Assembly: GCF_010499455.1 (NCBI RefSeq)
Contig: NZ_JAAGOH010000005.1
Span: forward strand, 62,001-126,000
Source of the DNA: Ideonella livida
GTDB taxonomy: Bacteria; Pseudomonadota; Gammaproteobacteria; Burkholderiales; Burkholderiaceae_C
DNA: 64,000 nucleotides
Direction of reading: 5' to 3'
Shown here: piece by piece, positions 1 to 64,000 of the stretch
Layout of the letters: the number at the start of each line of letters is the position of its first letter
Numbering within the stretch: position 1 is the first letter of the stretch
Notes under the pieces: generated by a model
Seen by the model: the letters and a program-made list of their open reading frames with translations, nothing else
Told to the model about the DNA's origin: nothing
The model's database searches: none
Made by a program: the position numbers and the translations under genes

Positions 1-840
1 CCACGCCTTCTTGGCATCGCCGCCGAAATTCATGCGGGAAGGATCGCTTTGCGGCAGTTGCTCCGGATCCAGGCCGGCGGCCACGATGGACGGCTTCAGG
101 TAGTTGCCATGCACCCCGGTAAACAGGTTGCTGTAGACGATGTCGTCACTGTTGCAGTCCACCACGCATTGCTTGTAGGCCTCGGCCGCACGCGCCTCCT
201 CGGTGGCAATGAATGCCGAGCCGATGTAGGCGAAGTCCGCCCCCATGGCCTGGGCCGCCAAGATCGCATCACCCGTGGCGATGGCCCCAGAAAGCGCCAG
301 GGGACCCTTGAACCAGGCTCGAATCTCCTGGATCAGCGCAAAGGGACTCTTGGTGCCCGCATGGCCGCCCGCACCCGCGGCCACCGCAATCAGTCCGTCT
401 GCCCCCTTCTCGATGGCCTTGCGTGCAAAGGCATTGTTGATGACGTCATGCATCACCACCCCACCCCAGGCATGCACGGCTTGATTCACATCCTCGCGGG
501 CGCCCAGCGAGGTGATGACGATAGGCACCTTGTAGCGGGCACACACGGCAAGATCTTGCTCCAGCCGGTCATTGCTGCGGTGCACGATCTGATTGATGGC
601 GAAGGGTGCCGCGGGCCGATCAGGGTGTTGGCGATCATGCGCAGCCAGCGCCTCGGTGATCTCGGCCAGCCAGTCCTCCAGCTGGGCCGCGGGCCGTGCG
701 TTGAGAGCTGGCATCGAACCCACCACTCCCGCCTTGCACTGGGCAATGACCAGCTTGGGGTTGGAAATGATGAACAGCGGGGAACCGATGACCGGGAACG
801 GCAGACGGTTCAGTGGAGCAGGCAGGATAGAGTCAGACAT
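1..840 (-). CDS. nitronate monooxygenase-type flavin oxidoreductase, 3' part cut by window edge
   Basis: Reading the minus strand from the ATG at 838-840 gives 280 codons without a stop up to the window edge. The product begins MSDSILPAPLNRLPFPVIGS and shows the TIM-barrel FMN pattern of the NMO/2-nitropropane dioxygenase family: GSPLFIISNPKLV near the N-terminus, AAGAGGHAGTKSP near residue 155 and the phosphate-binding ALSGAIATGDAI followed by GADFAYIGSAFIATEEA. Such enzymes oxidise nitronates, and some act as enoyl reductases, so the substrate is not certain. Its start overlaps the acyl-CoA dehydrogenase stop by one base (TGATG), so the two are translationally coupled and the substrate may be linked to acyl-CoA metabolism. 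The C-terminus is missing. Confidence 0.85.
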   Translation of the reverse strand, partial: MSDSILPAPLNRLPFPVIGSPLFIISNPKLVIAQCKAGVVGSMPALNARPAAQLEDWLAEITEALAAHDRQHPDRPAAPFAINQIVHRSNDRLEQDLAVCARYKVPIVITSLGAREDVNQAVHAWGGVVMHDVINNAFARKAIEKGADGLIAVAAGAGGHAGTKSPFALIQEIRAWFKGPLALSGAIATGDAILAAQAMGADFAYIGSAFIATEEARAAEAYKQCVVDCNSDDIVYSNLFTGVHGNYLKPSIVAAGLDPEQLPQSDPSRMNFGGDAKKAW

Positions 841-2630
841 CAGAAAGCCTCCAAAGGCATGGCCAGCAGCGCCTCAGCGCCGCCCACGATGGCCTCACGC
901 CATCCGCGGGTGCGCGGCAGCACGTGATCGGCATAGAAGCACGCGGTCAGCACCTTGGCCGTCAGGAAATTGGTTCCCTCACCTCGTGAGGCCGCAGCCT
1001 GCGCCGCCAACAGGGCTCTGGCCATCTGCCAACCGGCCACCAGATTGCCTGCCAACATCAGGTACGGCACGCTGCCGGCATACACGGCGTTGGGCTGGCT
1101 GCGGCTCTGCGCGACCATGAAGTCCACCACGGCCAGAAAGTCCTCACGGGCCGCCGCGAGCCGATGCGCCACCGCGCGGGCCTGCGCATCCTCTCGTGCG
1201 AGGAGCTCCGCCTCGGTGGCTGCCACCTGCGCAGCCAATGCCTTGGCCTGCGCACCACCGTCGCGGACCGTCTTGCGCCCGACAAGGTCGTTGGCCTGGA
1301 TGGCCGTCGTGCCCTCGTAGATGGTCAAGATCTTGGCATCTCGGTAGTGCTGGGCGGCACCGGTCTCTTCAATGAAGCCCATGCCGCCATGCACCTGGAC
1401 CCCCAACGAAGTCACCTCCAGGCTCATTTCGGTGGAGTACCCCTTAATCAGGGGCACCATGAATTCGTAGAAGGCCTGACTGTCGCGTCGGACCTCGGCA
1501 TCCGGGTGGGCATGCGCCGCGTCGTGGGCGCCAGCAGCCACCAGCGCCATGGCGCGACATCCCTCCGACAGTGCGCGCATCGTCATCAGCATGCGTCGCA
1601 CATCCGGGTGGTGGATGATGGGGGCAGCCTTGGACATCGAACCATCCACCGGACGCGATTGCACGCGGTCATGCGCATATCGAACCGCACGCTGGTAGGC
1701 CCGGTCGGCCACGGCAATGCCCTGGACACCCACGCCGAAGCGGGCCGCGTTCATCATCACGAACATGTACTCAAGGCCACGGTTTTCCTCACCCACCAGG
1801 TACCCCACCGCCCCGCCACCATCGCCAAACTGCAGCACCGCCGTCGGGCTGGCCTTGATGCCCATCTTGTGCTCGATGCTCACGCACTGCACATCGTTGC
1901 GGGCTCCCAGACTGCCGTCAGCCTGCACCAGAAACTTGGGGCAGATGAATAAGGAGATGCCCTTGACCCCTTCCGGCGCCCCAGCCACCCGCGCCAGCAC
2001 CAGATGGACGATGTTCTCGGCCATGTCGTGCTCGCCCCAGGTGATGAAGATCTTGGTGCCGAACAGCTTATAACTGCCATCGGGCTGTGGCTCCGCGCGG
2101 GTGCGCACCAAGGACAGGTCGGAACCGGCCTGGGGCTCGGTCAGGTTCATGGTTCCCGTCCAACGCCCTTCGATCATCGGCGGGATGTAGCAGGCTTTCT
2201 GCGCTTCGGAGCCTGCAGTCAGCAGCGCCTCGATGGCCCCGTCGGTCAGCAGCGGACACAGGGCGAAACTGGTGTTGGCGGCGTTGACGAACTCCGTGCA
2301 AGCCGCATGGATCAGCTTGGGCAGCCCCTGCCCGCCATAAGCGGACGGGTGATGCAAACCTTGCCAGCCGCCAGCCGTGTACTGCCGAAAGGCATCCTGA
2401 AAGCCGGGGGTGGCGCGCACCTGCCCCGCTTCGAATGAAGACGGCTGGACATCCCCGGTCCAATTCAATGGCGCGATGACTTCCTCGTTCAGGCGCGCAC
2501 ACTCCTCCAACACCGCCTGAGCGGTCTCCGGAGTGGCATCCTCGCAGCCCTCCCACTGGTACATCTGGCCCAATCCGGCCAGTTCCTGCATCACAAACAG
2601 GGCATCTTGCACAGGCGCGCGGTAGGTCAT
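840..2630 (-). CDS. acyl-CoA dehydrogenase with extended C-terminal domain (DmdC-like)
   Basis: A 596-residue FAD-dependent acyl-CoA dehydrogenase starting MTYRAPVQDALFVMQELAGL. The start at 2628-2630 is chosen over an ATG 25 codons upstream because GGAGA lies just before it and homology begins there. It has the N-terminal helical domain, the middle-domain MNLTEPQAGSDLS motif, and the C-terminal GGMGFIEETGAAQHYRDAKI and IYEGTTAIQ motifs, plus about 130 extra residues typical of the long form (the group that includes 3-methylmercaptopropionyl-CoA dehydrogenase DmdC and short/medium-chain enzymes). It would oxidise an acyl-CoA and pass electrons to the EtfAB encoded just upstream. The exact substrate cannot be read from the sequence. 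Confidence 0.92.
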   Translation of the reverse strand: MTYRAPVQDALFVMQELAGLGQMYQWEGCEDATPETAQAVLEECARLNEEVIAPLNWTGDVQPSSFEAGQVRATPGFQDAFRQYTAGGWQGLHHPSAYGGQGLPKLIHAACTEFVNAANTSFALCPLLTDGAIEALLTAGSEAQKACYIPPMIEGRWTGTMNLTEPQAGSDLSLVRTRAEPQPDGSYKLFGTKIFITWGEHDMAENIVHLVLARVAGAPEGVKGISLFICPKFLVQADGSLGARNDVQCVSIEHKMGIKASPTAVLQFGDGGGAVGYLVGEENRGLEYMFVMMNAARFGVGVQGIAVADRAYQRAVRYAHDRVQSRPVDGSMSKAAPIIHHPDVRRMLMTMRALSEGCRAMALVAAGAHDAAHAHPDAEVRRDSQAFYEFMVPLIKGYSTEMSLEVTSLGVQVHGGMGFIEETGAAQHYRDAKILTIYEGTTAIQANDLVGRKTVRDGGAQAKALAAQVAATEAELLAREDAQARAVAHRLAAAREDFLAVVDFMVAQSRSQPNAVYAGSVPYLMLAGNLVAGWQMARALLAAQAAASRGEGTNFLTAKVLTACFYADHVLPRTRGWREAIVGGAEALLAMPLEAF

Positions 2631-2680
2631 AGGGTTCTCCTTGGGATCTGGAAATAGGAGCGTTGAAGAATTTTTGGGCG

Positions 2681-2720
2681 AAAAAAAAGCGCCCCCCAGG
2701 CCCAAGGCCCAGGTGACGCC
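2681..2720 (-). terminator. Rho-independent terminator after etfBA
   Basis: On the minus strand a stem of about 14 bp (arms 2706-2719 and 2689-2702, one mismatch and a few G-U pairs) with a 3-base loop is followed by eight T residues (2681-2688). It lies between etfA and the acyl-CoA dehydrogenase and would end or attenuate the etfBA transcript. The opposite strand has a five-T run after the same stem, so it may work both ways. Confidence 0.8.
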
Positions 2721-2768
2721 TTTTTCAAGGCTGTCAACGGTCAGGCGCGCTGCACCTGACGCGGACGT

Positions 2769-3701
2769 TCAGAGTTTGCCGACGAGCTCAGGCACAGCGG
2801 CAAAGAGGTCCGCCTCCAAACCATAGTCGGCAACACTGAAAATCGGCGCTTCCGGATCCTTGTTGATAGCGACGATGACCTTGGAATCTTTCATCCCGGC
2901 CAAGTGCTGAATGGCACCGCTGATGCCGCAGGCCACATACAGCTGCGGCGCGACGATCTTGCCGGTCTGCCCGACCTGCAGGTCGTTGGGCGCATACCCT
3001 GCATCCACGGCCGCACGACTGGCGCCGATGGCCGCCCCCAGCTTGTCGGCCAGCGGCGTCAGCACCTCGGAGAAACGCTCGCTGCTACCCATGGCACGAC
3101 CACCCGACACAATGATCTTGGCAGCGGTCAGTTCAGGACGATCGCTCTTGCTGAGCTCGCGGCCCACGAAGCTGGACTTGGCGCTGGCCGCGACCACCCC
3201 AACAGACTCCACCACCGCGGAACCGCCAGAGACCGCAGCGGCATCAAAGCCTGTGCCTCGCACGGTGATGACCTTGACGGCATCCGCGCTTTGCACGGTC
3301 GCCACGGCATTGCCCGCATAAATCGGACGCTCAAAGGTGTCGGCCGACACCACCTTGGTGATGTCGCTGATCTGCGCCACGTCCAGTTTGGCCGCCACGC
3401 GCGGTGCGACGTTCTTGCCGCTGGCGGTCGCAGGAAACAGGATATGGCTGTAGCCGGCGGCCAAGGACAGCACTTGGGCGGCCAGGCTCTCGGCGAGCTG
3501 GTCGGAAAGCGCCGGCCCATCGGCCAACAGCACTTTGGCCACACCCGCCACCCGTGCAGCAGCCTGTGCAGCGCCTTGGGCACCCGCACCTGCCACGAGC
3601 ACGTGGACGTCCCCACCGCAGGCCAGGCCTGCGGTCACAGTGTTCAACGTCGCGCCCTTGAGCGAGACATGGTCATGTTCGGCAATGACGAGGATGGCCA
3701 T
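2769..3701 (-). CDS. etfA: electron transfer flavoprotein subunit alpha
   Basis: A 310-residue EtfA/FixB protein ([20 protein letters not shown]). With EtfB it takes electrons from acyl-CoA dehydrogenases and other flavin dehydrogenases and gives them to ETF-ubiquinone oxidoreductase. The N-terminal alpha/beta domain is followed by the conserved C-terminal FAD domain, with RAMGSSERF around residue 205, [23 protein letters not shown] and [30 protein letters not shown] (split motif of the FAD site). Length is normal. It starts one base after the etfB stop (TGA-G-ATG), so the two subunits are made from one transcript. Confidence 0.97.
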
Positions 3702-3702
3702 C

Positions 3703-4452
3703 TCAGATCACCTTGGCTTCGTTCTTGAGCTTCTCAACCAGGGCGGCCACATCCGCCACCTTGACGCCAGCGCCACGCTTGGGCGGCTCAGACACCTTCA
3801 GCGTTTTGATGCGCGGCGCCACATCCACACCCAGATCAGCCGGCTTGACCGTGGTCAGCGGCTTTTTCTTGGCCTTCATGATGTTGGGCAGCGTGACGTA
3901 GCGCGGCTCATTCAGACGAAGGTCTGTGGTCACCACCGCTGGCAGGGAGACACGCACCGTCTCCAGACCCCCGTCCACTTCTCGAGTGACGACGGCAGCA
4001 TCTGCAGAGACCTCTACCTTCGAAGCGAAAGTGGCCTGCGGGAGATCCGCCAGGGCAGCCAGCATCTGGCCGGTCTGATTGCAGTCGTCATCAATGGCCT
4101 GCTTGCCAAGGATGACCAGCCCAGGCTGCTCCTGATCGACCAACGCCTTCAGCAGCTTGGCCACGGCCAAGGGCTGCAGCTCGTCGGCACACTCCACCAA
4201 GATGCCCCGATCCGCACCGATGGCCATGGCCGTGCGCAGGGTCTCCTGGCACTGGGCCACACCACAGGAAACGGCCACCACCTCGGTGACAACACCCTTT
4301 TCCTTGAGACGCACAGCCTCTTCGACGGCGATCTCGTCAAAGGGGTTCATGCTCATCTTGACGTTGGCGATGTCCACCCCCGTGCCATCAGACTTCACGC
4401 GAACCTTCACGTTGTAGTCGACGACACGCTTGACGGGTACCAGTACCTTCAT
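3703..4452 (-). CDS. etfB: electron transfer flavoprotein subunit beta
   Basis: A 249-residue EtfB/FixA protein beginning [20 protein letters not shown], the partner of EtfA that carries the structural AMP and forms the docking surface for dehydrogenases. The start at 4450-4452 has GGAG about ten bases upstream; an in-frame ATG 18 codons earlier adds unrelated residues and is rejected. The motifs [16 protein letters not shown] and [17 protein letters not shown] are typical. It is the first gene of etfB-etfA; the 189 bases between it and the divergent murI must hold both promoters. Confidence 0.97.
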
Positions 4453-4641
4453 GACGTGTTGCTCCGTGGGAAGCCGGCGAGCGAGAGGCGCCGGCAGGTC
4501 TAACATTCTTGGCCGATTGTAGGCAGGCCAAACGATGACCGCCTGTCGCCAACATCACAGCCGCACTGGAGCAGCGCGTGCGCTCGGGCAGCGCACCCAC
4601 AGCGCCCGGCCGCAGCCTTCGCCCGATAGACTGCGCGCCGC

Positions 4642-5514
4642 ATGTCCGATTCTTTGTCTCCCCAGCCCGACACGCCGCTGCATGTCGGCATGTTCGACTC
4701 CGGCCTCGGTGGCCTTTCCGTGCTCAAGGCTGCGCTGCGAGATATGCCCGGAGCCAGTTTCACCTACCTGGCCGACAGCGGATTTGCCCCCTACGGCCAT
4801 CGACCAGCTGCAGTCATCGTCGACCGCAGCGAGCGCATCGGCGAGTACCTGCTGCAACTGGGTGCCGACATGGTGGTTGTGGCATGCAACACGGCCACGA
4901 CCCAAGCCATTGCCAGCCTTCGTAAACGCTGGCCGCACGCCCACTGGGTGGGGGTGGAGCCAGGAATCAAGCCCGCCGTCAAATCCACCCGAAACGGACG
5001 CGTCGGTGTGATGGCCACGCCAGGTACCCTCAGCAGCGCCAGGTACGCGGAGCTGCTGCGGCAACACGCCCCCCACATCACCTGCGTAGGCGTCGCCTGC
5101 GAAGGACTGGCCGGGGCCATTGAGGGAGGACCTGCGACGGCTCACCTAGTGGAAAGCCTTTTGGACCTCTACTGCGCCCAAATGAGCGCGCACAAGGTGG
5201 ACACGGTGGTACTGGGGTGCACCCACTATCCTTTGGTCGCAGACCAAATCAGGCAGCGCCTGCCGTCCCAAACGGTCCTGATCGACACGGCGGAAGCCGT
5301 CAGTCGGCGCATTCGACACCTCGCATCGAGCCACATGCCGCTTGACGCCGCACGTGTCGCGACACCGGTGGCAGCCCAACTGCAACTGCTGAGCACAGGT
5401 GACCCCAGCTTGCTGGCACAAATGGCGACGCAACATCTCGGACTCGGCGCCCTGGAAGCCAGCTCCGCACCCAACACCCTGAGGCCGCCTGCCCAGTCGA
5501 TTCACGCGCGGTGA
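4642..5514 (+). CDS. murI: glutamate racemase
   Basis: A 290-residue cofactor-independent racemase that makes D-glutamate for peptidoglycan. DSGLGG sits at residues 19-24 and the two catalytic cysteines are visible as ACNTAT (Cys82) and GCTHYPL (Cys193 with His195), one for each direction of proton transfer. The length matches the family. The ATG at 4642 is used; no strong Shine-Dalgarno is seen before it. The gene stands alone on the plus strand between etfB and the tRNA cluster. Confidence 0.96.
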   Translation: MSDSLSPQPDTPLHVGMFDSGLGGLSVLKAALRDMPGASFTYLADSGFAPYGHRPAAVIVDRSERIGEYLLQLGADMVVVACNTATTQAIASLRKRWPHAHWVGVEPGIKPAVKSTRNGRVGVMATPGTLSSARYAELLRQHAPHITCVGVACEGLAGAIEGGPATAHLVESLLDLYCAQMSAHKVDTVVLGCTHYPLVADQIRQRLPSQTVLIDTAEAVSRRIRHLASSHMPLDAARVATPVAAQLQLLSTGDPSLLAQMATQHLGLGALEASSAPNTLRPPAQSIHAR

Positions 5515-5543
5515 ACGAAGCTTCGCCCACAAATGTGCTTCGT
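5515..5543 (+). repeat. inverted repeat just after murI
   Basis: ACGAAGC (5515-5521) and GCTTCGT (5537-5543) form a 7-bp perfect stem with a 15-base loop directly behind the murI stop codon and beyond the tRNA-Leu 3' end. There is no T run on either strand, so it is at best a weak terminator or an RNA-processing hairpin shared by the convergent units. Confidence 0.4.
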
Positions 5544-5581
5544 GTCGGAGCGGACCGCAAGAGGGTTGGGAGTACAGCGTC

Positions 5582-5671
5582 TGGTGCCCGGAACCGGGTT
5601 CGAACCGGTACGCCCTGATAAGGGGCGGCGGATTTTAAGTCCGCTGCGTCTGCCTGTTCCGCCATCCGGGC
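5582..5671 (-). tRNA. tRNA-Leu (anticodon UAA)
   Basis: The minus strand folds into a class II tRNA: acceptor GCCCGGA/TCCGGGC, anticodon loop CTTAAAA with anticodon TAA, a long variable arm, the GGTTCGAA T loop and an encoded CCA at 5582-5584 (90 bases with CCA). It reads UUA leucine codons. It is the last gene of the Gly-Cys-Leu cluster but lies behind an internal terminator, and no convincing promoter of its own is seen at 5672-5791. Confidence 0.95.
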
Positions 5672-5791
5672 GATTCACCTTGCCATGCCCAACCAGGGGC
5701 GGCCACCAAGGGCGCCACGCGACCTACACGGACAAGGTCACACCGCCCGGGACACGCGGCACTGCCTAGATGCCAGCCGATCGCACAGGCG

Positions 5792-5816
5792 AAAAAAAAG
5801 GAAGACAAGCTTCCTT
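5792..5816 (-). terminator. terminator inside the tRNA cluster
   Basis: Minus-strand stem AAGGAAG/CTTCCTT (arms 5810-5816 and 5798-5804, 7 bp, 5-base loop) is followed by six T residues. It sits between the last tRNA-Gly and tRNA-Leu(UAA), so Gly-Cys-Gly-Gly would be made in excess over Leu, or Leu depends on read-through. Confidence 0.75.
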
Positions 5817-5823
5817 CTTATTT

Positions 5824-5899
5824 TGGAGCGGGAAACGAGGCTCGAACTCGCGACCTCAACCTTGGCAAGGTTGCGCTCTACCAACTGAGCTATTCCCGC
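5824..5899 (-). tRNA. tRNA-Gly (anticodon GCC), copy 3
   Basis: A 76-base tRNA on the minus strand with acceptor GCGGGAA/TTCCCGC, D arm TAGCTCAGTTGGTAGAGC, anticodon loop TTGCCAA (GCC) and encoded CCA at 5824-5826. It reads GGC/GGU glycine codons. Its sequence is identical to the two other tRNA-Gly copies in the cluster. Confidence 0.97.
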
Positions 5900-5936
5900 A
5901 ACGCGTCTGGCCATTTCGGGCCATTCGGCAATGTAC

Positions 5937-6012
5937 TGGAGCGGGAAACGAGGCTCGAACTCGCGACCTCAACCTTGGCAAGGTTGCGCTCTACCAACTG
6001 AGCTATTCCCGC
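5937..6012 (-). tRNA. tRNA-Gly (anticodon GCC), copy 2
   Basis: Identical 76-base copy of tRNA-Gly(GCC) with encoded CCA at 5937-5939. It lies 37 bases from copy 3 and 6 bases from tRNA-Cys, consistent with a single processed precursor. Confidence 0.97.
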
Positions 6013-6018
6013 AGTACC

Positions 6019-6092
6019 TGGAGGCGCGATCCAGAGTCGAACTGGACTAGACGGATTTGCAATCCGTTGCATAACCGCTTTGCTATCGCGCC
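6019..6092 (-). tRNA. tRNA-Cys (anticodon GCA)
   Basis: A 74-base tRNA on the minus strand with acceptor GGCGCGA/TCGCGCC, anticodon loop TTGCAAA (GCA) and encoded CCA at 6019-6021. It is embedded between tRNA-Gly copies, as in the glyW-cysT-leuZ order known from enterobacteria. Confidence 0.97.
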
Positions 6093-6108
6093 CTGCCACC
6101 TGCAGCAC

Positions 6109-6184
6109 TGGAGCGGGAAACGAGGCTCGAACTCGCGACCTCAACCTTGGCAAGGTTGCGCTCTACCAACTGAGCTATTCCCGC
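6109..6184 (-). tRNA. tRNA-Gly (anticodon GCC), copy 1
   Basis: First gene of the cluster in the direction of transcription; identical to copies 2 and 3, with encoded CCA at 6109-6111. The promoter at 6280-6308 lies upstream, leaving a leader of roughly 90 bases. Confidence 0.97.
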
Positions 6185-6279
6185 ATTGCGCTGCACGCGC
6201 TTTTCGCTGTATTTCTTTTTGTTGGTGCAAAAAGAAGCTGACATCAACTCGTCGTCAACATCAATCAACGAAAGCTAGC

Positions 6280-6308
6280 ATTCTAAGCACGGTTTTTCTT
6301 TCTTGCAA
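6280..6308 (-). promoter_or_regulatory. sigma-70 promoter of the tRNA-Gly/Cys cluster
   Basis: Minus strand: -35 TTGCAA (6303-6308), exactly 17 bases of spacer, -10 TAGAAT (6280-6285). An A-rich stretch fills the spacer. This is the best promoter match upstream of the tRNA array and points straight into it. Confidence 0.75.
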
Positions 6309-6356
6309 GCACTTTCGAAAGAACACTCAAACATGAGGCCGAAAGGCACAGCCTCG

Positions 6357-6389
6357 ACGTTTGCCAAGGTGAATCACCTTCGCAAACGC
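6357..6389 (-). terminator. strong hairpin behind lon, possible terminator
   Basis: CGTTTGCCAAGGTG (6358-6371) and CACCTTCGCAAACG (6375-6388) form a 14-bp stem with a single C-C mismatch and a 3-base AAT loop, starting 14 bases after the lon stop codon. No T tract follows, so it may be a Rho-dependent end, an mRNA stabiliser or a terminator of unusual type. Confidence 0.45.
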
Positions 6390-6402
6390 CGATCCGCCAC
6401 GA

Positions 6403-8826
6403 TCAGTGCGGAAGGGTGTCAGCACCGGCCAGTGCCTTGACCGGGGCCGCCTCGGACGCCGTCGGTGCGACGGCGACCTCGTCAGGCAGAGGCTGAGGCG
6501 CACGCTCCAAGGCCACTTCGAGCACCCGATCAATCCAGCGCACCGGAATGATCTCCAATTGGCTCTTCACATTGTCCGGAATGTCCTGAAGATCCTTGAC
6601 GTTCTCCTCCGGGATCATCACCAACTTGATCCCACCCCGGTGCGCGGCGAGCAGCTTTTCCTTGAGACCGCCGATCGCCGTGACCTCACCACGCAGGGTG
6701 ATCTCGCCAGTCATGGCCACATCCGCCCGGACGGGAATGCCCGTCAGGGCCGACACAAAGGCCGTGGTCATGGCGGCGCCGGCACTGGGGCCGTCCTTCG
6801 GCGTGGCGCCATCCGGTACGTGAATGTGGATGTCACGCTTCTCGAAGAGCTCATCCTTGATGCCAAGCAACCGTGCCCGGCTGCGAACCACTGTGCGCGC
6901 CGCCTCAACCGACTCCTTCATGACGTCGCCGAGAGAGCCCGTCCGGATGATGCTTCCCTTGCCCGGCATGGCCGTGGCTTCGATGGTGAGCAGGTCCCCG
7001 CCCACTTCGGTCCACGCCAAACCTACCACCTGACCGACCTGATTGGCCTTCTCCGCACGCCCAAAATCGAACTTACGCACGCCGAGGAAATCGTGGAGGT
7101 TCTCCTCGGTGATGGTGACGCGCCCTTCGTAGCTCTTGAGCTGATGGCCCTTGACCACCTTGCGGCAGAGCTTGGAGATCTCCCGCTCCAGAGAGCGCAC
7201 ACCGGCCTCACGGGTGTAATAGCGGATGATTCCACGGATCGCGGACTCGGTGACCTCCATCTCCTCGTCGCGCACCCCGTTGTTTTTGCACTGCTTGGGC
7301 AGCAGGTAACGCTGAGCGATGTTGAGCTTTTCGTCCTCGGTGTAACCCGACAGCCGGATGACCTCCATGCGATCCAACAGCGCCGGCGGAATGTTTAGCG
7401 AATTGGAGGTCGCCACGAACATCACGTCCGACAAGTCGAAGTCCACTTCCACGTAGTGGTCCGCAAAGGTGTGGTTCTGCTCTGGGTCCAACACCTCCAG
7501 CAGCGCCGAAGAAGGATCACCGCGGAAGTCCATGCCCAGCTTGTCGATCTCATCGAGCAGGAACAGCGGGTTGCGGGTGCCAACCTTGCCCAAACTCTGC
7601 AGCACCTTGCCCGGCATGGATCCAATGTAGGTGCGACGATGACCGCGAATCTCGGCCTCGTCTCGCACTCCACCCAGCGCCATGCGCACAAACTTACGGC
7701 CCGTGGCGCGCGCCACGGACTGACCCAGCGAGGTCTTACCCACGCCGGGCGGGCCCACCAAACACAGGATGGGCGCCTTGACCTTGTCGACGCGCTTCTG
7801 CACCGCGAGGTACTCCAAGATGCGCTCCTTGACCTTCTCCAGACCGAAGTGGTCCTCATTGAGGACATCCTCGGCATTCGAGAGGTCGTGCTTGATCTTG
7901 GTCTTCTTGCTCCAGGGCAGGTTGATCAGTGCGTCCAGGTAATTGCGGACCACCGTCGCTTCTGCCGACATGGGCGACATCAGCTTGAGCTTCTTGAGTT
8001 CGCTCTCGGCCTTCTTGCGAGCCTCCTTGGGCATGCGCGCGGCCAGGATCTTCTTCTCCAGCTCCTCCAGGTCAGCCCCCTCCTCGCCGTCGCCAAGCTC
8101 CTTCTGGATGGCCTTGACCTGCTCGTTGAGGTAGTACTCGCGCTGGCTCTTCTCCATCTGCCGCTTCACACGGCCGCGGATGCGCTTTTCCACCTGCAGG
8201 ATGTCGACCTCGTGCTCAAGAAGCTCCAACAACTTCTCAAGCCTGCGGGCCACCTCGACCAGATCAAGCACGGACTGCTTGGCCTCCAGCTTCAAGGGCA
8301 GGTGGGCTGCGATGGTGTCGGCAAGTCGACCCGGGTCGTCAATGCCGGCGATGGAGGTGAGGATCTCCGGCGGAATCTTCTTGTTGAGCTTGACGTACTG
8401 GTCAAACTGTTGGGTCACGGCCCGACGCAACGCCTCCACCTCGGCAGACGGCTCCCCGTCCAGCGGCACAGGCGTCACCACCGCCGTGAAGTGCTCACCG
8501 GCCTCGGAAACCGAGTCGGTGCGGCCGCGCTGTACGCCTTCCACCAGTACCTTGACCGTGCCGTCCGGCAGCTTGAGCATCTGCAGGATGGTCGAAACGC
8601 ATCCGACCTCGAAGAGATCTTCGGCGCGGGGCTCGTCCTTGCCTGCGGCCTTTTGTGCCACCAGCATGATCTGGCGGCCCGCCTCCATGGCGGCCTCCAG
8701 TGCCTTGATGGACTTGGGCCGGCCGACAAACAGCGGAATCACCATGTGGGGAAACACCACCACATCGCGCAGGGGCAACAGGGGCAACGAAATCGGTTCA
8801 GGCGGAAGGATGTTCTGTCCTGACAT
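6403..8826 (-). CDS. lon: ATP-dependent protease Lon
   Basis: An 807-residue Lon protease ([20 protein letters not shown]). It degrades misfolded and short-lived regulatory proteins in the cytoplasm. Order of domains: N-terminal LON substrate domain, central AAA+ module with Walker [11 protein letters not shown] and [11 protein letters not shown], then the Ser/Lys protease domain with the catalytic serine in [11 protein letters not shown]. The start at 8824-8826 is favoured by the GAGAGG ahead of it and by homology; an upstream in-frame ATG adds 57 unrelated residues. It is the last gene of a clpX-lon direction block; the gap to clpX is 91 bases. Confidence 0.97.
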
Positions 8827-8917
8827 GGGAAACCTCTCTTTCTCGGACCGACTTGGGGGCCGAGCGGGCAATTGCAAGTGCCAGGCTCCAAGCTTTCCAG
8901 CCCAGAGCCCGGCGCGC

Positions 8918-10192
8918 TCAGGCGCTGGCCTTGGCCTGTTCGCGGTACACCAGCAGGGGCTTTCCGCCTTCTTCCACGATGTGTTCGTCGAGCACAACCT
9001 TGCTCACCCCCTCCAGGGTGGGCAACTCAAACATGGTGTCCATCAGGGACTGCTCCATGATGGAGCGCAAGCCGCGGGCTCCCGTCTTGCGGGCCAGCGC
9101 CTTTCGGGCAATGGCCGCCAAGGCCGACGACCGGATCTCCAGCTCCACACCATCCATGGCAAAAAGCTTCTGGTATTGCTTGACCAGGGCGTTCTTGGGC
9201 TCGACCAAGATGTCCACCAGCGCCTCTTCGGTCAGCTCACCCAAGGTGGCCACCACCGGCAGTCGACCGACCAACTCCGGAATGAGGCCGAAGCGCACCA
9301 GATCCTCCGGTTCGGCTTCCTTGAAGATCTCCGCGCTACGCTTCTCACTCTTGCTGTGCACCGTGGCACCGAATCCGATGCCGGACTTCTCGGTGCGACG
9401 CTGGATCACCTTCTCCAGGCCGTCGAAGGCGCCACCACAGATGAACAGAATGTTCGTGGTGTCTATCTGCAAGAAATCCTGGTTGGGATGCTTGCGCCCA
9501 CCTTGCGGTGGCACGCTGGCCATGGTGCCCTCCACCAGCTTCAGCAGCGCCTGCTGCACCCCTTCGCCGGACACATCCCGGGTGATGCTGGGGTTGTCGG
9601 ACTTGCGGCTGATCTTGTCAATTTCGTCGATGTAGACAATGCCGCGCTGCGCCCGCTCCACATCGTAATTGCAGTTCTGCAGCAGCTTTTGGATGATGTT
9701 CTCGACATCCTCGCCCACATAGCCTGCTTCAGTCAGCGTGGTCGCATCGGCGATGACGAAGGGCACATTGAGCAGGCGCGCGAGCGTCTGCGCAAGAAGC
9801 GTCTTGCCAGAGCCTGTGGGGCCGATCAGCAGGATGTTGCTCTTGGACAGCTCCACCTCGTCCTTACCACCCCCGGCGTGCTTGAGCCGCTTGTAGTGGT
9901 TGTAGACAGCGACGGAGAGGATCCGCTTGGCGGCATCCTGTCCGATCACGTACTGGTCGAGTATGGACTTGATCTCGGTGGGCACCGGCAGCTCAGCCTT
10001 GCCCGGTTTGCTGGTGGCAGTCACCGGCTCGGTGGGCACCTCGTCACGGATGATGTCATTGCAGAGTTCGATGCACTCGTCGCAGATGAACACCGAGGGG
10101 CCGGCGATGAGCTTCTTCACCTCGTGCTGGCTTTTGCCGCAGAAGGAGCAGAACAGGGCCTTTTCGCCGGAGGCGCCTTTCTTGTCTGGCAT
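8918..10192 (-). CDS. clpX: ATP-dependent Clp protease ATP-binding subunit ClpX
   Basis: A 424-residue AAA+ unfoldase that feeds tagged proteins to ClpP. The N-terminal zinc-binding domain is intact (CSFCGK and CDECIELC, residues about 15-41), followed by Walker [22 protein letters not shown], Walker [14 protein letters not shown], the pore loop region and the ClpP-docking IGFGATV loop. The C-terminal AAA small domain ends in [21 protein letters not shown]. Length is normal. It follows clpP after 138 bases. Confidence 0.97.
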
Positions 10193-10330
10193 GGGTATCG
10201 GTCAGTGGCAGGGCCGGATGAATCTGAATTGATGATAGTCCAGGGCCCCAGGGACCCTGGCACCGGAAATGCCCCCAGATCACCAGGGTGATGAGCACTC
10301 CGGTCTGCTGGCGTCGAAGAAATGACGACT

Positions 10331-10939
10331 TCAGCCGCGCTTCTCCAGCACCTGGTCGATCAGCCCGTAGGTCTGCGCCTCTGCGGCAGTCATGTAGTAG
10401 TCGCGCTCGGTGTCCGCCTGGATCTTCTCCAGGGGCTGGCCGGTGCGATCCGCCAGGATGCGATTGAGCTGTTCGCGAGTCTTGAGGATCTCGCGGGCAT
10501 GGATCTCGATGTCGGTGGCCTGGCCCTGGGCCCCGCCCAGGGGCTGGTGGATCATGATCTTGCTGTTGGGCAGGGAAAAGCGCTTGCCCTTGGCACCCGC
10601 GGACAGCAGGAAAGCGCCCATGCTGGCCGCCATGCCAATGCAAAGCGTCGAGACGTCAGGCTTGATGAACTGCATCGTGTCGAAGATCGACATGCCAGCG
10701 CTCACGCTGCCACCCGGAGAGTTGATGTAGAACGAGATGTCCTTGTCGGGGTTCTCGCTCTCCAGGAACAACAGCTGGGCGACCACCAGATTGGCACTCT
10801 GGTCGTTGACCGGCCCGACGAGGAACACGATGCGCTCGCGCAGCAGCCGGGAATAGATGTCGTAGGCCCGCTCGCCACGGCCCGACTGCTCGATGACCAT
10901 CGGAACCATGCCCAGGGCTTGGGTTTCCAGTGCGCTCAT
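10331..10939 (-). CDS. clpP: ATP-dependent Clp protease proteolytic subunit ClpP
   Basis: A 202-residue serine protease that forms the tetradecameric chamber under ClpX. The triad is visible as Ser106 (GMAASMGAF), His131 (MIHQPLGG) and Asp180 (DTERD). The start [18 protein letters not shown] at 10937-10939 has AAAGGA just upstream; 21 further upstream codons are not conserved. The short N-terminal propeptide region before MVPMVIEQ is normal for the family. It is separated from the upstream tig gene by a terminator, so clpP probably also has its own promoter. Confidence 0.97.
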
Positions 10940-11011
10940 GGATGTCCTTTTCGAATGGAGATGGGAAAGTGGCGGATCATTATGTCGCCAGCGCTTAACC
11001 ACCTTATCGGC

Positions 11012-11040
11012 AAAAAAAAGCCCGGCCTTTGAGGTCGGGC
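11012..11040 (-). terminator. Rho-independent terminator after tig
   Basis: Minus-strand stem GCCCGACC/GGCCGGGC (one mismatch) closed by a short CTCAAA-type loop and followed by eight T residues (11012-11019). It lies between tig and clpP. Confidence 0.85.
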
Positions 11041-11101
11041 GATTCAGGCTTGACCCGGGCTGCGGCTACAGCGGACCGCCATGCCCCGGGGTGACGCACA
11101 A

Positions 11102-12409
11102 TCAGGCGGTCATCAGCTCATCAAAGGGCAGGCTCTTGTCGGTGACCTTGGCCTGGGCGAGGACGAACTCAGCCACGTTGTTCTCGATGACCACGGCCTC
11201 GACCTCGGCCATCCGCTGACGGTCGGACAAGTACCAGCGCACCACTTCAGCCGGCTGCTCGTAGCTCTGGGCCATTTCCTCGATGTGGGCCTGCAGCTGC
11301 TCCGGCTTGGCTTGCAAGTTGTTGGCACGCACCAGCTCCGACACCAGCAGGCCCAGGCGCACGCGCTTCTCGGCTTGGGCGCTGAAGATCTCCTCGGGAA
11401 TCGGGGTCTTGTCTGCGTCCTTGATGCCGCGCTGCTTGAGGTCGGCGCGGGCGCCGTCGACCAGACGCTCAACTTCAGACTTCACCAGAGCCTTGGGCAC
11501 ATCCAGCTCGGCAGCCTTGACAAGGGCGTCCATCACGGCCGACTTGTTACGGGCCAGCACGCGGAACTTCACCTCGCGCTCAAGGTTCTTGCGGACGTCG
11601 GCGCGCAGGCCCTCCACGGTGGCCTCGGTCAGACCGAGGGAGGCGACGAACTCGGCGTTCACCTCCGGCAGGACCTGCGCCTCAACCTTCTTCATGGTGA
11701 CCAGGAAGTCGGCTTCCTTGCCGGCCACGTCCTTGCCGTGATAGTCCTCGGGGAACTGCAGCGGGAAGGTCTTGGATTCGCCGATCTTCATGCCACGCAC
11801 GGCAGCATCAAACTGCTCGAGCATCTGGCCTTCGCCCACCAGGAACTGGAAGGCTTCGGCCTTGCCGCCGGCAAAGGGCTCGCCGTCAATCTTGCCTTCG
11901 AAATCGATGGTGACACGGTCACCGGCCTCGGCGCCAGCGTCAGCCGCGCGCTCGACGAAGGTGCGGCGCTGCTTGCGCAGGATTTCGACGGTCTTGTCGA
12001 TGGCGGCGTCGTCCACCACCGCCTCAACGCGCTCCACTTCGGCAGTGGACAGGTCCGGCACCTTCACGTCGGGGTAGACCTCAAAGGTCGCGGCAAAAGC
12101 CAGCTGACCTTCAGGCGCTTCGTCCTGCTGGGTGATGCTGGGCATGCCAGCCACGCGCAGCTTGGCCTCGCTGGCCGCTTGGTTGAAAGCCTCACCGATC
12201 TTGTCGTTCATGACCTCGTACTGCACCGAGTAGCCATAACGTTGGGCGACGACCGACATCGGCACCTTGCCCGGACGGAAACCGTCGACCTTGACCGTGC
12301 GCGACAGCTTCTTGAGGCGGGCCTCGACCTCGGAAGTGATCTCTGCAGCCGGCAGCGTCAGCGTGATGCGGCGTTCGAGTTTCTCGAGGGTTTCTACATT
12401 GACTGCCAT
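11102..12409 (-). CDS. tig: trigger factor, ribosome-associated chaperone
   Basis: A 435-residue trigger factor that binds the ribosome exit tunnel and shelters nascent chains. The N-terminal ribosome-binding signature GFRPGKVP is at about residues 43-50, the FKBP-type PPIase domain follows (AEAGDRVTIDFEGKIDGEPFAGG, MKIGESKTFPLQFPEDYHGKDVAGKEADF) and the helical C-terminal chaperone arms complete the protein. Length is standard. It lies directly downstream of tRNA-Leu(UAG) and upstream of clpP-clpX-lon, the usual order in proteobacteria. Confidence 0.97.
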   Translation of the reverse strand: MAVNVETLEKLERRITLTLPAAEITSEVEARLKKLSRTVKVDGFRPGKVPMSVVAQRYGYSVQYEVMNDKIGEAFNQAASEAKLRVAGMPSITQQDEAPEGQLAFAATFEVYPDVKVPDLSTAEVERVEAVVDDAAIDKTVEILRKQRRTFVERAADAGAEAGDRVTIDFEGKIDGEPFAGGKAEAFQFLVGEGQMLEQFDAAVRGMKIGESKTFPLQFPEDYHGKDVAGKEADFLVTMKKVEAQVLPEVNAEFVASLGLTEATVEGLRADVRKNLEREVKFRVLARNKSAVMDALVKAAELDVPKALVKSEVERLVDGARADLKQRGIKDADKTPIPEEIFSAQAEKRVRLGLLVSELVRANNLQAKPEQLQAHIEEMAQSYEQPAEVVRWYLSDRQRMAEVEAVVIENNVAEFVLAQAKVTDKSLPFDELMTA

Positions 12410-12437
12410 GTTGCTTGCTCTGTATTGGTCTTCATGA

Positions 12438-12524
12438 TGGTGCGCGGGGCCGGACTCGAACCGGCACGCCCGTGAAGGCGTCAGGACCTAAACCTGGTGC
12501 GTCTACCAATTTCGCCACCCGCGC
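12438..12524 (-). tRNA. tRNA-Leu (anticodon UAG)
   Basis: An 87-base class II tRNA on the minus strand: acceptor GCGCGGG/CCCGCGC, anticodon loop TTTAGGT (TAG), long variable arm, encoded CCA at 12438-12440. It reads CUA and related leucine codons. A TAGAAT hexamer at 12649-12654 is a possible -10, but no good -35 accompanies it. tig follows in the same direction 28 bases later, so the two may share a transcript. Confidence 0.96.
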
Positions 12525-12719
12525 GACACGGAGGCCTGGTGGCGGGCGATGACGACGCCGCACCAGGACTCCTGGATCCACTCCATGCGGGGCCAGGCAC
12601 CCGACATTCACAGAAACGGGCACCCTGCCATTCCACAGGGAATCCAACATTCTAACGGGCACCGGCGCGCATATCCGTTCACGCTTTTCCGGGTGCGGCG
12701 GACGGATGCCGGAAGGTCG

Positions 12720-15700
12720 TCAGCGGCGTACGCGGAACCAGGCCGCATACATCGCCGGCAGCGCCAGCAGGGTGAGCACCGTGGCGACCACCAGCCCACC
12801 CATGATGGCCACGGCCATAGGCCCCCAGAACAGGCTGCGGGAGAGCGGGATCATCGCCAGCACCGCCGCTGCTGCGGTCAGGACGATGGGGCGGAACCGC
12901 CGCACGGCCGACTCGACCACGGCCTCCCAAGCCGGCACGCCACGCTGCCGGTCCTGCTCGATCTGGTCGATGAGGATGACCGAGTTGCGCATGATCATGC
13001 CCATGAGTGCAATGAACCCCAGCAGGGCCACGAAACCGAACGGCCGGTTGAGCAGCAGCAGTGCACCCGCCACCCCGGCGATGCCCAGCGGGGCTGTGAG
13101 CACGACCAGCATCACCCGGGAGAAGCTCTGGAGTTGCATCATCAGCAGGGTCAGCATGATGAAGACCATGAGCGGCACCCCGGCAGCGATGGAAGCCTGG
13201 CCCTTGGAACTTTCCGCCACAGCCCCCGCCACCTCGATGTCCAGTCCCGTGGGCATCTTCTGGCGCAAGGTCTGCATGGCCGGCCAAAGCTCGGCCGTGA
13301 CCGTGGCCCCTTGCACGCCATCGACCACGTCGCCTTGCACCGTGACAGCGTACTTGCGGCCCTCGCGCCACATGATGCCGGGCTCCCACACCTGCCGAAT
13401 GCTGGCCACCTGGGACAACGGCACGGGCCGCCCCAGGCTGCTGGCCAGCTGCACATGGCCCAGGTCAGCCAGCACCTGCCTGTCTGATGCTGGCGAGCGC
13501 AACGAGATCTCAATCAGGCGATCGCCCTCGCGGAACTGCGCCACCGGCAGGCCGGTGACCAGGGTCCTGATAGCTTGGGCAATGCTTTGGCTGGACACAC
13601 CGAGGGCCCGGGCCTTGTCCTGATCCACCTCAAAGCGCAGCGACTTGACCTCTTCGTTCCAGTTGTCGTTGACCCCGCGCATCTGCGGATGCTGGCGCAG
13701 CAGCGCCTTGGCTTCTTCGGCCCACTGCCGCAGCGCCACGGGATCTTCTCCCGTCACGCGAAACTGGACCGGATAGGGCACCGGAGGTCCATTGGGCAGC
13801 AGCTTGATGCGGCCGCGCACCTCAGGCATCTCGGTGGCCAGCAGTTCAGGCAAGCGCCGCCGCAGGCCCTCGCGCTGCTCCAGGGTCTTGGGCAGCAGGA
13901 TGAACTGGCTCACATTGGCCTGCGGAAACACTTGGTCGAGGGGCAGGTAGAAGCGGGGCACACCGCTTCCGACCCAAGCCGTGACCGTCTCGACCTCGGG
14001 CTGCTGCAGCATCAGGGCCTCAAAGCGCCGCGCCACGCGCTCGCTTTCCTGGATGGTGGAGCCTTCCGGCAGCCACAGGTCCACGGTGATCTCGGGCCGG
14101 CTGGAATCGGGGAAGAACTGTTGTTCCACCTTGCCCATGCCCACGACTCCCGCTGCAAAGGTCAGGACAGTCAGGCCGATGGTGATCCAGCGGTGGTCGA
14201 CGCACCAGTTAACCAGGCGGCGGAAGCCCAGGTAGAAGGGCGTGTCGAAGAGTTCGTGCGGCCCGTCGTTCTGCCCGTGCTGCCTCGTGCGCAACAGCCA
14301 AGCCCCCAGGTAAGGCACGAAGTACACCGACACCAGCCAGGAGATGATGAGCGAGGCGGAGGTCACCGCGAATATCGCGAAGGTGTATTCCCCCGTGACC
14401 GACTTGGCCAGTCCGATGGGCAGGAAGCCGGCGGCGGTGATCAGGGTGCCCGTGAGCATGGGCATGGAGGTGGCCTCGTAGGCGTAGGTGGCGGCATGCA
14501 TGCGGTCATGCCCCTCCTCAAGCTTTCGAACCATCATCTCCACAGCAATGATCGCATCGTCCACCAGCAAGCCCAGGGCGATGATCAGGGAGCCCAGGGA
14601 GATCTTGTGCAGGCCCACGCCCCAATAGAACATGGTCACGAACGTGATGGCCAGCACCAGTGGAATGGTGATGCCCACGACCAGACCCGGCCAGATGTCC
14701 ACCCGCAGCGGGCGGGTGTGCAGGCCCAGACTGACGAAGCTGACGGCCAGCACGATCACCACCGCCTCGATCAGCACGCCGATGAATTCGTTGACGGAAC
14801 GCGCCACAGCTTTCGGCTGATCCTGGATCTGCTCGATCTCAATGCCCACGGGCAGGTCGGCGCGCACACGCTCCACGTTGGCCTTGAGGTCCTTCCCCAA
14901 GGCGATGATGTCCCCACCTTTGGCCATGGAGACGCCCAGGGCCACCACCTGACGGCCTTGATGACGCACCATGGTCGTGGGCGGATCGGCATAGCCCCGG
15001 CGAAGGTGAGCGATGTCGCCCAACCGATACGTGGCCGACTGCCCGGTCACCGGATGGGTGCCGCGGATGGGCAGCTGCGCCAGGGACTCCACCGTCTGGA
15101 AGGCGCCACCTACCCGCATTTGCACGTTCTGGGCCCCCGCATTGAAGACCCCGGCACTCTCCACCGCGTTCTGCGCATTAAGCTGGCTGATCACCTGCCC
15201 CATGTCCAAGCCCAGTTGCGCCAGGCGCTTCTGGGACACCTCGACGAACAACTTCTCGGCCTGCACACCGAAGAGCTCGACCTTGGCCACGTTGGGCACA
15301 CGCAGAAACTGACCCCGCACCCGCTCGGCATGCTGGCGCAGTTCCTCCTGGCTGAAGCCATCGGCGCTCAGGGCGAACAGGGAGCCGTAGACGTCTCCGA
15401 ACTCATCGTTGTAGAACGGGCCCAGCACCCCGGCAGGCAGGCTGGACCGCATGTCCCCCACCTTCTTGCGCACCTGATACCAGGCGTCAGGCACCTCCTT
15501 GGGCGGGGTGGAATCCTTGAGCTGGAAGATGGTGAGGCTTTCACCGGGCTTGGTGAAGCTGCGGATGATGTCCGCATGCGGCACCTCTTGCAGCGTGCGT
15601 TCGATCTTGTCGGTGACCTGGTCCGCCATCTGCTGGGCCGTGGCGCCCGGCCAGTAAGCCTGCACCACCATCGCGCGGAACGTGAACGGCGGATCCTCAT

Positions 15701-15836
15701 CCTGCCCCAGCTGGAAGTAGGCGGCCAGCCCCAGCACCATCAGCACCACCATCAGGTAGCGGGTCAGTGGCGCGTGCTCCAGCGCCCAGCGCGAAATGTT
15801 GAACCGGGCGCCCTTGAAACTTTCGTGTTCCTGCAT
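12720..15836 (-). CDS. RND efflux pump inner-membrane permease
   Basis: A 1038-residue resistance-nodulation-division transporter (AcrB/MexB-like fold, nearer to the MdtB/TriC type). Twelve membrane segments are expected, with two large periplasmic loops; the proton-relay pair is visible in LGLLVDDAIIAVEMMV of TM4, and the TM10-12 region carries FGFVALLGFIALMGMIMRNSVILIDQIE. It would export drugs or other amphiphiles using the proton gradient. It lies 13 bases after the adaptor gene with an AAGGGG-type ribosome site, so the two are co-translated. No outer-membrane channel gene is present here, so a shared TolC-like protein is implied. Confidence 0.93.
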   Translation of the reverse strand: MQEHESFKGARFNISRWALEHAPLTRYLMVVLMVLGLAAYFQLGQDEDPPFTFRAMVVQAYWPGATAQQMADQVTDKIERTLQEVPHADIIRSFTKPGESLTIFQLKDSTPPKEVPDAWYQVRKKVGDMRSSLPAGVLGPFYNDEFGDVYGSLFALSADGFSQEELRQHAERVRGQFLRVPNVAKVELFGVQAEKLFVEVSQKRLAQLGLDMGQVISQLNAQNAVESAGVFNAGAQNVQMRVGGAFQTVESLAQLPIRGTHPVTGQSATYRLGDIAHLRRGYADPPTTMVRHQGRQVVALGVSMAKGGDIIALGKDLKANVERVRADLPVGIEIEQIQDQPKAVARSVNEFIGVLIEAVVIVLAVSFVSLGLHTRPLRVDIWPGLVVGITIPLVLAITFVTMFYWGVGLHKISLGSLIIALGLLVDDAIIAVEMMVRKLEEGHDRMHAATYAYEATSMPMLTGTLITAAGFLPIGLAKSVTGEYTFAIFAVTSASLIISWLVSVYFVPYLGAWLLRTRQHGQNDGPHELFDTPFYLGFRRLVNWCVDHRWITIGLTVLTFAAGVVGMGKVEQQFFPDSSRPEITVDLWLPEGSTIQESERVARRFEALMLQQPEVETVTAWVGSGVPRFYLPLDQVFPQANVSQFILLPKTLEQREGLRRRLPELLATEMPEVRGRIKLLPNGPPVPYPVQFRVTGEDPVALRQWAEEAKALLRQHPQMRGVNDNWNEEVKSLRFEVDQDKARALGVSSQSIAQAIRTLVTGLPVAQFREGDRLIEISLRSPASDRQVLADLGHVQLASSLGRPVPLSQVASIRQVWEPGIMWREGRKYAVTVQGDVVDGVQGATVTAELWPAMQTLRQKMPTGLDIEVAGAVAESSKGQASIAAGVPLMVFIMLTLLMMQLQSFSRVMLVVLTAPLGIAGVAGALLLLNRPFGFVALLGFIALMGMIMRNSVILIDQIEQDRQRGVPAWEAVVESAVRRFRPIVLTAAAAVLAMIPLSRSLFWGPMAVAIMGGLVVATVLTLLALPAMYAAWFRVRR

Positions 15837-15849
15837 GTCCGCCCCTTGC

Positions 15850-16980
15850 TCAGCGCTGCGCCGACGCCGACGCCGTCGACGGGCCGACGGCCGAATCCCC
15901 CATGCGGCGGACCTTCTGACCCGCCGTCAGGACGTGGGTGCCCGCCGTCACGATCTCTTCGCCCGGCTTGAGTCCCTGGCTGACGATGGCCTGGTTGCCA
16001 TCACTGCCGCCCAACTCCACCGGCCGCAACGCCACCGTCATGGAGGCGCCATCCAGCACCCAGACGGCCGAGCGGCCCTTGTCTGCCAACACGGCGGTCA
16101 AGGGCACACGGATCGCCGCGGCCGCCGTCACCTGCGGCAGGCGCAAGGTGCCCGACTGACCTAGAACCGCCTCGCGCCCAATGTCGGCCTTGGCCAGGAA
16201 GGTTCGCGTGACCGGGTCCGCCGCTGCGGCAAGCTCTCGCAGCGTCACCGGCCTGGAGTCCGCCTCTCCCCAGGCCTGCCAGCGCAGCAGTCCGGGCTGA
16301 CCCAGCGCTCGCCGGAACTCTTGATAGCGCGTCTCGGGTACCTGGAAGACCGCATCGCGGGGCCCGTCATGCGCCAGGCGCAACACCGCCGTGCCGGCAG
16401 CCAGCACCTGACCCGGCTCCGCCTCAATGCCCGCAATCACCCCAGCCTCCGGTGCAGTCAGTTGGGCATAAGCCGACTGGTTGTCCTGCACCTGCGCCTG
16501 GGCGCGCGCCTGCTCCCACTGGGCCTGCGCCGAACGCCAAGCGGTCTCGCGGCGTTCCACTTCTGCCGCGCTCACAAAGCCCTGCCCTTTGAGCTCACGT
16601 GCGCGCTGCAGATCTGCCAAGGCCTGCTGCAAAGCCACATCCGCCGCCCGCACTCCAGCCTGCGCGGCATCCCGCCCCAACCGCAGGTCCGCAGGATCCA
16701 GCTGCGCGAGCACTTGACCCGCGCGCACGGTCTCGCCCAGCTGAGCCGGCCGCTGGAGCAGCTTGCCAGGGACCCTGAAGGACAGCCGCGTCTCGATCCG
16801 GGCCTTCACCTCGCCAGGAAACTCGGAGACCCGCACCGCGTCGGCCTGACCCACGGTCAGCAGACGCACGGCCCGCACGGGCTCAGGCGGCACCGCCTTG
16901 GGCGCGCAGGCCACCAAGGCCAAGGCGGTCAAGGCCAACAGGCCGGCCGTCCGGTGAGTCGGGGAGAGGGAATGCGCCAT
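15850..16980 (-). CDS. RND efflux periplasmic adaptor lipoprotein
   Basis: A 376-residue membrane-fusion protein. The N-terminus has a lipoprotein signal with lipobox LVAC (Cys25), then the barrel-sandwich half-motifs (RIETRLSFRVPGKLLQRPAQLGETVRAGQVLAQLDP, shortened here to its start RIETRLSF), an alpha-hairpin rich in A, Q and R (about residues 95-165), and the second lipoyl half and beta-barrel (VPLTAVLADKGRSAVWVLDG). It links the permease to an outer-membrane channel. It is the first gene of the pump operon behind the operator-bearing promoter at 17038-17080. Confidence 0.92.
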   Translation of the reverse strand: MAHSLSPTHRTAGLLALTALALVACAPKAVPPEPVRAVRLLTVGQADAVRVSEFPGEVKARIETRLSFRVPGKLLQRPAQLGETVRAGQVLAQLDPADLRLGRDAAQAGVRAADVALQQALADLQRARELKGQGFVSAAEVERRETAWRSAQAQWEQARAQAQVQDNQSAYAQLTAPEAGVIAGIEAEPGQVLAAGTAVLRLAHDGPRDAVFQVPETRYQEFRRALGQPGLLRWQAWGEADSRPVTLRELAAAADPVTRTFLAKADIGREAVLGQSGTLRLPQVTAAAAIRVPLTAVLADKGRSAVWVLDGASMTVALRPVELGGSDGNQAIVSQGLKPGEEIVTAGTHVLTAGQKVRRMGDSAVGPSTASASAQR

Positions 16981-17037
16981 GGAACCTTCCGCATGCTGAC
17001 GGCCCGTGACGGCATCCCGCCACAGGCCCGGTTAATG

Positions 17038-17051
17038 ACTGACTGGTCAGT
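17038..17051 (-). promoter_or_regulatory. palindromic operator at the RND pump promoter (TetR type)
   Basis: ACTGAC-TG-GTCAGT is a perfect 6-2-6 palindrome that begins immediately downstream of the -10 box, covering the expected transcription start of the pump operon. Its form and place match operators of TetR/AcrR repressors of RND pumps, but no such regulator gene is encoded in this window. Confidence 0.65.
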
Positions 17052-17080
17052 AATGTAGAAGCAGCTTTGTCCGACGTCAA
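17052..17080 (-). promoter_or_regulatory. sigma-70 promoter of the RND pump operon
   Basis: Minus strand: -35 TTGACG (17075-17080), 17-base spacer, -10 TACATT (17052-17057). Five of six bases match the consensus at -35 and four to five at -10. The operator palindrome abuts the -10. Confidence 0.75.
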
Positions 17081-17128
17081 TGAATCGCGGTCACGGCAAC
17101 GGCCTTGCGGCGCGTGGACAATGCCGGG

Positions 17129-18010
17129 GTGTCGGTCAATCACTACGAAAACTTTCCCGTCGCTTCCCTGCTCTGCCCGCCGGTACTCCGTCCGGCGGTC
17201 GTCGCCATCTACCGCTTCGCGCGTACGGCGGATGACCTGGCCGACGAGGGAGAAGTCGCCTTGTTCGACCGCCTAGAGGCGCTGGACAGCCTGCGTGACG
17301 GGGTCACGGCCTTGTGGGCGGACAACACCGTCGCCGAGCGTTGGGCAGACATCCTGGCGCCTCTTCTCAGGGTGCGTCAGCGCCACGCGCTGCCCTTGCA
17401 GCCCTTCCTGGACCTGTTGAGCGCCTTCCGGCAGGATTGCGCCAATCCGGTGCATCCCGACATGGCCAGCGTGTTGGACTACTGCGCGCGTTCGGCCAAC
17501 CCGGTGGGACGCCTCATGCTCCACCTCTACGGTGTCCATGACCCCGCCTCGCAGGCCCAATCGGACGCCATCTGCACGGCCCTGCAGCTGATCAACTTTT
17601 GGCAGGACCTGGGGCAGGACCTCACGCGCGGGCGGCTCTACCTGCCGCGCGACTTGCTCCTCCAACAGCACCTGGCACGCGACCACGACCTGACGGCTGA
17701 CGCCCTGTGCCGCCACCTTCAATGCCTGGCAGCCCACCCTGAGGGGAGACAGACCTTGCGCGCTGTGGTGGCCGCACGTTGCCAGGAGGCACGCACCCTC
17801 ATGTTGAGCGGCGCCGACTTGCCGCTGCGGCTTCCCGGACGCATCGGCTGGGAACTGCGTCTGGTGGTGCAAGGGGGGCTGCGCATCCTGGACCACATCC
17901 AGGCCATGGACCACAACACCGCCCTGAGCCGCCCCCGACTCGGCCCCGCCGACCTGCCACTCCTGATTTGGCGGGCCGCCCGCCAGCGCCCCCAGGACCG
18001 CCAACCATGA
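17129..18010 (+). CDS. hpnC: hydroxysqualene synthase HpnC
   Basis: A squalene/phytoene synthase-family enzyme that, with HpnD and HpnE, makes squalene for hopanoids; HpnC turns presqualene diphosphate into hydroxysqualene. Conserved aspartate-rich region FARTADDLADEG near the N-terminus and QLINFWQDLGQDLTRGRLYLP in the middle are family signatures. The GTG at 17129 (giving SVNHYENFPVASLL, the usual family N-terminus) is preferred; GTG 17114 and TTG 17105 are in-frame alternatives and none has a clear Shine-Dalgarno. About 293 residues. It overlaps hpnD by ATGA. Confidence 0.93.
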   Translation: MSVNHYENFPVASLLCPPVLRPAVVAIYRFARTADDLADEGEVALFDRLEALDSLRDGVTALWADNTVAERWADILAPLLRVRQRHALPLQPFLDLLSAFRQDCANPVHPDMASVLDYCARSANPVGRLMLHLYGVHDPASQAQSDAICTALQLINFWQDLGQDLTRGRLYLPRDLLLQQHLARDHDLTADALCRHLQCLAAHPEGRQTLRAVVAARCQEARTLMLSGADLPLRLPGRIGWELRLVVQGGLRILDHIQAMDHNTALSRPRLGPADLPLLIWRAARQRPQDRQP

Positions 18011-18855
18011 CGCCTGAACAGTACGTCCAACAGAAAACCGCCGCCAGCGGCTCGTCTTTCTATTACGCCTTTCTCTTCCTCCCGGCCCCCCGCCGCGCCG
18101 CCATCACCGCCTTCTACGCCTTCTGCCGTGAGGTGGATGACGTGGTCGATGAGACCAGCGACACCCAGGTGGCCGCCACCAAGCTCGGCTGGTGGCACAA
18201 AGAGGTGCTGCAGTCTTTCGCAGGCCAGCCCAGCCACCCGGTGATGCGCGCCCTCATGCCGCACACCCAGGCCTTCGGCATCGAGGCACGGCACCTCTTG
18301 GCCGTGCTGGAGGGCTGCCAAATGGATCTGCAGCAGACGCGCTACCTGGATTTCGCCAATCTGCGCCAGTACTGCCACCTCGTGGCCGGCGTGGTCGGTG
18401 AGGTCGCTGCCAACATCTTCGGCCGTGAATCCGAAGCTACGCTGCAGTACGCCCACCGCCTGGGGTTGGCCATGCAGCTCACCAACATCATCCGGGATGT
18501 CGGCGACGATGCCCGCCGCGGCCGCATCTACCTGCCTGTGGCCGAGCTGCAACGCTTTGACGTGAAGGCCCACGAGATCCTCAAACGGGATAATCCCTGG
18601 GGGTACAGCGAGCGCTTCCAGGCCCTCATGCGCTTCCAGGCCGAACGTGCGCACCAATGTTTCGATGAAGCGATGGCGCTGCTGCCAGCCGCAGAACGCT
18701 CTGCCCAGCGCCCCGGACTGATGATGGCCCAAATCTATCGGCGGCTCTTGCGTGAGATTGAAGCCGGTGACTTCCAGGTGCTGCACCAACGCATCTCGCT
18801 CACGCCACTGCGCAAACTGGGCATCGCCATCCTGACCCATGTGCGCGGTCGCTGA
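18007..18855 (+). CDS. hpnD: presqualene diphosphate synthase HpnD
   Basis: A 282-residue trans-isoprenyl diphosphate synthase that condenses two farnesyl diphosphates head-to-head to presqualene diphosphate. Metal-binding motifs are seen as CREVDDVVDE (about residue 41) and LTNIIRDVGDDARRGRIYLP (about residue 158), with the SFYYAFLFLP start of the fold. The ATG at 18007 overlaps the hpnC stop (ATGA), which fixes the start. It overlaps hpnE by 17 bases, so all three are translationally coupled. Confidence 0.95.
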   Translation: MTPEQYVQQKTAASGSSFYYAFLFLPAPRRAAITAFYAFCREVDDVVDETSDTQVAATKLGWWHKEVLQSFAGQPSHPVMRALMPHTQAFGIEARHLLAVLEGCQMDLQQTRYLDFANLRQYCHLVAGVVGEVAANIFGRESEATLQYAHRLGLAMQLTNIIRDVGDDARRGRIYLPVAELQRFDVKAHEILKRDNPWGYSERFQALMRFQAERAHQCFDEAMALLPAAERSAQRPGLMMAQIYRRLLREIEAGDFQVLHQRISLTPLRKLGIAILTHVRGR

Positions 18856-20206
18856 GGGCGCTCTCGGGCGCCGCCGGATCGCCATCATCGGGGCCGGTTG
18901 GTCCGGCCTGGCTGCCGCGGTGCATGCCACGGCTGCAGGGGCTGACGTCACCGTGTACGAGGCGGGGCGGCAGCCCGGCGGACGAGCCGCCTCTACCACC
19001 GGGCCGGATGGGACCGAGCGCGACACCGGCCAGCACATCCTGATCGGTGCCTATCGCGCCACCCTGGGGCTCATGTCGCAGGTCGGCGTGGATCCAGCAC
19101 AGGTACTGCGGCGGCTGCCCATGGCGCTGGTGGACCCCGCCGGTCGAGGGCTGACCCTGCACCTGGGCGGCGGGCTGCTGCACCACGCGGCCTCGCTTCT
19201 GGGGTGGAGTACCCTGCCCTGGAGAGCACGTTTGGGGGGCCTGCTATGGCTGGGCCGTTGGCAAGCCGCCCGCTTCCAATGCCCACCCGGCTGGACTGTG
19301 GCGCGCCTGGTGCAGGGTTGCCCTCAGGCCGTGGTGGAGCAACTGATCGAACCCCTGTGCGTCGCCGCCCTGAACACCCCGATGGCCGAGGCAGATGCGC
19401 AGATTTTGCTCAACGTCTTCCGCAGCGCCCTGGCGGGCCCGCGTGGCAGCGCCGACTTGCTGCTGCCCGCCGCAGCCCTCTCGGATCTGCTGCCACGGCC
19501 AGCCTGTGCCTGGCTGAGCCTACATGGCGCACAGCTGCGGATGGGCACACCTGTACGCCACCTGGCCCCCATAACCGACGGACGGGACGGCTGGATCGTG
19601 GAGACGGAAACATTCGACCAGGTCATCTTGGCTACCCCGGCCCGAGTGGCGGCAAGACTCACGGCGGACTGCGCGCCGCAGTGGGCTGCGCTGGCGCATC
19701 GCCTGCCCCAACAGGCGATCGCCACGGCGTGGCTGCGGGTGCCAACCACGGCTGCAGAGCCCGACCTGCCTGCGATGTCTTGCCTGAAGGGTGCGCTCGG
19801 CGAACCGGCTCAGTTCGCTTTTTCGCTGGCCAAGTTGCACGGGCACGGCCAGCAGGGCGTGCACACCCTGGTGGCCAGCGGTGTTGCACACTGGGCGACG
19901 CAGCCCCGCGAGGCCTTGGCGGGCGCCCTGCAGGCACAGTTCCGGCGGATGCTGGGTGCCGTGAATCCGACCACCCCCCCCCCCAGCGCAGGGAGCGTCG
20001 CCACTCAACTCCTTCACCTTCACCTGGACAGGCAGGCCACCTTCGCCTGTCTGCCGGGTCTCGATCGCCCCCCCGCGCGCATCCGCCCCGGTCTATGGGC
20101 CGCCGGCGACTACATCGCCGGGCCCTACCCCGCCACCTTGGAAGGAGCGGTTCTCAGCGGACAGCAGGCTGTCGAAGCCGCAAACGCGGCGACGTCGCGC
20201 TCGTGA
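18839..20206 (+). CDS. hpnE: hydroxysqualene dehydroxylase HpnE
   Basis: A 455-residue FAD-dependent amine-oxidase/phytoene-desaturase-like protein that reduces hydroxysqualene to squalene. The N-terminus has the dinucleotide-binding IAIIGAGWSGLAAAVHATAAGADVTVYEA (start IAIIGAGWSG, acidic end VTVYEA) and GRAAS; the C-terminus has the conserved FAD end PGLWAAGDYIAGPYPATLEGAV. The start at 18839 lies within hpnD. Squalene-hopene cyclase is not in the window, so the cyclase must be elsewhere or squalene itself is the product. Confidence 0.93.
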   Translation: MCAVAEGALGRRRIAIIGAGWSGLAAAVHATAAGADVTVYEAGRQPGGRAASTTGPDGTERDTGQHILIGAYRATLGLMSQVGVDPAQVLRRLPMALVDPAGRGLTLHLGGGLLHHAASLLGWSTLPWRARLGGLLWLGRWQAARFQCPPGWTVARLVQGCPQAVVEQLIEPLCVAALNTPMAEADAQILLNVFRSALAGPRGSADLLLPAAALSDLLPRPACAWLSLHGAQLRMGTPVRHLAPITDGRDGWIVETETFDQVILATPARVAARLTADCAPQWAALAHRLPQQAIATAWLRVPTTAAEPDLPAMSCLKGALGEPAQFAFSLAKLHGHGQQGVHTLVASGVAHWATQPREALAGALQAQFRRMLGAVNPTTPPPSAGSVATQLLHLHLDRQATFACLPGLDRPPARIRPGLWAAGDYIAGPYPATLEGAVLSGQQAVEAANAATSRS

Positions 20207-20378
20207 ACCGGCAGAGCTCCCAGTCGGTAGCACCAAAGGTGAAAGCACACCGTCCGTCCGACAGACAAGACCTGCCGTCCACCGGGAAACACCCTGGAGG
20301 CCGTCGGTCGTCCGCGACCTACAGGGCGCATGGACATTTCGCCATGCAAAAATGGTGCAAACCCTGCTGCGGACGACA

Positions 20379-21152
20379 ATGACCAAAAAAGACGCCCACA
20401 CCCCCAGCATCCAAGTGCTCGCTCGAGCCTTTGCCCTGTTGGATGAACTGGCAGCCCACCAAGACCCGGTCCCGCTCAAGGACCTGAGCGAACGCACTGG
20501 ACTGCACCCCTCCACGGCGCACCGGATCCTCAACGACCTGGCGGCCGGACGCTACGTGGACCGCCCTGAATCGGGCAGCTATCGGCTGGGCATGCGGCTG
20601 CTGGAACTGGGCAATCTGGTCAAGGCGCGGCTCGACGTCCGGGATGCCGCCATCGCCCCGATGCGCGAGTTGCACAAGCTGACCCACCAACCGGTCAACC
20701 TGTCTGTGCGCCAAGGCGATGAAATCGTCTACATCGAACGCACCTACAGCGAACGATCCGGCATGCAGGTGGTGCGTGCGGTAGGCGGCCGCGCGCCGCT
20801 GCACCTCACCTCCGTTGGCAAACTTTTCCTGGCCTTCGACGATCCGCAACGGGTGCGGGCGTACGCTACCCGCACCGGCCTGGCCGGCCACACCCGCAAC
20901 AGCATCACCGACCTGCCTTCACTGGAGCGGGAACTGGCGCAAGTCCGCCGACTGGCCATGGCACGGGATGACGAGGAACTGGAGCTGGGGGTCCGCTGCA
21001 TGGCCGCCGCCATCTTCGACGACCAAGGCAAGTTGGTCGCAGGCCTCTCGGTTTCAGCTCCTGCCGACCGGTTGGAGGAGTCTTGGTTGGACCGCGTCAA
21101 GGCCACCGCGGCACAAATCTCGGCCTCATTGGGCCATCGCCCGCCCGCTTGA
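20379..21152 (+). CDS. IclR-family transcriptional regulator
   Basis: A 257-residue regulator with the N-terminal winged helix-turn-helix (SIQVLARAFALLDELA, LKDLSERTGLHPSTAHRILNDL) and the C-terminal GAF-like effector domain (GMRLLELGNLV, LTSVGKLFLAF, GVRCMAAAIFDDQGKLVAGLSVSAP). Such proteins respond to small organic acids and control catabolic operons, often including themselves. The ATG at 20379 is preferred to an upstream GTG at 20352. It stands alone between hpnE and the convergent pbpG, so its target cannot be inferred from position. Confidence 0.9.
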   Translation: MTKKDAHTPSIQVLARAFALLDELAAHQDPVPLKDLSERTGLHPSTAHRILNDLAAGRYVDRPESGSYRLGMRLLELGNLVKARLDVRDAAIAPMRELHKLTHQPVNLSVRQGDEIVYIERTYSERSGMQVVRAVGGRAPLHLTSVGKLFLAFDDPQRVRAYATRTGLAGHTRNSITDLPSLERELAQVRRLAMARDDEELELGVRCMAAAIFDDQGKLVAGLSVSAPADRLEESWLDRVKATAAQISASLGHRPPA

Positions 21153-21175
21153 TCCACAAGCTCGGCGGGCACCGC

Positions 21176-21210
21176 CAAAAGAGAAGCCCTCGAACCGCAT
21201 GGTCGAGGGC
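21176..21210 (-). terminator. terminator after pbpG
   Basis: GCCCTCGA (21186-21193) and TCGAGGGC (21203-21210) form a perfect 8-bp stem; on the minus strand it is followed by the T-rich TTCTCTTTT, so it ends the pbpG transcript. On the plus strand it may also act on the IclR gene. Confidence 0.7.
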
Positions 21211-21257
21211 TTACCGCTGCCGCCCACCCCGGATCCCGGAGAGAGCCCGTCTGCAGC

Positions 21258-22316
21258 CTAGCGCAAAGCGGCAGAAGACTTGGCGTTCTGACTCTGCAAC
21301 CACTTGCGGATGCGCTCTGCATCACCGATGCGTGAGTACTTACCTGCCGAATCCAGCAACACCATGATCAGCTTGCGGCCTGCCATCTGGGCCTGCATGA
21401 CCAAGCACTGACCCGCTTCCACGATGTACCCCGTCTTCTGCAGACCAATGTCCCACTCCGGACTAAGCACCAAGCGGTTGGTGGTGCGGAACTGCAGTTG
21501 GCGGCTGCCCACCTCCACCTGATGGGACGGGGAAGTGGAGAGCTCCCGGATCAACGGCACGCCGTAGGCACTCTTGACCAGCAGCGCGAGATCGTGTGCA
21601 CTGGATTGGTTCTTGCTCGACAGCCCTGTTGGCTCGACGTAACGGGTGTCCAGCATGCCCAGGTTGCGGGCCTTGGCATTCATGGCTTGCACGAAGGCCC
21701 CTTCCCCCCCCGGGTAGTGGCGCCCCAGCGCACTGGCCGCCCGGTTCTCCGAGGACATAAGCGCCAAGTGCAGCAGTTCACCGCGGGAGAGCCGCGTGCC
21801 CACCGCCAGACGCGAAGACGTGCCCTTCTCCGTGTCGACATCGGCCTGGGAGATGGTGAGCGTTTCGTCCAAGGGCAGGTTCGCCTCCGTTACCACCATC
21901 GCCGTCATCAGCTTGGTGATGGATGCGATGGGCAGCACCGCCTCGGAGTTCTTCGCCAGGAGCACCTCGTTGGTGTCCTGATCCAGCACATACGCCACGC
22001 TGGAGCGAAGATCCAACGGGTCGTCTGTCCGGTGCAGACCAAACTGCTGACCCATGGAAGGCTTGGCGGCCGTGGCCACGGCCGCAGCAGCAACGACCGT
22101 GCGACCGGACTTGCGGACCACCCGACCCGGTACAGCCTTGGCCGGCCGCGGCCCGCGCTTGGCTGCCTTGCCGCCCGCATTGGCTGCGGCGCTGACAGTG
22201 GCCTTGGTACTGCGCTTGGCCGGCTCACTGCTCTTGGCATGCAGGCCGGCGCTGGCCATGGCCACGGCCAAACCCAGCACAGCCAGACGCCACTTGATGC
22301 CCCCCGCAGCCTTCAT
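21258..22316 (-). CDS. pbpG: D-alanyl-D-alanine endopeptidase, PBP7 type
   Basis: A 352-residue periplasmic serine peptidase of the S11 family that cuts peptidoglycan cross-links. The penicillin-binding triad is complete: Ser132-Ile-Thr-Lys135, Ser189-Glu-Asn191 and Lys294-Thr-Gly296. A signal peptide covers residues 1-27 (LAVLGLAVAMASAGLHA). Between the signal and the catalytic domain is a basic Ala/Lys/Arg-rich stretch of about 60 residues with GKAAKRGPRP, longer than in enterobacterial PBP7 and perhaps a wall- or membrane-facing linker. Single-gene unit convergent with the IclR gene. Confidence 0.92.
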   Translation of the reverse strand: MKAAGGIKWRLAVLGLAVAMASAGLHAKSSEPAKRSTKATVSAAANAGGKAAKRGPRPAKAVPGRVVRKSGRTVVAAAAVATAAKPSMGQQFGLHRTDDPLDLRSSVAYVLDQDTNEVLLAKNSEAVLPIASITKLMTAMVVTEANLPLDETLTISQADVDTEKGTSSRLAVGTRLSRGELLHLALMSSENRAASALGRHYPGGEGAFVQAMNAKARNLGMLDTRYVEPTGLSSKNQSSAHDLALLVKSAYGVPLIRELSTSPSHQVEVGSRQLQFRTTNRLVLSPEWDIGLQKTGYIVEAGQCLVMQAQMAGRKLIMVLLDSAGKYSRIGDAERIRKWLQSQNAKSSAALR

Positions 22317-22448
22317 GCGATCACCTCTGTCTCACTTTGGCCGGTGGGGCCTCCCACCGGCAATTACAAGAGTCTAAGCCAGGGCCAAAACAGCCGCAAC
22401 ATCATGAACTTGCGGACGCAACTTCAAGTGCGACCTGCAAGACCTGGC

Positions 22449-23990
22449 TCAGCCCTGGGCCGCCACCCGCTCCACGCTGGCGTGCAGCTTGTTCAGGGCG
22501 GCCAGGTAAGCCTTGGCAGAGGCCACCACGATGTCCGGGTCGGCCCCCACGCCGTTGACGACACGCCCCCCCAATTGCAAGCGGACCGTCACCTCGCCCT
22601 GGGATTCTGTGCTGCCGGAGGTGATGGCGTTCACCGAATAGAGCAACATCTCCGCCCCACTTTGGACTTGGGCCTCGATCGCCTTGAGGCTGGCATCCAC
22701 CGGGCCATTGCCCTCGGACTGACTGGTGACTTCCCGACCACCCATGGCAAAGGTCACCCTGGCCTGCGGACGTTCACCGGTCTCGGAATGCTGGTTCAGC
22801 GCCACCAGCCGGTAGTGCTCCTGCTCTGCCGTCACGCTCTCGTCGCCAACCAAGGCGATGATGTCTTCGTCAAAGATCTCACTCTTGCGGTCGGCAAGAT
22901 CCTTGAAGCGCGCAAAAGCGGCATTGATCTCAGCCTCTGACTCCAACTCCACACCCAACTCCTGCAGGCGCTGCTTGAACGCATTGCGCCCGGAGAGCTT
23001 GCCCAGCACGATCTTGTTGGCACTCCAGCCCACATCTTCGGCGCGCATGATCTCGTAGGTGTCACGAGCCTTGAGCACGCCGTCCTGATGGATGCCGCTG
23101 GCATGGGCAAAGGCATTGGCCCCCACCACCGCCTTGTTGGGCTGCACCACAAAACCGGTCGTCTGGCTGACCATGCGGCTGGCAGGCACGATCTGCGAGG
23201 TGTCGACACCGACATCCAGCCCAAAGTAGTCGCGGCGAGTCTTCACCGCCATCACGATCTCCTCCAGCGAACAGTTGCCTGCGCGCTCACCCAAGCCGTT
23301 GATGGTGCACTCCACCTGCCGCGCCCCACCCAGCTTGACCCCCGCCAGCGAGTTGGCCACGGCCATGCCGAGGTCGTTGTGGCAGTGCACCGACCAAATG
23401 GCCTTGTCGGCATTGGGCACACGCTCCCGCAGGTTGCGGATGAACTGGCCGTACAGTTCCGGAATGGCGTAACCGACGGTATCCGGAATGTTGATCGTCG
23501 TGGCACCTTCAGCGATAACGGCCTCGAGCACTCGGCACAGGAAATCGGGATCCGAGCGGTAGCCATCCTCCGGCGAAAACTCGATGTCACCGCAGAGGTT
23601 GCGCGCAAAGCGCACGGCTGACCGAGCCTGCTCGAGCACCTGCTCAGGTGTCATCCGCAACTTCTTTTCCATGTGCAGCGCACTGGTGGCAATGAAGGTG
23701 TGGATACGGCCACGGGCCGCTGGCGCCAGCGCCTCGGCGGCGCGGGAGAGATCGCGGTCATTCGCACGCGCCAGCGAGCACACGGTCGAATCCTTGATGT
23801 GCTGAGCAATCGTACGCACCGCCTCGAAGTCACCGTTGGACGACGCGGCGAAACCCGCCTCGATCACGTCCACCTTCAGGCGCTCGAGTTGCCGGGCGAT
23901 GCGGAGCTTCTCATCCCGGGTCATGGACGCCCCGGGAGACTGCTCGCCGTCACGCAAGGTCGTGTCAAAAATGATGAGCTTGTCGGTCAT
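22449..23990 (-). CDS. leuA: 2-isopropylmalate synthase
   Basis: A 513-residue LeuA that condenses acetyl-CoA with 2-oxoisovalerate, the first step of leucine synthesis. [14 protein letters not shown] at the N-terminus is the metal/substrate signature of the DRE-TIM family, [14 protein letters not shown] and [13 protein letters not shown] follow, and the C-terminal LeuA dimer domain for leucine feedback is present ([28 protein letters not shown], given here only as [10 protein letters not shown]...GPVDASLKA). The start [17 protein letters not shown] at 23988-23990 is set by homology; GGAGAG lies upstream. It is preceded by a 368-base leader with a leucine-rich peptide and a terminator, which suggests attenuation. 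Confidence 0.97.
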
Positions 23991-24174
23991 GTCGATCTCT
24001 CCGCCACAGGCTAGGAGGGAAAACGCCTGCAGCTTGAATGGATGAAGAAATGGGGAGCAACCCAAGCGCCAGGTGGCGGCTTACCGCTGGGCGGTGGCTT
24101 GATGTGGACGTAGTCGGAACATGAACTTAGGCTCCTGAGTGGACCCGCAGGCAGACGACAGAGGGTCAGGCGCC

Positions 24175-24213
24175 AAAAGGCAAACGGCCCGCTGCATGCG
24201 CTCGCGGGCCGTT
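24175..24213 (-). promoter_or_regulatory. leuA attenuator terminator
   Basis: Minus-strand stem AACGGCCCGC/GCGGGCCGTT (10 perfect bp, 11-base loop; arms 24204-24213 and 24183-24192) followed by TTTGCCTTTT. It starts 37 bases after the stop of the leader peptide. GCGGGC inside leader codons 17-19 (24257-24262) is the same as the outer arm of the terminator and can pair with GCCCGC of the inner arm (24204-24209), giving an antiterminator. It would stop transcription ahead of leuA when leucyl-tRNA is plentiful. Confidence 0.75.
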
Positions 24214-24249
24214 GATCCAGACAAGGACAATGAGTGGTTGGCGTATGGA

Positions 24250-24312
24250 TCAGCGTGCCCGCAGCAAAGCTAGGGGCAGCAGTAGCAGGGCCAAAACCAC
24301 AACATTCTCCAT
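24250..24312 (-). CDS. leuL: leuA leader peptide (20 aa, Leu/Val-rich)
   Basis: Minus-strand ORF of 20 codons, product MENVVVLALLLLPLALLRAR: eight leucines, seven of them within nine positions broken only by Pro and Ala, plus three consecutive valines. An in-frame ATG six codons further upstream would give a 26-residue form, and no strong Shine-Dalgarno precedes either start. It lies between pssA and leuA, just before a terminator hairpin, the classical place of an attenuation leader. Stalling of the ribosome at the Leu codons would leave codons 17-20 free to form the antiterminator; reaching the stop would mask them. The symbol leuL is used by analogy. Confidence 0.75.
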   Translation of the reverse strand: MENVVVLALLLLPLALLRAR

Positions 24313-24358
24313 ATACCAATGATATCCCATTGCGCTCGGGCCACGCCGCAGCGGCACC

Positions 24359-25192
24359 TCAGTGCAAACCCCGCTCATCGGGTTCATCGGTAGAGGTGGC
24401 GATGACACTGACCGGCTTGCCCTTGAGCTTGCGGTAGGCATAAACCCCGTAGCCGGAGAAACCGTACACACAGAAGAGTCCGAACAACACCATGGGCGGG
24501 TGGATGTTGATCACCGCGATGCCTAGGGCGATCAGGACGATCACGATGAAGGGCACACTGCGCTTGAGGCTGATGTCCTTGAAACTGTAGAACGGCACGT
24601 TGGTAACCATGGTCAGGCCGGCGAACAGCGCCACCGCAAAGGCCAACCAGGGCAAACCGGCCATGGCACTGACGCCCTTGTAGCCTGCATCGTCAAGCAC
24701 CCAGATGAAACCAATGACCAGCGCCGCCGCAGCCGGACTGGGCAAGCCCTGGAAATAGCGCTTGTCGACGATACCAATGTTGGTGTTGAACCTCGCCAGG
24801 CGCAACGCCGCGCAGGCGCAGTAGACAAAGGCGGCGATCCAGCCCGCCTTGCCCAGCCCTTTGAGGCCCCATTCGTACATGATGAGCGCCGGCGCCGCCC
24901 CGAAGCTGACCATGTCAGCTAGGCTGTCCATCTGCTCGCCGAATGCGCTCTGCGTGTTGGTCATGCGCGCCACACGTCCATCCAGGCTGTCGAGCACCGC
25001 GGCGCAGAAGATGCCGATACAGGCATTCTCGAAACGGCCATTCATGGCCATCACCACCGCATAGAACCCGCCGAAGAGGGCGGCCAGGGTGAACAAATTG
25101 GGCAGTACGTAGATACCGCGACGCCGAGGACGGTTCATTTCGACATCGGCCGCATCGGGCTCGTCGTCGACCTGGGATTCAGCAGAAGTCAT
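24359..25192 (-). CDS. pssA: CDP-diacylglycerol--serine O-phosphatidyltransferase
   Basis: A 277-residue integral membrane enzyme that makes phosphatidylserine, the precursor of phosphatidylethanolamine. The CDP-alcohol phosphatidyltransferase signature D-x2-DG-x2-AR-x-8-G-x3-D-x3-D is visible as LDSLDGRVARMTNTQSAFGEQMDSLAD (key residues DGRVAR, G, D, D). About six to eight hydrophobic segments follow. Start MTSAESQVDDEPDAADVE at 25190-25192 is preferred to a 41-codon upstream extension without homology. A terminator separates it from ilvC; leuA follows after the leader, an arrangement common in Burkholderiales. Confidence 0.94.
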   Translation of the reverse strand: MTSAESQVDDEPDAADVEMNRPRRRGIYVLPNLFTLAALFGGFYAVVMAMNGRFENACIGIFCAAVLDSLDGRVARMTNTQSAFGEQMDSLADMVSFGAAPALIMYEWGLKGLGKAGWIAAFVYCACAALRLARFNTNIGIVDKRYFQGLPSPAAAALVIGFIWVLDDAGYKGVSAMAGLPWLAFAVALFAGLTMVTNVPFYSFKDISLKRSVPFIVIVLIALGIAVINIHPPMVLFGLFCVYGFSGYGVYAYRKLKGKPVSVIATSTDEPDERGLH

Positions 25193-25248
25193 TGAGTGGG
25201 CGGGAAGCACGACAAAGGCGTGAGGATAGCGCAGCCGGAGTGCACAAG

Positions 25249-25277
25249 AAAAAGGGCCGCCCAGTCGGGCGGCCCTT
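25249..25277 (-). terminator. Rho-independent terminator after ilvBNC
   Basis: Perfect 9-bp stem GGGCCGCCC/GGGCGGCCC with a 4-base loop (arms 25267-25275 and 25254-25262) followed on the minus strand by TTTTT (25249-25253). It ends the ilvB-ilvN-ilvC transcript ahead of pssA. Confidence 0.88.
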
Positions 25278-25318
25278 GAACAACGTGCGTGGAAGGGTGA
25301 CTCAACCACCCTCACCCA

Positions 25319-26892
<1,574 letters not shown>

Positions 26893-27076
26893 GTCTGTCT
26901 CCAACCAAGCCCCGGAAGTCGCGGCGGTAACCGCTGCTTCTGTACTTGGCAAGAACGGGAACGGAATTGAAAGCCGAAAGCTGGGGACCCTTGAAGACAG
27001 GCCCCTCCAGGTTGGGCGACTGCCCTGCTGCCTGTACCGCGGTAACGGTGCCAGGCCGGTGCAGCCGCACTCAGCC

Positions 27077-28870
27077 TCAGAGGTCCTCGGATCCGAGCAG
27101 CATCTCGGTGATGCCCTTGCCGGCCTGCACCATCGGCCACACGTTCTCACTGGGGTCCGTACGGACGTCCAGGAACACCGTGCGATCCTTCAGACGCATC
27201 ATTTCCTTGAGCGCAGGCTCAATCTCGGAAGGATGCTCAATCTTGATGCCAACGTGACCGTACGACTCCGCCAGCTTCACGAAGTCCGGCAGGGCTTCCA
27301 TGTAGCTGTGCGCATAGCGCTTGTCGTAGATGAGTTCTTGCCACTGGCGCACCATGCCCAGGTAGCGGTTGTTCAGGGCAATCACCTTCACCGGCGTCTT
27401 GTACTGCTGGCAGGTGGAAAGCTCCTGGATGTTCATCTGGATCGAGCCTTCACCCGTGATGCAGAACACATCCGCATCGGGCTTAGCCAGCTTGATGCCC
27501 ATGGCATAGGGCAAGCCCACGCCCATGGTGCCCAGGCCACCAGAATTGATCCAGCGGCGCGGCTCGTCAAAGCGATAGTACTGGGCCGCCCACATCTGGT
27601 GCTGACCAACGTCGGAGGTGACGTAGGTGTCAGTGCCCTTGGTCATCTCCCAAAGCGCTTCCACCACCTGCTGCGGCTTGATCAGCTCCGGATGGGTACG
27701 GTACTTCAAGCAATCGCGACGCCGCCACTCGTTGATCTGGCTCCACCAGGGTGCAATCGCGGCCGGATCCGGACGCGCCTGGGCCTCCCGTACCTGGGCG
27801 ATGAGTTCCTGGAGCACGTCCTTGACATCGCCCACGATGGGAATGTCCACCTTCACCCGCTTGGAGATGGAGGAGGGATCAATGTCCACATGGATGATCT
27901 TGCGCTCGACCGAAGCGAAATGCTTGGGGTTGCCGATCACTCGGTCATCGAATCGCGCCCCCACGGCCAGCAGCACGTCACAGTGCTGCATGGTCATGTT
28001 GGCCTCGTAGGTGCCATGCATGCCCAGCATGCCCAGGAACCTCGGATCCGTGGAGGGCACCGCACCCAGACCCATCAGGGTGTGGGTGACCGGGTAACCC
28101 AGCAGGTCGCACAGCTCACGCAGCTCGGCCGAGGCATTGCCAAGAACGACACCACCGCCGGTGTAGATGTAGGGACGCTTGGCTTGCAGCAACAGCTGAA
28201 CGGCCTTGCGGATCTGGCCACCATGCCCCTTGCGCACCGGGTTGTACGAACGCATCTCCAGCTGTTCCGGATAGTGGAACGGCGTTGTCAGCTGCGAAAC
28301 GTCCTTCGGAATATCGACCACGACCGGCCCAGGGCGACCTGTGCGGGCGATGTGGAAGGCTTTCTTGATCGTCACGGCCAGGTCGCGAACGTCCTTGACC
28401 AGGAAGTTGTGCTTGACCACCGGGCGGGTGATACCCACCGTGTCGCACTCCTGGAAGGCGTCAAGCCCGATGGCAGCCGTGGGAACCTGCCCGGTGATGA
28501 TCACCATCGGGATGGAATCCATGTAGGCCGTGGCGATGCCGGTCACCGCGTTGGTCACGCCTGGGCCGGACGTCACGAGCGCCACGCCCACATCACCCGT
28601 CGCGCGGGCGTAGCCGTCTGCGGCGTGCACCGCGGCCTGCTCATGGCGGACGAGGACGTGCTGGATGCTGTCCTGCTGGTAGAGCGCGTCGTAGATATAA
28701 AGGACCGAGCCACCTGGGTAGCCCCAGATGTATTTCACGTTCTCGGCCTGGAGGCAACGAACGAGGATCTCGGACCCATTGAGTTCAGGGGCCGCTGGGG
28801 GGGTCATGGTGGTGGTGTTTTGCGGTTGCGCCGAGGGGGCGCGCTTGATTTCCGCGGCAGACATGTTCAT
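27077..28870 (-). CDS. ilvB: acetolactate synthase large (catalytic) subunit
   Basis: A 597-residue thiamine diphosphate enzyme that makes acetolactate or acetohydroxybutyrate, the first common step of branched-chain amino acid synthesis. The catalytic glutamate is in [20 protein letters not shown], the FAD/central domain in [17 protein letters not shown], and the ThDP/Mg motif in [29 protein letters not shown] (GDG-type start GEGS and closing NN). The N-terminal 30 residues are Ala/Pro/Thr-rich and variable. First gene of ilvBNC; it diverges from the sigma-factor gene across roughly 260 bases. Confidence 0.97.
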
Positions 28871-29128
28871 TTCGAACCTCTGTGAATTTCTCTGACGAAA
28901 AACCTTCGGTGCCCCTCTCCGCGCCCTCGTGAGGCGGGTGTGGAGCCTGCGCGATCAGTCACCGCCGACAACCGTGGTCGGGTCGGCATAAACGATCTCA
29001 TGCACCATCAGTGCAAGCGCGCATTATTGCACCGGATCCGTGCTTGCCCGGGGGACGACCAACAAACTTTCGCCAAGTGCGATACTCGTGGGTTCCGGAT
29101 CCGCAATCCGGCCACCGTTGACCTGCCA

Positions 29129-29692
29129 TTGGCCACTGACAAAGAACTCTCGGACTTCCTCAAGAGCGTCGAAAGACGCGCCTTCAAGCGAACAGTTTTC
29201 GCCGTCAAGGACGAGGATGGTGCCCTGGACATCGTGCAGGACTCGATGATCCGGCTGGCGGAGCATTACCGGGATCGCCCCCCCTCTGAGTGGCCGATGC
29301 TCTTTCAGCGGATCCTGTCGAACGCCACGATGGATTGGTTCCGGCGACGCAAAGTCCGGCAGGCGGTCATCAGCAACCTGTCGGACTTCGAGTCTCCGGA
29401 CGGCGAAGGCGACTTCGACCTGCTGGAGTCCCTGGAAGCCGGAGAAGGCCATGGGACGGAGAGCGCCGCAGACAGCTTCAGCCGGGCACAGACGTTGCAA
29501 GTGATCGAGCAAGAGGTCGCCAAATTGCCGACGCGTCAACGCGAAGCTTTCCTGCTGCGTTACTGGGAAGATTTGGACGTTGCGGAGACAGCCAATGTGA
29601 TGGGGTGCACCGAAGGCAGTGTGAAGACGCATTGCTCACGCGCCGTGCACACGCTGGCCAAGCTGCTCCGATCCAGGGGGATTTCACTATGA
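29129..29692 (+). CDS. RNA polymerase sigma factor (sigma-70 family, ECF-like)
   Basis: A sigma factor with region 2 (KSVERRAFKRTVFAVKDEDGALDIVQDSMIRLAE, FQRILSNATMDWFRRRK) and region 4 (VIEQEVAKLPTRQREAFLLRYWEDLDVAETANVMGCTEGSVKTHCSRAVHTL, core motifs LPTRQREAFLLRYWEDL and CTEGSVKTH). The start is uncertain: TTG at 29129 gives 187 residues beginning ATDKELSDFLKSVE, which fits the family's usual length; GTG 28940 (with GAGG upstream) and ATG 29000 would add non-conserved residues. It overlaps the DUF3619 gene by ATGA, so that protein is the likely partner or anti-sigma factor. Confidence 0.88.
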   Translation: MATDKELSDFLKSVERRAFKRTVFAVKDEDGALDIVQDSMIRLAEHYRDRPPSEWPMLFQRILSNATMDWFRRRKVRQAVISNLSDFESPDGEGDFDLLESLEAGEGHGTESAADSFSRAQTLQVIEQEVAKLPTRQREAFLLRYWEDLDVAETANVMGCTEGSVKTHCSRAVHTLAKLLRSRGISL

Positions 29693-30144
29693 ACAGTCTC
29701 AGCGCCACGCTGCACGCACCCAGCATCCCACGGTCACCAGACCGACAGGGAGCGGACTCTGACACTCTGGAGGCTCAGCTGGCGGGCCGGATCACGGTCG
29801 CGCTGTCCGAGCGTGCAGACGAGCTGCCCGCGGACATTGCGGAGCGACTGCGATTTGCCCGGGAGCAGGCGGTGAGCCGCTCGGCCGTCCTCGGCCGCAG
29901 CGCATCACGCCGCCGCCACCGTAATCTGCCGGCCACCCCGCTGCCCGCCTGGCTGCGTCGTGTCGCCTCGGCCGTGCCGGTGGCACTGCTGCTCTTGGGC
30001 ATGGTAGCCATCGACGAGTGGCAGCACCGCGCAGAGGTTCGCGCCGTTGCGGAGATCGATGGCGATTTGCTGGTCGATGACCTGCCGGTGGAGGCCTACA
30101 CCGATCCTGGTTTCCTGGAATACCTGAAATCACAGCAGGAGTGA
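29689..30144 (+). CDS. DUF3619 family membrane protein, candidate anti-sigma factor
   Basis: A 151-residue protein of the uncharacterised DUF3619 family. The first 60 residues are cytoplasmic-looking (LEAQLAGRITVALSERADELPADIAERLRFAREQAVSR, with a basic Arg-rich stretch after it), one membrane segment follows at about residues 93-108 (VASAVPVALLLLGMVAI), and the C-terminus is acidic (IDGDLLVDDLPVEAYTDPGFLEYL). This topology, and the four-base overlap with the sigma-factor gene, resemble anti-sigma factors, but no known anti-sigma domain is recognised, so the role is an inference. Confidence 0.8.
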   Translation: MNSLSATLHAPSIPRSPDRQGADSDTLEAQLAGRITVALSERADELPADIAERLRFAREQAVSRSAVLGRSASRRRHRNLPATPLPAWLRRVASAVPVALLLLGMVAIDEWQHRAEVRAVAEIDGDLLVDDLPVEAYTDPGFLEYLKSQQE

Positions 30145-30145
30145 C

Positions 30146-30979
30146 ATGCAGCCTCGGCGTCTTGGCTTGATCCGCTGGAGCCTGGTGGTCACATTGAGTG
30201 TGACCCTTCACGCAACCGCGCAGCCCCTGCGCGGTACGGATGACCCGCGCTGGAAGCAACTCGCCCCTGCCCATCAGTCCGTGCTGGCGCCACTGGCCAA
30301 GGACTGGGAGACACTCACGGCCGATCACCGCAGCAAGTGGCTGGAGGTGGCTCGCCGCTACGCGATCCTGAATCCGGAACAGCAGCGTCGGGCACGGGAG
30401 AAGATGCAAGAGTGGGCCCGCATGTCTCCGGAGCAGCGCCGGGTGGCCCGCCTGAACTTCCAGGAGGTCCGGACACTGGCGCCGTCTACCGACCGACAGG
30501 CCCAGTGGGAGGCCTACCAGAGTCTGCCTCAGGAACAACGTCAGCAACTGGCGGAGCGCCGCCCCGGCCCGGTGCGCGCCGCACCGTCCGCGAGCCCGGC
30601 CTCCTCCCCCTCCACGGCGCTGCGAACAGCCCCCTTGACCACCGTGGCACCCAAGAGCAACGTCGTGGCCAGTCCGGCAAAATCTGCCTCTCCTTCAGCG
30701 CTGCCAGGCAACGGAGCGGTAGTCCGCGCGGGCACAGGTGCCACCACCAACCTGCTCAACGACAAGTCCACCGGCAAGCCCAGCCATCAACAGGGGGGCT
30801 TGCCCAAGATCGCCGCCAGCCCCGGCATGGTGGATTCCGCCACCCTGCTGCCTAAGCGGGGCCCGCAGGCCGCCGGGGCCTTGCCGGTGCGTGGCACCCC
30901 GATGGCAGCACCCCAGGTCGCCCCGCTGCCGGAGCTTGCCGCCAGCCGATCAGAGACGACAACGGCAGCAGGTTCCTGA
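30146..30979 (+). CDS. DUF3106 domain periplasmic protein
   Basis: A 277-residue secreted protein with a signal peptide (residues 1-25, ending HATAQ). Residues 30-125 carry the DUF3106 helices: repeated units of the type W-x2-L-x-P-x-H, LTADHRSKWLEVARRY, LNPEQQRRAREKMQEWARMSPEQRRVARLNFQ, which resemble the LTxxQ helices of Spy/CpxP/ZraP proteins. The rest is a low-complexity Pro/Ala/Ser/Thr tail. It starts one base after the DUF3619 stop. Its position behind a sigma factor and a membrane protein suggests an envelope-sensing part, which is inference. Confidence 0.82.
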   Translation: MQPRRLGLIRWSLVVTLSVTLHATAQPLRGTDDPRWKQLAPAHQSVLAPLAKDWETLTADHRSKWLEVARRYAILNPEQQRRAREKMQEWARMSPEQRRVARLNFQEVRTLAPSTDRQAQWEAYQSLPQEQRQQLAERRPGPVRAAPSASPASSPSTALRTAPLTTVAPKSNVVASPAKSASPSALPGNGAVVRAGTGATTNLLNDKSTGKPSHQQGGLPKIAASPGMVDSATLLPKRGPQAAGALPVRGTPMAAPQVAPLPELAASRSETTTAAGS

Positions 30980-31027
30980 CCGCTGTCCAAGCACCCAAGC
31001 AGGCCGGCAACGGCTTGCCGACTATGG

Positions 31028-31540
31028 ATGTCCGAACCCTTGAACTCCCCGCAGGCCCCCGGCTACTTCCGCCGCCTTGCAGCCTTCACCTACGAAGGCA
31101 TCTTGCTTTTCGGCCTGCTCATGGTGTCCGGCCTGATTTACTCCGTGGCCACCAACATGCGCCATGGGCTTAGAGGAAGTCTGGGTCTGCAGGTGTTCGA
31201 GTTTCTGGTGCTGGGCGTCTATTTCGTGTGGTTCTGGACCCATGGAGGTCAGACCGTCGCCACCAAGGCCTGGCACTTGCGTGTGGAGCGCCAGGACGGT
31301 GGGCCGGTACAACCTCTGCGTGCGGCATGCCGCTACCTGTTGAGCTGGGTGTGGTTTGCGCCGGCGCTGCTGACGCTGCAGCTCGCAGGTTTGAAGGATG
31401 CGGCCAGCATATCCACCGTACTGCTCTCCGGTGTCTTGGGCTACGCGGCGCTGGGACACCTGCGAAAAGATCGGCAGCTGCCACATGACGTGCTGTGCGG
31501 CACCCGCGTGGTGCAAGCCCCGCCTCGCCCCAAAGCCTGA
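31028..31540 (+). CDS. RDD family membrane protein
   Basis: A 170-residue integral membrane protein with RDD-family features: the Arg-x-Ala-A-F-x-Y start (YFRRLAAFTYEGILLF), a second segment (FLVLGVYFVWFWTHGGQTVATKAWHLRVER) and a third pair of hydrophobic segments, ending in a basic tail. Function of the family is poorly known, with some members linked to ion transport. It follows the DUF3106 gene after 48 bases in the same direction and probably belongs to the sigma-factor operon. Confidence 0.85.
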   Translation: MSEPLNSPQAPGYFRRLAAFTYEGILLFGLLMVSGLIYSVATNMRHGLRGSLGLQVFEFLVLGVYFVWFWTHGGQTVATKAWHLRVERQDGGPVQPLRAACRYLLSWVWFAPALLTLQLAGLKDAASISTVLLSGVLGYAALGHLRKDRQLPHDVLCGTRVVQAPPRPKA

Positions 31541-31667
31541 TCGAGGCTCGCACGCTCATCGCCTCGCAGAACCGCGGTGCGGGGTACGATGCCAACCGCC
31601 CTACCGGCGGGACGCCCGCTTGACCAGCGTTGCCGTAGACCCGCGTTCAAGTCTTCCTTCTCCTCAC

Positions 31668-32048
31668 ATGACCAACCCTCACAAGGGCAGAACCGGCATC
31701 GACCGGGTCATCCACGCCGCCGGCTACTCCTGGTCGGGCCTCAAGCAGGCCTATCGCGGGGAGAGCGCCTTCCGGCAGGAATGCTGGTTGGCCATGCTGA
31801 TGCTGCCGGCCGCCATTTGGGTAGGACGGAACTGGGTGGAAACTGCCTTGCTGGCCGGCACTGTCTTGCTGGTCATGATCGTCGAGTTGCTCAATTCCGC
31901 AGTGGAGGCGGCCGTGGACCGGGTGGGTTTCGAAATGCACGAACTGTCCGGTCGGGCCAAGGACATCGCCAGCGCGGCCGTGCTGCTCTCGCTGCTGCTG
32001 TGCGCGGGAGTGTGGCTGGCGGCAGTCTGGACCCGCTTCCTGGCATGA
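31668..32048 (+). CDS. dgkA: diacylglycerol kinase
   Basis: A 126-residue, three-helix membrane kinase that phosphorylates diacylglycerol released during envelope glycan synthesis. The family signature with catalytic Glu is MIVELLNSAVEAAVDRV, preceded by the ESAFRQE segment. Length agrees with E. coli DgkA. The ATG at 31668 is set by homology (MTNPHKGRTGIDRVIHAAGYSWSG). The stop codon overlaps a possible ATG of the next gene (ATGA at 32045). Confidence 0.93.
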   Translation: MTNPHKGRTGIDRVIHAAGYSWSGLKQAYRGESAFRQECWLAMLMLPAAIWVGRNWVETALLAGTVLLVMIVELLNSAVEAAVDRVGFEMHELSGRAKDIASAAVLLSLLLCAGVWLAAVWTRFLA

Positions 32049-32059
32049 GGCCTGCCGAC

Positions 32060-32647
32060 ATGCCCACCCCATTCACCCTCTGCGTTTATTGCGGCTCGCG
32101 CCCGGGAGCCCATCCCGCCTTCATCGAAGCAGCCCGCGCCGTAGGCACTTCCATGGGCCGAAGAGGCTGGCGCCTGGTCTACGGAGGTGGCAACGTGGGC
32201 CTGATGGGCATCGTTGCAGACGCTTGCCTGCAGGCAGGGGGAGCGGTGGTGGGAGTGATTCCGGAGCGCTTGATGGCCCGCGAGGTCGGCCACCACGGAC
32301 TGACCGAGCTGCATGTGGTCCAGTCCATGCACCAGCGCAAGCAGAAGATGGCCGAACTGTCCCACGGCTTCCTCGCCCTGCCCGGTGGCATTGGGACCCT
32401 GGAAGAGTTGTTCGAGGTTTGGACATGGCGGCACCTGGGCTATCACGGCCGCCCCATCGCCCTGCTCAATGTCGAAGGGTTCTACGACCCATTGCAACGG
32501 TTTCTGGAGCAGGCCGTTTGCAGCGGATTCATGGATGCAGGACAGATGGACATGGTCCGGTGGGCCTGCTCGCCAGAAGACGCGCTGGATGCCCTGGCCG
32601 AGGGCACCGCTCAAGACACGACCGTCGCCAACTTGCGGGCAATCTGA
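32060..32647 (+). CDS. LOG family protein (nucleotide 5'-monophosphate phosphoribohydrolase)
   Basis: A 195-residue protein with the LOG/lysine-decarboxylase-like signature PGGIGTLEELFEVWTW and YGGGNVGLMG, plus the CVYCGSRPG start. Members release the base from cytokinin riboside monophosphates or purine nucleotides. The ATG at 32060 is chosen because GAGG lies nine bases upstream; an ATG at 32045 overlapping the dgkA stop adds five residues and is possible. Plant-hormone production should not be assumed, since these proteins are widespread. Confidence 0.9.
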   Translation: MPTPFTLCVYCGSRPGAHPAFIEAARAVGTSMGRRGWRLVYGGGNVGLMGIVADACLQAGGAVVGVIPERLMAREVGHHGLTELHVVQSMHQRKQKMAELSHGFLALPGGIGTLEELFEVWTWRHLGYHGRPIALLNVEGFYDPLQRFLEQAVCSGFMDAGQMDMVRWACSPEDALDALAEGTAQDTTVANLRAI

Positions 32648-32707
32648 GCGCGCAACAGCCACCTGCCGCCGGATCGAGAACCCGCTCCTTCAGCCCGGTG
32701 AGGCCAG

Positions 32708-32743
32708 ACCGCTGTGGCCCGCGCAATGATGGTCCACAGCGGT
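32708..32743. repeat. inverted repeat between convergent LOG and glnB genes
   Basis: ACCGCTGTGG (32708-32717) and CCACAGCGGT (32734-32743) form a perfect 10-bp stem with a 16-base loop in the middle of the convergent intergenic space. No T run follows on either strand; a role as a shared transcription end is plausible but unproven. Confidence 0.45.
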
Positions 32744-32793
32744 TGAACCTCGGGCGCCTCGGTGTAGAACTGGGCGCCTTCGGTCAGCACCAA

Positions 32794-34880
<2,087 letters not shown>

Positions 34881-34964
34881 GGCGCAACAACGTGAAAAGC
34901 CCGGATTATTCACGCGACGCGATGCCGGCTCAGCGCCCCGCCGTCCACAGCGGCGGCACCAAGC

Positions 34965-35004
34965 AAAACGGCGGAACCCGCAAGAGCACGGGTTCCGCCG
35001 TTTT
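34965..35004 (-). terminator. terminator after ppa
   Basis: A perfect 16-bp stem AAAACGGCGGAACCCG/CGGGTTCCGCCGTTTT (34965-34980 and 34989-35004) with an 8-base loop. Both strands end in TTTT, so it may be bidirectional; on the minus strand it closes the ppa transcript before nadE. Confidence 0.88.
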
Positions 35005-35046
35005 AGGCAGCGCGCGGCACACCCGCGCGCGAGGTTCAGGCCGGGA

Positions 35047-35589
35047 TCAGGCCTTGTTCTCGGCAGCCTTGTAGGCGGCCATGCCGTCGGTGATTTCCTT
35101 CTTGGCGGCTTCCGGGCCTTCCCAACCCGTGACCTTGACCCACTTGCCGGGCTCCAAGTCCTTGTAGTGCTCGAAGAAGTGCTTGATGCTGTTGAGGCGC
35201 ATGGGGTTCATGTCCTCAGGCTTGTTCCAGCTGCTGTAAAGCGGCAGGATCTTCTTGACGGGCACGGCGATCAGCTTGTTGTCGCCACCGGCCTCGTCTT
35301 CCATCTTGAGCATGCCGATCGCACGGCACTTGACCACCACACCGGGGATCAGGGGCACCGGGGTGATGACCAGCACGTCGACCGGATCGCCATCAGCCGC
35401 CAGGGTGTTGGGCACATAACCGTAGTTGGTCGGGTAGTGCATGGCCGTGGACATGAAACGGTCCACGAACAGCGCACCGGACTCATGGTCCACCTCGTAC
35501 TTGATCGGATCGCCGTTCATCGGAATTTCGATGATGACGTTGAACTCTTCGGGCGCCTTGTCTCCGGGCGTCACGTTGTGCAGGCTCAT
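35047..35589 (-). CDS. ppa: inorganic pyrophosphatase, soluble family I
   Basis: A 180-residue family I pyrophosphatase that hydrolyses PPi in the cytoplasm. The metal-site signature DGDPVDVLV is present, with [15 protein letters not shown] and YGYVPNTLA. Start [17 protein letters not shown] at 35587-35589. A TAGAAT hexamer at 35631-35636 (minus strand) could be the -10, without a good -35. It lies divergent to the membrane pyrophosphatase hppA, with 229 bases between. Confidence 0.97.
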
Positions 35590-35713
35590 GGTGTGAATCC
35601 GTGGCTGAAGTGCTGGGAGGGGAAACCCGCATTCTACGTTCCGGCCTTGCCTTGCCCTGACATGCGGACGGCTTGATGCAGCGCAGGAAAACACCAAGCT
35701 GGGGGGAGGCCGA

Positions 35714-35807
35714 TTCCTCTAGCATGGTTTGGCCGGCCCCGGAGGGCGGCGCCCACAGGCGCTGACCGGGTTCAGATCCGCCCGACGCGGATTCTGCGTG
35801 AGAGGAA
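35714..35807 (+). promoter_or_regulatory. structured 5' leader of hppA, riboswitch-like
   Basis: The 94 bases before hppA can fold into a closed junction: P1 TTCCTCT (35714-35720) with AGAGGAA (35801-35807); P2 CCCGG (35738-35742) with CCGGG (35766-35770), topped by P3 GCGCC-CACA-GGCGC (35749-35762); and P4 ATCCGC (35776-35781) with GCGGAT (35787-35792), extended by CAG/CTG around one bulge. The 3' strand of P1 is part of the Shine-Dalgarno AGAGGAAGGAG, so folding would hide it. It does not fit the fluoride, TPP, ZTP or SAH consensus as far as I can tell. The fold is predicted by eye. Confidence 0.5.
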
Positions 35808-35818
35808 GGAGAGTCTTG

Positions 35819-37870
35819 ATGTCCACTTCCGTGGCGCTCTACAGCGCGCTCGTCTGCGGCCTGGTGGCCGTGATCTACGGCTTCGTGCAGCGAAGCTGGA
35901 TATTGGCCCAGGATGCCGGCAATGCCCGGATGCAGGAGATCGCCGGGGCCGTGCAGCAGGGAGCCGCCGCCTACCTGGCCAGGCAGTACAAGACCATTGC
36001 CCTGGTCGGCGTGCTGCTGGCGGTGCTGATTGGATGGTTCCTGGACTTGCGCACGGCCGTGGGGTTCGTGCTGGGCGCGGTGCTCTCGGGCGCCTGCGGC
36101 TTCATCGGCATGAATGTGTCCGTGCGTGCCAACGTGCGGACCGCCCAGGCGGCCACCCGTGGTATCGGGCCGGCGCTGGAAGTTGCCTTCAAGGGCGGTG
36201 CCATCACCGGCATGCTGGTGGTCGGTCTGGGGCTGCTGGGCGTCGGGCTGTTCTATCTGGTGCTGGTGGACAGCAGCGCGGCGCAGGCCACGCTGGCCAC
36301 GCAGCTCAAGCCCCTGCTCGGCTTCGCCTTCGGCTCCTCCCTGATTTCGATCTTCGCCCGCCTGGGGGGCGGCATCTTCACCAAGGGCGCCGACGTCGGT
36401 GCGGACCTGGTGGGCAAGGTGGAAGCCGGCATCCCCGAGGATGACCCCCGCAACCCGGCAGTGATCGCCGACAACGTGGGCGATAACGTGGGCGACTGCG
36501 CCGGCATGGCGGCCGACCTGTTCGAGACCTACGCGGTCACGTTGATTGCCACCATGGCCTTGGGCGCCCTGATGGTCACCGCCGCGCCGCAGGCCGCGGT
36601 GGTCTATCCGCTGCTGCTGGGCGGCGTGTCGATCCTGGCCTCCATCGTCGGCTGTGGCTTCGTCAAGGCGACGCCGGGCATGCGCAATGTGATGCCCGCG
36701 CTGTACAAGGGCCTGATCGTGGCCGGGGTGATCTCCCTGGTGGCCTTCTACTTCGTCACCACCCTCGTCATGCCGGCGGACGCCCTGGGCGCAGGTACCC
36801 ACCTCAAGCTCTTCGGCGCCTGCGTGGTCGGCCTGGCTCTGACCGCCGCGATGGTCTGGATCACCGAGTACTACACCGGTACCGACTACGCCCCCGTGCA
36901 GCATGTGGCCAAGGCCTCCACCACGGGGCACGGCACCAACATCATCGCGGGCCTGGGCGTGTCGATGAAGTCCACTGCATGGCCGGTGCTCTTCGTCTGC
37001 GTGGCCATCTGGTCGGCCTATGCACTGGCAGGGCTCTATGGCATCGCCATCGCAGCCACGGCCATGCTCAGCATGGCGGGTATCGTCGTCGCCCTGGATG
37101 CCTATGGCCCCATCACCGACAACGCCGGCGGCATTGCGGAAATGGCCGAGTTGCCGGACAGCGTGCGCGACATCACCGACCCGCTGGACGCCGTGGGCAA
37201 CACGACCAAGGCGGTGACCAAGGGCTATGCCATCGGCTCCGCTGGCCTGGCCGCCCTGGTGCTGTTTGCGGACTACACACATGCCCTGGAAGCCCGTGGG
37301 GCGCACCTGGCCTTCGACCTGTCGGACCACAAGGTCATCGTGGGCCTGTTCATCGGTGGGCTCATCCCCTACCTCTTCGGCGCCATGGCCATGGAGGCGG
37401 TGGGCCGCGCCGCGGGCGCGGTGGTGGAGGAGGTGCGTCGCCAGTTCCGTGACATCCCCGGCATCATGGAAGGCACCGGCAAGCCCGAGTACGGCAAGGC
37501 TGTGGACATGCTCACCTCCGCGGCCATCCGCGAGATGATCATTCCATCCCTGCTGCCGGTGGTTGTGCCCATCCTGGTGGGCCTGCTGCTGGGGCCTGCC
37601 GCGTTGGGTGGCCTGCTGATGGGCACCATCGTCACGGGCCTGTTCGTGGCAATCTCCATGTGCACCGGTGGTGGGGCCTGGGACAACGCCAAGAAGTACA
37701 TTGAAGACGGACACCACGGCGGCAAGGGCAGTGACGCGCACAAGGCTGCGGTGACAGGCGACACCGTGGGAGACCCTTACAAGGACACGGCAGGGCCGGC
37801 GGTCAACCCGCTGATCAAGATCATCAACATCGTGGCCCTGCTGATCGTGCCGCTGCTGCCACTGGCGTGA
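35819..37870 (+). CDS. hppA: membrane-bound proton-translocating pyrophosphatase, K+-independent type
   Basis: A 683-residue integral membrane pyrophosphatase with about 16 helices that couples PPi hydrolysis to proton pumping. Substrate motifs are intact: [47 protein letters not shown] (key stretch [11 protein letters not shown] and DDPRNP), EYYTG, and the C-terminal [31 protein letters not shown] has Lys where K+-dependent enzymes have Ala, so it is the K+-independent class and most likely pumps H+ rather than Na+. Strong ribosome site GAGGAAGGAG eight bases before ATG, buried in the proposed leader fold. Confidence 0.96.
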
Positions 37871-37914
37871 CCTAGACGGGGAAGTCCAGAGGCATCGCCA
37901 CGACCTCGCGCCCA

Positions 37915-37944
37915 GGCGCACCGGGCCGGCCCGCCCGGTGCGCC
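37915..37944 (+). repeat. long GC-rich hairpin after hppA
   Basis: GGCGCACCGGG (37915-37925) and CCCGGTGCGCC (37934-37944) give a perfect 11-bp stem with an 8-base loop 45 bases after the hppA stop. No T run follows. It is probably a terminator or 3'-end protector of the hppA mRNA. Confidence 0.5.
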
Positions 37945-38002
37945 CATAACGGCCGATGCGGACAGTGCGGCCGGCGCAGGCCGGTGCCGGTATGCTTGAA
38001 GC

Positions 38003-38767
38003 ATGCCCCTGACTTGGCTGCAGCCCCAAGACCCCTTCCCTCCGACCGCCTTGGCACTGGACGAGGCGACCGATGCGCCCGGCCTCCTGGCCGTCGGCGC
38101 CGATCTGTCCGCTGACCGATTGGTGCAAGCCTATCGGCGCGGCATCTTCCCCTGGTATGCCCAAGGCCAGCCCATCTTGTGGTGGACGCCACATCCGCGC
38201 ATGGTCCTGCCGGTGGCGGAGTTCAAGCTCTCACGCAGCCTGAAGCGGGCCGTGAGGCAGGGGCTGGCCAGCGGGCGCCTGGAAGTGCGGCTGGACCTTC
38301 ACTTCGATCGGGTCATCCAGGCGTGTGCCCAAACACCGCGCCACGGCCAGGCGGGCACTTGGATCCTGCCCGAAATGGTGCGTGCCTATCAGAGGCTGCA
38401 CGGTCTGGGCGTGGCCCACAGCGTTGAAACCTGGCAGGACGGTCAGCTTGTGGGTGGGCTGTACGGCCTGATGATCGGACGCATGTTCTTTGGCGAATCC
38501 ATGTTCGCCCATGCCACGGACGCCTCCAAGATGGCGCTGTGCGCCCTGGTGGCGCTGTGCCGCGAAGACCAGATTGAACTGATCGACTGCCAGCAGGAAA
38601 CCGCCCACCTGGCCAGCCTGGGCGCCAGACCGATACGTCGCGCCCAGTTCGAGGCCCACCTGGCCCGCACCGTGGACCTGCCGACACCCCGATGGTCCGA
38701 CCGGACGGTACCCTGGCACCAGCTGGGCCTCAACACCGCGCAAGCGCCGGTCGAAAACGACGCGTGA
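38003..38767 (+). CDS. aat: leucyl/phenylalanyl-tRNA--protein transferase
   Basis: A 254-residue N-degron enzyme that adds Leu or Phe to proteins with N-terminal Lys or Arg, marking them for ClpAP through ClpS. Conserved stretches include [59 protein letters not shown] (core TWILPEM) and [29 protein letters not shown]. Length is normal. Its stop overlaps the bpt GTG start by GTGA, so both N-degron transferases are made together. Confidence 0.96.
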
Positions 38768-39534
38768 ACCACTCGAAAGATCCACCCCTGTCGGCGCTGC
38801 AGTTCTATGCCACTGCGCCCTACCCGTGCAGCTACCTGCCTGAGCGGCAGGCCCGTTCACAGGTGGCCACGCCCGGGCACATGATCCACACCGAGGCCTA
38901 CTCGGCCTTGGTGGCCTGTGGTTTCCGCCGCAGCGGCCTGTTCACCTACCGCCCCTTGTGCGAAGGCTGTGCCGCCTGCGTGCCCCTGCGCATCCCCGTG
39001 CAGCGATTCTCACCGGCGCGCCGGCATCGCCGAGCCTGGGCAGCCCACGCCGACCTCAAGGCCCGGGTGATGCGGCTGGGCTTTCATGAAGCCCATTACG
39101 CGCTGTACCTGCGCTACCAGACTTGCCGCCATGCCGGTGGTGGCATGGACCAGGACAGCGTGGACCAGTACAGCCAGTTCCTGCTGCAGAGTCGTGTCAA
39201 CTCCCGCCTCATCGAGTTCCGGGAGCCCGGCACTGAGGGAGCATTGCGCATGGTGTCCATCGTGGACGTGCTGGCGGACGGACTGTCGGCGGTCTACACC
39301 TTCTACGACCCGGATGTCGAAGGGGCCAGCTATGGCACCTACGGCATCCTCTGGCAGATTGAACAGACCCGCCAGCTCAAGCTGCCGCACCTGTACCTGG
39401 GCTACTGGATCCAGGGCAGCCGCAAGATGGACTACAAGACAGGCTTCCAGCCGCACCAAGTCTTGAGGGACGGCCATTGGCAGGATGCCGCCGGGCCGGG
39501 CGATGGCCCCTCCCCGCCCAACCCGCCGCAATAA
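38764..39534 (+). CDS. bpt: aspartate/glutamate leucyltransferase (Bpt)
   Basis: A 256-residue protein of the bacterial arginyltransferase-related family that transfers Leu to N-terminal Asp or Glu. The N-terminal [15 protein letters not shown] and [15 protein letters not shown] carry the conserved cysteines; the C-terminal GNAT-like half contains YCYD-type SVYTFYDP (here [10 protein letters not shown]), [20 protein letters not shown]. It starts with GTG inside the aat stop (GTGA). The last 20 residues are Gly/Pro-rich and variable. Confidence 0.95.
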
Positions 39535-39644
39535 GGGCCCGGCAGGGACCGCATTTCCCGCCTTGCCCCCCCCGTGGGACAGGCAGGATGCAGGGCAAGG
39601 GATGGCGCCATTCCGGTGCCCTGCCCCCGCCATCACCCCGCACG

Positions 39645-39884
39645 ATGCCCTACGCCAGCACACCTTCCCCGGCCAGCACCGCCCCGGCCTACCGGTGCCG
39701 GCTGTGCAATGCGACCTGCTACCGCCGGTTGGTGGAGCGCAGTGCCGATGGACGTCTGGGCTACGGCAACCGCTACCGCTGTGCAGGCTGCGGCCTGACC
39801 TTCGAGGATCCGGCCCAGTGGTGGGGAAGCGGCACGTCCGCCAACCCGACCGCCCGTATGGGCACGCCGCTACCAGCCTCCTGA
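39645..39884 (+). CDS. small Cys4 zinc-ribbon-like protein, function unknown
   Basis: A 79-residue ORF (MPYASTPSPASTAPAYRCR...) with two cysteine pairs, CRLC at about residues 18-21 and CAGC at about residues 47-50, plus a further Cys at about 25, separated by RLVERSADGRLGYGNRYR. The spacing suggests a zinc ribbon. It follows bpt by 110 bases and is convergent with livF. I do not recognise a characterised family; a role in nucleic-acid or protein binding cannot be told. Codon pattern resembles its neighbours, which supports a real gene. The overlapping frames are longer but lack any recognisable feature. Confidence 0.6.
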   Translation: MPYASTPSPASTAPAYRCRLCNATCYRRLVERSADGRLGYGNRYRCAGCGLTFEDPAQWWGSGTSANPTARMGTPLPAS

Positions 39885-39963
39885 ACCTGGGAATCCACGG
39901 CCCGGGGGAACCACAGCCGCCGGCAAGACCACCACGCGATGGCCAGCGCGCCACGCGGCTCCG

Positions 39964-40764
39964 TCACACTTCCAGCCACTCCTTGCGGACATAGGCGTCG
40001 GCCTTGAGCTCCGCCGGCGTGCCCTCGAAGACGATGCGGCCATGCCCCATCACCAGGCATCGCTCGGACACCTCCAGGGCAATGGTGAGTTTCTGCTCGA
40101 CCAGCAGGACGCTGATGCCTCGGTTTTTGAGTTCGCGAAGGTAGCCGGCCACCAGCTCGACGATCTTGGGCGCCAGGCCTTCGGTGGGTTCGTCGATCAT
40201 GATCAGGTCAGGATCCCCCATGAGCGTCCGGCACAGGGTCAGCATCTGCTGCTCCCCTCCCGAGAGCACGCCCGCCTCGGTGTGCTGCCGCTCCTTCAGG
40301 CGGGGGAACATGGCGTACATGTCCTCGAAGTGCCAACGCCGTGCCGGTGCACCCCGTCGCGGCGCCTTCTCGCCCAGCATCAGGTTCTGGTGGACGGTGA
40401 GCTTGGGAAAGATGTCCCGGTTCTCCGGCACGTAACCCAAACCCAGGTGGGCGATCTCGTAGGCCTTGCGGCCCACGAGCTCTTCCCGATCCCGCCAGCG
40501 CACCGAACCCGTAGCGTCGACCAAGCCCATGATGGCCTTGACGGTGGTGGATCGACCGGAGCCATTGCGTCCCAACAGGCTGACGATCTCCCCGGGCCGC
40601 ACCTGCAGGCTGACACCGTGCAGCACATGGCTTTTGCCGTAGTAGGCATGCAGGTTCTCCAGCGCCAGCAAGGACGGCACGAAAGTAGCCGGGACGCCGG
40701 GATGGGCATGGTGAGGTGCCATCGCGGCGGCCGCAGAGGCCTTCAGGGGGGGGGCGCCACTCAT
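39964..40764 (-). CDS. livF: ABC transporter ATP-binding protein, LivF type
   Basis: A 266-residue ABC ATPase, second of the two in this importer. It has the Q-loop region YVPENRDIFPKLTVHQNL, signature LSGGEQQML, Walker B LIMIDEPTEGL and H-loop-like LLVEQKL. The Walker A at residues 65-72 reads GRNGSGRS: the catalytic lysine is replaced by Arg71 (codon CGA at 40552-40554). The first 30 residues are a variable Ala/His/Pro extension. It overlaps the livG stop by ATGA. Whether the change lowers ATPase activity is not known from sequence. Confidence 0.92.
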   Translation of the reverse strand: MSGAPPLKASAAAAMAPHHAHPGVPATFVPSLLALENLHAYYGKSHVLHGVSLQVRPGEIVSLLGRNGSGRSTTVKAIMGLVDATGSVRWRDREELVGRKAYEIAHLGLGYVPENRDIFPKLTVHQNLMLGEKAPRRGAPARRWHFEDMYAMFPRLKERQHTEAGVLSGGEQQMLTLCRTLMGDPDLIMIDEPTEGLAPKIVELVAGYLRELKNRGISVLLVEQKLTIALEVSERCLVMGHGRIVFEGTPAELKADAYVRKEWLEV

Positions 40765-41567
40765 GCGGAGGCTCCGACGAAGGAAGACGGCGCAGCGGCG
40801 GCCTGCGTCTCGGCCAGCACGCTGCCTAGATAGGCTTCTTGCACGCGGGCATTGGCACGCACCGCCTCGGGGGTGTCAAAGGCGATGACCTCGCCATAGA
40901 CCAGGACGGCAATGCGGTCAGCCAGGCCGAAGACCACCCCCATGTCATGCTCCACGGTCAGCAAGGTCTTGCCTTCGGTCACTTCCCGGATGAGCTGGAT
41001 GAAACGGGTCGTCTCACTCTTGCTCATGCCGGCGGTGGGCTCGTCCAGCAAGATGACACTGGAGCCGCCGGCGATGGTGATGCCAATCTCTAAGGCGCGC
41101 TGCTCGGCATAGGTCAGGTTGACGGCCAGCTGGTCACGACGCTTGTCCAGGCGGATCATGGCCAGCACCTCCTCGGCGCGGTCATTGACCGCACGCATGT
41201 CGGCCAGAAAGCGCCAGAAGGCGTAACGTGCGCCCATGCTCCACAGCACCGCACAGCGCAGGTTCTCGTAGACCGAAAGCCGGTTGAACAGATTGCTGAC
41301 CTGAAAGCTGCGGGCCAAGCCGCGACGGTTGATCTCATAGGGTTTGAGACCATCGATGCGCTGACCGTGCAGCCGGATCTGACCACTGCTCAAGCCAAAG
41401 CGGCCGGAGATGAGGTTGAAGAGCGTGGACTTTCCCGCGCCGTTCGGGCCGATGATGGCTACCCGCTCACCGGGACGCACCTGCAGGTTCGCCCCTCGGA
41501 TGATCTCGGTCTTACCGAAGCACTTGCGCGCGTCGATCAGTTCCAACGCAAAGCCGTTGCTGCTCAC
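40761..41567 (-). CDS. livG: ABC transporter ATP-binding protein, LivG type
   Basis: A 268-residue ABC ATPase with a normal Walker A (GPNGAGKST, about residues 40-48), the LivG-typical signature LTYAEQRALEIG in place of LSGGQ, Walker B VILLDEPTAGMS and H-loop TVEHDMG. It starts with GTG, overlapping the livM stop by GTGA. With LivF it powers the LivHM permease. Confidence 0.94.
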   Translation of the reverse strand: MSSNGFALELIDARKCFGKTEIIRGANLQVRPGERVAIIGPNGAGKSTLFNLISGRFGLSSGQIRLHGQRIDGLKPYEINRRGLARSFQVSNLFNRLSVYENLRCAVLWSMGARYAFWRFLADMRAVNDRAEEVLAMIRLDKRRDQLAVNLTYAEQRALEIGITIAGGSSVILLDEPTAGMSKSETTRFIQLIREVTEGKTLLTVEHDMGVVFGLADRIAVLVYGEVIAFDTPEAVRANARVQEAYLGSVLAETQAAAAPSSFVGASA

Positions 41568-42871
41568 AGACCCTCCCTGCGCTTGATCTCGCGCTCAATC
41601 TCTTCCTGCACCTCGCCCCACTGCGCCAAGAAGTGCCGGCGGGCCAGTTCGAAGAGAAAGGCGCCGGTCAGACAGGCGAACCCCGCGCCGACCCAGGCAT
41701 CCACCCCCAGGGCGTTGATCTGCGCCCCCAGGAAGGGCGTCATCGGCCCCAGGGCCGCGTTGAGCTGCAGGTGGTAGACCATTTCCACCATGGCCGCCCC
41801 CCCCAGGAGCAGGGTCAAACCCGTGCCCCCCAACGCCAGGTAAGCCGTCCAGAGCTTGCGCAGCTTGCCGAAGGCAGCCACACGCAGGTTCATCATGATC
41901 AGCGCCGCAAAGCCACCCGGCGCATACATCACCATCAGCAGGAACACGCCACCCAGGTACAGTAGCCAGGCCTTGGTGAACTCAGACAGCAACACCAGCG
42001 CCACCACCATCAGCACCGCCCCGATGATGGGACCGAAGAAGAAGGTGGCCCCGCCGAGGAACACGAACAGCAGGTAGGCCCCCGAGCGTGCCGCCCCCAC
42101 CACCTCGGCGGTGACGATCTCGAAATTGATGGCCCCCAGCCCCCCCGCGATCCCGGCGAAGAAGCCTGAGAGCATGAAGGCCAGGTAACGCACGTGCTGG
42201 GTGGAATAGCCAATGAATTCCACCCGCTCCGGGTTGTCCCGAACCGCGTTGAGGATGCGCCCCAGCGGCGTGCGGGTGAGGGCGTACATCGCCGCGGTGC
42301 AGATGAAGCAGTAGACGGCGATCAGGTAGTACACCTGCAACTGCGGACCGAAGCTGATCCCCCAGACCTTCTCACCCACCACCCGGTTGGCCGAAATTCC
42401 CCCCTCCCCACCAAAGAACTCCGGCAGCATCAGCGACATGCTCCAGACCAGTTCACCAATGCCCAGGGTGATCATCCCGAAGGTGGTACCCGCCTTCTTG
42501 GTGGTGACGTAGCCCAGCAGGGCCGCAAAGAACAGACCCGCCAGCCCGCCGACCAGCGGCACCAGGCTCACCGGCAGGGCCAGCTCACCCCGCCCCACCA
42601 AGTTGAGGGTATGGATCGCCAAGAAGCTGCCCAGGCCGCTGTAGACGGCATGGCCGAAGCTGAGCATCCCCCCCTGCCCCAGCAGCATGTTGTAGGCCAG
42701 GCAGGCGATGATGGCGATGCCGATCTGGCACAGCATGGTCTGGGCAAAGCTGCTCTTCCAGAGCATGGGCGCCACCAGGAGTGCCAGGGCGAAGAGTCCC
42801 CAGATCACCCAGCGGCCCACATTCCAGGGCCGGAAGTGCAGGTGGGGTCGGGTTTCGTGGATGTGGCTCAT
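41564..42871 (-). CDS. livM: branched-chain amino acid-type ABC permease, LivM
   Basis: A 435-residue inner-membrane permease with about ten to twelve hydrophobic segments. The family regions QGGMLSFGHAVYSGLGSF near the N-terminus and the cytoplasmic coupling loop with TRTPLGRILNAVRDNPERVEFIGYSTQHVRYLAFMLSGFFAGIAGGL (core GRILNAVRDNPERVE) are clear. It is longer than E. coli LivM at its C-terminus, which has two extra segments ending in FLAQWGEVQEEIEREIKRREGL, a charged tail. Thirty bases downstream of livH. Confidence 0.92.
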   Translation of the reverse strand: MSHIHETRPHLHFRPWNVGRWVIWGLFALALLVAPMLWKSSFAQTMLCQIGIAIIACLAYNMLLGQGGMLSFGHAVYSGLGSFLAIHTLNLVGRGELALPVSLVPLVGGLAGLFFAALLGYVTTKKAGTTFGMITLGIGELVWSMSLMLPEFFGGEGGISANRVVGEKVWGISFGPQLQVYYLIAVYCFICTAAMYALTRTPLGRILNAVRDNPERVEFIGYSTQHVRYLAFMLSGFFAGIAGGLGAINFEIVTAEVVGAARSGAYLLFVFLGGATFFFGPIIGAVLMVVALVLLSEFTKAWLLYLGGVFLLMVMYAPGGFAALIMMNLRVAAFGKLRKLWTAYLALGGTGLTLLLGGAAMVEMVYHLQLNAALGPMTPFLGAQINALGVDAWVGAGFACLTGAFLFELARRHFLAQWGEVQEEIEREIKRREGL

Positions 42872-42901
42872 GGTCGGTTCAGGGTCGTCCTGGGCCCAGG
42901 G

Positions 42902-43933
42902 TCATTCATCGCGGGTGCCCAGCAGGCCCTTGGGCCTGAAGATGAGCATGAGCACCAGCAGCAGATAAGGCAGGATGGGAGCGGCCTGGGCCAAGGTGAT
43001 ACGCAGCAGCGGCCAGCCCGGCGTCTGCGGCCCCACGTCGCCCCCCATGCCGCGCACCAGCGAGGCCAACGAGGCATCCACGGTCAGCGGCAAGGTCTGT
43101 AACAAGCCGATGAGCACCGAGGCCACAAAGGCGCCAGCCAGCGAGCCCATGCCGCCCACCACCACCACCACAAAAATGATGGAGCCGACCACGGCTGCCA
43201 TGGCAGGCTCGGTGACGAAGGTGATGCCGCCGATGACGCCCGCCAGGCCGGCCAGCGCGCAGCCGGCGCCAAAGACGAGCATGAACACCCGCGGCACGTT
43301 GTGGCCCAACGCCTGCGCCATCTCCGGATGGGTCAGGGCGGCCTGGATCACCAGTCCGATGCGGGTTCGGGTGAGCAGCCACCACAGCGCCAGCAGCATG
43401 CCCAGCGCCACGACCATCATGAAAGCGCGGGTCAGCGGAAAGCGCGAGCACTGCACCACCACCTCCTGCCCGGCCCGGCACAGCTCCGCCGGAGCGGCAC
43501 CGCCCACCACCGACAGCCCGTCGCGCGCCGACTGCACGAAGGTAAAGGCTGGCCCCTGCAACCAGGTCGGGGGATTGAAGGAGAGCGGCGTGCGACCCCA
43601 GACGAGCTGCACCACCTCCAGCACCACATAACTCAGCCCGAAGGTGATGAGCAGCTCGGCCACATGACCGTAGGCATGCACCTTGCGCAGCACCAGCCGC
43701 TCAAAGCCGGCGCCCATGAGCCCCACCACCAGGGGCGCCAGCACCAGCGCCAGCCCAAAACCCAGCCAACCGGTGAGCGTGTAGGCCACATAGGCCCCCA
43801 GCATGTAGAAGCTGGCGTGGGCGAAATTGAGCACGCCCATCATGCTGAAGATCAGCGTGAGGCCGGAGCTGAGCATGAACAACAGCAGCCCGGAGCTCAG
43901 GCCATTGAGCAGGTTGATGAGGATCTGGTCCAC
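42902..43933 (-). CDS. livH: branched-chain amino acid-type ABC permease, LivH
   Basis: A 343-residue permease with the N-terminal NGLSSGLLLFMLSSGLTLIFSMMGVLNFAHASFYMLGAY typical of LivH (core GLTLIFSMMGVLNFAH) and the C-terminal GGMGSLAGAFVASVLIGLLQ. An insertion of about 40 residues between TM segments carries a pair of cysteines (AELCRAGQEVVVQCSRFPLTR), as seen in this subfamily. It starts with GTG and has only a weak ribosome site. Partner of LivM. Confidence 0.92.
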   Translation of the reverse strand: MDQILINLLNGLSSGLLLFMLSSGLTLIFSMMGVLNFAHASFYMLGAYVAYTLTGWLGFGLALVLAPLVVGLMGAGFERLVLRKVHAYGHVAELLITFGLSYVVLEVVQLVWGRTPLSFNPPTWLQGPAFTFVQSARDGLSVVGGAAPAELCRAGQEVVVQCSRFPLTRAFMMVVALGMLLALWWLLTRTRIGLVIQAALTHPEMAQALGHNVPRVFMLVFGAGCALAGLAGVIGGITFVTEPAMAAVVGSIIFVVVVVGGMGSLAGAFVASVLIGLLQTLPLTVDASLASLVRGMGGDVGPQTPGWPLLRITLAQAAPILPYLLLVLMLIFRPKGLLGTRDE

Positions 43934-44137
43934 GTTGGGCGTCGGTCAGTGGAGGGTTGTAGGGTGCAGGCCTGCAGCGCCCGGCACCGGCACGCCCCCC
44001 AAAAGGAAACCGCGCCGGCGCCAAACAGCCACCACCCGCTCGGCCACTCGGTCGGGCGCGGGCCGAAATGTCGCCCAGAATCGTCGGCAGCGACAAGCCC
44101 AGGGCACATACCGACCCTGGGCCAACACGGGCCCGCC

Positions 44138-45388
44138 TCAGGGTCGCTTCATCTGGCAGGTGGTGGGCGTGCTGGACACGTAGCTGTCGAAGGCCCGGAC
44201 CTCGGCAAAGGTGTGCCCGGTGTTTTCGAAGTCGTAGCTGTTCTTCTTGTCGGTCTTCTGCCAGACCGAGATGAACAACGGCTGCTGCAGCTGGTGGTCG
44301 GACTTGCGCATCTCGACCTCACCGTTGAAGCTCTTGACCTTGAGCCCCTCCAGGGCTGCGGCCACCTTGACCGGGTCGGTGGACTTGGCCTTGGCAACAG
44401 CCGCCGAGAGCAAGGCAAACAGGTGGTAGGTCGAACCGGTGTACCAGTCGGCGCCGAACTTGGCCTTGAAGTCGTTCATCACCTGGCTGGCCACCCCCCC
44501 CATGTTGGAATGCAGGTAAGACACTTGGAAGACCCGGCCCGCCGCTTCCGCGCCCATGGCGGTGGGTGTGCCGGTCACGCCGGCGTAGTAGGTGAAGAAC
44601 TTGACGTTCAGGCCGGCGTCGTTGGCGGCCTTGATGAGCAGCGTCAGGTCGGATCCCCAGTTGCCGGTGATGACCGTGTCCGCGCCACTGGCCTTGATCT
44701 TGGCCACATAGGGGGCGAAGTCACGCACCTGGGCCAGCGGGTGCAGGTCCTCTCCCACAAACTGGATGTCCGGACGCTTGGCCGCCAAGGCCTCCTTGGC
44801 GTACTTGGCCACCTGGTGGCCGTGGGCATAGTTCTGGTTGATCAGGAAGACCTTGCGGATGTCCTTCTGGTCCTTCATGAAGGCCGAGAGCGCCTCCATC
44901 TTCATGCTGGTGTCGGCATCCAGACGGAAGTGCCAGTAGTTACATTTGCCATTGGTCAGGTCAGGATCCACGGCCGAATGGTTGAAATACAGCACCTCCT
45001 GCCCCGGATTGCGCTCGTTGTGCTTGGCAATCGCGTCGATCAGGGCCAGCGCCGCGCCGGAGCCGTTGCCTTGGGTGACGTAGCGCACGCCCTGGTCAAT
45101 CGCAGACTTCAAGGCGTTGAGCGTTTCGGCCGGGCTGAGCTTGTTGTCAATGGGGACGATCTCGAACTTCACGCCCGCCGGGTTGTTGCGGCTGAACTGC
45201 TCGGCCAGGAACTGGAAGCTCTTGACCTGGTTCTGACCGACCGGTGCCATCAACCCGGTGAGGGGATCGATCCAGGCGATGCGCACCGTCTCGCCCTTCT
45301 GTGCCCAGACGCTGGCGGCCGAGCAGGCCAAGGCGGCCGAGAGGGCCGTGAGGGCCAAGGTGTGGAACTTGCGGCGGGGGAACGTCAT
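44138..45388 (-). CDS. livK: ABC transporter periplasmic substrate-binding protein, LivK-like
   Basis: A 416-residue type I periplasmic binding protein with a signal peptide (residues 1-30, ALSAALACSAASVWAQ). The fold is that of Leu/Ile/Val-binding proteins, with LTGLMAPVGQNQVKSFQFLAEQF, VRYVTQGNGSGAALALIDAI and NQNYAHGHQVAKYAKEAL. The ligand cannot be named: in Burkholderiales many such proteins bind aromatic or other organic acids. It is the first gene of the importer, has an AAGGAG site, and is followed by livH after 204 bases. The acyl-CoA ligase lies directly upstream. Confidence 0.9.
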   Translation of the reverse strand: MTFPRRKFHTLALTALSAALACSAASVWAQKGETVRIAWIDPLTGLMAPVGQNQVKSFQFLAEQFSRNNPAGVKFEIVPIDNKLSPAETLNALKSAIDQGVRYVTQGNGSGAALALIDAIAKHNERNPGQEVLYFNHSAVDPDLTNGKCNYWHFRLDADTSMKMEALSAFMKDQKDIRKVFLINQNYAHGHQVAKYAKEALAAKRPDIQFVGEDLHPLAQVRDFAPYVAKIKASGADTVITGNWGSDLTLLIKAANDAGLNVKFFTYYAGVTGTPTAMGAEAAGRVFQVSYLHSNMGGVASQVMNDFKAKFGADWYTGSTYHLFALLSAAVAKAKSTDPVKVAAALEGLKVKSFNGEVEMRKSDHQLQQPLFISVWQKTDKKNSYDFENTGHTFAEVRAFDSYVSSTPTTCQMKRP

Positions 45389-45593
45389 GTCTGTCTCCTT
45401 TGCAGGTCTGTGGCCGGTGGCGGCTGCAGCGCCCTGTCAGCCTGGCCTGTGACGGTATCCAAGACCCCAGGGCGCGGCGTCAGGGACTTCCTGTAAGGCT
45501 TGTCCCGCCCGTGACAGGCCGACCGCCGCCGCGGTCTCCGGGGCGTCAGGGCCTGCGGGCACACCCTGCCTCCCCGCCTCCGCCGCAGCTCGC

Positions 45594-47258
45594 TCAGCCC
45601 GTGGGCAAGGCATGCCCGCGGAACTGCTCCCGCAACTTGAGCTTCTGGATCTTGCCGGTGGCCGTGTGGGGAATCTCCTCGACAAACACCACATCGTCCG
45701 GAATCTGCCACTTGGCGATGCGGCCTTCATAGAACGCCAGCATGTCTTCGCGGCTGAGGCTGGCGCCGGGCTTGCGCACCACCACCAACAGCGGCCGCTC
45801 GTCCCACTTGGGATGGCGTGCTGCGATGACCGCGGCCTCGTGCACCGCAGGATGGGCCATCGCGACGTTCTCCAGGTCAATGGAGCTGATCCATTCGCCC
45901 CCGGACTTGATCACGTCCTTGCTGCGGTCGGTGATCTGCATGAATCCATCCGCATCAATGGTGGCCACGTCGCCTGTCGGAAACCAGCCGGGCTGGCCGT
46001 CCACGCTAACCAGCGGAGACGCCTGGCTGCCCAGGTAGCGCTCGATCACCCAGCCCCCGCGCACCACCAGATTGCCCGAGGACTTTCCATCCCATGGCAG
46101 GCTGACGCCGTCGTCGTCGATGATGGCCATGTCGATGCCGTAGATCACCCGGCCCTGCTTTTCCAGCAGGCGCTGCCGGGCCTCGGCAGGCAGCGTCAGG
46201 TGTTTGCTCTTGAGCTTGGACAGGGTGCCCAGCGGTGAGAGTTCGGTCATGCCCCAGGCATGGATCACCTCCACGCCAAAGTCTTCCTGCAGGGTCTTCA
46301 TCATGGCCGGCGGACACGCCGACCCGCCGATGACCGTGCGCCGGAAGTGGCTGAACTTCAGGCCCTGGGCCTTCATGTAGGTGATCAGCCCCAGCCAGAC
46401 GGTGGGCACCCCGGCGGAGAAGCTCACCCGCTCGCCCTCGAAAAGCTCGTAGAGGGACTTGCCATCCAGGTGGGGGCCGGGCAGCACCAACTTGGCCCCC
46501 ACCAAGGCCGCGGCGTATGGAATGCCCCAGGCGTTGACATGGAACATGGGCACCACGGGCAGGATGACATCCTGGGAGGCGCAATTCATCGCGTCAGGCA
46601 AGGCAGCGGCATAGGCGTGCAGCACCGAGGAGCGGTGGCTGTAGACCGCCCCCTTCGGATGGCCCGTGGTGCCCGAGGTGTAGCAGATGCTGGAGGCGGT
46701 GTTCTCGTCCAGGTCCGGCCAGTGGTAGCGACCGTCCTCGGCGGCCAGCAGCTCCTCGTAGCACAGGAGCCCGGGCAGGGTGCTGGCCGCGGGCATGTGC
46801 TCGCGGTCCGTCATCAGCACCAGGTGGCGCACCGTCGTCAGCGAAGGGGCCAGCTTCTCCACCAGCGGCAGGAAGCTGAGGTCAAAGCACAACACCGCAT
46901 CGGCCGCATCCTGGACGATCCAGGCGATCTGCTCCGGGAACAGCCGCGGGTTGATGGTGTGGCACACCAGCCCGGAGCCCGACGTGCCGTAGTAGATCTC
47001 CAGGTGACGGTGGCCGTTCCAGGCCAGGGTCCCCACCCGTTGACCGGGTTCGCAGCCCAAGCGGGCCAGGGCCTGCGCCAGCTGCCGGGACCGCTGGGCC
47101 ACACCCGCCCAGGTGGTGCGGTGCAAGTCACCCTCCACCCGCTTGGACACCACCTCGGTGTCGCCCGCATGCCGCTCCGCATGGGTCAGCAGGCTGGAAA
47201 TCAGCAGAGGCATCTGCATCATGCGGCCCATCATCGGGGCACGGTCTTCGCGGCTCAT
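45594..47258 (-). CDS. AMP-dependent acyl-CoA ligase (fatty-acid--CoA ligase, DmdB-like)
   Basis: A 554-residue adenylate-forming enzyme that activates a carboxylic acid to its CoA ester. The ATP site is [22 protein letters not shown], then [47 protein letters not shown] (core [11 protein letters not shown] and [15 protein letters not shown]) and the catalytic lysine in HTATGKIQK. The start at 47256-47258 follows an AGGAGA site; the same gene has several Met at its N-terminus ([18 protein letters not shown]). Related to medium/long-chain and 3-methylthiopropionate ligases; substrate open. Same direction as the Liv importer, 205 bases upstream. Confidence 0.92.
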
Positions 47259-47455
47259 CGGTGTCTCCTGTTGGCTCGTCATCACCCAAGTTCGCACCGG
47301 TGCGGTCGCTGGCGCGCCACATGGCCGCAGCGCCACCTGCCCACCGGCGGACGCGGTGATTCCATCTTAGGCAGCGCCCCCGCCAGGTCACCCGGGGGAC
47401 AGCCCCAATGCCCCTGCGTCACCTCGGCGACAAGCGGCTGCCTACACTGCGACGC

Positions 47456-48988
47456 ATGTCCGCCCCCTCGACTCCCGCCGGCCACGCCACATCGCCCGGC
47501 GCGCACTGGATCAACCGATTCGCCCAGCTGCCCGCCAGGTTCCACACCCGCCTGCAGGCCCAGGGGCTGCCGGACCCGCATTGGGTGATCACCAGCGACG
47601 ATTGCGCCGCACTGCTGGGATGGCCCACCGACTGGTGGCAGGCGGCTGCACCGGCGGAACAGGCCAGCGCCCTGGCCGTCTTCAGCGGACAGACCCGCTG
47701 GCCAGGCATGGATCCCCTGGCCACTGTGTACAGCGGCCACCAGTTCGGCCACTGGGCCGGACAGCTGGGCGATGGCCGGGCCCTGTGGCTGGGCGAGCTG
47801 CAGGGCCCCGAGGGGCCGCTGGAATTGCAGCTCAAGGGCGCCGGGCGAACGCCCTACTCCCGCATGGGCGATGGACGCGCGGTCCTACGCTCTTCCCTGC
47901 GCGAGTTCCTCGCCTCCGAGGCCATGCACCACCTGGGCATCCCGACCACCCGGGCCCTGTGCCTCACCGGCTCTGCGCTGCCGGTTCGCCGGGAACGGGT
48001 GGAGACCGCCGCGGTGCTCACCCGGGTGGCGCCCAGCTTCTTGCGCTTTGGCCACTTCGAACACTTCTGCCACCACGGTCAGCACGACGACCTGCGGACG
48101 CTGCTGGACTTCGTGCTCCAGCACCTGATGCCCGGCTGCAGGGCACGGCCCGACCCGGCCCTGGCGGTGCTCGAGGAAGTCACCCGGCTGAGCGCCGACT
48201 TGGTGGCGCAATGGCAGGCCGTCGGCTTCTGCCATGGGGTGCTCAACACCGACAACATGTCGTTGCTGGGGTTGACGCTGGACTACGGCCCCTTCGGATT
48301 CCTGGACGGCTACGACCCGCAGCACATCTGCAACCACAGCGACGAACGCGGCCGCTACGCCTATGCCGCCCAGCCCAACATTGTGTGGTGGAACCTGCAC
48401 GCGCTGGCGCAAGCCCTGCTGCCCCTGGTGGGCAGCGGCCAGGGGGAGGAGACAGACATCCTGGCGCTGCAGGAAGTGCTCGGCCGCTTCGCGCCCCATT
48501 TCCAGGCCCGCACCCAGGCCCTGTGGCGCGCCAAGCTTGGCCTGCGCCAAGCCGAGGAGGAGGACGCCACGCTGGTCAGCGACTGGCTGGCGCTGTTGGC
48601 CGCCGAGCGCGTGGACTTCACCATTGCGCACCGCCGCCTGAGCGCCTACGACCCTGCCGAGCCGTCCACCCTGACGCCACTGCGCGACCTATTCGTCGCG
48701 CCGCAGGGGCTTCACGCCTGGGCACAACGTCTGGCAGACCGCGTGGCGCGCGAAGGCCTGCCGGGGCCGCAACGGCTGGCCGCCATGCGGGCCTGCAACC
48801 CCAAATATGTATTGCGCAACCACCTCGCGGAGCTGGCCATCCGGGATGCCGAGGTCGGAGACTTCGGTTTCCTGCAGCGACTGCACCAGGTGTTGCGCCG
48901 CCCCTTTGAAGAACAACCGGAACACGAGGCGCTTGCGGGCTTCCCGCCGGACTGGGCCGGCCAGCTCTGCGTGTCCTGCTCCTCCTGA
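47456..48988 (+). CDS. selO: protein adenylyltransferase SelO (YdiU)
   Basis: A 510-residue pseudokinase-fold enzyme that AMPylates Ser, Thr or Tyr residues and is linked to redox stress. Key parts: [69 protein letters not shown] (core [11 protein letters not shown] and [10 protein letters not shown]), [28 protein letters not shown], where the Asn-Thr-Asp-Asn and DYGPFGFLD are the metal and catalytic sites. The C-terminus ends CVSCSS, where eukaryotic SelO has a selenocysteine. The start at 47456 is set by homology. Confidence 0.96.
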
Positions 48989-49032
48989 TTCCTCCTGATT
49001 CCTCCCGACTCTTCCATTCGCCAGGTGCAGCC

Positions 49033-49461
49033 ATGGCCCACGACCACGACGATCCCCGCTATCCCATCCGCAAGCCCGAAGCCCAGTGGCGTGCCGAACT
49101 GGATCCGGTCCAGTATGCGATAGCCCGCCAGGCCGCCACCGAGCGGCCCTTCACCGGCCGCTACTGGGACCATTGGGACCAGGGCCGCTACCACTGCATC
49201 GGCTGCGGCACAGCCCTGTTCGAGTCCGACACCAAATTCGACGCCGGCTGCGGCTGGCCGAGCTTTTGGGCCGAGGCAGCCGGGAACCATGTCGAGCGCC
49301 TGGTGGACCGCTCACACGGCATGGTGCGGGTGGAGGTGCGCTGCGCCCACTGCGGCTCCCACCTGGGCCACGTCTTCGATGACGGACCTGCGCCCAGTGG
49401 TGAGCGCTACTGCATCAATTCCGCAGCGATAAACTTCGCGCCCACTCCGGACGCACCATGA
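49033..49461 (+). CDS. msrB: peptide-methionine (R)-S-oxide reductase
   Basis: A 142-residue enzyme that repairs R-methionine sulfoxide. Structural zinc ligands are Cys55/Cys58 and Cys104/Cys107; the catalytic cysteine is Cys127 in [11 protein letters not shown]. Length is normal for a stand-alone MsrB. It lies 44 bases after selO, with a short imperfect tandem repeat of TGATTCCTCC in the gap, and overlaps yciB by ATGA. The neighbours make it a redox-repair and envelope operon. Confidence 0.96.
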
Positions 49462-50114
49462 AACTGCTGCTCGACTTCCTGCCGCTCATCCTCTTCTTCG
49501 GCACCTTCAAATACGCCGAATCCCACAAGGACTGGGCCGCAGGCTTCGCTTCCGAACACTTCGGCGCCCTGGTCTCCGGGGGGGTCGTCGGCCCCGACGA
49601 AGCGCCGGTGCTGCTCTCTACCCTTGTGGTGATCGTGGCCACCCTGGCCCAGGTGCTGATCCTCAAGCTGCGTGGCCGCAAAGTGGACCTCATGCTGTGG
49701 ATCAGCCTGGTCATGGTGGTCGGGCTGGGGGGGCTGACCATCTGGCTGCACGACGAGACCTTCATCAAATGGAAGCCGACGGGCCTGTACCTCGCCTTCT
49801 CAGTGGTGCTGGCGGTGAGTGAGCGTTTCTTCCGCCGCAACCTGATCCGCACCCTGCTGGGCGATCAACTGCCACTGCCGGCGGCCGCCTGGCGGCGCAT
49901 CAACGCCGCCTGGGTACTGTTCTTTGCGGTCATCGCGGTGCTGAACATTGCCGTGGCCTACAGCGTGGACACCGCCACCTGGGTCAACTTCAAAGTCTTC
50001 GGCATCACCGGCCTGATGGCCGTGTTCATGGTGGGCCTGGGGGTCTACATCCACCGCGTGTTGCCACCCGAAACACCAGAGGCGCCGCGCAGCACCGAGG
50101 AAGGACCGCAATGA
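49458..50114 (+). CDS. yciB: septation protein A / YciB, inner membrane
   Basis: A 218-residue membrane protein with five to six hydrophobic segments. The family regions [47 protein letters not shown] and the YIHRVLPPE end are present. In other bacteria (ispZ, yciB) loss affects septation and envelope integrity, though its activity is unresolved. It overlaps both neighbours by ATGA. Confidence 0.95.
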
Positions 50115-50386
50115 GCCGCCCTCACGTGAGCGCCCAGGCTGTGCACGCAGCCCTGCAGGCCGCGCTGGCCCCGCTGTCCCTGGTGGTGCATGACGACAGC
50201 GCCGACCACGCCGGACACGCCGGTGCACGCGAAGGCAGCCACCTGCGGGTGGAGATCACCTGCCAGCGCTTCTCCGGCCTGAGCCGGGTGGCCCGTCATC
50301 GCCTTGTGTATGATGCCCTTCGCAGTTTGATGCCCCAGGGCATCCACGCGCTGGCCATCCAGGCTCGATCGCCTGGGGAACCCTGA
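50111..50386 (+). CDS. BolA family protein
   Basis: A 91-residue BolA-like protein (IbaG/BolA fold) with the conserved RLSRVARHRLVYDAL region (here RFSGLSRVARHRLVYDALRSLM) and GIHALAIQARSP. BolA proteins work with monothiol glutaredoxins in iron-sulfur trafficking. It starts in the yciB stop (ATGA). The order yciB-bolA-parvulin is common in Burkholderiales. Confidence 0.93.
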   Translation: MSRPHVSAQAVHAALQAALAPLSLVVHDDSADHAGHAGAREGSHLRVEITCQRFSGLSRVARHRLVYDALRSLMPQGIHALAIQARSPGEP

Positions 50387-50566
50387 GCCGACAAGCCGGC
50401 CGGTGCGCAGCCTGCAGGCTCGGGTTCCGACACCTCTGCGAGCGCGTCCACCGATCTCATCCTCTCTGCACCGCAATCGCCCGCGCCCCTTGTTGGCGCC
50501 CAAGCCGGCGACCCTGCGATCCTCCCCTTCCACGACAGACCCCGAGTCACCCGAAAGGCGACACGC

Positions 50567-51370
50567 ATGAACCTGAAGAGAACCGCCCTGGTCGCCGCTG
50601 CGGCCCTGATCCTGCCGCTGGCCGTCCAGGCGCAGAACGTGGCCATCGTCAACGGCAAGGCGGTGCCCAAGACCCGTCTGGAGACGCTGCTGCAACAAGC
50701 CAGCCGCTCAGGCCAGCCCGTGACCCCCGAAATGGAAGCACGAGCCCGTGACGAGGTGGTGCTGCGCGAAATCTTCGCCCAGGAAGCCGAGCGCCGTGGC
50801 GTGGGTGCCACCGCCGAGTACAAGGCCCAGCTTGAGCTGCTGCGCCAGACCGTGCTGATCCGCGAGCTCTTTGCCCAGTACCAGAAGAAGAACCCCGCCA
50901 CCGAGGCCGAGGCGCGCGCCGAATACGACAAGGTCAAGGCCACCGTGTCGGGCACCGAGTACCGCGCCCGCCACATCCTGGTGGAGAGCGAGGAAGAGGC
51001 CAAGAAGCTGATCGCCCAGATCCAGGGCGGCGCCAACTTCGAAGAGCTCGCCAAGAAGCACTCCAAGGATCCGGGATCCGGCGAAAACGGCGGCGACCTG
51101 GACTTCGCCAAGCCCGACGCCTACGTGCCGGAGTTCGGCCAAGCCATGGCCGCCCTGAAGAAGGGTGAGCTGACCGCGACCCCCGTCAAGACCCAGTTCG
51201 GCTGGCACATCATCCGCCTCGAGGAAACCCGTGAGGCCAGCTTCCCCTCCTTCGATGAGGTCAAGCCGCAACTGATGCAACGCCTGGCCCAGCAGAAGCT
51301 GCAAAACTACCAAGACGGCCTGCGTAAGGGCGCCAAGCTCAACGGCTACAAGTTCTCCAACGAGGAGTGA
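50567..51370 (+). CDS. periplasmic peptidylprolyl isomerase, parvulin type
   Basis: A 267-residue secreted foldase with a signal peptide (residues 1-23, ending VQAQ). A helical SurA/PrsA-like N-terminal part is followed by a parvulin domain (about residues 130-230) with YRARHILVESEEEAKKLIAQI, FEELAKKHSKDPGSGENGGDLDFA and FGWHIIRLEE. It would assist folding of outer-membrane or periplasmic proteins. A good Shine-Dalgarno (GAAAGG) precedes the ATG. Terminator follows at 51411. Confidence 0.95.
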   Translation: MNLKRTALVAAAALILPLAVQAQNVAIVNGKAVPKTRLETLLQQASRSGQPVTPEMEARARDEVVLREIFAQEAERRGVGATAEYKAQLELLRQTVLIRELFAQYQKKNPATEAEARAEYDKVKATVSGTEYRARHILVESEEEAKKLIAQIQGGANFEELAKKHSKDPGSGENGGDLDFAKPDAYVPEFGQAMAALKKGELTATPVKTQFGWHIIRLEETREASFPSFDEVKPQLMQRLAQQKLQNYQDGLRKGAKLNGYKFSNEE

Positions 51371-51410
51371 GCCGCCGGGCCGCGCAAGCGGCCCAGGATT
51401 GCCATTGACG

Positions 51411-51437
51411 CCCCGGCCCTGCCGGGGTTTCGCATTT
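51411..51437 (+). terminator. terminator after the parvulin gene
   Basis: CCCCGGC/GCCGGGG 7-bp stem with a 3-base loop (51411-51427), then TTTCGCATTT. It ends the selO/msrB to parvulin direction units ahead of the convergent ABC gene. Confidence 0.7.
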
Positions 51438-51480
51438 CTGGGATGCTGACCGGAAGCAGGCGGCGCCGCCCGCCACCGGA

Positions 51481-52170
51481 TCAGGTCGTTGCCGCGCTCA
51501 ACTCACGCAGGCGACCAGCGTCGATGTGGAGTTGCCGGCCACAGCGCGCGGCAATTCCCAGGTCATGCGTGACCATGAGCAGGGTGGTCCCCACCTCCTG
51601 GTTGAGCTCGAACATCAGGTCCATCACCTTGAGGCCTGTGGCGTGGTCCAGACTGCCGGTCGGCTCGTCGGCCAGCAGCACGGCCGGACGCATGACAAAG
51701 GCACGAGCCAGCCCGACCCGCTGCTGCTCTCCCCCCGACAGCAGTCGCGGATAGTGCCCGAGACGGGCACCCAAGCCCACGCGTTCGAGCATCTCGCGCG
51801 CCGCGGCGCGCGCATCCCGCCGGCCCGCCAGCTCCAGCGGCAACATCACGTTCTCCAGTGCCGTGCGGTTGCCCAGCAATTGGAAACTCTGAAACACGAA
51901 ACCCAGCTGCTGGGCTCGCCACGCCGCCCTGGCATCCTCGTCCAGCGAGAAAAGATCCCGCCCACCCAGGCGGACCTTACCCGCCGAGGGCACGTCCAAA
52001 CCCGCCACGATGCCCAACAGGGTACTCTTGCCCGAACCCGAGGCGCCGACGATCGCCGCCGTCTCCCCACGCTGCAGGGCGAAATGAATGTCATGGAGAA
52101 TCGTCAGCGCACCCGTGGCGTCCGACACCTGCTTGGACACGCCGTCCACGGCAATGATGGGTTCACTCAT
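51481..52170 (-). CDS. ABC transporter ATP-binding protein, LolD/YbbA type
   Basis: A 229-residue ABC ATPase of the MacB/LolD/YbbA group: Walker A GASGSGKST, signature LSGGEQQRVGLARAF, Walker B VLLADEPTGSLD, H-loop VTHD. In E. coli the ybbA gene has this place, divergent from tesA and followed by a permease gene ybbP, but here the downstream neighbour is the convergent parvulin gene, so no permease is at hand. Start codon overlaps that of tesA on the other strand. Confidence 0.9.
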   Translation of the reverse strand: MSEPIIAVDGVSKQVSDATGALTILHDIHFALQRGETAAIVGASGSGKSTLLGIVAGLDVPSAGKVRLGGRDLFSLDEDARAAWRAQQLGFVFQSFQLLGNRTALENVMLPLELAGRRDARAAAREMLERVGLGARLGHYPRLLSGGEQQRVGLARAFVMRPAVLLADEPTGSLDHATGLKVMDLMFELNQEVGTTLLMVTHDLGIAARCGRQLHIDAGRLRELSAATT

Positions 52171-52843
52171 GCAAGATCGTCTGAAGGATGTCGCCCATTC
52201 GGCCTGGAGCCGGCGCGGGTGGATCACTTACTGTAGCCTGCTGCTGGCCGCACCGCTGACCCACGCCCGGAACGCCCCCGGCAGCTCCCGGGTGGTGGTG
52301 GTCGGCGACAGCCTCTCTGCTGAATATGGCCTGCCGCGAGGTGCGGGTTGGGTGGCGCTGCTGCAGAACCGCCTGGCCAAGCGCGCCGGCCCATCGGTGG
52401 AGGTGGTCAACGCCAGCATCAGCGGAGACACCACGGCGGGCGGACTCAGCCGGTTGCCCACCCTCCTGCGGCGGCACCGGCCCAGCCATGTGGTCATCGA
52501 GCTGGGCGGCAACGACGCCCTGCGGGGCCTGCCCCTGGACACCACCCGCCAGAACCTGCGGCGCATGGTCTCCCTTTGCCGCGAGGCCGGTGCCGAGGTG
52601 CTGTTGGTGGGCATCGCGGTCCCGCCCAACTACGGCGCCCGCTATGGCGAATCCTTCACCCAGCTCTTCGGTGAGGTGGCCAAGGCCGAAAAGGTGCCCC
52701 TGGTGCCGTTCCTGCTGGCAGGCGTGGCCGACGTACCGCAGGCACGCGAACTTTTCCAGGCCGATGGCATTCACCCGACCGCACAAGCCCAAACCCGCAT
52801 GCTGGACAACGTGTGGCCCGCGCTCGATCGACTGCTGCGCTGA
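52169..52843 (+). CDS. tesA: secreted arylesterase / acyl-CoA thioesterase I, TesA type
   Basis: A 224-residue SGNH hydrolase. Block I GDSLSAEYGLP gives the nucleophile Ser, block II is ISGDTTAGGLSRLP, block III GGNDALRG, and block V DGIHPTAQAQ holds the Asp and His. A signal peptide ends at THA with a long basic N-region. The ATG at 52169-52171 overlaps the ABC ATPase start on the minus strand. Substrate range in this family is broad (thioesters, aryl esters, lysophospholipids). Confidence 0.92.
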   Translation: MQDRLKDVAHSAWSRRGWITYCSLLLAAPLTHARNAPGSSRVVVVGDSLSAEYGLPRGAGWVALLQNRLAKRAGPSVEVVNASISGDTTAGGLSRLPTLLRRHRPSHVVIELGGNDALRGLPLDTTRQNLRRMVSLCREAGAEVLLVGIAVPPNYGARYGESFTQLFGEVAKAEKVPLVPFLLAGVADVPQARELFQADGIHPTAQAQTRMLDNVWPALDRLLR

Positions 52844-52882
52844 AGACCGCCACAGCGCGGCTGTACCCACCGGGCGCCAGCC

Positions 52883-54388
52883 TCATTCAGCCTCGCGCCG
52901 AGGCTGCCGATCTTGAGGACGGCGATCCGGCCGGATGGGGGCACGGGCATTCGGCACGGGCTCTGGCGGGCGCGCCACGTCGGCGGCACGGCGCCCCGGT
53001 GAATCGACGATCACCGGTCGGGCCGGCGTAGGTCGGGACGCGGGAGGGGGCGCCCAGGCCGGCGCCTCGGTGCCGGCACGCTCAGAAGCCTCAACGGTAT
53101 TCGGTGCCGGACGCTCCCGGACCGGTAGCGCACGCATGGTGGGCGCCCGCTCGTTCACGCCCGGCGCCGAGACACTGCCACGGCCCTCTGCCACCGGGGC
53201 GGTTACGGCCCCTGACGACCAGGACGAAGAAGGCACGCCCACGACAGCGTCCACCCGCTGGATGAACCGCCCCGGCTCCGGCCGCGGAGGGATCCGGCGA
53301 TCCGGCTGACGGACCACCCAGCCCACACCAGGATGCCCGGGTCCACGGCCGGCAGGCGGCCGCGCGCCGGGCAGGCCCTGCCAGTCGACGATGGCCGGTG
53401 CCCACTGCGGATGGGGGTGCGGATCAGGCACCCACCACCAAGCTCCCCGCCACATCATCCAACTTCCATGGTGGAACGGCGCAAAGCCCCAGGGCGCATC
53501 ATCGAGCCAGACCCAGCCCCAGGGCTCACGCCACCACCAGCGCCCTTGCTGAAATGGCTGCCACCCCGGAGGCACAGCATGCGGCCGCCACACCGCCCCC
53601 CACTCGGGATGCTGGTCCCAGGTGCCGTGGCGGTGCAGGTCGCCAGCACCGGTCAGGCCTACGGAGAGCCCCACCACGGCGGGCTGCACCGCCGGTTCGT
53701 CCTCGGCGCGCAGCAATTCTTGCTGCCAGGGGGTCAAACTCGTACCGGCGACCTGGGTGCTGCGGGAAGTCTGCAGGCCCACGCCCAGCCAGCGCGCCTG
53801 CCACACCTGTCCATCCACCAGCACTTCCTGCCCAAGCACGTGATGGACCTGCCAGGACCCTCCACGGGCCTGCACCCGGCTGCCCTGCCCCTCGCGCTCC
53901 ACCACCAACACGCCCGGGGTGAGCCCCTGCCAGTCGCCTTCAGGCGTGCGCACATGCCAAACACTCGAGCCTGGCGCCGGCCGCCACACCACACGACCCT
54001 GGCCCAGCGACAGATCCACCCGGCGTTCATCCGCACGCTCCAGATGTAAGGTGGCCGGACCGACGGCGCGCAACGTGCCGGCGCCCCATTGCACCTCCGC
54101 CTGTGCCCCGGCGCCCAACCGAAGCCGGTCGCCTTCGACCAGCGGCTGGTTGGTCTGGGCCGGTTGCTCTGGCTCACTGCCCGCCTGCCAGACCACCTGA
54201 CCGGCAACCCACGACAGGCGCAGCACCACCGTTGGCCAGTCGGTACCCTGGGCACCGGCCCTTACGGCCGGCAGCAGCAGACCCAGCAGCAACGCCAACC
54301 TCCACCACCGCAGCAGCCCCAACGCCAGCTTCGACACACGGGCAGGACGCGGTCCTCCCGCACGTCCCCTCGATTGCGCAGCAACCAT
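52883..54388 (-). CDS. DUF6600/FecR-domain secreted protein, function unknown
   Basis: A 501-residue exported protein. After a basic N-region and hydrophobic signal (ending AGAQG, about residue 48) comes a FecR-like beta domain (LRLSWVAGQVVWQAG, EGDRLRLGAGAQAEVQWGAGTLRAVGPATLHLE), then a tryptophan-rich DUF6600 segment at about residues 270-340 (WQPFQQGRWWWREPWGWVWLDDAPWGFAPFHHGSWMMW, abbreviated GRWWWREPWGWVW and DDAPWGFAPFH), and a 150-residue Pro/Arg/Ala low-complexity tail. AAGGAG precedes the ATG. Family members are common in Burkholderiales and uncharacterised. Confidence 0.82.
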   Translation of the reverse strand: MVAAQSRGRAGGPRPARVSKLALGLLRWWRLALLLGLLLPAVRAGAQGTDWPTVVLRLSWVAGQVVWQAGSEPEQPAQTNQPLVEGDRLRLGAGAQAEVQWGAGTLRAVGPATLHLERADERRVDLSLGQGRVVWRPAPGSSVWHVRTPEGDWQGLTPGVLVVEREGQGSRVQARGGSWQVHHVLGQEVLVDGQVWQARWLGVGLQTSRSTQVAGTSLTPWQQELLRAEDEPAVQPAVVGLSVGLTGAGDLHRHGTWDQHPEWGAVWRPHAVPPGWQPFQQGRWWWREPWGWVWLDDAPWGFAPFHHGSWMMWRGAWWWVPDPHPHPQWAPAIVDWQGLPGARPPAGRGPGHPGVGWVVRQPDRRIPPRPEPGRFIQRVDAVVGVPSSSWSSGAVTAPVAEGRGSVSAPGVNERAPTMRALPVRERPAPNTVEASERAGTEAPAWAPPPASRPTPARPVIVDSPGRRAADVARPPEPVPNARAPIRPDRRPQDRQPRREAE

Positions 54389-54482
54389 CCCAGACTCCTT
54401 GCAGACCCGACTGCAACGCGGCAGGCCTGCTACCGGTGGACAGGGTCAAACCCACCGCAGCGCACCGTGCGAGCCACCCGAC

Positions 54483-55043
54483 TCAGCGGGCTGCAACTGC
54501 CGCCGTGTCCTCCAAGTCAGGAAACAACTCCGAGACAAAGCCTAACCGGGTCAGGTCGGCCATCCGTGTGGGATAGAGGCGACCGATCAGGTGGTCACAT
54601 TCATGCTGCACCAGCCGGGCATGAAAGCCTTCGGCCTCTCGCTCCAGCCACCGACCGCTGGCGTCACGGCCGCGATAGAGAATGCGCCGCCACCGCGGTA
54701 CCCAGCCCCGAAGGCCCGGCACCGACAGGCAGCCTTCCCAGCCCGACTCCTCCTGAGGAGGGCCAGACGAATCGGCCAGGGGCAGGATCTCAGGGTTGAC
54801 CAACACCGTACGAGGCACCGGCGGCGCATCGGGATAGCGGGCGCTGCGATCAAAGCCAAACACCACCACCTGCAATGACACCCCAATCTGCGGCGCTGCC
54901 AGACCCACACCGCCCGTGACCGCCAGCGTGTCCCAAAGATCCACCACCAAGGCCTCCAGATCAGGATCGTCCCACCGGACCACCGGCGCGGCCGTCTGCA
55001 ACAGCAGCGGATGCCCCATCTTCAACACTTGGCGTACGGTCAT
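54483..55043 (-). CDS. def: peptide deformylase
   Basis: A 186-residue metalloenzyme that removes the formyl group from nascent proteins. Motif 1 [10 protein letters not shown], motif 2 EGCLSVPG with the metal Cys, and motif 3 QHECDHLIG with the two metal His and catalytic Glu are all intact. The start [15 protein letters not shown] at 55041-55043 is preferred because ATGGAGCCGGAC just ahead supplies GGAG; an ATG four codons upstream has none. It lacks fmt beside it, and the C-terminal part differs from the fmt-linked form, so a second deformylase elsewhere is likely. Confidence 0.95.
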
Positions 55044-55141
55044 GTCCGGCTCCATGGCAAACGGCGCAGGGCCGCCTGATCGCCGAAGGCGCCACGGCCA
55101 TGCATGTGGGTGCAAGGTAACATGCGCAATGGACGCGGCCA

Positions 55142-55176
55142 AAACGAAAACGCCCTGACCGAAGGGACAGGGCGTT
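55142..55176 (-). terminator. terminator after the tRNA-Val pair
   Basis: AACGCCCTG (minus-strand arm at 55168-55176) pairs with CAGGGCGTT (55149-55157), 9 bp with a 10-base loop, and is followed on the minus strand by TTCGTTTT. It lies between tRNA-Val and def. Confidence 0.8.
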
Positions 55177-55210
55177 GAACGTGCAGTAAAAACTGCGGGG
55201 GCACCGGCGG

Positions 55211-55285
55211 TGGTGGGCGGTGCAGGGTTCGAACCTGCGACCCCTGCCGTGTGAAGGCAGTGCTCTACCGCTGAGCTAACCGCCC
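55211..55285 (-). tRNA. tRNA-Val (anticodon CAC), copy 2
   Basis: A 75-base tRNA on the minus strand: acceptor GGGCGGT/ACCGCCC, D arm TAGCTCAGCGGTAGAGC, anticodon loop TTCACAC (CAC), T loop GTTCGAA and encoded CCA at 55211-55213. Reads GUG valine codons. Identical to the copy at 55353-55427. Confidence 0.97.
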
Positions 55286-55352
55286 GTTGTTGCTTTTTCC
55301 GCTGAAGCGGGTTCTGCAAGTTCCGGTGACGGCCGGTGTGAAGTTTCCAGTG

Positions 55353-55427
55353 TGGTGGGCGGTGCAGGGTTCGAACCTGCGACCCCTGCCGTGTGAAGGC
55401 AGTGCTCTACCGCTGAGCTAACCGCCC
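55353..55427 (-). tRNA. tRNA-Val (anticodon CAC), copy 1
   Basis: Identical 75-base tRNA-Val(CAC), first in the direction of transcription, encoded CCA at 55353-55355. The 67-base spacer to copy 2 and the shared terminator suggest one transcript. Confidence 0.97.
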
Positions 55428-55483
55428 GCCTCAGCTGATGCGACTGCTTTTCAGCAACATCTGCATCAGCAGGAAAGCCTGTG

Positions 55484-55513
55484 ATTATGCCGAGATAATC
55501 GGCCAACCGGCAA
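55484..55513 (-). promoter_or_regulatory. candidate promoter of the tRNA-Val pair inside the dnaQ 3' end
   Basis: Minus strand -35 TTGCCG (55508-55513), 18-base spacer, -10 CATAAT (55484-55489). It lies across the last codons of dnaQ and points into the tRNA-Val pair about 55 bases downstream. Confidence 0.5.
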
Positions 55514-56201
55514 GTACCCCACCATTTTTATCAAGATCTTTCAGGGCGGCCACATGGGCCTCCCGCTCCAGATCGTCGGGCTCAAGCACCGGCAGCACAA
55601 AACCGCTCAGGTCCACCTCTGCCGTGTCCAGCAGGCCTGCAGCCGGCACCTGGCTCTCCCCCTCCTCCTCCATCACCAGGGACTTCTGTCCCCGGGTCAT
55701 GCGGATGTAGACCTCCGCCAGCAAGCCCGCATCCAGCAGCGCACCGTGGAACGTCCGGTTGGAGTTGTCGACCTCCAGCCGGCGGCACAGCGCATCCAAC
55801 GAGTTGGCCTTGCCCGGATAGAGCTCACGCGCCATCAGCAGGCTGTCGGTGATGGCCCCCACCTGCGTCGACAGTGGCGGCTGCCGCAGCCGTGTCAGCT
55901 CCGCGTTCAGGAATCCCACGTCGAACGCGGCGTTGTGGATGATGAGTTCGGCGCCTCGCACGAACTCCAGGAACTCCTGGGCCACCTCGGCAAACCGCCG
56001 CTGCCCTGCCAGGAACTCGTCGGTCAAGCCGTGCACGCGCACCGCCTCCTCGCTGCTCTTGCGCTCCGGGTTGAGGTAGAGGTGCAAGGTGCGGCCGGTC
56101 AACTGCCGGGCCTCCATCTCCACGCAGCCGATCTCCACCACCCGATCCCCCTGCTCAGGTGATAGGCCGGTGGTTTCCGTGTCCAGAAAAATCTGACGCA
56201 T
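55485..56201 (-). CDS. dnaQ: DNA polymerase III subunit epsilon
   Basis: A 238-residue proofreading 3'-5' exonuclease. DEDDh motifs are present: LDTETTGLSP (Asp7, Glu9), HNAAFDVGFLNAEL, and HGALLDAGLLAEVY with the catalytic His and Asp. The C-terminal region contains the linker that binds the alpha subunit. It follows lgt by three bases, an unusual but tight spacing, so the two are co-transcribed. Confidence 0.96.
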   Translation of the reverse strand: MRQIFLDTETTGLSPEQGDRVVEIGCVEMEARQLTGRTLHLYLNPERKSSEEAVRVHGLTDEFLAGQRRFAEVAQEFLEFVRGAELIIHNAAFDVGFLNAELTRLRQPPLSTQVGAITDSLLMARELYPGKANSLDALCRRLEVDNSNRTFHGALLDAGLLAEVYIRMTRGQKSLVMEEEGESQVPAAGLLDTAEVDLSGFVLPVLEPDDLEREAHVAALKDLDKNGGVLAGWPIISA

Positions 56202-56204
56202 GGC

Positions 56205-57023
56205 TCAGGCCTCCTTCACGCCATGGCGGCTAGACCAGCGCCACAGCAGGGCACCACCCACAAGCATGGGCAGACACAACCACTGGCCCATGCTCATGCC
56301 CAGGCTGAGCAAGCCCAGGAAGGCATCGGGCTCGCGGAAAAACTCCGCCACAAAGCGCAACAGCCCATAGCCCATCAGGAACAGCGCCGAGACCTGACCC
56401 CATGGCCGCTGCCGGCGTCCGAAGAGCCACAGCACGGCAAACAGCAGCAATCCCTCCAAGGCAAACTGGTAGAGCTGGGAGGGGTGGCGCACCAGGTCGG
56501 AGCCCGACTGGGGAAACACCATGGCCCACGGCAAGGCGGGATCGGCCACACGCCCCCAGAGTTCACCGTTGATGAAGTTGCCAATGCGCCCGCTGGCCAG
56601 CCCGGTCGGCACGCACGGCGCCACCAGGTCCATCACCTGCCAGAACGGCCGCTGACGCAGCCGCGCATACAGGGCCAGGGCGAAGATCACCCCCAACATG
56701 CCGCCATGGAATGACATGCCTCCCTTCCACACCGACAGCACCTCCAAGGGGTGTGCCAAGTAATAGTCGGCTTTGTAGAAAAGCACATAGCCCAGGCGCC
56801 CTCCCAGGACTACCCCCAAGACGCCGAAAAACAGCATGTCTTCCACGTCGCGGCGGATCCAGCCCGTCTGCGCAAACCAGGGCAGGGCCACCCGGCGCCC
56901 TGCCAGCCAAAGAAAAAGGACGAAGGCCACCAGGTAGGTCAAGCCATACCAGTGCACCTGGATCGGCAGCCCCCATCCGGTCAGGTCCAACGCGATGGGG
57001 TTGAATTGGGGATGCATCAACAT
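56205..57023 (-). CDS. lgt: prolipoprotein diacylglyceryl transferase
   Basis: A 272-residue inner-membrane enzyme that adds diacylglycerol to lipobox cysteines. The substrate site [12 protein letters not shown] (essential His), the signature [14 protein letters not shown] (essential Arg) and seven hydrophobic segments are present. Start at 57021-57023 ([18 protein letters not shown]); the second Met (MHPQ) is as likely. It is needed by the lipoproteins in this window such as the RND adaptor and TssQ. Confidence 0.96.
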
Positions 57024-57118
57024 GGGCTGGCATCATACGGAGGCCGTCAACGCCTGGGCTTGGCGACGTGCCATCCCCCCGCCCGCGCAGGCCGCAGGGC
57101 GCCGCCTACAATCGCGGG

Positions 57119-58216
57119 ATGCCCATCTCCCCCGTTACTGAACTGGTGGCCGAGCTCGCCGCCGGTCGCATGGTGATCCTGGTCGACGAAGAGGACCGCG
57201 AGAACGAAGGCGATCTCGTCCTCGCCGCCGACCATGTCACGCCCGAAGCGATCAACTTCATGGCCAAGTTCGGCCGTGGCCTGATTTGCCTGACCATGAC
57301 CCGCGAACGCTGCGAACGCCTGCAGCTGCCGCCCATGGCGACCCGCAACGGCACCCCCCACGGCACCGCCTTCACGGTCAGCATCGAAGCGGCTGAAGGC
57401 GTGACCACCGGCATTTCGGCGGCAGACCGCTCCCGCACCGTGCAGGCGGCCGTGGCCCCGAACGCCAAACCCACCGACCTGGTGCAACCGGGCCACATCT
57501 TTCCTCTGCAGGCGCAAGACGGGGGGGTTCTCATGCGTGCAGGCCACACCGAGGCGGGCTGCGACCTCGCCGCCATGGCAGGCCTGACGCCAGCTTCGGT
57601 GATCTGCGAAATCATGAACGACGACGGCAGCATGGCCCGCCTGCCCGATCTGGAGGTCTTCGCGCAGGAGCACGGGCTCAAGATCGGCACCATCGCCGAC
57701 CTGATCACGTACCGCAGCCGCAACGAGAGCCTGGTTACCCGTACCGGTCAGCGCACCTTGGTGACCCCCCAGGGCGCATTCGACTGCCATGTGTTCCGAG
57801 ACCGCTCGCAACGTGTGCACCTGGCCCTGACGCGCGGCCAGTGGCAGCCCGACGACGAGGTGCTGGTCCGCGTGCACGAACCCTTCTCCGTGCTCGACCT
57901 GCTCGACGGCAGCGGCTCCAACGGCCATTCCTGGCCGCTGCCCAAGGCCCTGGCCGCACTCCAGGCCGCAGACCGCGGCGTGGCGGTTCTGCTGAACTGT
58001 GGCACCGAGACAGGCGACGACCTGCTCAACCAATTGCTGCCGCCGACCGGACAAGCCGCACCGCGGCCCAGCGTGGACCTGCGCACCTACGGCGTGGGCG
58101 CCCAGATCCTGCGCGGGCTGGGGGTGCGCCGCATGCGGCTGCTCGGCAGCCCCCGCCGCATGCCCAGTATGACGGGCTACGGCCTTGAGGTGACGGGTTT
58201 CGTCGCCGCCTCCTGA
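57119..58216 (+). CDS. ribBA: 3,4-dihydroxy-2-butanone 4-phosphate synthase with degenerate GTP cyclohydrolase II-like domain
   Basis: A 365-residue fusion. Residues 1-205 are a normal RibB, which makes the four-carbon unit of riboflavin from ribulose 5-phosphate: [17 protein letters not shown] (metal site) and [11 protein letters not shown]. The C-terminal part has the RibA fold ([33 protein letters not shown]) but lacks the three zinc cysteines and the CDCG stretch of active GTP cyclohydrolase II, so it is probably inactive or regulatory. A separate ribA is expected elsewhere. ribH and nusB follow. Confidence 0.93.
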
Positions 58217-58238
58217 CACCAAGCGGAGACCACACACC

Positions 58239-58703
58239 ATGCAAGGTGCAGACAAGGGCCAGGCTGGCAGCCTGGAGGGCGAAGGCCTGGCCATCGGCAT
58301 CGTCCGGGCCCGGTTCAATGACGCCATCACAGAGGCGCTGGCTCAGGCCTGCCTGAAGGAACTCGCCGCCCTGGGCGTACACGCCAACCACATCACCCAG
58401 CTGAGCGTGCCTGGGGCACTGGAGGTGCCGGTGGCACTGCGTGCCCTGGCCGATAGCGAAGACTACGATGCGCTCATCGCGTTGGGTTGCATCATCCGCG
58501 GCGAGACCTACCACTTCGAACTGGTGGCCAACGAGAGCGGTGCAGGCGTCACACGGGTGTCCCTGGACTACCAACTGCCCATCGCCAACGCCATCCTCAC
58601 CGTGGAAAACGAAGCCCAGGCCTGGGCACGCACGGAAGAGAAGGGCCGGGACGCCGCCCGGGTGGCGGTGGAGATGGCCAACCTGCTGGAGTCCCTGCCA
58701 TGA
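58239..58703 (+). CDS. ribH: 6,7-dimethyl-8-ribityllumazine synthase
   Basis: A 154-residue enzyme that joins the RibB product to the pyrimidine of the riboflavin pathway. Typical parts are [51 protein letters not shown] with the catalytic His, and [10 protein letters not shown]. Length is standard. It starts 22 bases after ribBA and overlaps nusB by ATGA. Confidence 0.97.
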
Positions 58704-59188
58704 ACGCGCCTCAGGCCCCCAAGCCCGTGTCGCGTCGCGGTGCGCCCAAGTCTTCCCGTCGCCTGGCGCGTGAAGTTGCCCTCCAGGGCCTCTACGAATG
58801 GCTGCTGACCGGCAGCGATTCCGGCACCATCCTGGCCCACATGGCCGAGCAAGAGGGTTTCGAGCGCTGTGACCGGGCGCATCTCGATGCCCTGCTCTGC
58901 GGATGCATTGAGGAAGCAGCCGCCCTGGACGCGGTGCTGGCCCGGCAGGTGGACCGTCCCACCCAGGAACTCTCGCCGGTGGAGCACGCCATCCTGCTGA
59001 TCGGCGCCTACGAGCTGCGCCACTGCCTGGACGTGCCTTACAAGGTCGCCATCAACGAGGCGGTGGAACTGGCCAAGTCTTTTGGCGGCACCGATGGCCA
59101 CCGCTACGTCAACGGCGTGCTGGACCGCACGGCGGCCGAGCTCCGACCCCACGAAGTTCAAGCGGCCCGGCCCCCGGCCCGGGGTTGA
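58700..59188 (+). CDS. nusB: transcription antitermination factor NusB
   Basis: A 162-residue all-helical RNA-binding protein that with NusE binds boxA of rRNA transcripts. [15 protein letters not shown] (here [18 protein letters not shown]), [48 protein letters not shown] (core [13 protein letters not shown]) are diagnostic. The ATGA overlap with ribH fixes the start. The ribH-nusB pair is widely conserved. Confidence 0.97.
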
Positions 59189-59261
59189 TCACCCACGGCG
59201 GTGCCTTTGCCGGCAACCGCCCCCTCGCAGCCCAAGCAGCTGCGTCACCCCTGCAGTACCC

Positions 59262-60446
59262 ATGAAACTCGCTCGGCGCCTGAACCAGATCGAACCCTTC
59301 TACGTGATGGAGTTCGCCAAGTCAGCCGCCCTGCTGGCCGCCAGCCCGGCCTGCGACCCGGCGCTGGGTGGCCGGCGCATGATCCACCTGAACATCGGTG
59401 AACCCGATTTCACGGCGGTGGGCGAAGTTCAAGCCGCCGCGCAGGCCGCCATTGCCGAGGGGCGGACCCAATACACCGACGCCTTGGGGCTGCCCGCCCT
59501 GCGCCAGGCCCTGTCAGCCTGGTACGCAAGCCGATTTGGTCTGCAGGTGCCTGCCCGGCGCATCGTGGTCACGGCCGGTGCGTCGGCAGCACTGCAGCTG
59601 GCCTGTCTGGCGCTCTTTGAGAGTGGCGACCAGGTGCTGATGCCGGATCCGACCTATCCGTGCAACCGTCACTTCGTGGCCGCGGCAGGCGCTCAGGCCA
59701 TGGCCGTGCCCACGCAGGCGCAAGACCGGTTCCAGCTGAGCGCGCAACAGGTCCGGGACCACTGGCAGGCGGCCACCGCCGGCGTGCTGCTGGCCTCCCC
59801 GTCCAATCCCACCGGCACCTCGGTTGCCAGTGCCACGTTGCGGGACATCGTGGAATGCGTCCGGGCCCGAGGCGGGGTGACGCTGGTGGATGAAATTTAT
59901 CTTGGCCTGTCCTACGACGACGAATATGGCCAGTCCGCCCTGCAGTTTGGGGAGGATGTGATCTCCATCAACAGTTTCTCCAAATATTTCTGCATGACCG
60001 GCTGGCGCCTGGGCTGGATGGTGGTGCCAGAGTCCTTGGTGCCAGCCGTGGAGAAACTGCAGCAGAACCTGTTCATCTGCGCCTCCACCATCGCACAGCA
60101 CGCTGCACTGGCCTGCTTCCAAGACAGCGCGATCGCCCAGTTTGAGGCACGCAGGCAGGCCTTCCGCCAACGCCGCGACCTCGTCCTGCCGGCCTTGGCC
60201 TCTATGGGCCTGCCTGTACCGGTACCGCCGGATGGGGCCTTCTACGCGTGGGCCGACTGCAGCGGCCACGGGCAAGACAGCTGGACGTTCTGTGAACGCA
60301 TGCTCCACGAAGCCCAAGTCGCCCTCACGCCAGGCCGAGATTTCAGCCGCGCATACTCCGACCGGTTTTTCCGCCTGTCCTTTGCCAGCAGCCTGGACAA
60401 TCTCCAGCAGGCCCTCTCACGCATGGCCCAGTTGCTGGCGCCTTGA
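59262..60446 (+). CDS. pyridoxal phosphate aminotransferase, class I/II
   Basis: A 394-residue fold type I aminotransferase with the PLP lysine at Lys241 (NSFSKYFCMTGWRLGW), the SPSNPTGT motif and DEIYLGLSYD. It resembles the aspartate/aromatic aminotransferase group often found behind nusB in Burkholderiales. Donor and acceptor cannot be told. The start at 59262 is preceded by no strong ribosome site, so coupling to nusB, 73 bases upstream, is likely. Confidence 0.92.
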   Translation: MKLARRLNQIEPFYVMEFAKSAALLAASPACDPALGGRRMIHLNIGEPDFTAVGEVQAAAQAAIAEGRTQYTDALGLPALRQALSAWYASRFGLQVPARRIVVTAGASAALQLACLALFESGDQVLMPDPTYPCNRHFVAAAGAQAMAVPTQAQDRFQLSAQQVRDHWQAATAGVLLASPSNPTGTSVASATLRDIVECVRARGGVTLVDEIYLGLSYDDEYGQSALQFGEDVISINSFSKYFCMTGWRLGWMVVPESLVPAVEKLQQNLFICASTIAQHAALACFQDSAIAQFEARRQAFRQRRDLVLPALASMGLPVPVPPDGAFYAWADCSGHGQDSWTFCERMLHEAQVALTPGRDFSRAYSDRFFRLSFASSLDNLQQALSRMAQLLAP

Positions 60447-60521
60447 AAACAAGAAAAAAACTTGGGGACACCGGGGATGCGAGGCGTGAGAAATTCCCGC
60501 AGTTTGCGTATGCTTGCGGCC

Positions 60522-62150
60522 ATGCGCTGGAACCCGTTTCGGAAGAACGCGGGCATCGCCACGCCAGAACAGAACGCAGGCTTTGAAGCCACCGTCATCG
60601 AGGATGTGCCCCGGAGCGCCTTCGATCCGGGCGTGACGCTGGCCGCGATCGCCGCGGAGCACACCGCCCAGGAGACTGCCTCCAAATCACCCGCGATCGG
60701 ACAGATCGGGCGGTTCGTGCTGCGCTCCGTGCTCGGACAAGGTGGGCTGGGTACCGTCTACAACGCCTGGGACCCTCTGCTGTCGCGCTCCGTGGCAGTC
60801 AAGACCCTTCGGGTGGCGGGTGACGCCGAAGCCCAGCACAGCGCCGAGGAACTGCTGCTCAACGAGGCACGTGCCTCGGCGCGGCTGTCGCACCAGCACA
60901 TCGTCACCGTCTTTGACGCCGGCCTGTCCGACCAAGGCGTGTACATCGCCATGGAGCCGCTGCGGGGCGTGGACCTGCGCAAATTGCTGCAGCAGGGCTG
61001 GCGGCCGACGGCCATCGAGATCGCCCAGTTGGTGCGGCGGGTGGCGGACGCGCTGGCCTATGCCCACGGCAAGGGCGTGGTGCACTGCGACGTCAAGCCG
61101 GCCAACATCTTCATGGTGGACCGCAAGTCACCCAAGGTGCTGGACTTCGGCATTGCGCGCCTGGCCCACCGGGACGGCACGGCCCCTGGCGGGCCCACGG
61201 CCGGGTCGCCCTACTACCTGGCGCCTGAGCAGATCCGAGGTGAGAGCATTGACCGCCGCGCCGATGTCTATTCGCTGGGGGTGGTCCTCTTCGAACTGTT
61301 GACCACCAAGGTGCCCTACACCGGGGACTCACTGGACGACATTCTGAATGCGGTGCTGCATGCCCCGGTGCCGCAGGCCCGCAAGCTCAATCCGCAGGTG
61401 CCCTCCGGGTTGTCGACCATTGCGGCCAAGGCCATGTCTCGTGCGCCGGACGACCGCTATCCCTCCGCCCGGCACCTCGCCAACGACTTGCGCGAGTGGC
61501 TGATGTCCTCGGAGGCCCGCGCCCTCAGCCGTACGCCGGAAGAACAGCGCCGCAAGGTGTTGACCCTCACGGCCGTGGTGCTGACCGCCATCGCCGCGGC
61601 CGCTGGCTGGCAGAGCTGGCAGCGCAGCCAGCCCTCGGCCCCAGTCCTCACCGCAGCGCCGGCGGCAGCGCCAGTCGTGGCACCCGTGGCCCCGGTGGCT
61701 GCGCCCTCACTGCCAGCATCGGCAGCATCCGCCACCAGCGCAGACCCTGCCCCCGTTGCGACGCCCGCACCAGCGGCCGTCACGACGCCGCCCCCCGCGG
61801 CGACACCCACCCCCACCGCTGTACGCCCAGCGCCCGCTCCGCGGACCGGTGCCACGCCCATGGCCGGCCGCGAATCCCGCGAGCCGCCGGCCATCCAGGC
61901 CGTGCCCCCCCCCACGGTGGCGGTGGCGCCTGCACCGAGCCATGGCACGGTGCAACTCGCCATCACGCCCTGGGGGCAGGTGGAGATCGACGGCAGTCCG
62001 GTGGGCACCGCCCCGCCGCTTTCCAAGCTCAACTTGACGGTGGGGCAGCACACCATCACCATCCGCAACGCCGATTTCCCTCCCGTAACCCGACTGGTGG
62101 AGGTGGAGGGCGACAAGACGGTGGTGGTCAAGCACAAGTTTGGCAACTGA
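60522..62150 (+). CDS. Hanks-type serine/threonine protein kinase with C-terminal PEGA-like domain
   Basis: A kinase of about 542 residues. Catalytic features: GQGGLGTVY loop, VAVKT lysine (Lys94), HCDVKPAN with Asp190 (Cys in place of Arg in the HRD motif), DFG Asp208 and YYLAPEQIRGE. After the kinase come one membrane segment (about residue 345-360, VLTLTAVVLTAIAAAAGW), a Pro/Ala/Thr-rich linker of about 120 residues, and a C-terminal PEGA-like domain (VQLAITPWGQVEIDGSPVGTAPP ... VGQHTITIRNADFPPV). The start is uncertain (ATG 60510 or 60477 possible). TssQ-like lipoprotein follows. Confidence 0.9.
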   Translation: MRWNPFRKNAGIATPEQNAGFEATVIEDVPRSAFDPGVTLAAIAAEHTAQETASKSPAIGQIGRFVLRSVLGQGGLGTVYNAWDPLLSRSVAVKTLRVAGDAEAQHSAEELLLNEARASARLSHQHIVTVFDAGLSDQGVYIAMEPLRGVDLRKLLQQGWRPTAIEIAQLVRRVADALAYAHGKGVVHCDVKPANIFMVDRKSPKVLDFGIARLAHRDGTAPGGPTAGSPYYLAPEQIRGESIDRRADVYSLGVVLFELLTTKVPYTGDSLDDILNAVLHAPVPQARKLNPQVPSGLSTIAAKAMSRAPDDRYPSARHLANDLREWLMSSEARALSRTPEEQRRKVLTLTAVVLTAIAAAAGWQSWQRSQPSAPVLTAAPAAAPVVAPVAPVAAPSLPASAASATSADPAPVATPAPAAVTTPPPAATPTPTAVRPAPAPRTGATPMAGRESREPPAIQAVPPPTVAVAPAPSHGTVQLAITPWGQVEIDGSPVGTAPPLSKLNLTVGQHTITIRNADFPPVTRLVEVEGDKTVVVKHKFGN

Positions 62151-62212
62151 CGCCCGGCGCCCGCGGCCGCGCCTGGCCGGCCAACGCCTTTTAAGCTCTC
62201 CGTTCCTTGCGC

Positions 62213-62653
62213 ATGACCCGTCCTCACCCGCCCTCTGCCCTCCTCCGCCCCACGCTGGCCTCGCTCCTGCTGGCCAGCGCCTGGGCCTTGTCGGCCTGCA
62301 GCGGCGGCTTGCCGCTGCTGGGCGGTCCTGATCCCGGCAGCAGCGGCCTCACCGAAGTGATGAACCGCCCGGCTGAACGCAACCTGCTCAACGGCATCCG
62401 CGCCTATGACGATGGGCAGTACACCGAAGCCGAGCGCCACCTGGGTGATGCCTTGCGTCTGCAGTTGGTGAGTGCCAAGGACCGGTCCACGGCCTACAAG
62501 ACGTTGGCCTTCATCTACTGCTCGACGGGGCGGCGAGTCGACTGCGAGAAGGCCTTCCGGCAGGCCCGCCTGGCCGATCCGGCCTTCGCCCTCACCAAGG
62601 CTGAAGCAGGCCACCCCCTCTGGGGTCCGGTCTATGCCGAGTCGCTGCGCTGA
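62213..62653 (+). CDS. TssQ-family type VI secretion-associated lipoprotein
   Basis: A 146-residue lipoprotein with lipobox LSAC (about residue 29) and a TPR-like part (NLLNGIRAYDDGQYTEAERHLGDALRL, DRSTAYKTLAFIYCSTGRRVDCEKAFRQARLADPAFALTKAEAGHPLWGPVY, abbreviated AFIYCSTGR and FRQARLADP). This matches the small proteins called TssQ that accompany T6SS clusters. Here no core T6SS gene is present; the kinase upstream is the only possible partner seen. TTG 62207 is an alternative start. Confidence 0.82.
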   Translation: MTRPHPPSALLRPTLASLLLASAWALSACSGGLPLLGGPDPGSSGLTEVMNRPAERNLLNGIRAYDDGQYTEAERHLGDALRLQLVSAKDRSTAYKTLAFIYCSTGRRVDCEKAFRQARLADPAFALTKAEAGHPLWGPVYAESLR

Positions 62654-62733
62654 GGCTGCGGCGGTGTCTGGCGCCCGGGGCGGAGCGCTCCGCTAACATG
62701 GCGCGCCGGCGCCTTGAGCCCGGCCCCTTGCCG

Positions 62734-63192
62734 ATGCACGACGAACCGAGTTCCACGCCCTGCCCCGATGCGGCGCTGCCCCCTGCCCACTTCGAGTGGC
62801 CAGCCCGCGTGTACTGGGAAGACACCGACGCCGGCGGCATCGTCTTCTACGCCAACTACCTCCGTTTTTTCGAGCGCGCGCGCACCGAGTGGCTGCGCGC
62901 CCTGGGACTGGGCCAGCAGGCGCTGGCCGAGCAGACCGGAGCGATCTTTGTCGTGAGCCGCACCGCGGTGGACTACCGGCGGCCCGCCAGGCTGGATGAT
63001 CTGCTGCGCCTGACCGTCCAGCTGCAACGCTGCGGACGTGCCGGCTTCGAGGTCCATCAACAGGCCTGGCGCGGAACCGAGCTGCTCTGCGAGGGTCAGG
63101 TCCATGTGGCCTGTGTGGACCGTCTCACCTTCCGCCCGCGGCGCATGCCCGACGCGGTGCTTCAACCGCTTTCCTCCTTTGCCTGTGTATGA
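62734..63192 (+). CDS. ybgC: acyl-CoA thioesterase YbgC, Tol-Pal associated
   Basis: A 152-residue hotdog-fold thioesterase with the signature VYWEDTDAGGIVFYANYLRFFERARTEWLR (catalytic Asp in EDTDAGGIVYHANY-like core). It hydrolyses short acyl-CoA or acyl-ACP and is part of the tol-pal locus. ATG at 62734 (MHDEPSST) is chosen; ATG 62698 adds 12 residues. It overlaps tolQ by ATGA. Confidence 0.93.
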   Translation: MHDEPSSTPCPDAALPPAHFEWPARVYWEDTDAGGIVFYANYLRFFERARTEWLRALGLGQQALAEQTGAIFVVSRTAVDYRRPARLDDLLRLTVQLQRCGRAGFEVHQQAWRGTELLCEGQVHVACVDRLTFRPRRMPDAVLQPLSSFACV

Positions 63193-63878
63193 ACCACCAG
63201 GATCTGTCCATCATCAATCTCGTGCTGCAGGCCAGCCTGGTCGTGCAGTTGGTCATCGCCGGGCTGTTGCTGATCAGCCTGGCCAGTTGGAGCGTCATCT
63301 TCGCCAAGCTGGTCGGCCTGCGCCGGGTGAAGAACCATAACGAGGGCTTCGAGCAGGAATTCTGGTCAGGCAAGAACCTCAGTGAGCTCTACCGGGCCGC
63401 CAGCAGCAAGGCCGACGCGGGCCCCATGGAGCGGGTCTTTGCCAGCGGCATGCGGGAGTTCATGAAGCTGCGCGAGCGCCGACTGGACGGCCCCACGCAA
63501 CTCGACGGTGCGCGGCGGGCCATGCGTGCCTCGCTGCAGCGGGAACTCGACACGCTGGAAGGCAACATCGGCTTTCTGGCTTCGGTGGGTTCGGTCAGCC
63601 CGTATGTCGGCTTGTTCGGCACGGTCTGGGGGATCATGCACGCCTTTGTGGGCCTGTCCAACCTGCAGCAGGTCACCCTGGCCACGGTGGCCCCCGGCAT
63701 CGCCGAAGCCCTGGTGGCCACGGCGATCGGCCTGTTCTCTGCCATTCCCGCCGTGATCGGCTACAACCGCTTCGCCCGGGAGGTGGACCGCATCGCCATC
63801 CAACTGGAGAGCTTCATGGAGGAGTTCTCCAACATCCTGCAGCGCAACCTGTCGGCCTCCCCGGCCGCCTCCCACTGA
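63189..63878 (+). CDS. tolQ: Tol-Pal system subunit TolQ
   Basis: A 229-residue inner-membrane protein with three transmembrane segments, the proton-channel partner of TolR that energises TolA during envelope constriction. Segment 1 is [25 protein letters not shown]; segments 2 and 3 hold [21 protein letters not shown] and the [28 protein letters not shown] region. The start lies in the ybgC stop (ATGA); tolR follows after 12 bases. Confidence 0.97.
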   Translation: [229 protein letters not shown]

Positions 63879-63890
63879 GAGGCGCCGACC

Positions 63891-64000
63891 ATGGCCAGCG
63901 TGATGTCCCGTGGCGGCGGGCGGCGCCGCCGCTCGATGGGCGAGATCAACATGGTGCCCTTCATCGACGTGATGCTGGTGCTGCTGATCATCTTCATGGT
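63891..64000 (+). CDS. tolR: Tol-Pal system subunit TolR, 5' part cut by window edge
   Basis: The first 36 complete codons (MASVMSRGGGRRRRSMGEIN...) show the TolR/ExbD start: a basic Gly/Arg stretch, MVPFIDVMLVLLIIFM with the conserved membrane Asp that carries the proton. The rest lies outside the window. It is directly behind tolQ. Confidence 0.95.
   Translation, partial: MASVMSRGGGRRRRSMGEINMVPFIDVMLVLLIIFM

Follow-up and report, generated by a model that had tools for sequence, protein, structure and literature searches.

A probable ribosome-mediated leucine attenuator upstream of leuA in Ideonella livida and related Burkholderiales

The leuA gene in the 64,000-nucleotide stretch of Ideonella livida DNA analysed here (the window) is very probably governed by ribosome-mediated, leucine-dependent transcription attenuation, as judged from its sequence. 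Directly before leuA lies a short leader ORF in which 8 of the 20 codons specify leucine, the end-product amino acid, with a biased choice of control codon (CTA). An intrinsic terminator stands between this ORF and leuA, and in folding models the window RNA can also form an antiterminator that is mutually exclusive with the terminator and whose upstream strand would be masked by a ribosome at the leader stop codon. The evidence comprises the sequence itself, codon bias, conservation, covariation in the terminator and pairing energies. An attenuator at this site had been proposed in an earlier reading of the window (hereafter the sequence-only reading), and that proposal is supported by the recurrence of the leader in 92 of 96 regions, by the CTA enrichment and by the covariation of the terminator.

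Organization of the leuA upstream region

The gene order on the minus strand of the window is ilv genes, pssA, leader ORF and leuA; the ilv genes are putatively named from their ORF translations, and pssA, likewise putatively, follows the sequence-only reading. The features discussed below are as follows.

24359–25192, minus strand: pssA-like gene (context, outside the switch), from the ORF list; the order pssA–leader–leuA is kept in relatives
24319–24324, minus strand: inferred -10 box TATCAT, 6 nt 5' of the leader ATG, from the sequence; position kept in relatives
24250–24312, minus strand: leader ORF MENVVVLALLLLPLALLRAR, CTA at codons 10 and 14, predicted to be leaderless, from sequence, codon bias and relatives
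24246–24262, minus strand: antiterminator strand 2, GCGGGC-ACGC-TGATCCA, across the leader stop codon, from duplex energy
24204–24219, minus strand: strand 3, TGGATCA-ACG-GCCCGC, common to antiterminator and terminator, from sequence, alignment and duplex energy
24183–24213, minus strand: terminator stem-loop 3:4, from the fold and covariation in 80 sequences
24173–24184, minus strand: T-rich terminator tail TTTGCCTTTTGG, broken by GCC, from the sequence
22449–23990, minus strand: leuA (2-isopropylmalate synthase), the regulated gene, from the ORF list; relatives used are 83–90% identical
12438–12524, minus strand: tRNA-Leu(UAG) gene, cognate to the leader CTA codons (context), from the window

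The leader ORF runs from its ATG (24312–24310) to a stop codon ending at 24250 and contains, in addition to its leucine codons, three codons for valine. The 3' end of pssA lies at 24359, and the leuA ATG at 23990 is 259 bases past the leader stop. In the window, leuA is presumably not followed by leuBCD, as the sequence-only reading stated, unlike in the enterobacterial leu operon. Because the ilv genes and pssA lie upstream on the same strand, read-through transcription may also cross the leader.

Between leader and leuA, AACGGCCCGC and GCGGGCCGTT form a hairpin of 10 perfect pairs with an 11-nt loop (24213–24183), followed by TGCCTTTT; the first two T residues of the tail TTTGCCTTTTGG are part of the stem, and the T tract is interrupted. 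On re-reading the sequence, the coordinates and codon counts of the sequence-only reading proved right, as did its description of a 20-codon ORF with eight Leu and three Val codons, of GCGGGC within leader codons 17–19 and of a perfect 10-bp hairpin with T-rich sequence behind it; the gap from the leader stop to the hairpin is 36 bases and not 37. A simple rule-based scanner reported neither promoter nor terminator at the site. It is blind to this terminator because its rule takes loops of 3–8 nt and the loop here has 11, and to the promoter because it requires a TTGACA-type -35 element, of which there is none here.

In a chance test across the 64-kb window, the leader was the sole ORF rich in one amino acid and accompanied by a hairpin and T residues (this one ORF was found from two in-frame ATGs). 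Looser combinations of ORF and hairpin occurred in 8 of 20 dinucleotide-shuffled windows, none of them with at least eight Leu codons and at least 10 pairs. The 136-nt leader/hairpin region folds better than 200 of 200 dinucleotide shuffles (z -3.62), and the signal is weaker for the whole 331-nt leader (z -1.54, 6 of 100 shuffles being as good).

Conservation of the leader among relatives

The comparison covered 110 leuA regions: that of the window, those of 29 genomes from its family and 80 named loci. The named loci, among them Ideonella, Rivibacter, Rubrivivax, Acidovorax, Variovorax, Polaromonas, Hydrogenophaga and Limnohabitans, are the best 80 among the matches listed for the window leuA (protein query starting at 23987, one codon after the ATG), so that the sample leans to close relatives. 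Three duplicates or near-duplicates (L105, L040, L080) were left out, as were 11 short loci that end before the region 5' of the first synthase (L088, L095, L096, L097, L100, L104, L107, L112, L114) or at contig ends (L034, L052), which leaves 96 assessable regions.

An equivalent leader is present in 92 of these 96 distinct regions, window included (L009 and L070 being counted from non-ATG starts), and absent from L020, L054, L066 and L103, whose pssA–leuA intervals measure about 90, 48, 119 and 25 bases, respectively. The sequence-only reading had looked to such a comparison of pssA–leuA intervals for conserved Leu codons between variable flanks, and this is the pattern observed: the Leu codons persist, and the N-termini and lengths of the peptides vary. 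The 92 leaders were chosen with a score that includes CTA; alignment A1 takes in 80 of them, omitting twelve whose starts are shifted or uncertain.

In several genera a second synthase, 25–29% identical, lies between pssA and leuA; the leader is then found 5' of that synthase, which sits between leader and leuA wherever the locus extends far enough. Such an isopropylmalate synthase-like gene directly 5' of leuA was seen in L006, L007, L012, L013, L016, L033, L042, L045, L048, L049, L052, L053, L062, L067, L069, L071–L073, L077, L079, L085, L088, L095–L097, L100, L104, L107, L112 and L114. A separate observation concerns the Rfam ilvH RNA (RF02993), which occurs farther upstream, and not at the leader, in two of seven relatives (L026:513–580 and L023:742–809) and is not among the Rfam matches of the window.

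Leucine control codons

The codon bias of the leaders is most cleanly assessed in 58 leaders chosen on Leu content with CTA ignored, which gives an unbiased figure. In these, CTA accounts for 124 of 271 Leu codons, against 6 of 2219 for the leuA genes that follow them (about 1530 bases of each gene), an enrichment of more than 100-fold, and each of the 58 contains at least one CTA. Seven genes of the window use CTA for 5 of 275 Leu codons. The corresponding statement that all 92 leaders have CTA is partly circular, because the selection score includes that codon. In all 81 leaders with a recognisable strand-2 core (a set scored with CTA; the core is absent in the other 11 of 92), a CTA lies 12–30 nt 5' of the core, a distance that fits a stalled ribosome with its footprint leaving strand 2 free. 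The window also carries, at 12438–12524, the gene for tRNA-Leu(TAG), which decodes the CTA control codons, as well as a tRNA cluster at 5582–6184 (Leu-TAA, three Gly-GCC, Cys).

Transcription start

A Shine-Dalgarno-like 4-mer precedes the ATG in none of the 92 leaders, versus 64 of 92 leuA (or first-synthase) starts. In 67 of the 92, a -10-like box of the TGnTAnAnT kind, mostly TGnTACATT-like in the relatives, ends 6–7 nt 5' of the leader ATG. The window box, TATCAT at 6 nt, is without the TG extension, and the window is outside the 67 for that reason. From this arrangement we infer that transcription of the leader begins with the AUG or a single base upstream of it, and that the leader is probably leaderless. 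The sequence-only reading had held that a transcript start downstream of the hairpin would speak against an attenuator; the predicted promoter would instead lie upstream of the ORF.

Terminator and antiterminator

In the window the terminator has an energy of -22.3 kcal/mol, and a hairpin with a T tail occurs in 89 of the 92 leader regions. Among the 80 sequences of A1, 94.9% of the cells of the terminator helix are paired, 64 cells show double changes versus 10.7 in shuffles, and 4 of the 10 pairs covary with compensatory changes.

The antiterminator is formed in the window by GCGGGC-ACGC-TGATCCA and TGGATCA-ACG-GCCCGC, a duplex of -27.6 kcal/mol (z -6.57, none of 150 shuffles as good) that is stronger than the terminator. 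The pairing of GCGGGC with the inner terminator arm, which the sequence-only reading had described, is thus right in placement and partner, and strand 2 is longer than it had supposed, running beyond the leader stop. That reading had also looked for compensatory changes in both stems; the terminator supplies them, and for the whole antiterminator across the 80 sequences the compensatory evidence is weak. The core CGGGC/GCCCG is kept in 75–80 of the 80 rows and, being almost invariant, says little by its pairing alone. The sixth pair is A-U in 41 rows, G-C in 8 and U-A in 1, with no pairing in 30; around half of the rows leave the inner part of the antiterminator unpaired. Taken complete, the 13-pair helix has six double-changed pairs where shuffles give 5.2, and 197 of the 500 shuffles reach six. 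It exceeds nearly all shuffles in double-changed cells (33, against 17.0), in covariation score (0.090, against 0.073) and in the fraction of paired cells (66.8%, against 64.3%), but slid controls give similar numbers of double-change cells (29 and 34). Sequence by sequence, the 2:3 pairing reaches p ≤ 0.05 against shuffles in 15 of 35 and 28 of 57 members of two sequence groups, a modest signal for each sequence.

The folding states of the window RNA were modelled with an assumed ribosome footprint of 12–14 nt. With a ribosome at the leader stop, the terminator folds and is preceded by a 4-bp hairpin. With stalls at codons 7, 9, 10, 11 and 12 and RNA made up to strand 3, the antiterminator fold reaches -25.7 to -28.0 kcal/mol, and with a stall at codon 14 only -17.4 kcal/mol. 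At equilibrium, the full window RNA adopts the terminator, and stalls at codons 7, 9, 10 and 14 lead to mixed states, so that the switch must rely on the order of folding.

The 5' half of the leader ORF can also pair with the spacer after the stop codon (24312–24214; -22.1 kcal/mol, none of 150 shuffles as good). This pairing possibly represents, on the model, a default structure of the window RNA when translation does not take place. As a general feature of the family it was rejected, with 13 of the 92 leaders at p ≤ 0.05 and a mean z of -0.46.

Proposed mechanism

In the course of events that we propose, in which transcription start, ribosome stalling and leucine dependence are all predicted, transcription would begin at or next to the AUG of the leaderless 20-codon leader. 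When leucyl-tRNA is plentiful, the ribosome would reach the stop codon and cover strand 2, the 3:4 terminator would form and RNA polymerase would halt before leuA. When leucyl-tRNA is short, the ribosome would stall within codons 7–12 (CTA at codon 10) and leave strand 2 free to pair with strand 3 ahead of the synthesis of strand 4, allowing read-through into leuA. An untranslated leader of the window, with the 5' half of its ORF paired to the spacer, would favour termination, an effect that would not be general in relatives.

Distribution in other Burkholderiales

Covariance model R1 finds a single strong site in the genome of the window, namely the window site itself, with E 6.7e-11 against 0.23 for the runner-up. 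Among 300 genomes from the order, 25 match at E ≤ 0.01, and the 11 strong full-length matches comprise eight in the family of the window and three in one genus of another family; at least one genome of the window's family among the 300 (G088) is without a match. In 185 genomes of the class there are six matches, full-length in only two, both of the window's family.

A pattern-based search found a related Leu-rich peptide in 28 of 58 leuA upstream regions from other Burkholderiales families, spread over 26 of the 45 families sampled. These outside leaders are probably leaderless, and many of their peptides end in about GLLLRPAR-stop, mostly coded CTGCTGCTGCGC. Examples are the leaders of L150, L151, L157, L160, L163, L166, L170 and L174, and further ones those of L179, L186, L187, L189, L190, L198, L206 and others. 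Selection of the outside (class-two) leaders was partly visual; 38 were listed, and 31 of them, of the terminator-less kind, were aligned. A Shine-Dalgarno-like 4-mer is absent from all 38, and CTA makes up 25 of their 264 Leu codons, far below its share in the relatives of the window. For 28 of the 31 terminator-less leaders a -35/-10 pair is placed for a leaderless start. A weak terminator-like hairpin is present in only four of the 31, the consensus fold has essentially no structure (-0.75 kcal/mol), and the first 30 bases past the stop codon contain much C and little G (364 and 116 of 930, respectively). Five leaders with CTA from two other families (L126–L128, L181, L182) all have a terminator-like hairpin, so that the version with an intrinsic terminator is not confined to the window's family. 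The terminator-less leaders are unexplained by classical attenuation and, as most outside leaders are without an intrinsic terminator, these must work differently.

Alternative explanations and a fifth strand

The position of the hairpin behind pssA invites the reading that it merely ends the ilv-pssA transcript, the ORF being fortuitous and the leuA promoter lying farther down, and the simple scan indeed reports no promoter upstream of the ORF, though none downstream of it either. A plain terminator would, however, need no Leu codons, no -10-like box placed mostly 6–7 nt before an ATG and no complementary strand within an ORF, and the recurrence of that ORF in relatives, with CTA enriched as described, makes this account extremely improbable. 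The leader might otherwise act mainly by another route, such as Rho-dependent termination, translation coupling, or a peptide or short RNA working in trans in the manner of peTrpL from Sinorhizobium meliloti. For that system, leader RNAs that are leaderless and act in trans are on record (PMC7298713), and most of the related leaders examined in other Burkholderiales families have no intrinsic terminator; set against this is the terminator of 89 of the 92 leader regions and its covariation, in view of which we regard such a route as very unlikely to be the main one. Attenuation of leuA by a translating ribosome stays the preferred reading.

A further element would add to attenuation and not replace it. 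In many relatives, L026, L030, L033, L041, L053, L063 and L098 among others, a fifth strand located 8–25 nt beyond the terminator stem covaries with the terminator and can pair with the first bases of its 3' arm and the adjoining 3' portion of its loop. This pairing reaches p ≤ 0.05 in 38 of 84 testable sequences (p ≤ 0.01 in 21), none of 2000 permutations of partners among species reaches the observed total, and 52 of the 84 form helices of 7 bp or more, 40 of which are distinct. Against single swapped partners, on the other hand, only 23 of the 84 sequences place their own partner in the top 5%, and strand 5 is not detected in the window (p 0.585). Since strand 5 is made after the termination decision it cannot influence that decision, and since a T run follows it in only 15 of 52 it is usually no second terminator. 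That relatives possess a five-strand switch, in which strand 5 locks the read-through RNA open or acts after transcription, is a conceivable extension to which we give somewhat less than an even chance; the role as open-state lock or as an effect on the mRNA is a guess.

It may further be speculated, on balance doubtfully, that one ancestral leaderless Leu-rich leuA leader came to serve two uses, with a terminator/antiterminator switch that has CTA and often a fifth strand in one, and elsewhere a terminator-less form that would suggest leucine sensing through Rho or the nascent peptide.

Comparison with known attenuators

The leucine attenuator, well supported here, is ordinary in principle; its occurrence in this lineage is new as far as the literature searched goes. 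The full-text literature searched did not describe any leuA attenuator from Burkholderiales, although an earlier mention elsewhere is possible. The Leu_leader family of Rfam (RF00512) has no match in the window at the gathering threshold, none on the region at E ≤ 10 and none in seven relatives at E ≤ 1. Five leader peptides, that of the window and four from other families, gave no Pfam match and a single, unrelated NCBIfam match (E 3.1). The leaders are short, probably leaderless and, in these five cases, without a family model, and are therefore easily missed. With them, leuA of a large betaproteobacterial group gains a specific, testable leucine sensor, as predicted here.

A 2013 survey (PMC3766115) gives Rfam attenuators only for His, Leu, Thr and Trp and proposes an origin in the Gammaproteobacteria, and a review (PMC6123439) states that branched-chain genes in various Gram-negative bacteria are preceded by putative leader peptides and terminators. 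Among individual systems, the S. aureus attenuator of branched-chain genes likewise has a leucine-rich peptide, in a Gram-positive bacterium and together with CodY control (PMC5794164). The S. meliloti trpL leader (rnTrpL/peTrpL) shares with the window a transcript from the AUG (predicted here), a short peptide and attenuation (PMC7298713), and differs in its amino acid (tryptophan), its target (trpE(G)), its alphaproteobacterial host and the trans functions shown there. The actinobacterial leuA leader (LEU element; LeuL1 of S. lividans) is also Leu-rich and placed before leuA, and LeuL1 is leaderless (PMC8079986, PMC1262725), a property predicted for the window leader. It is without a typical terminator, a pseudoknot having been proposed, and is in this respect nearer to the leaders of other Burkholderiales families than to that of the window.

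The closest counterpart in logic is the enterobacterial leu attenuator (RF00512; S. Typhimurium, E. coli leuL), which likewise has a short Leu-rich leader before leuA and an intrinsic terminator with an antiterminator (PMC6123439) and, in S. Typhimurium, rare CUA control codons (PMC1183508). In comparison with leuL, as described in those sources, the window leader has 20 residues instead of 28 and no Rfam or Pfam match. It is, moreover, probably leaderless, and its strand 2 extends across the leader stop codon. As the covarying fifth strand and the terminator-less relatives show, the enterobacterial attenuator is not merely duplicated here.
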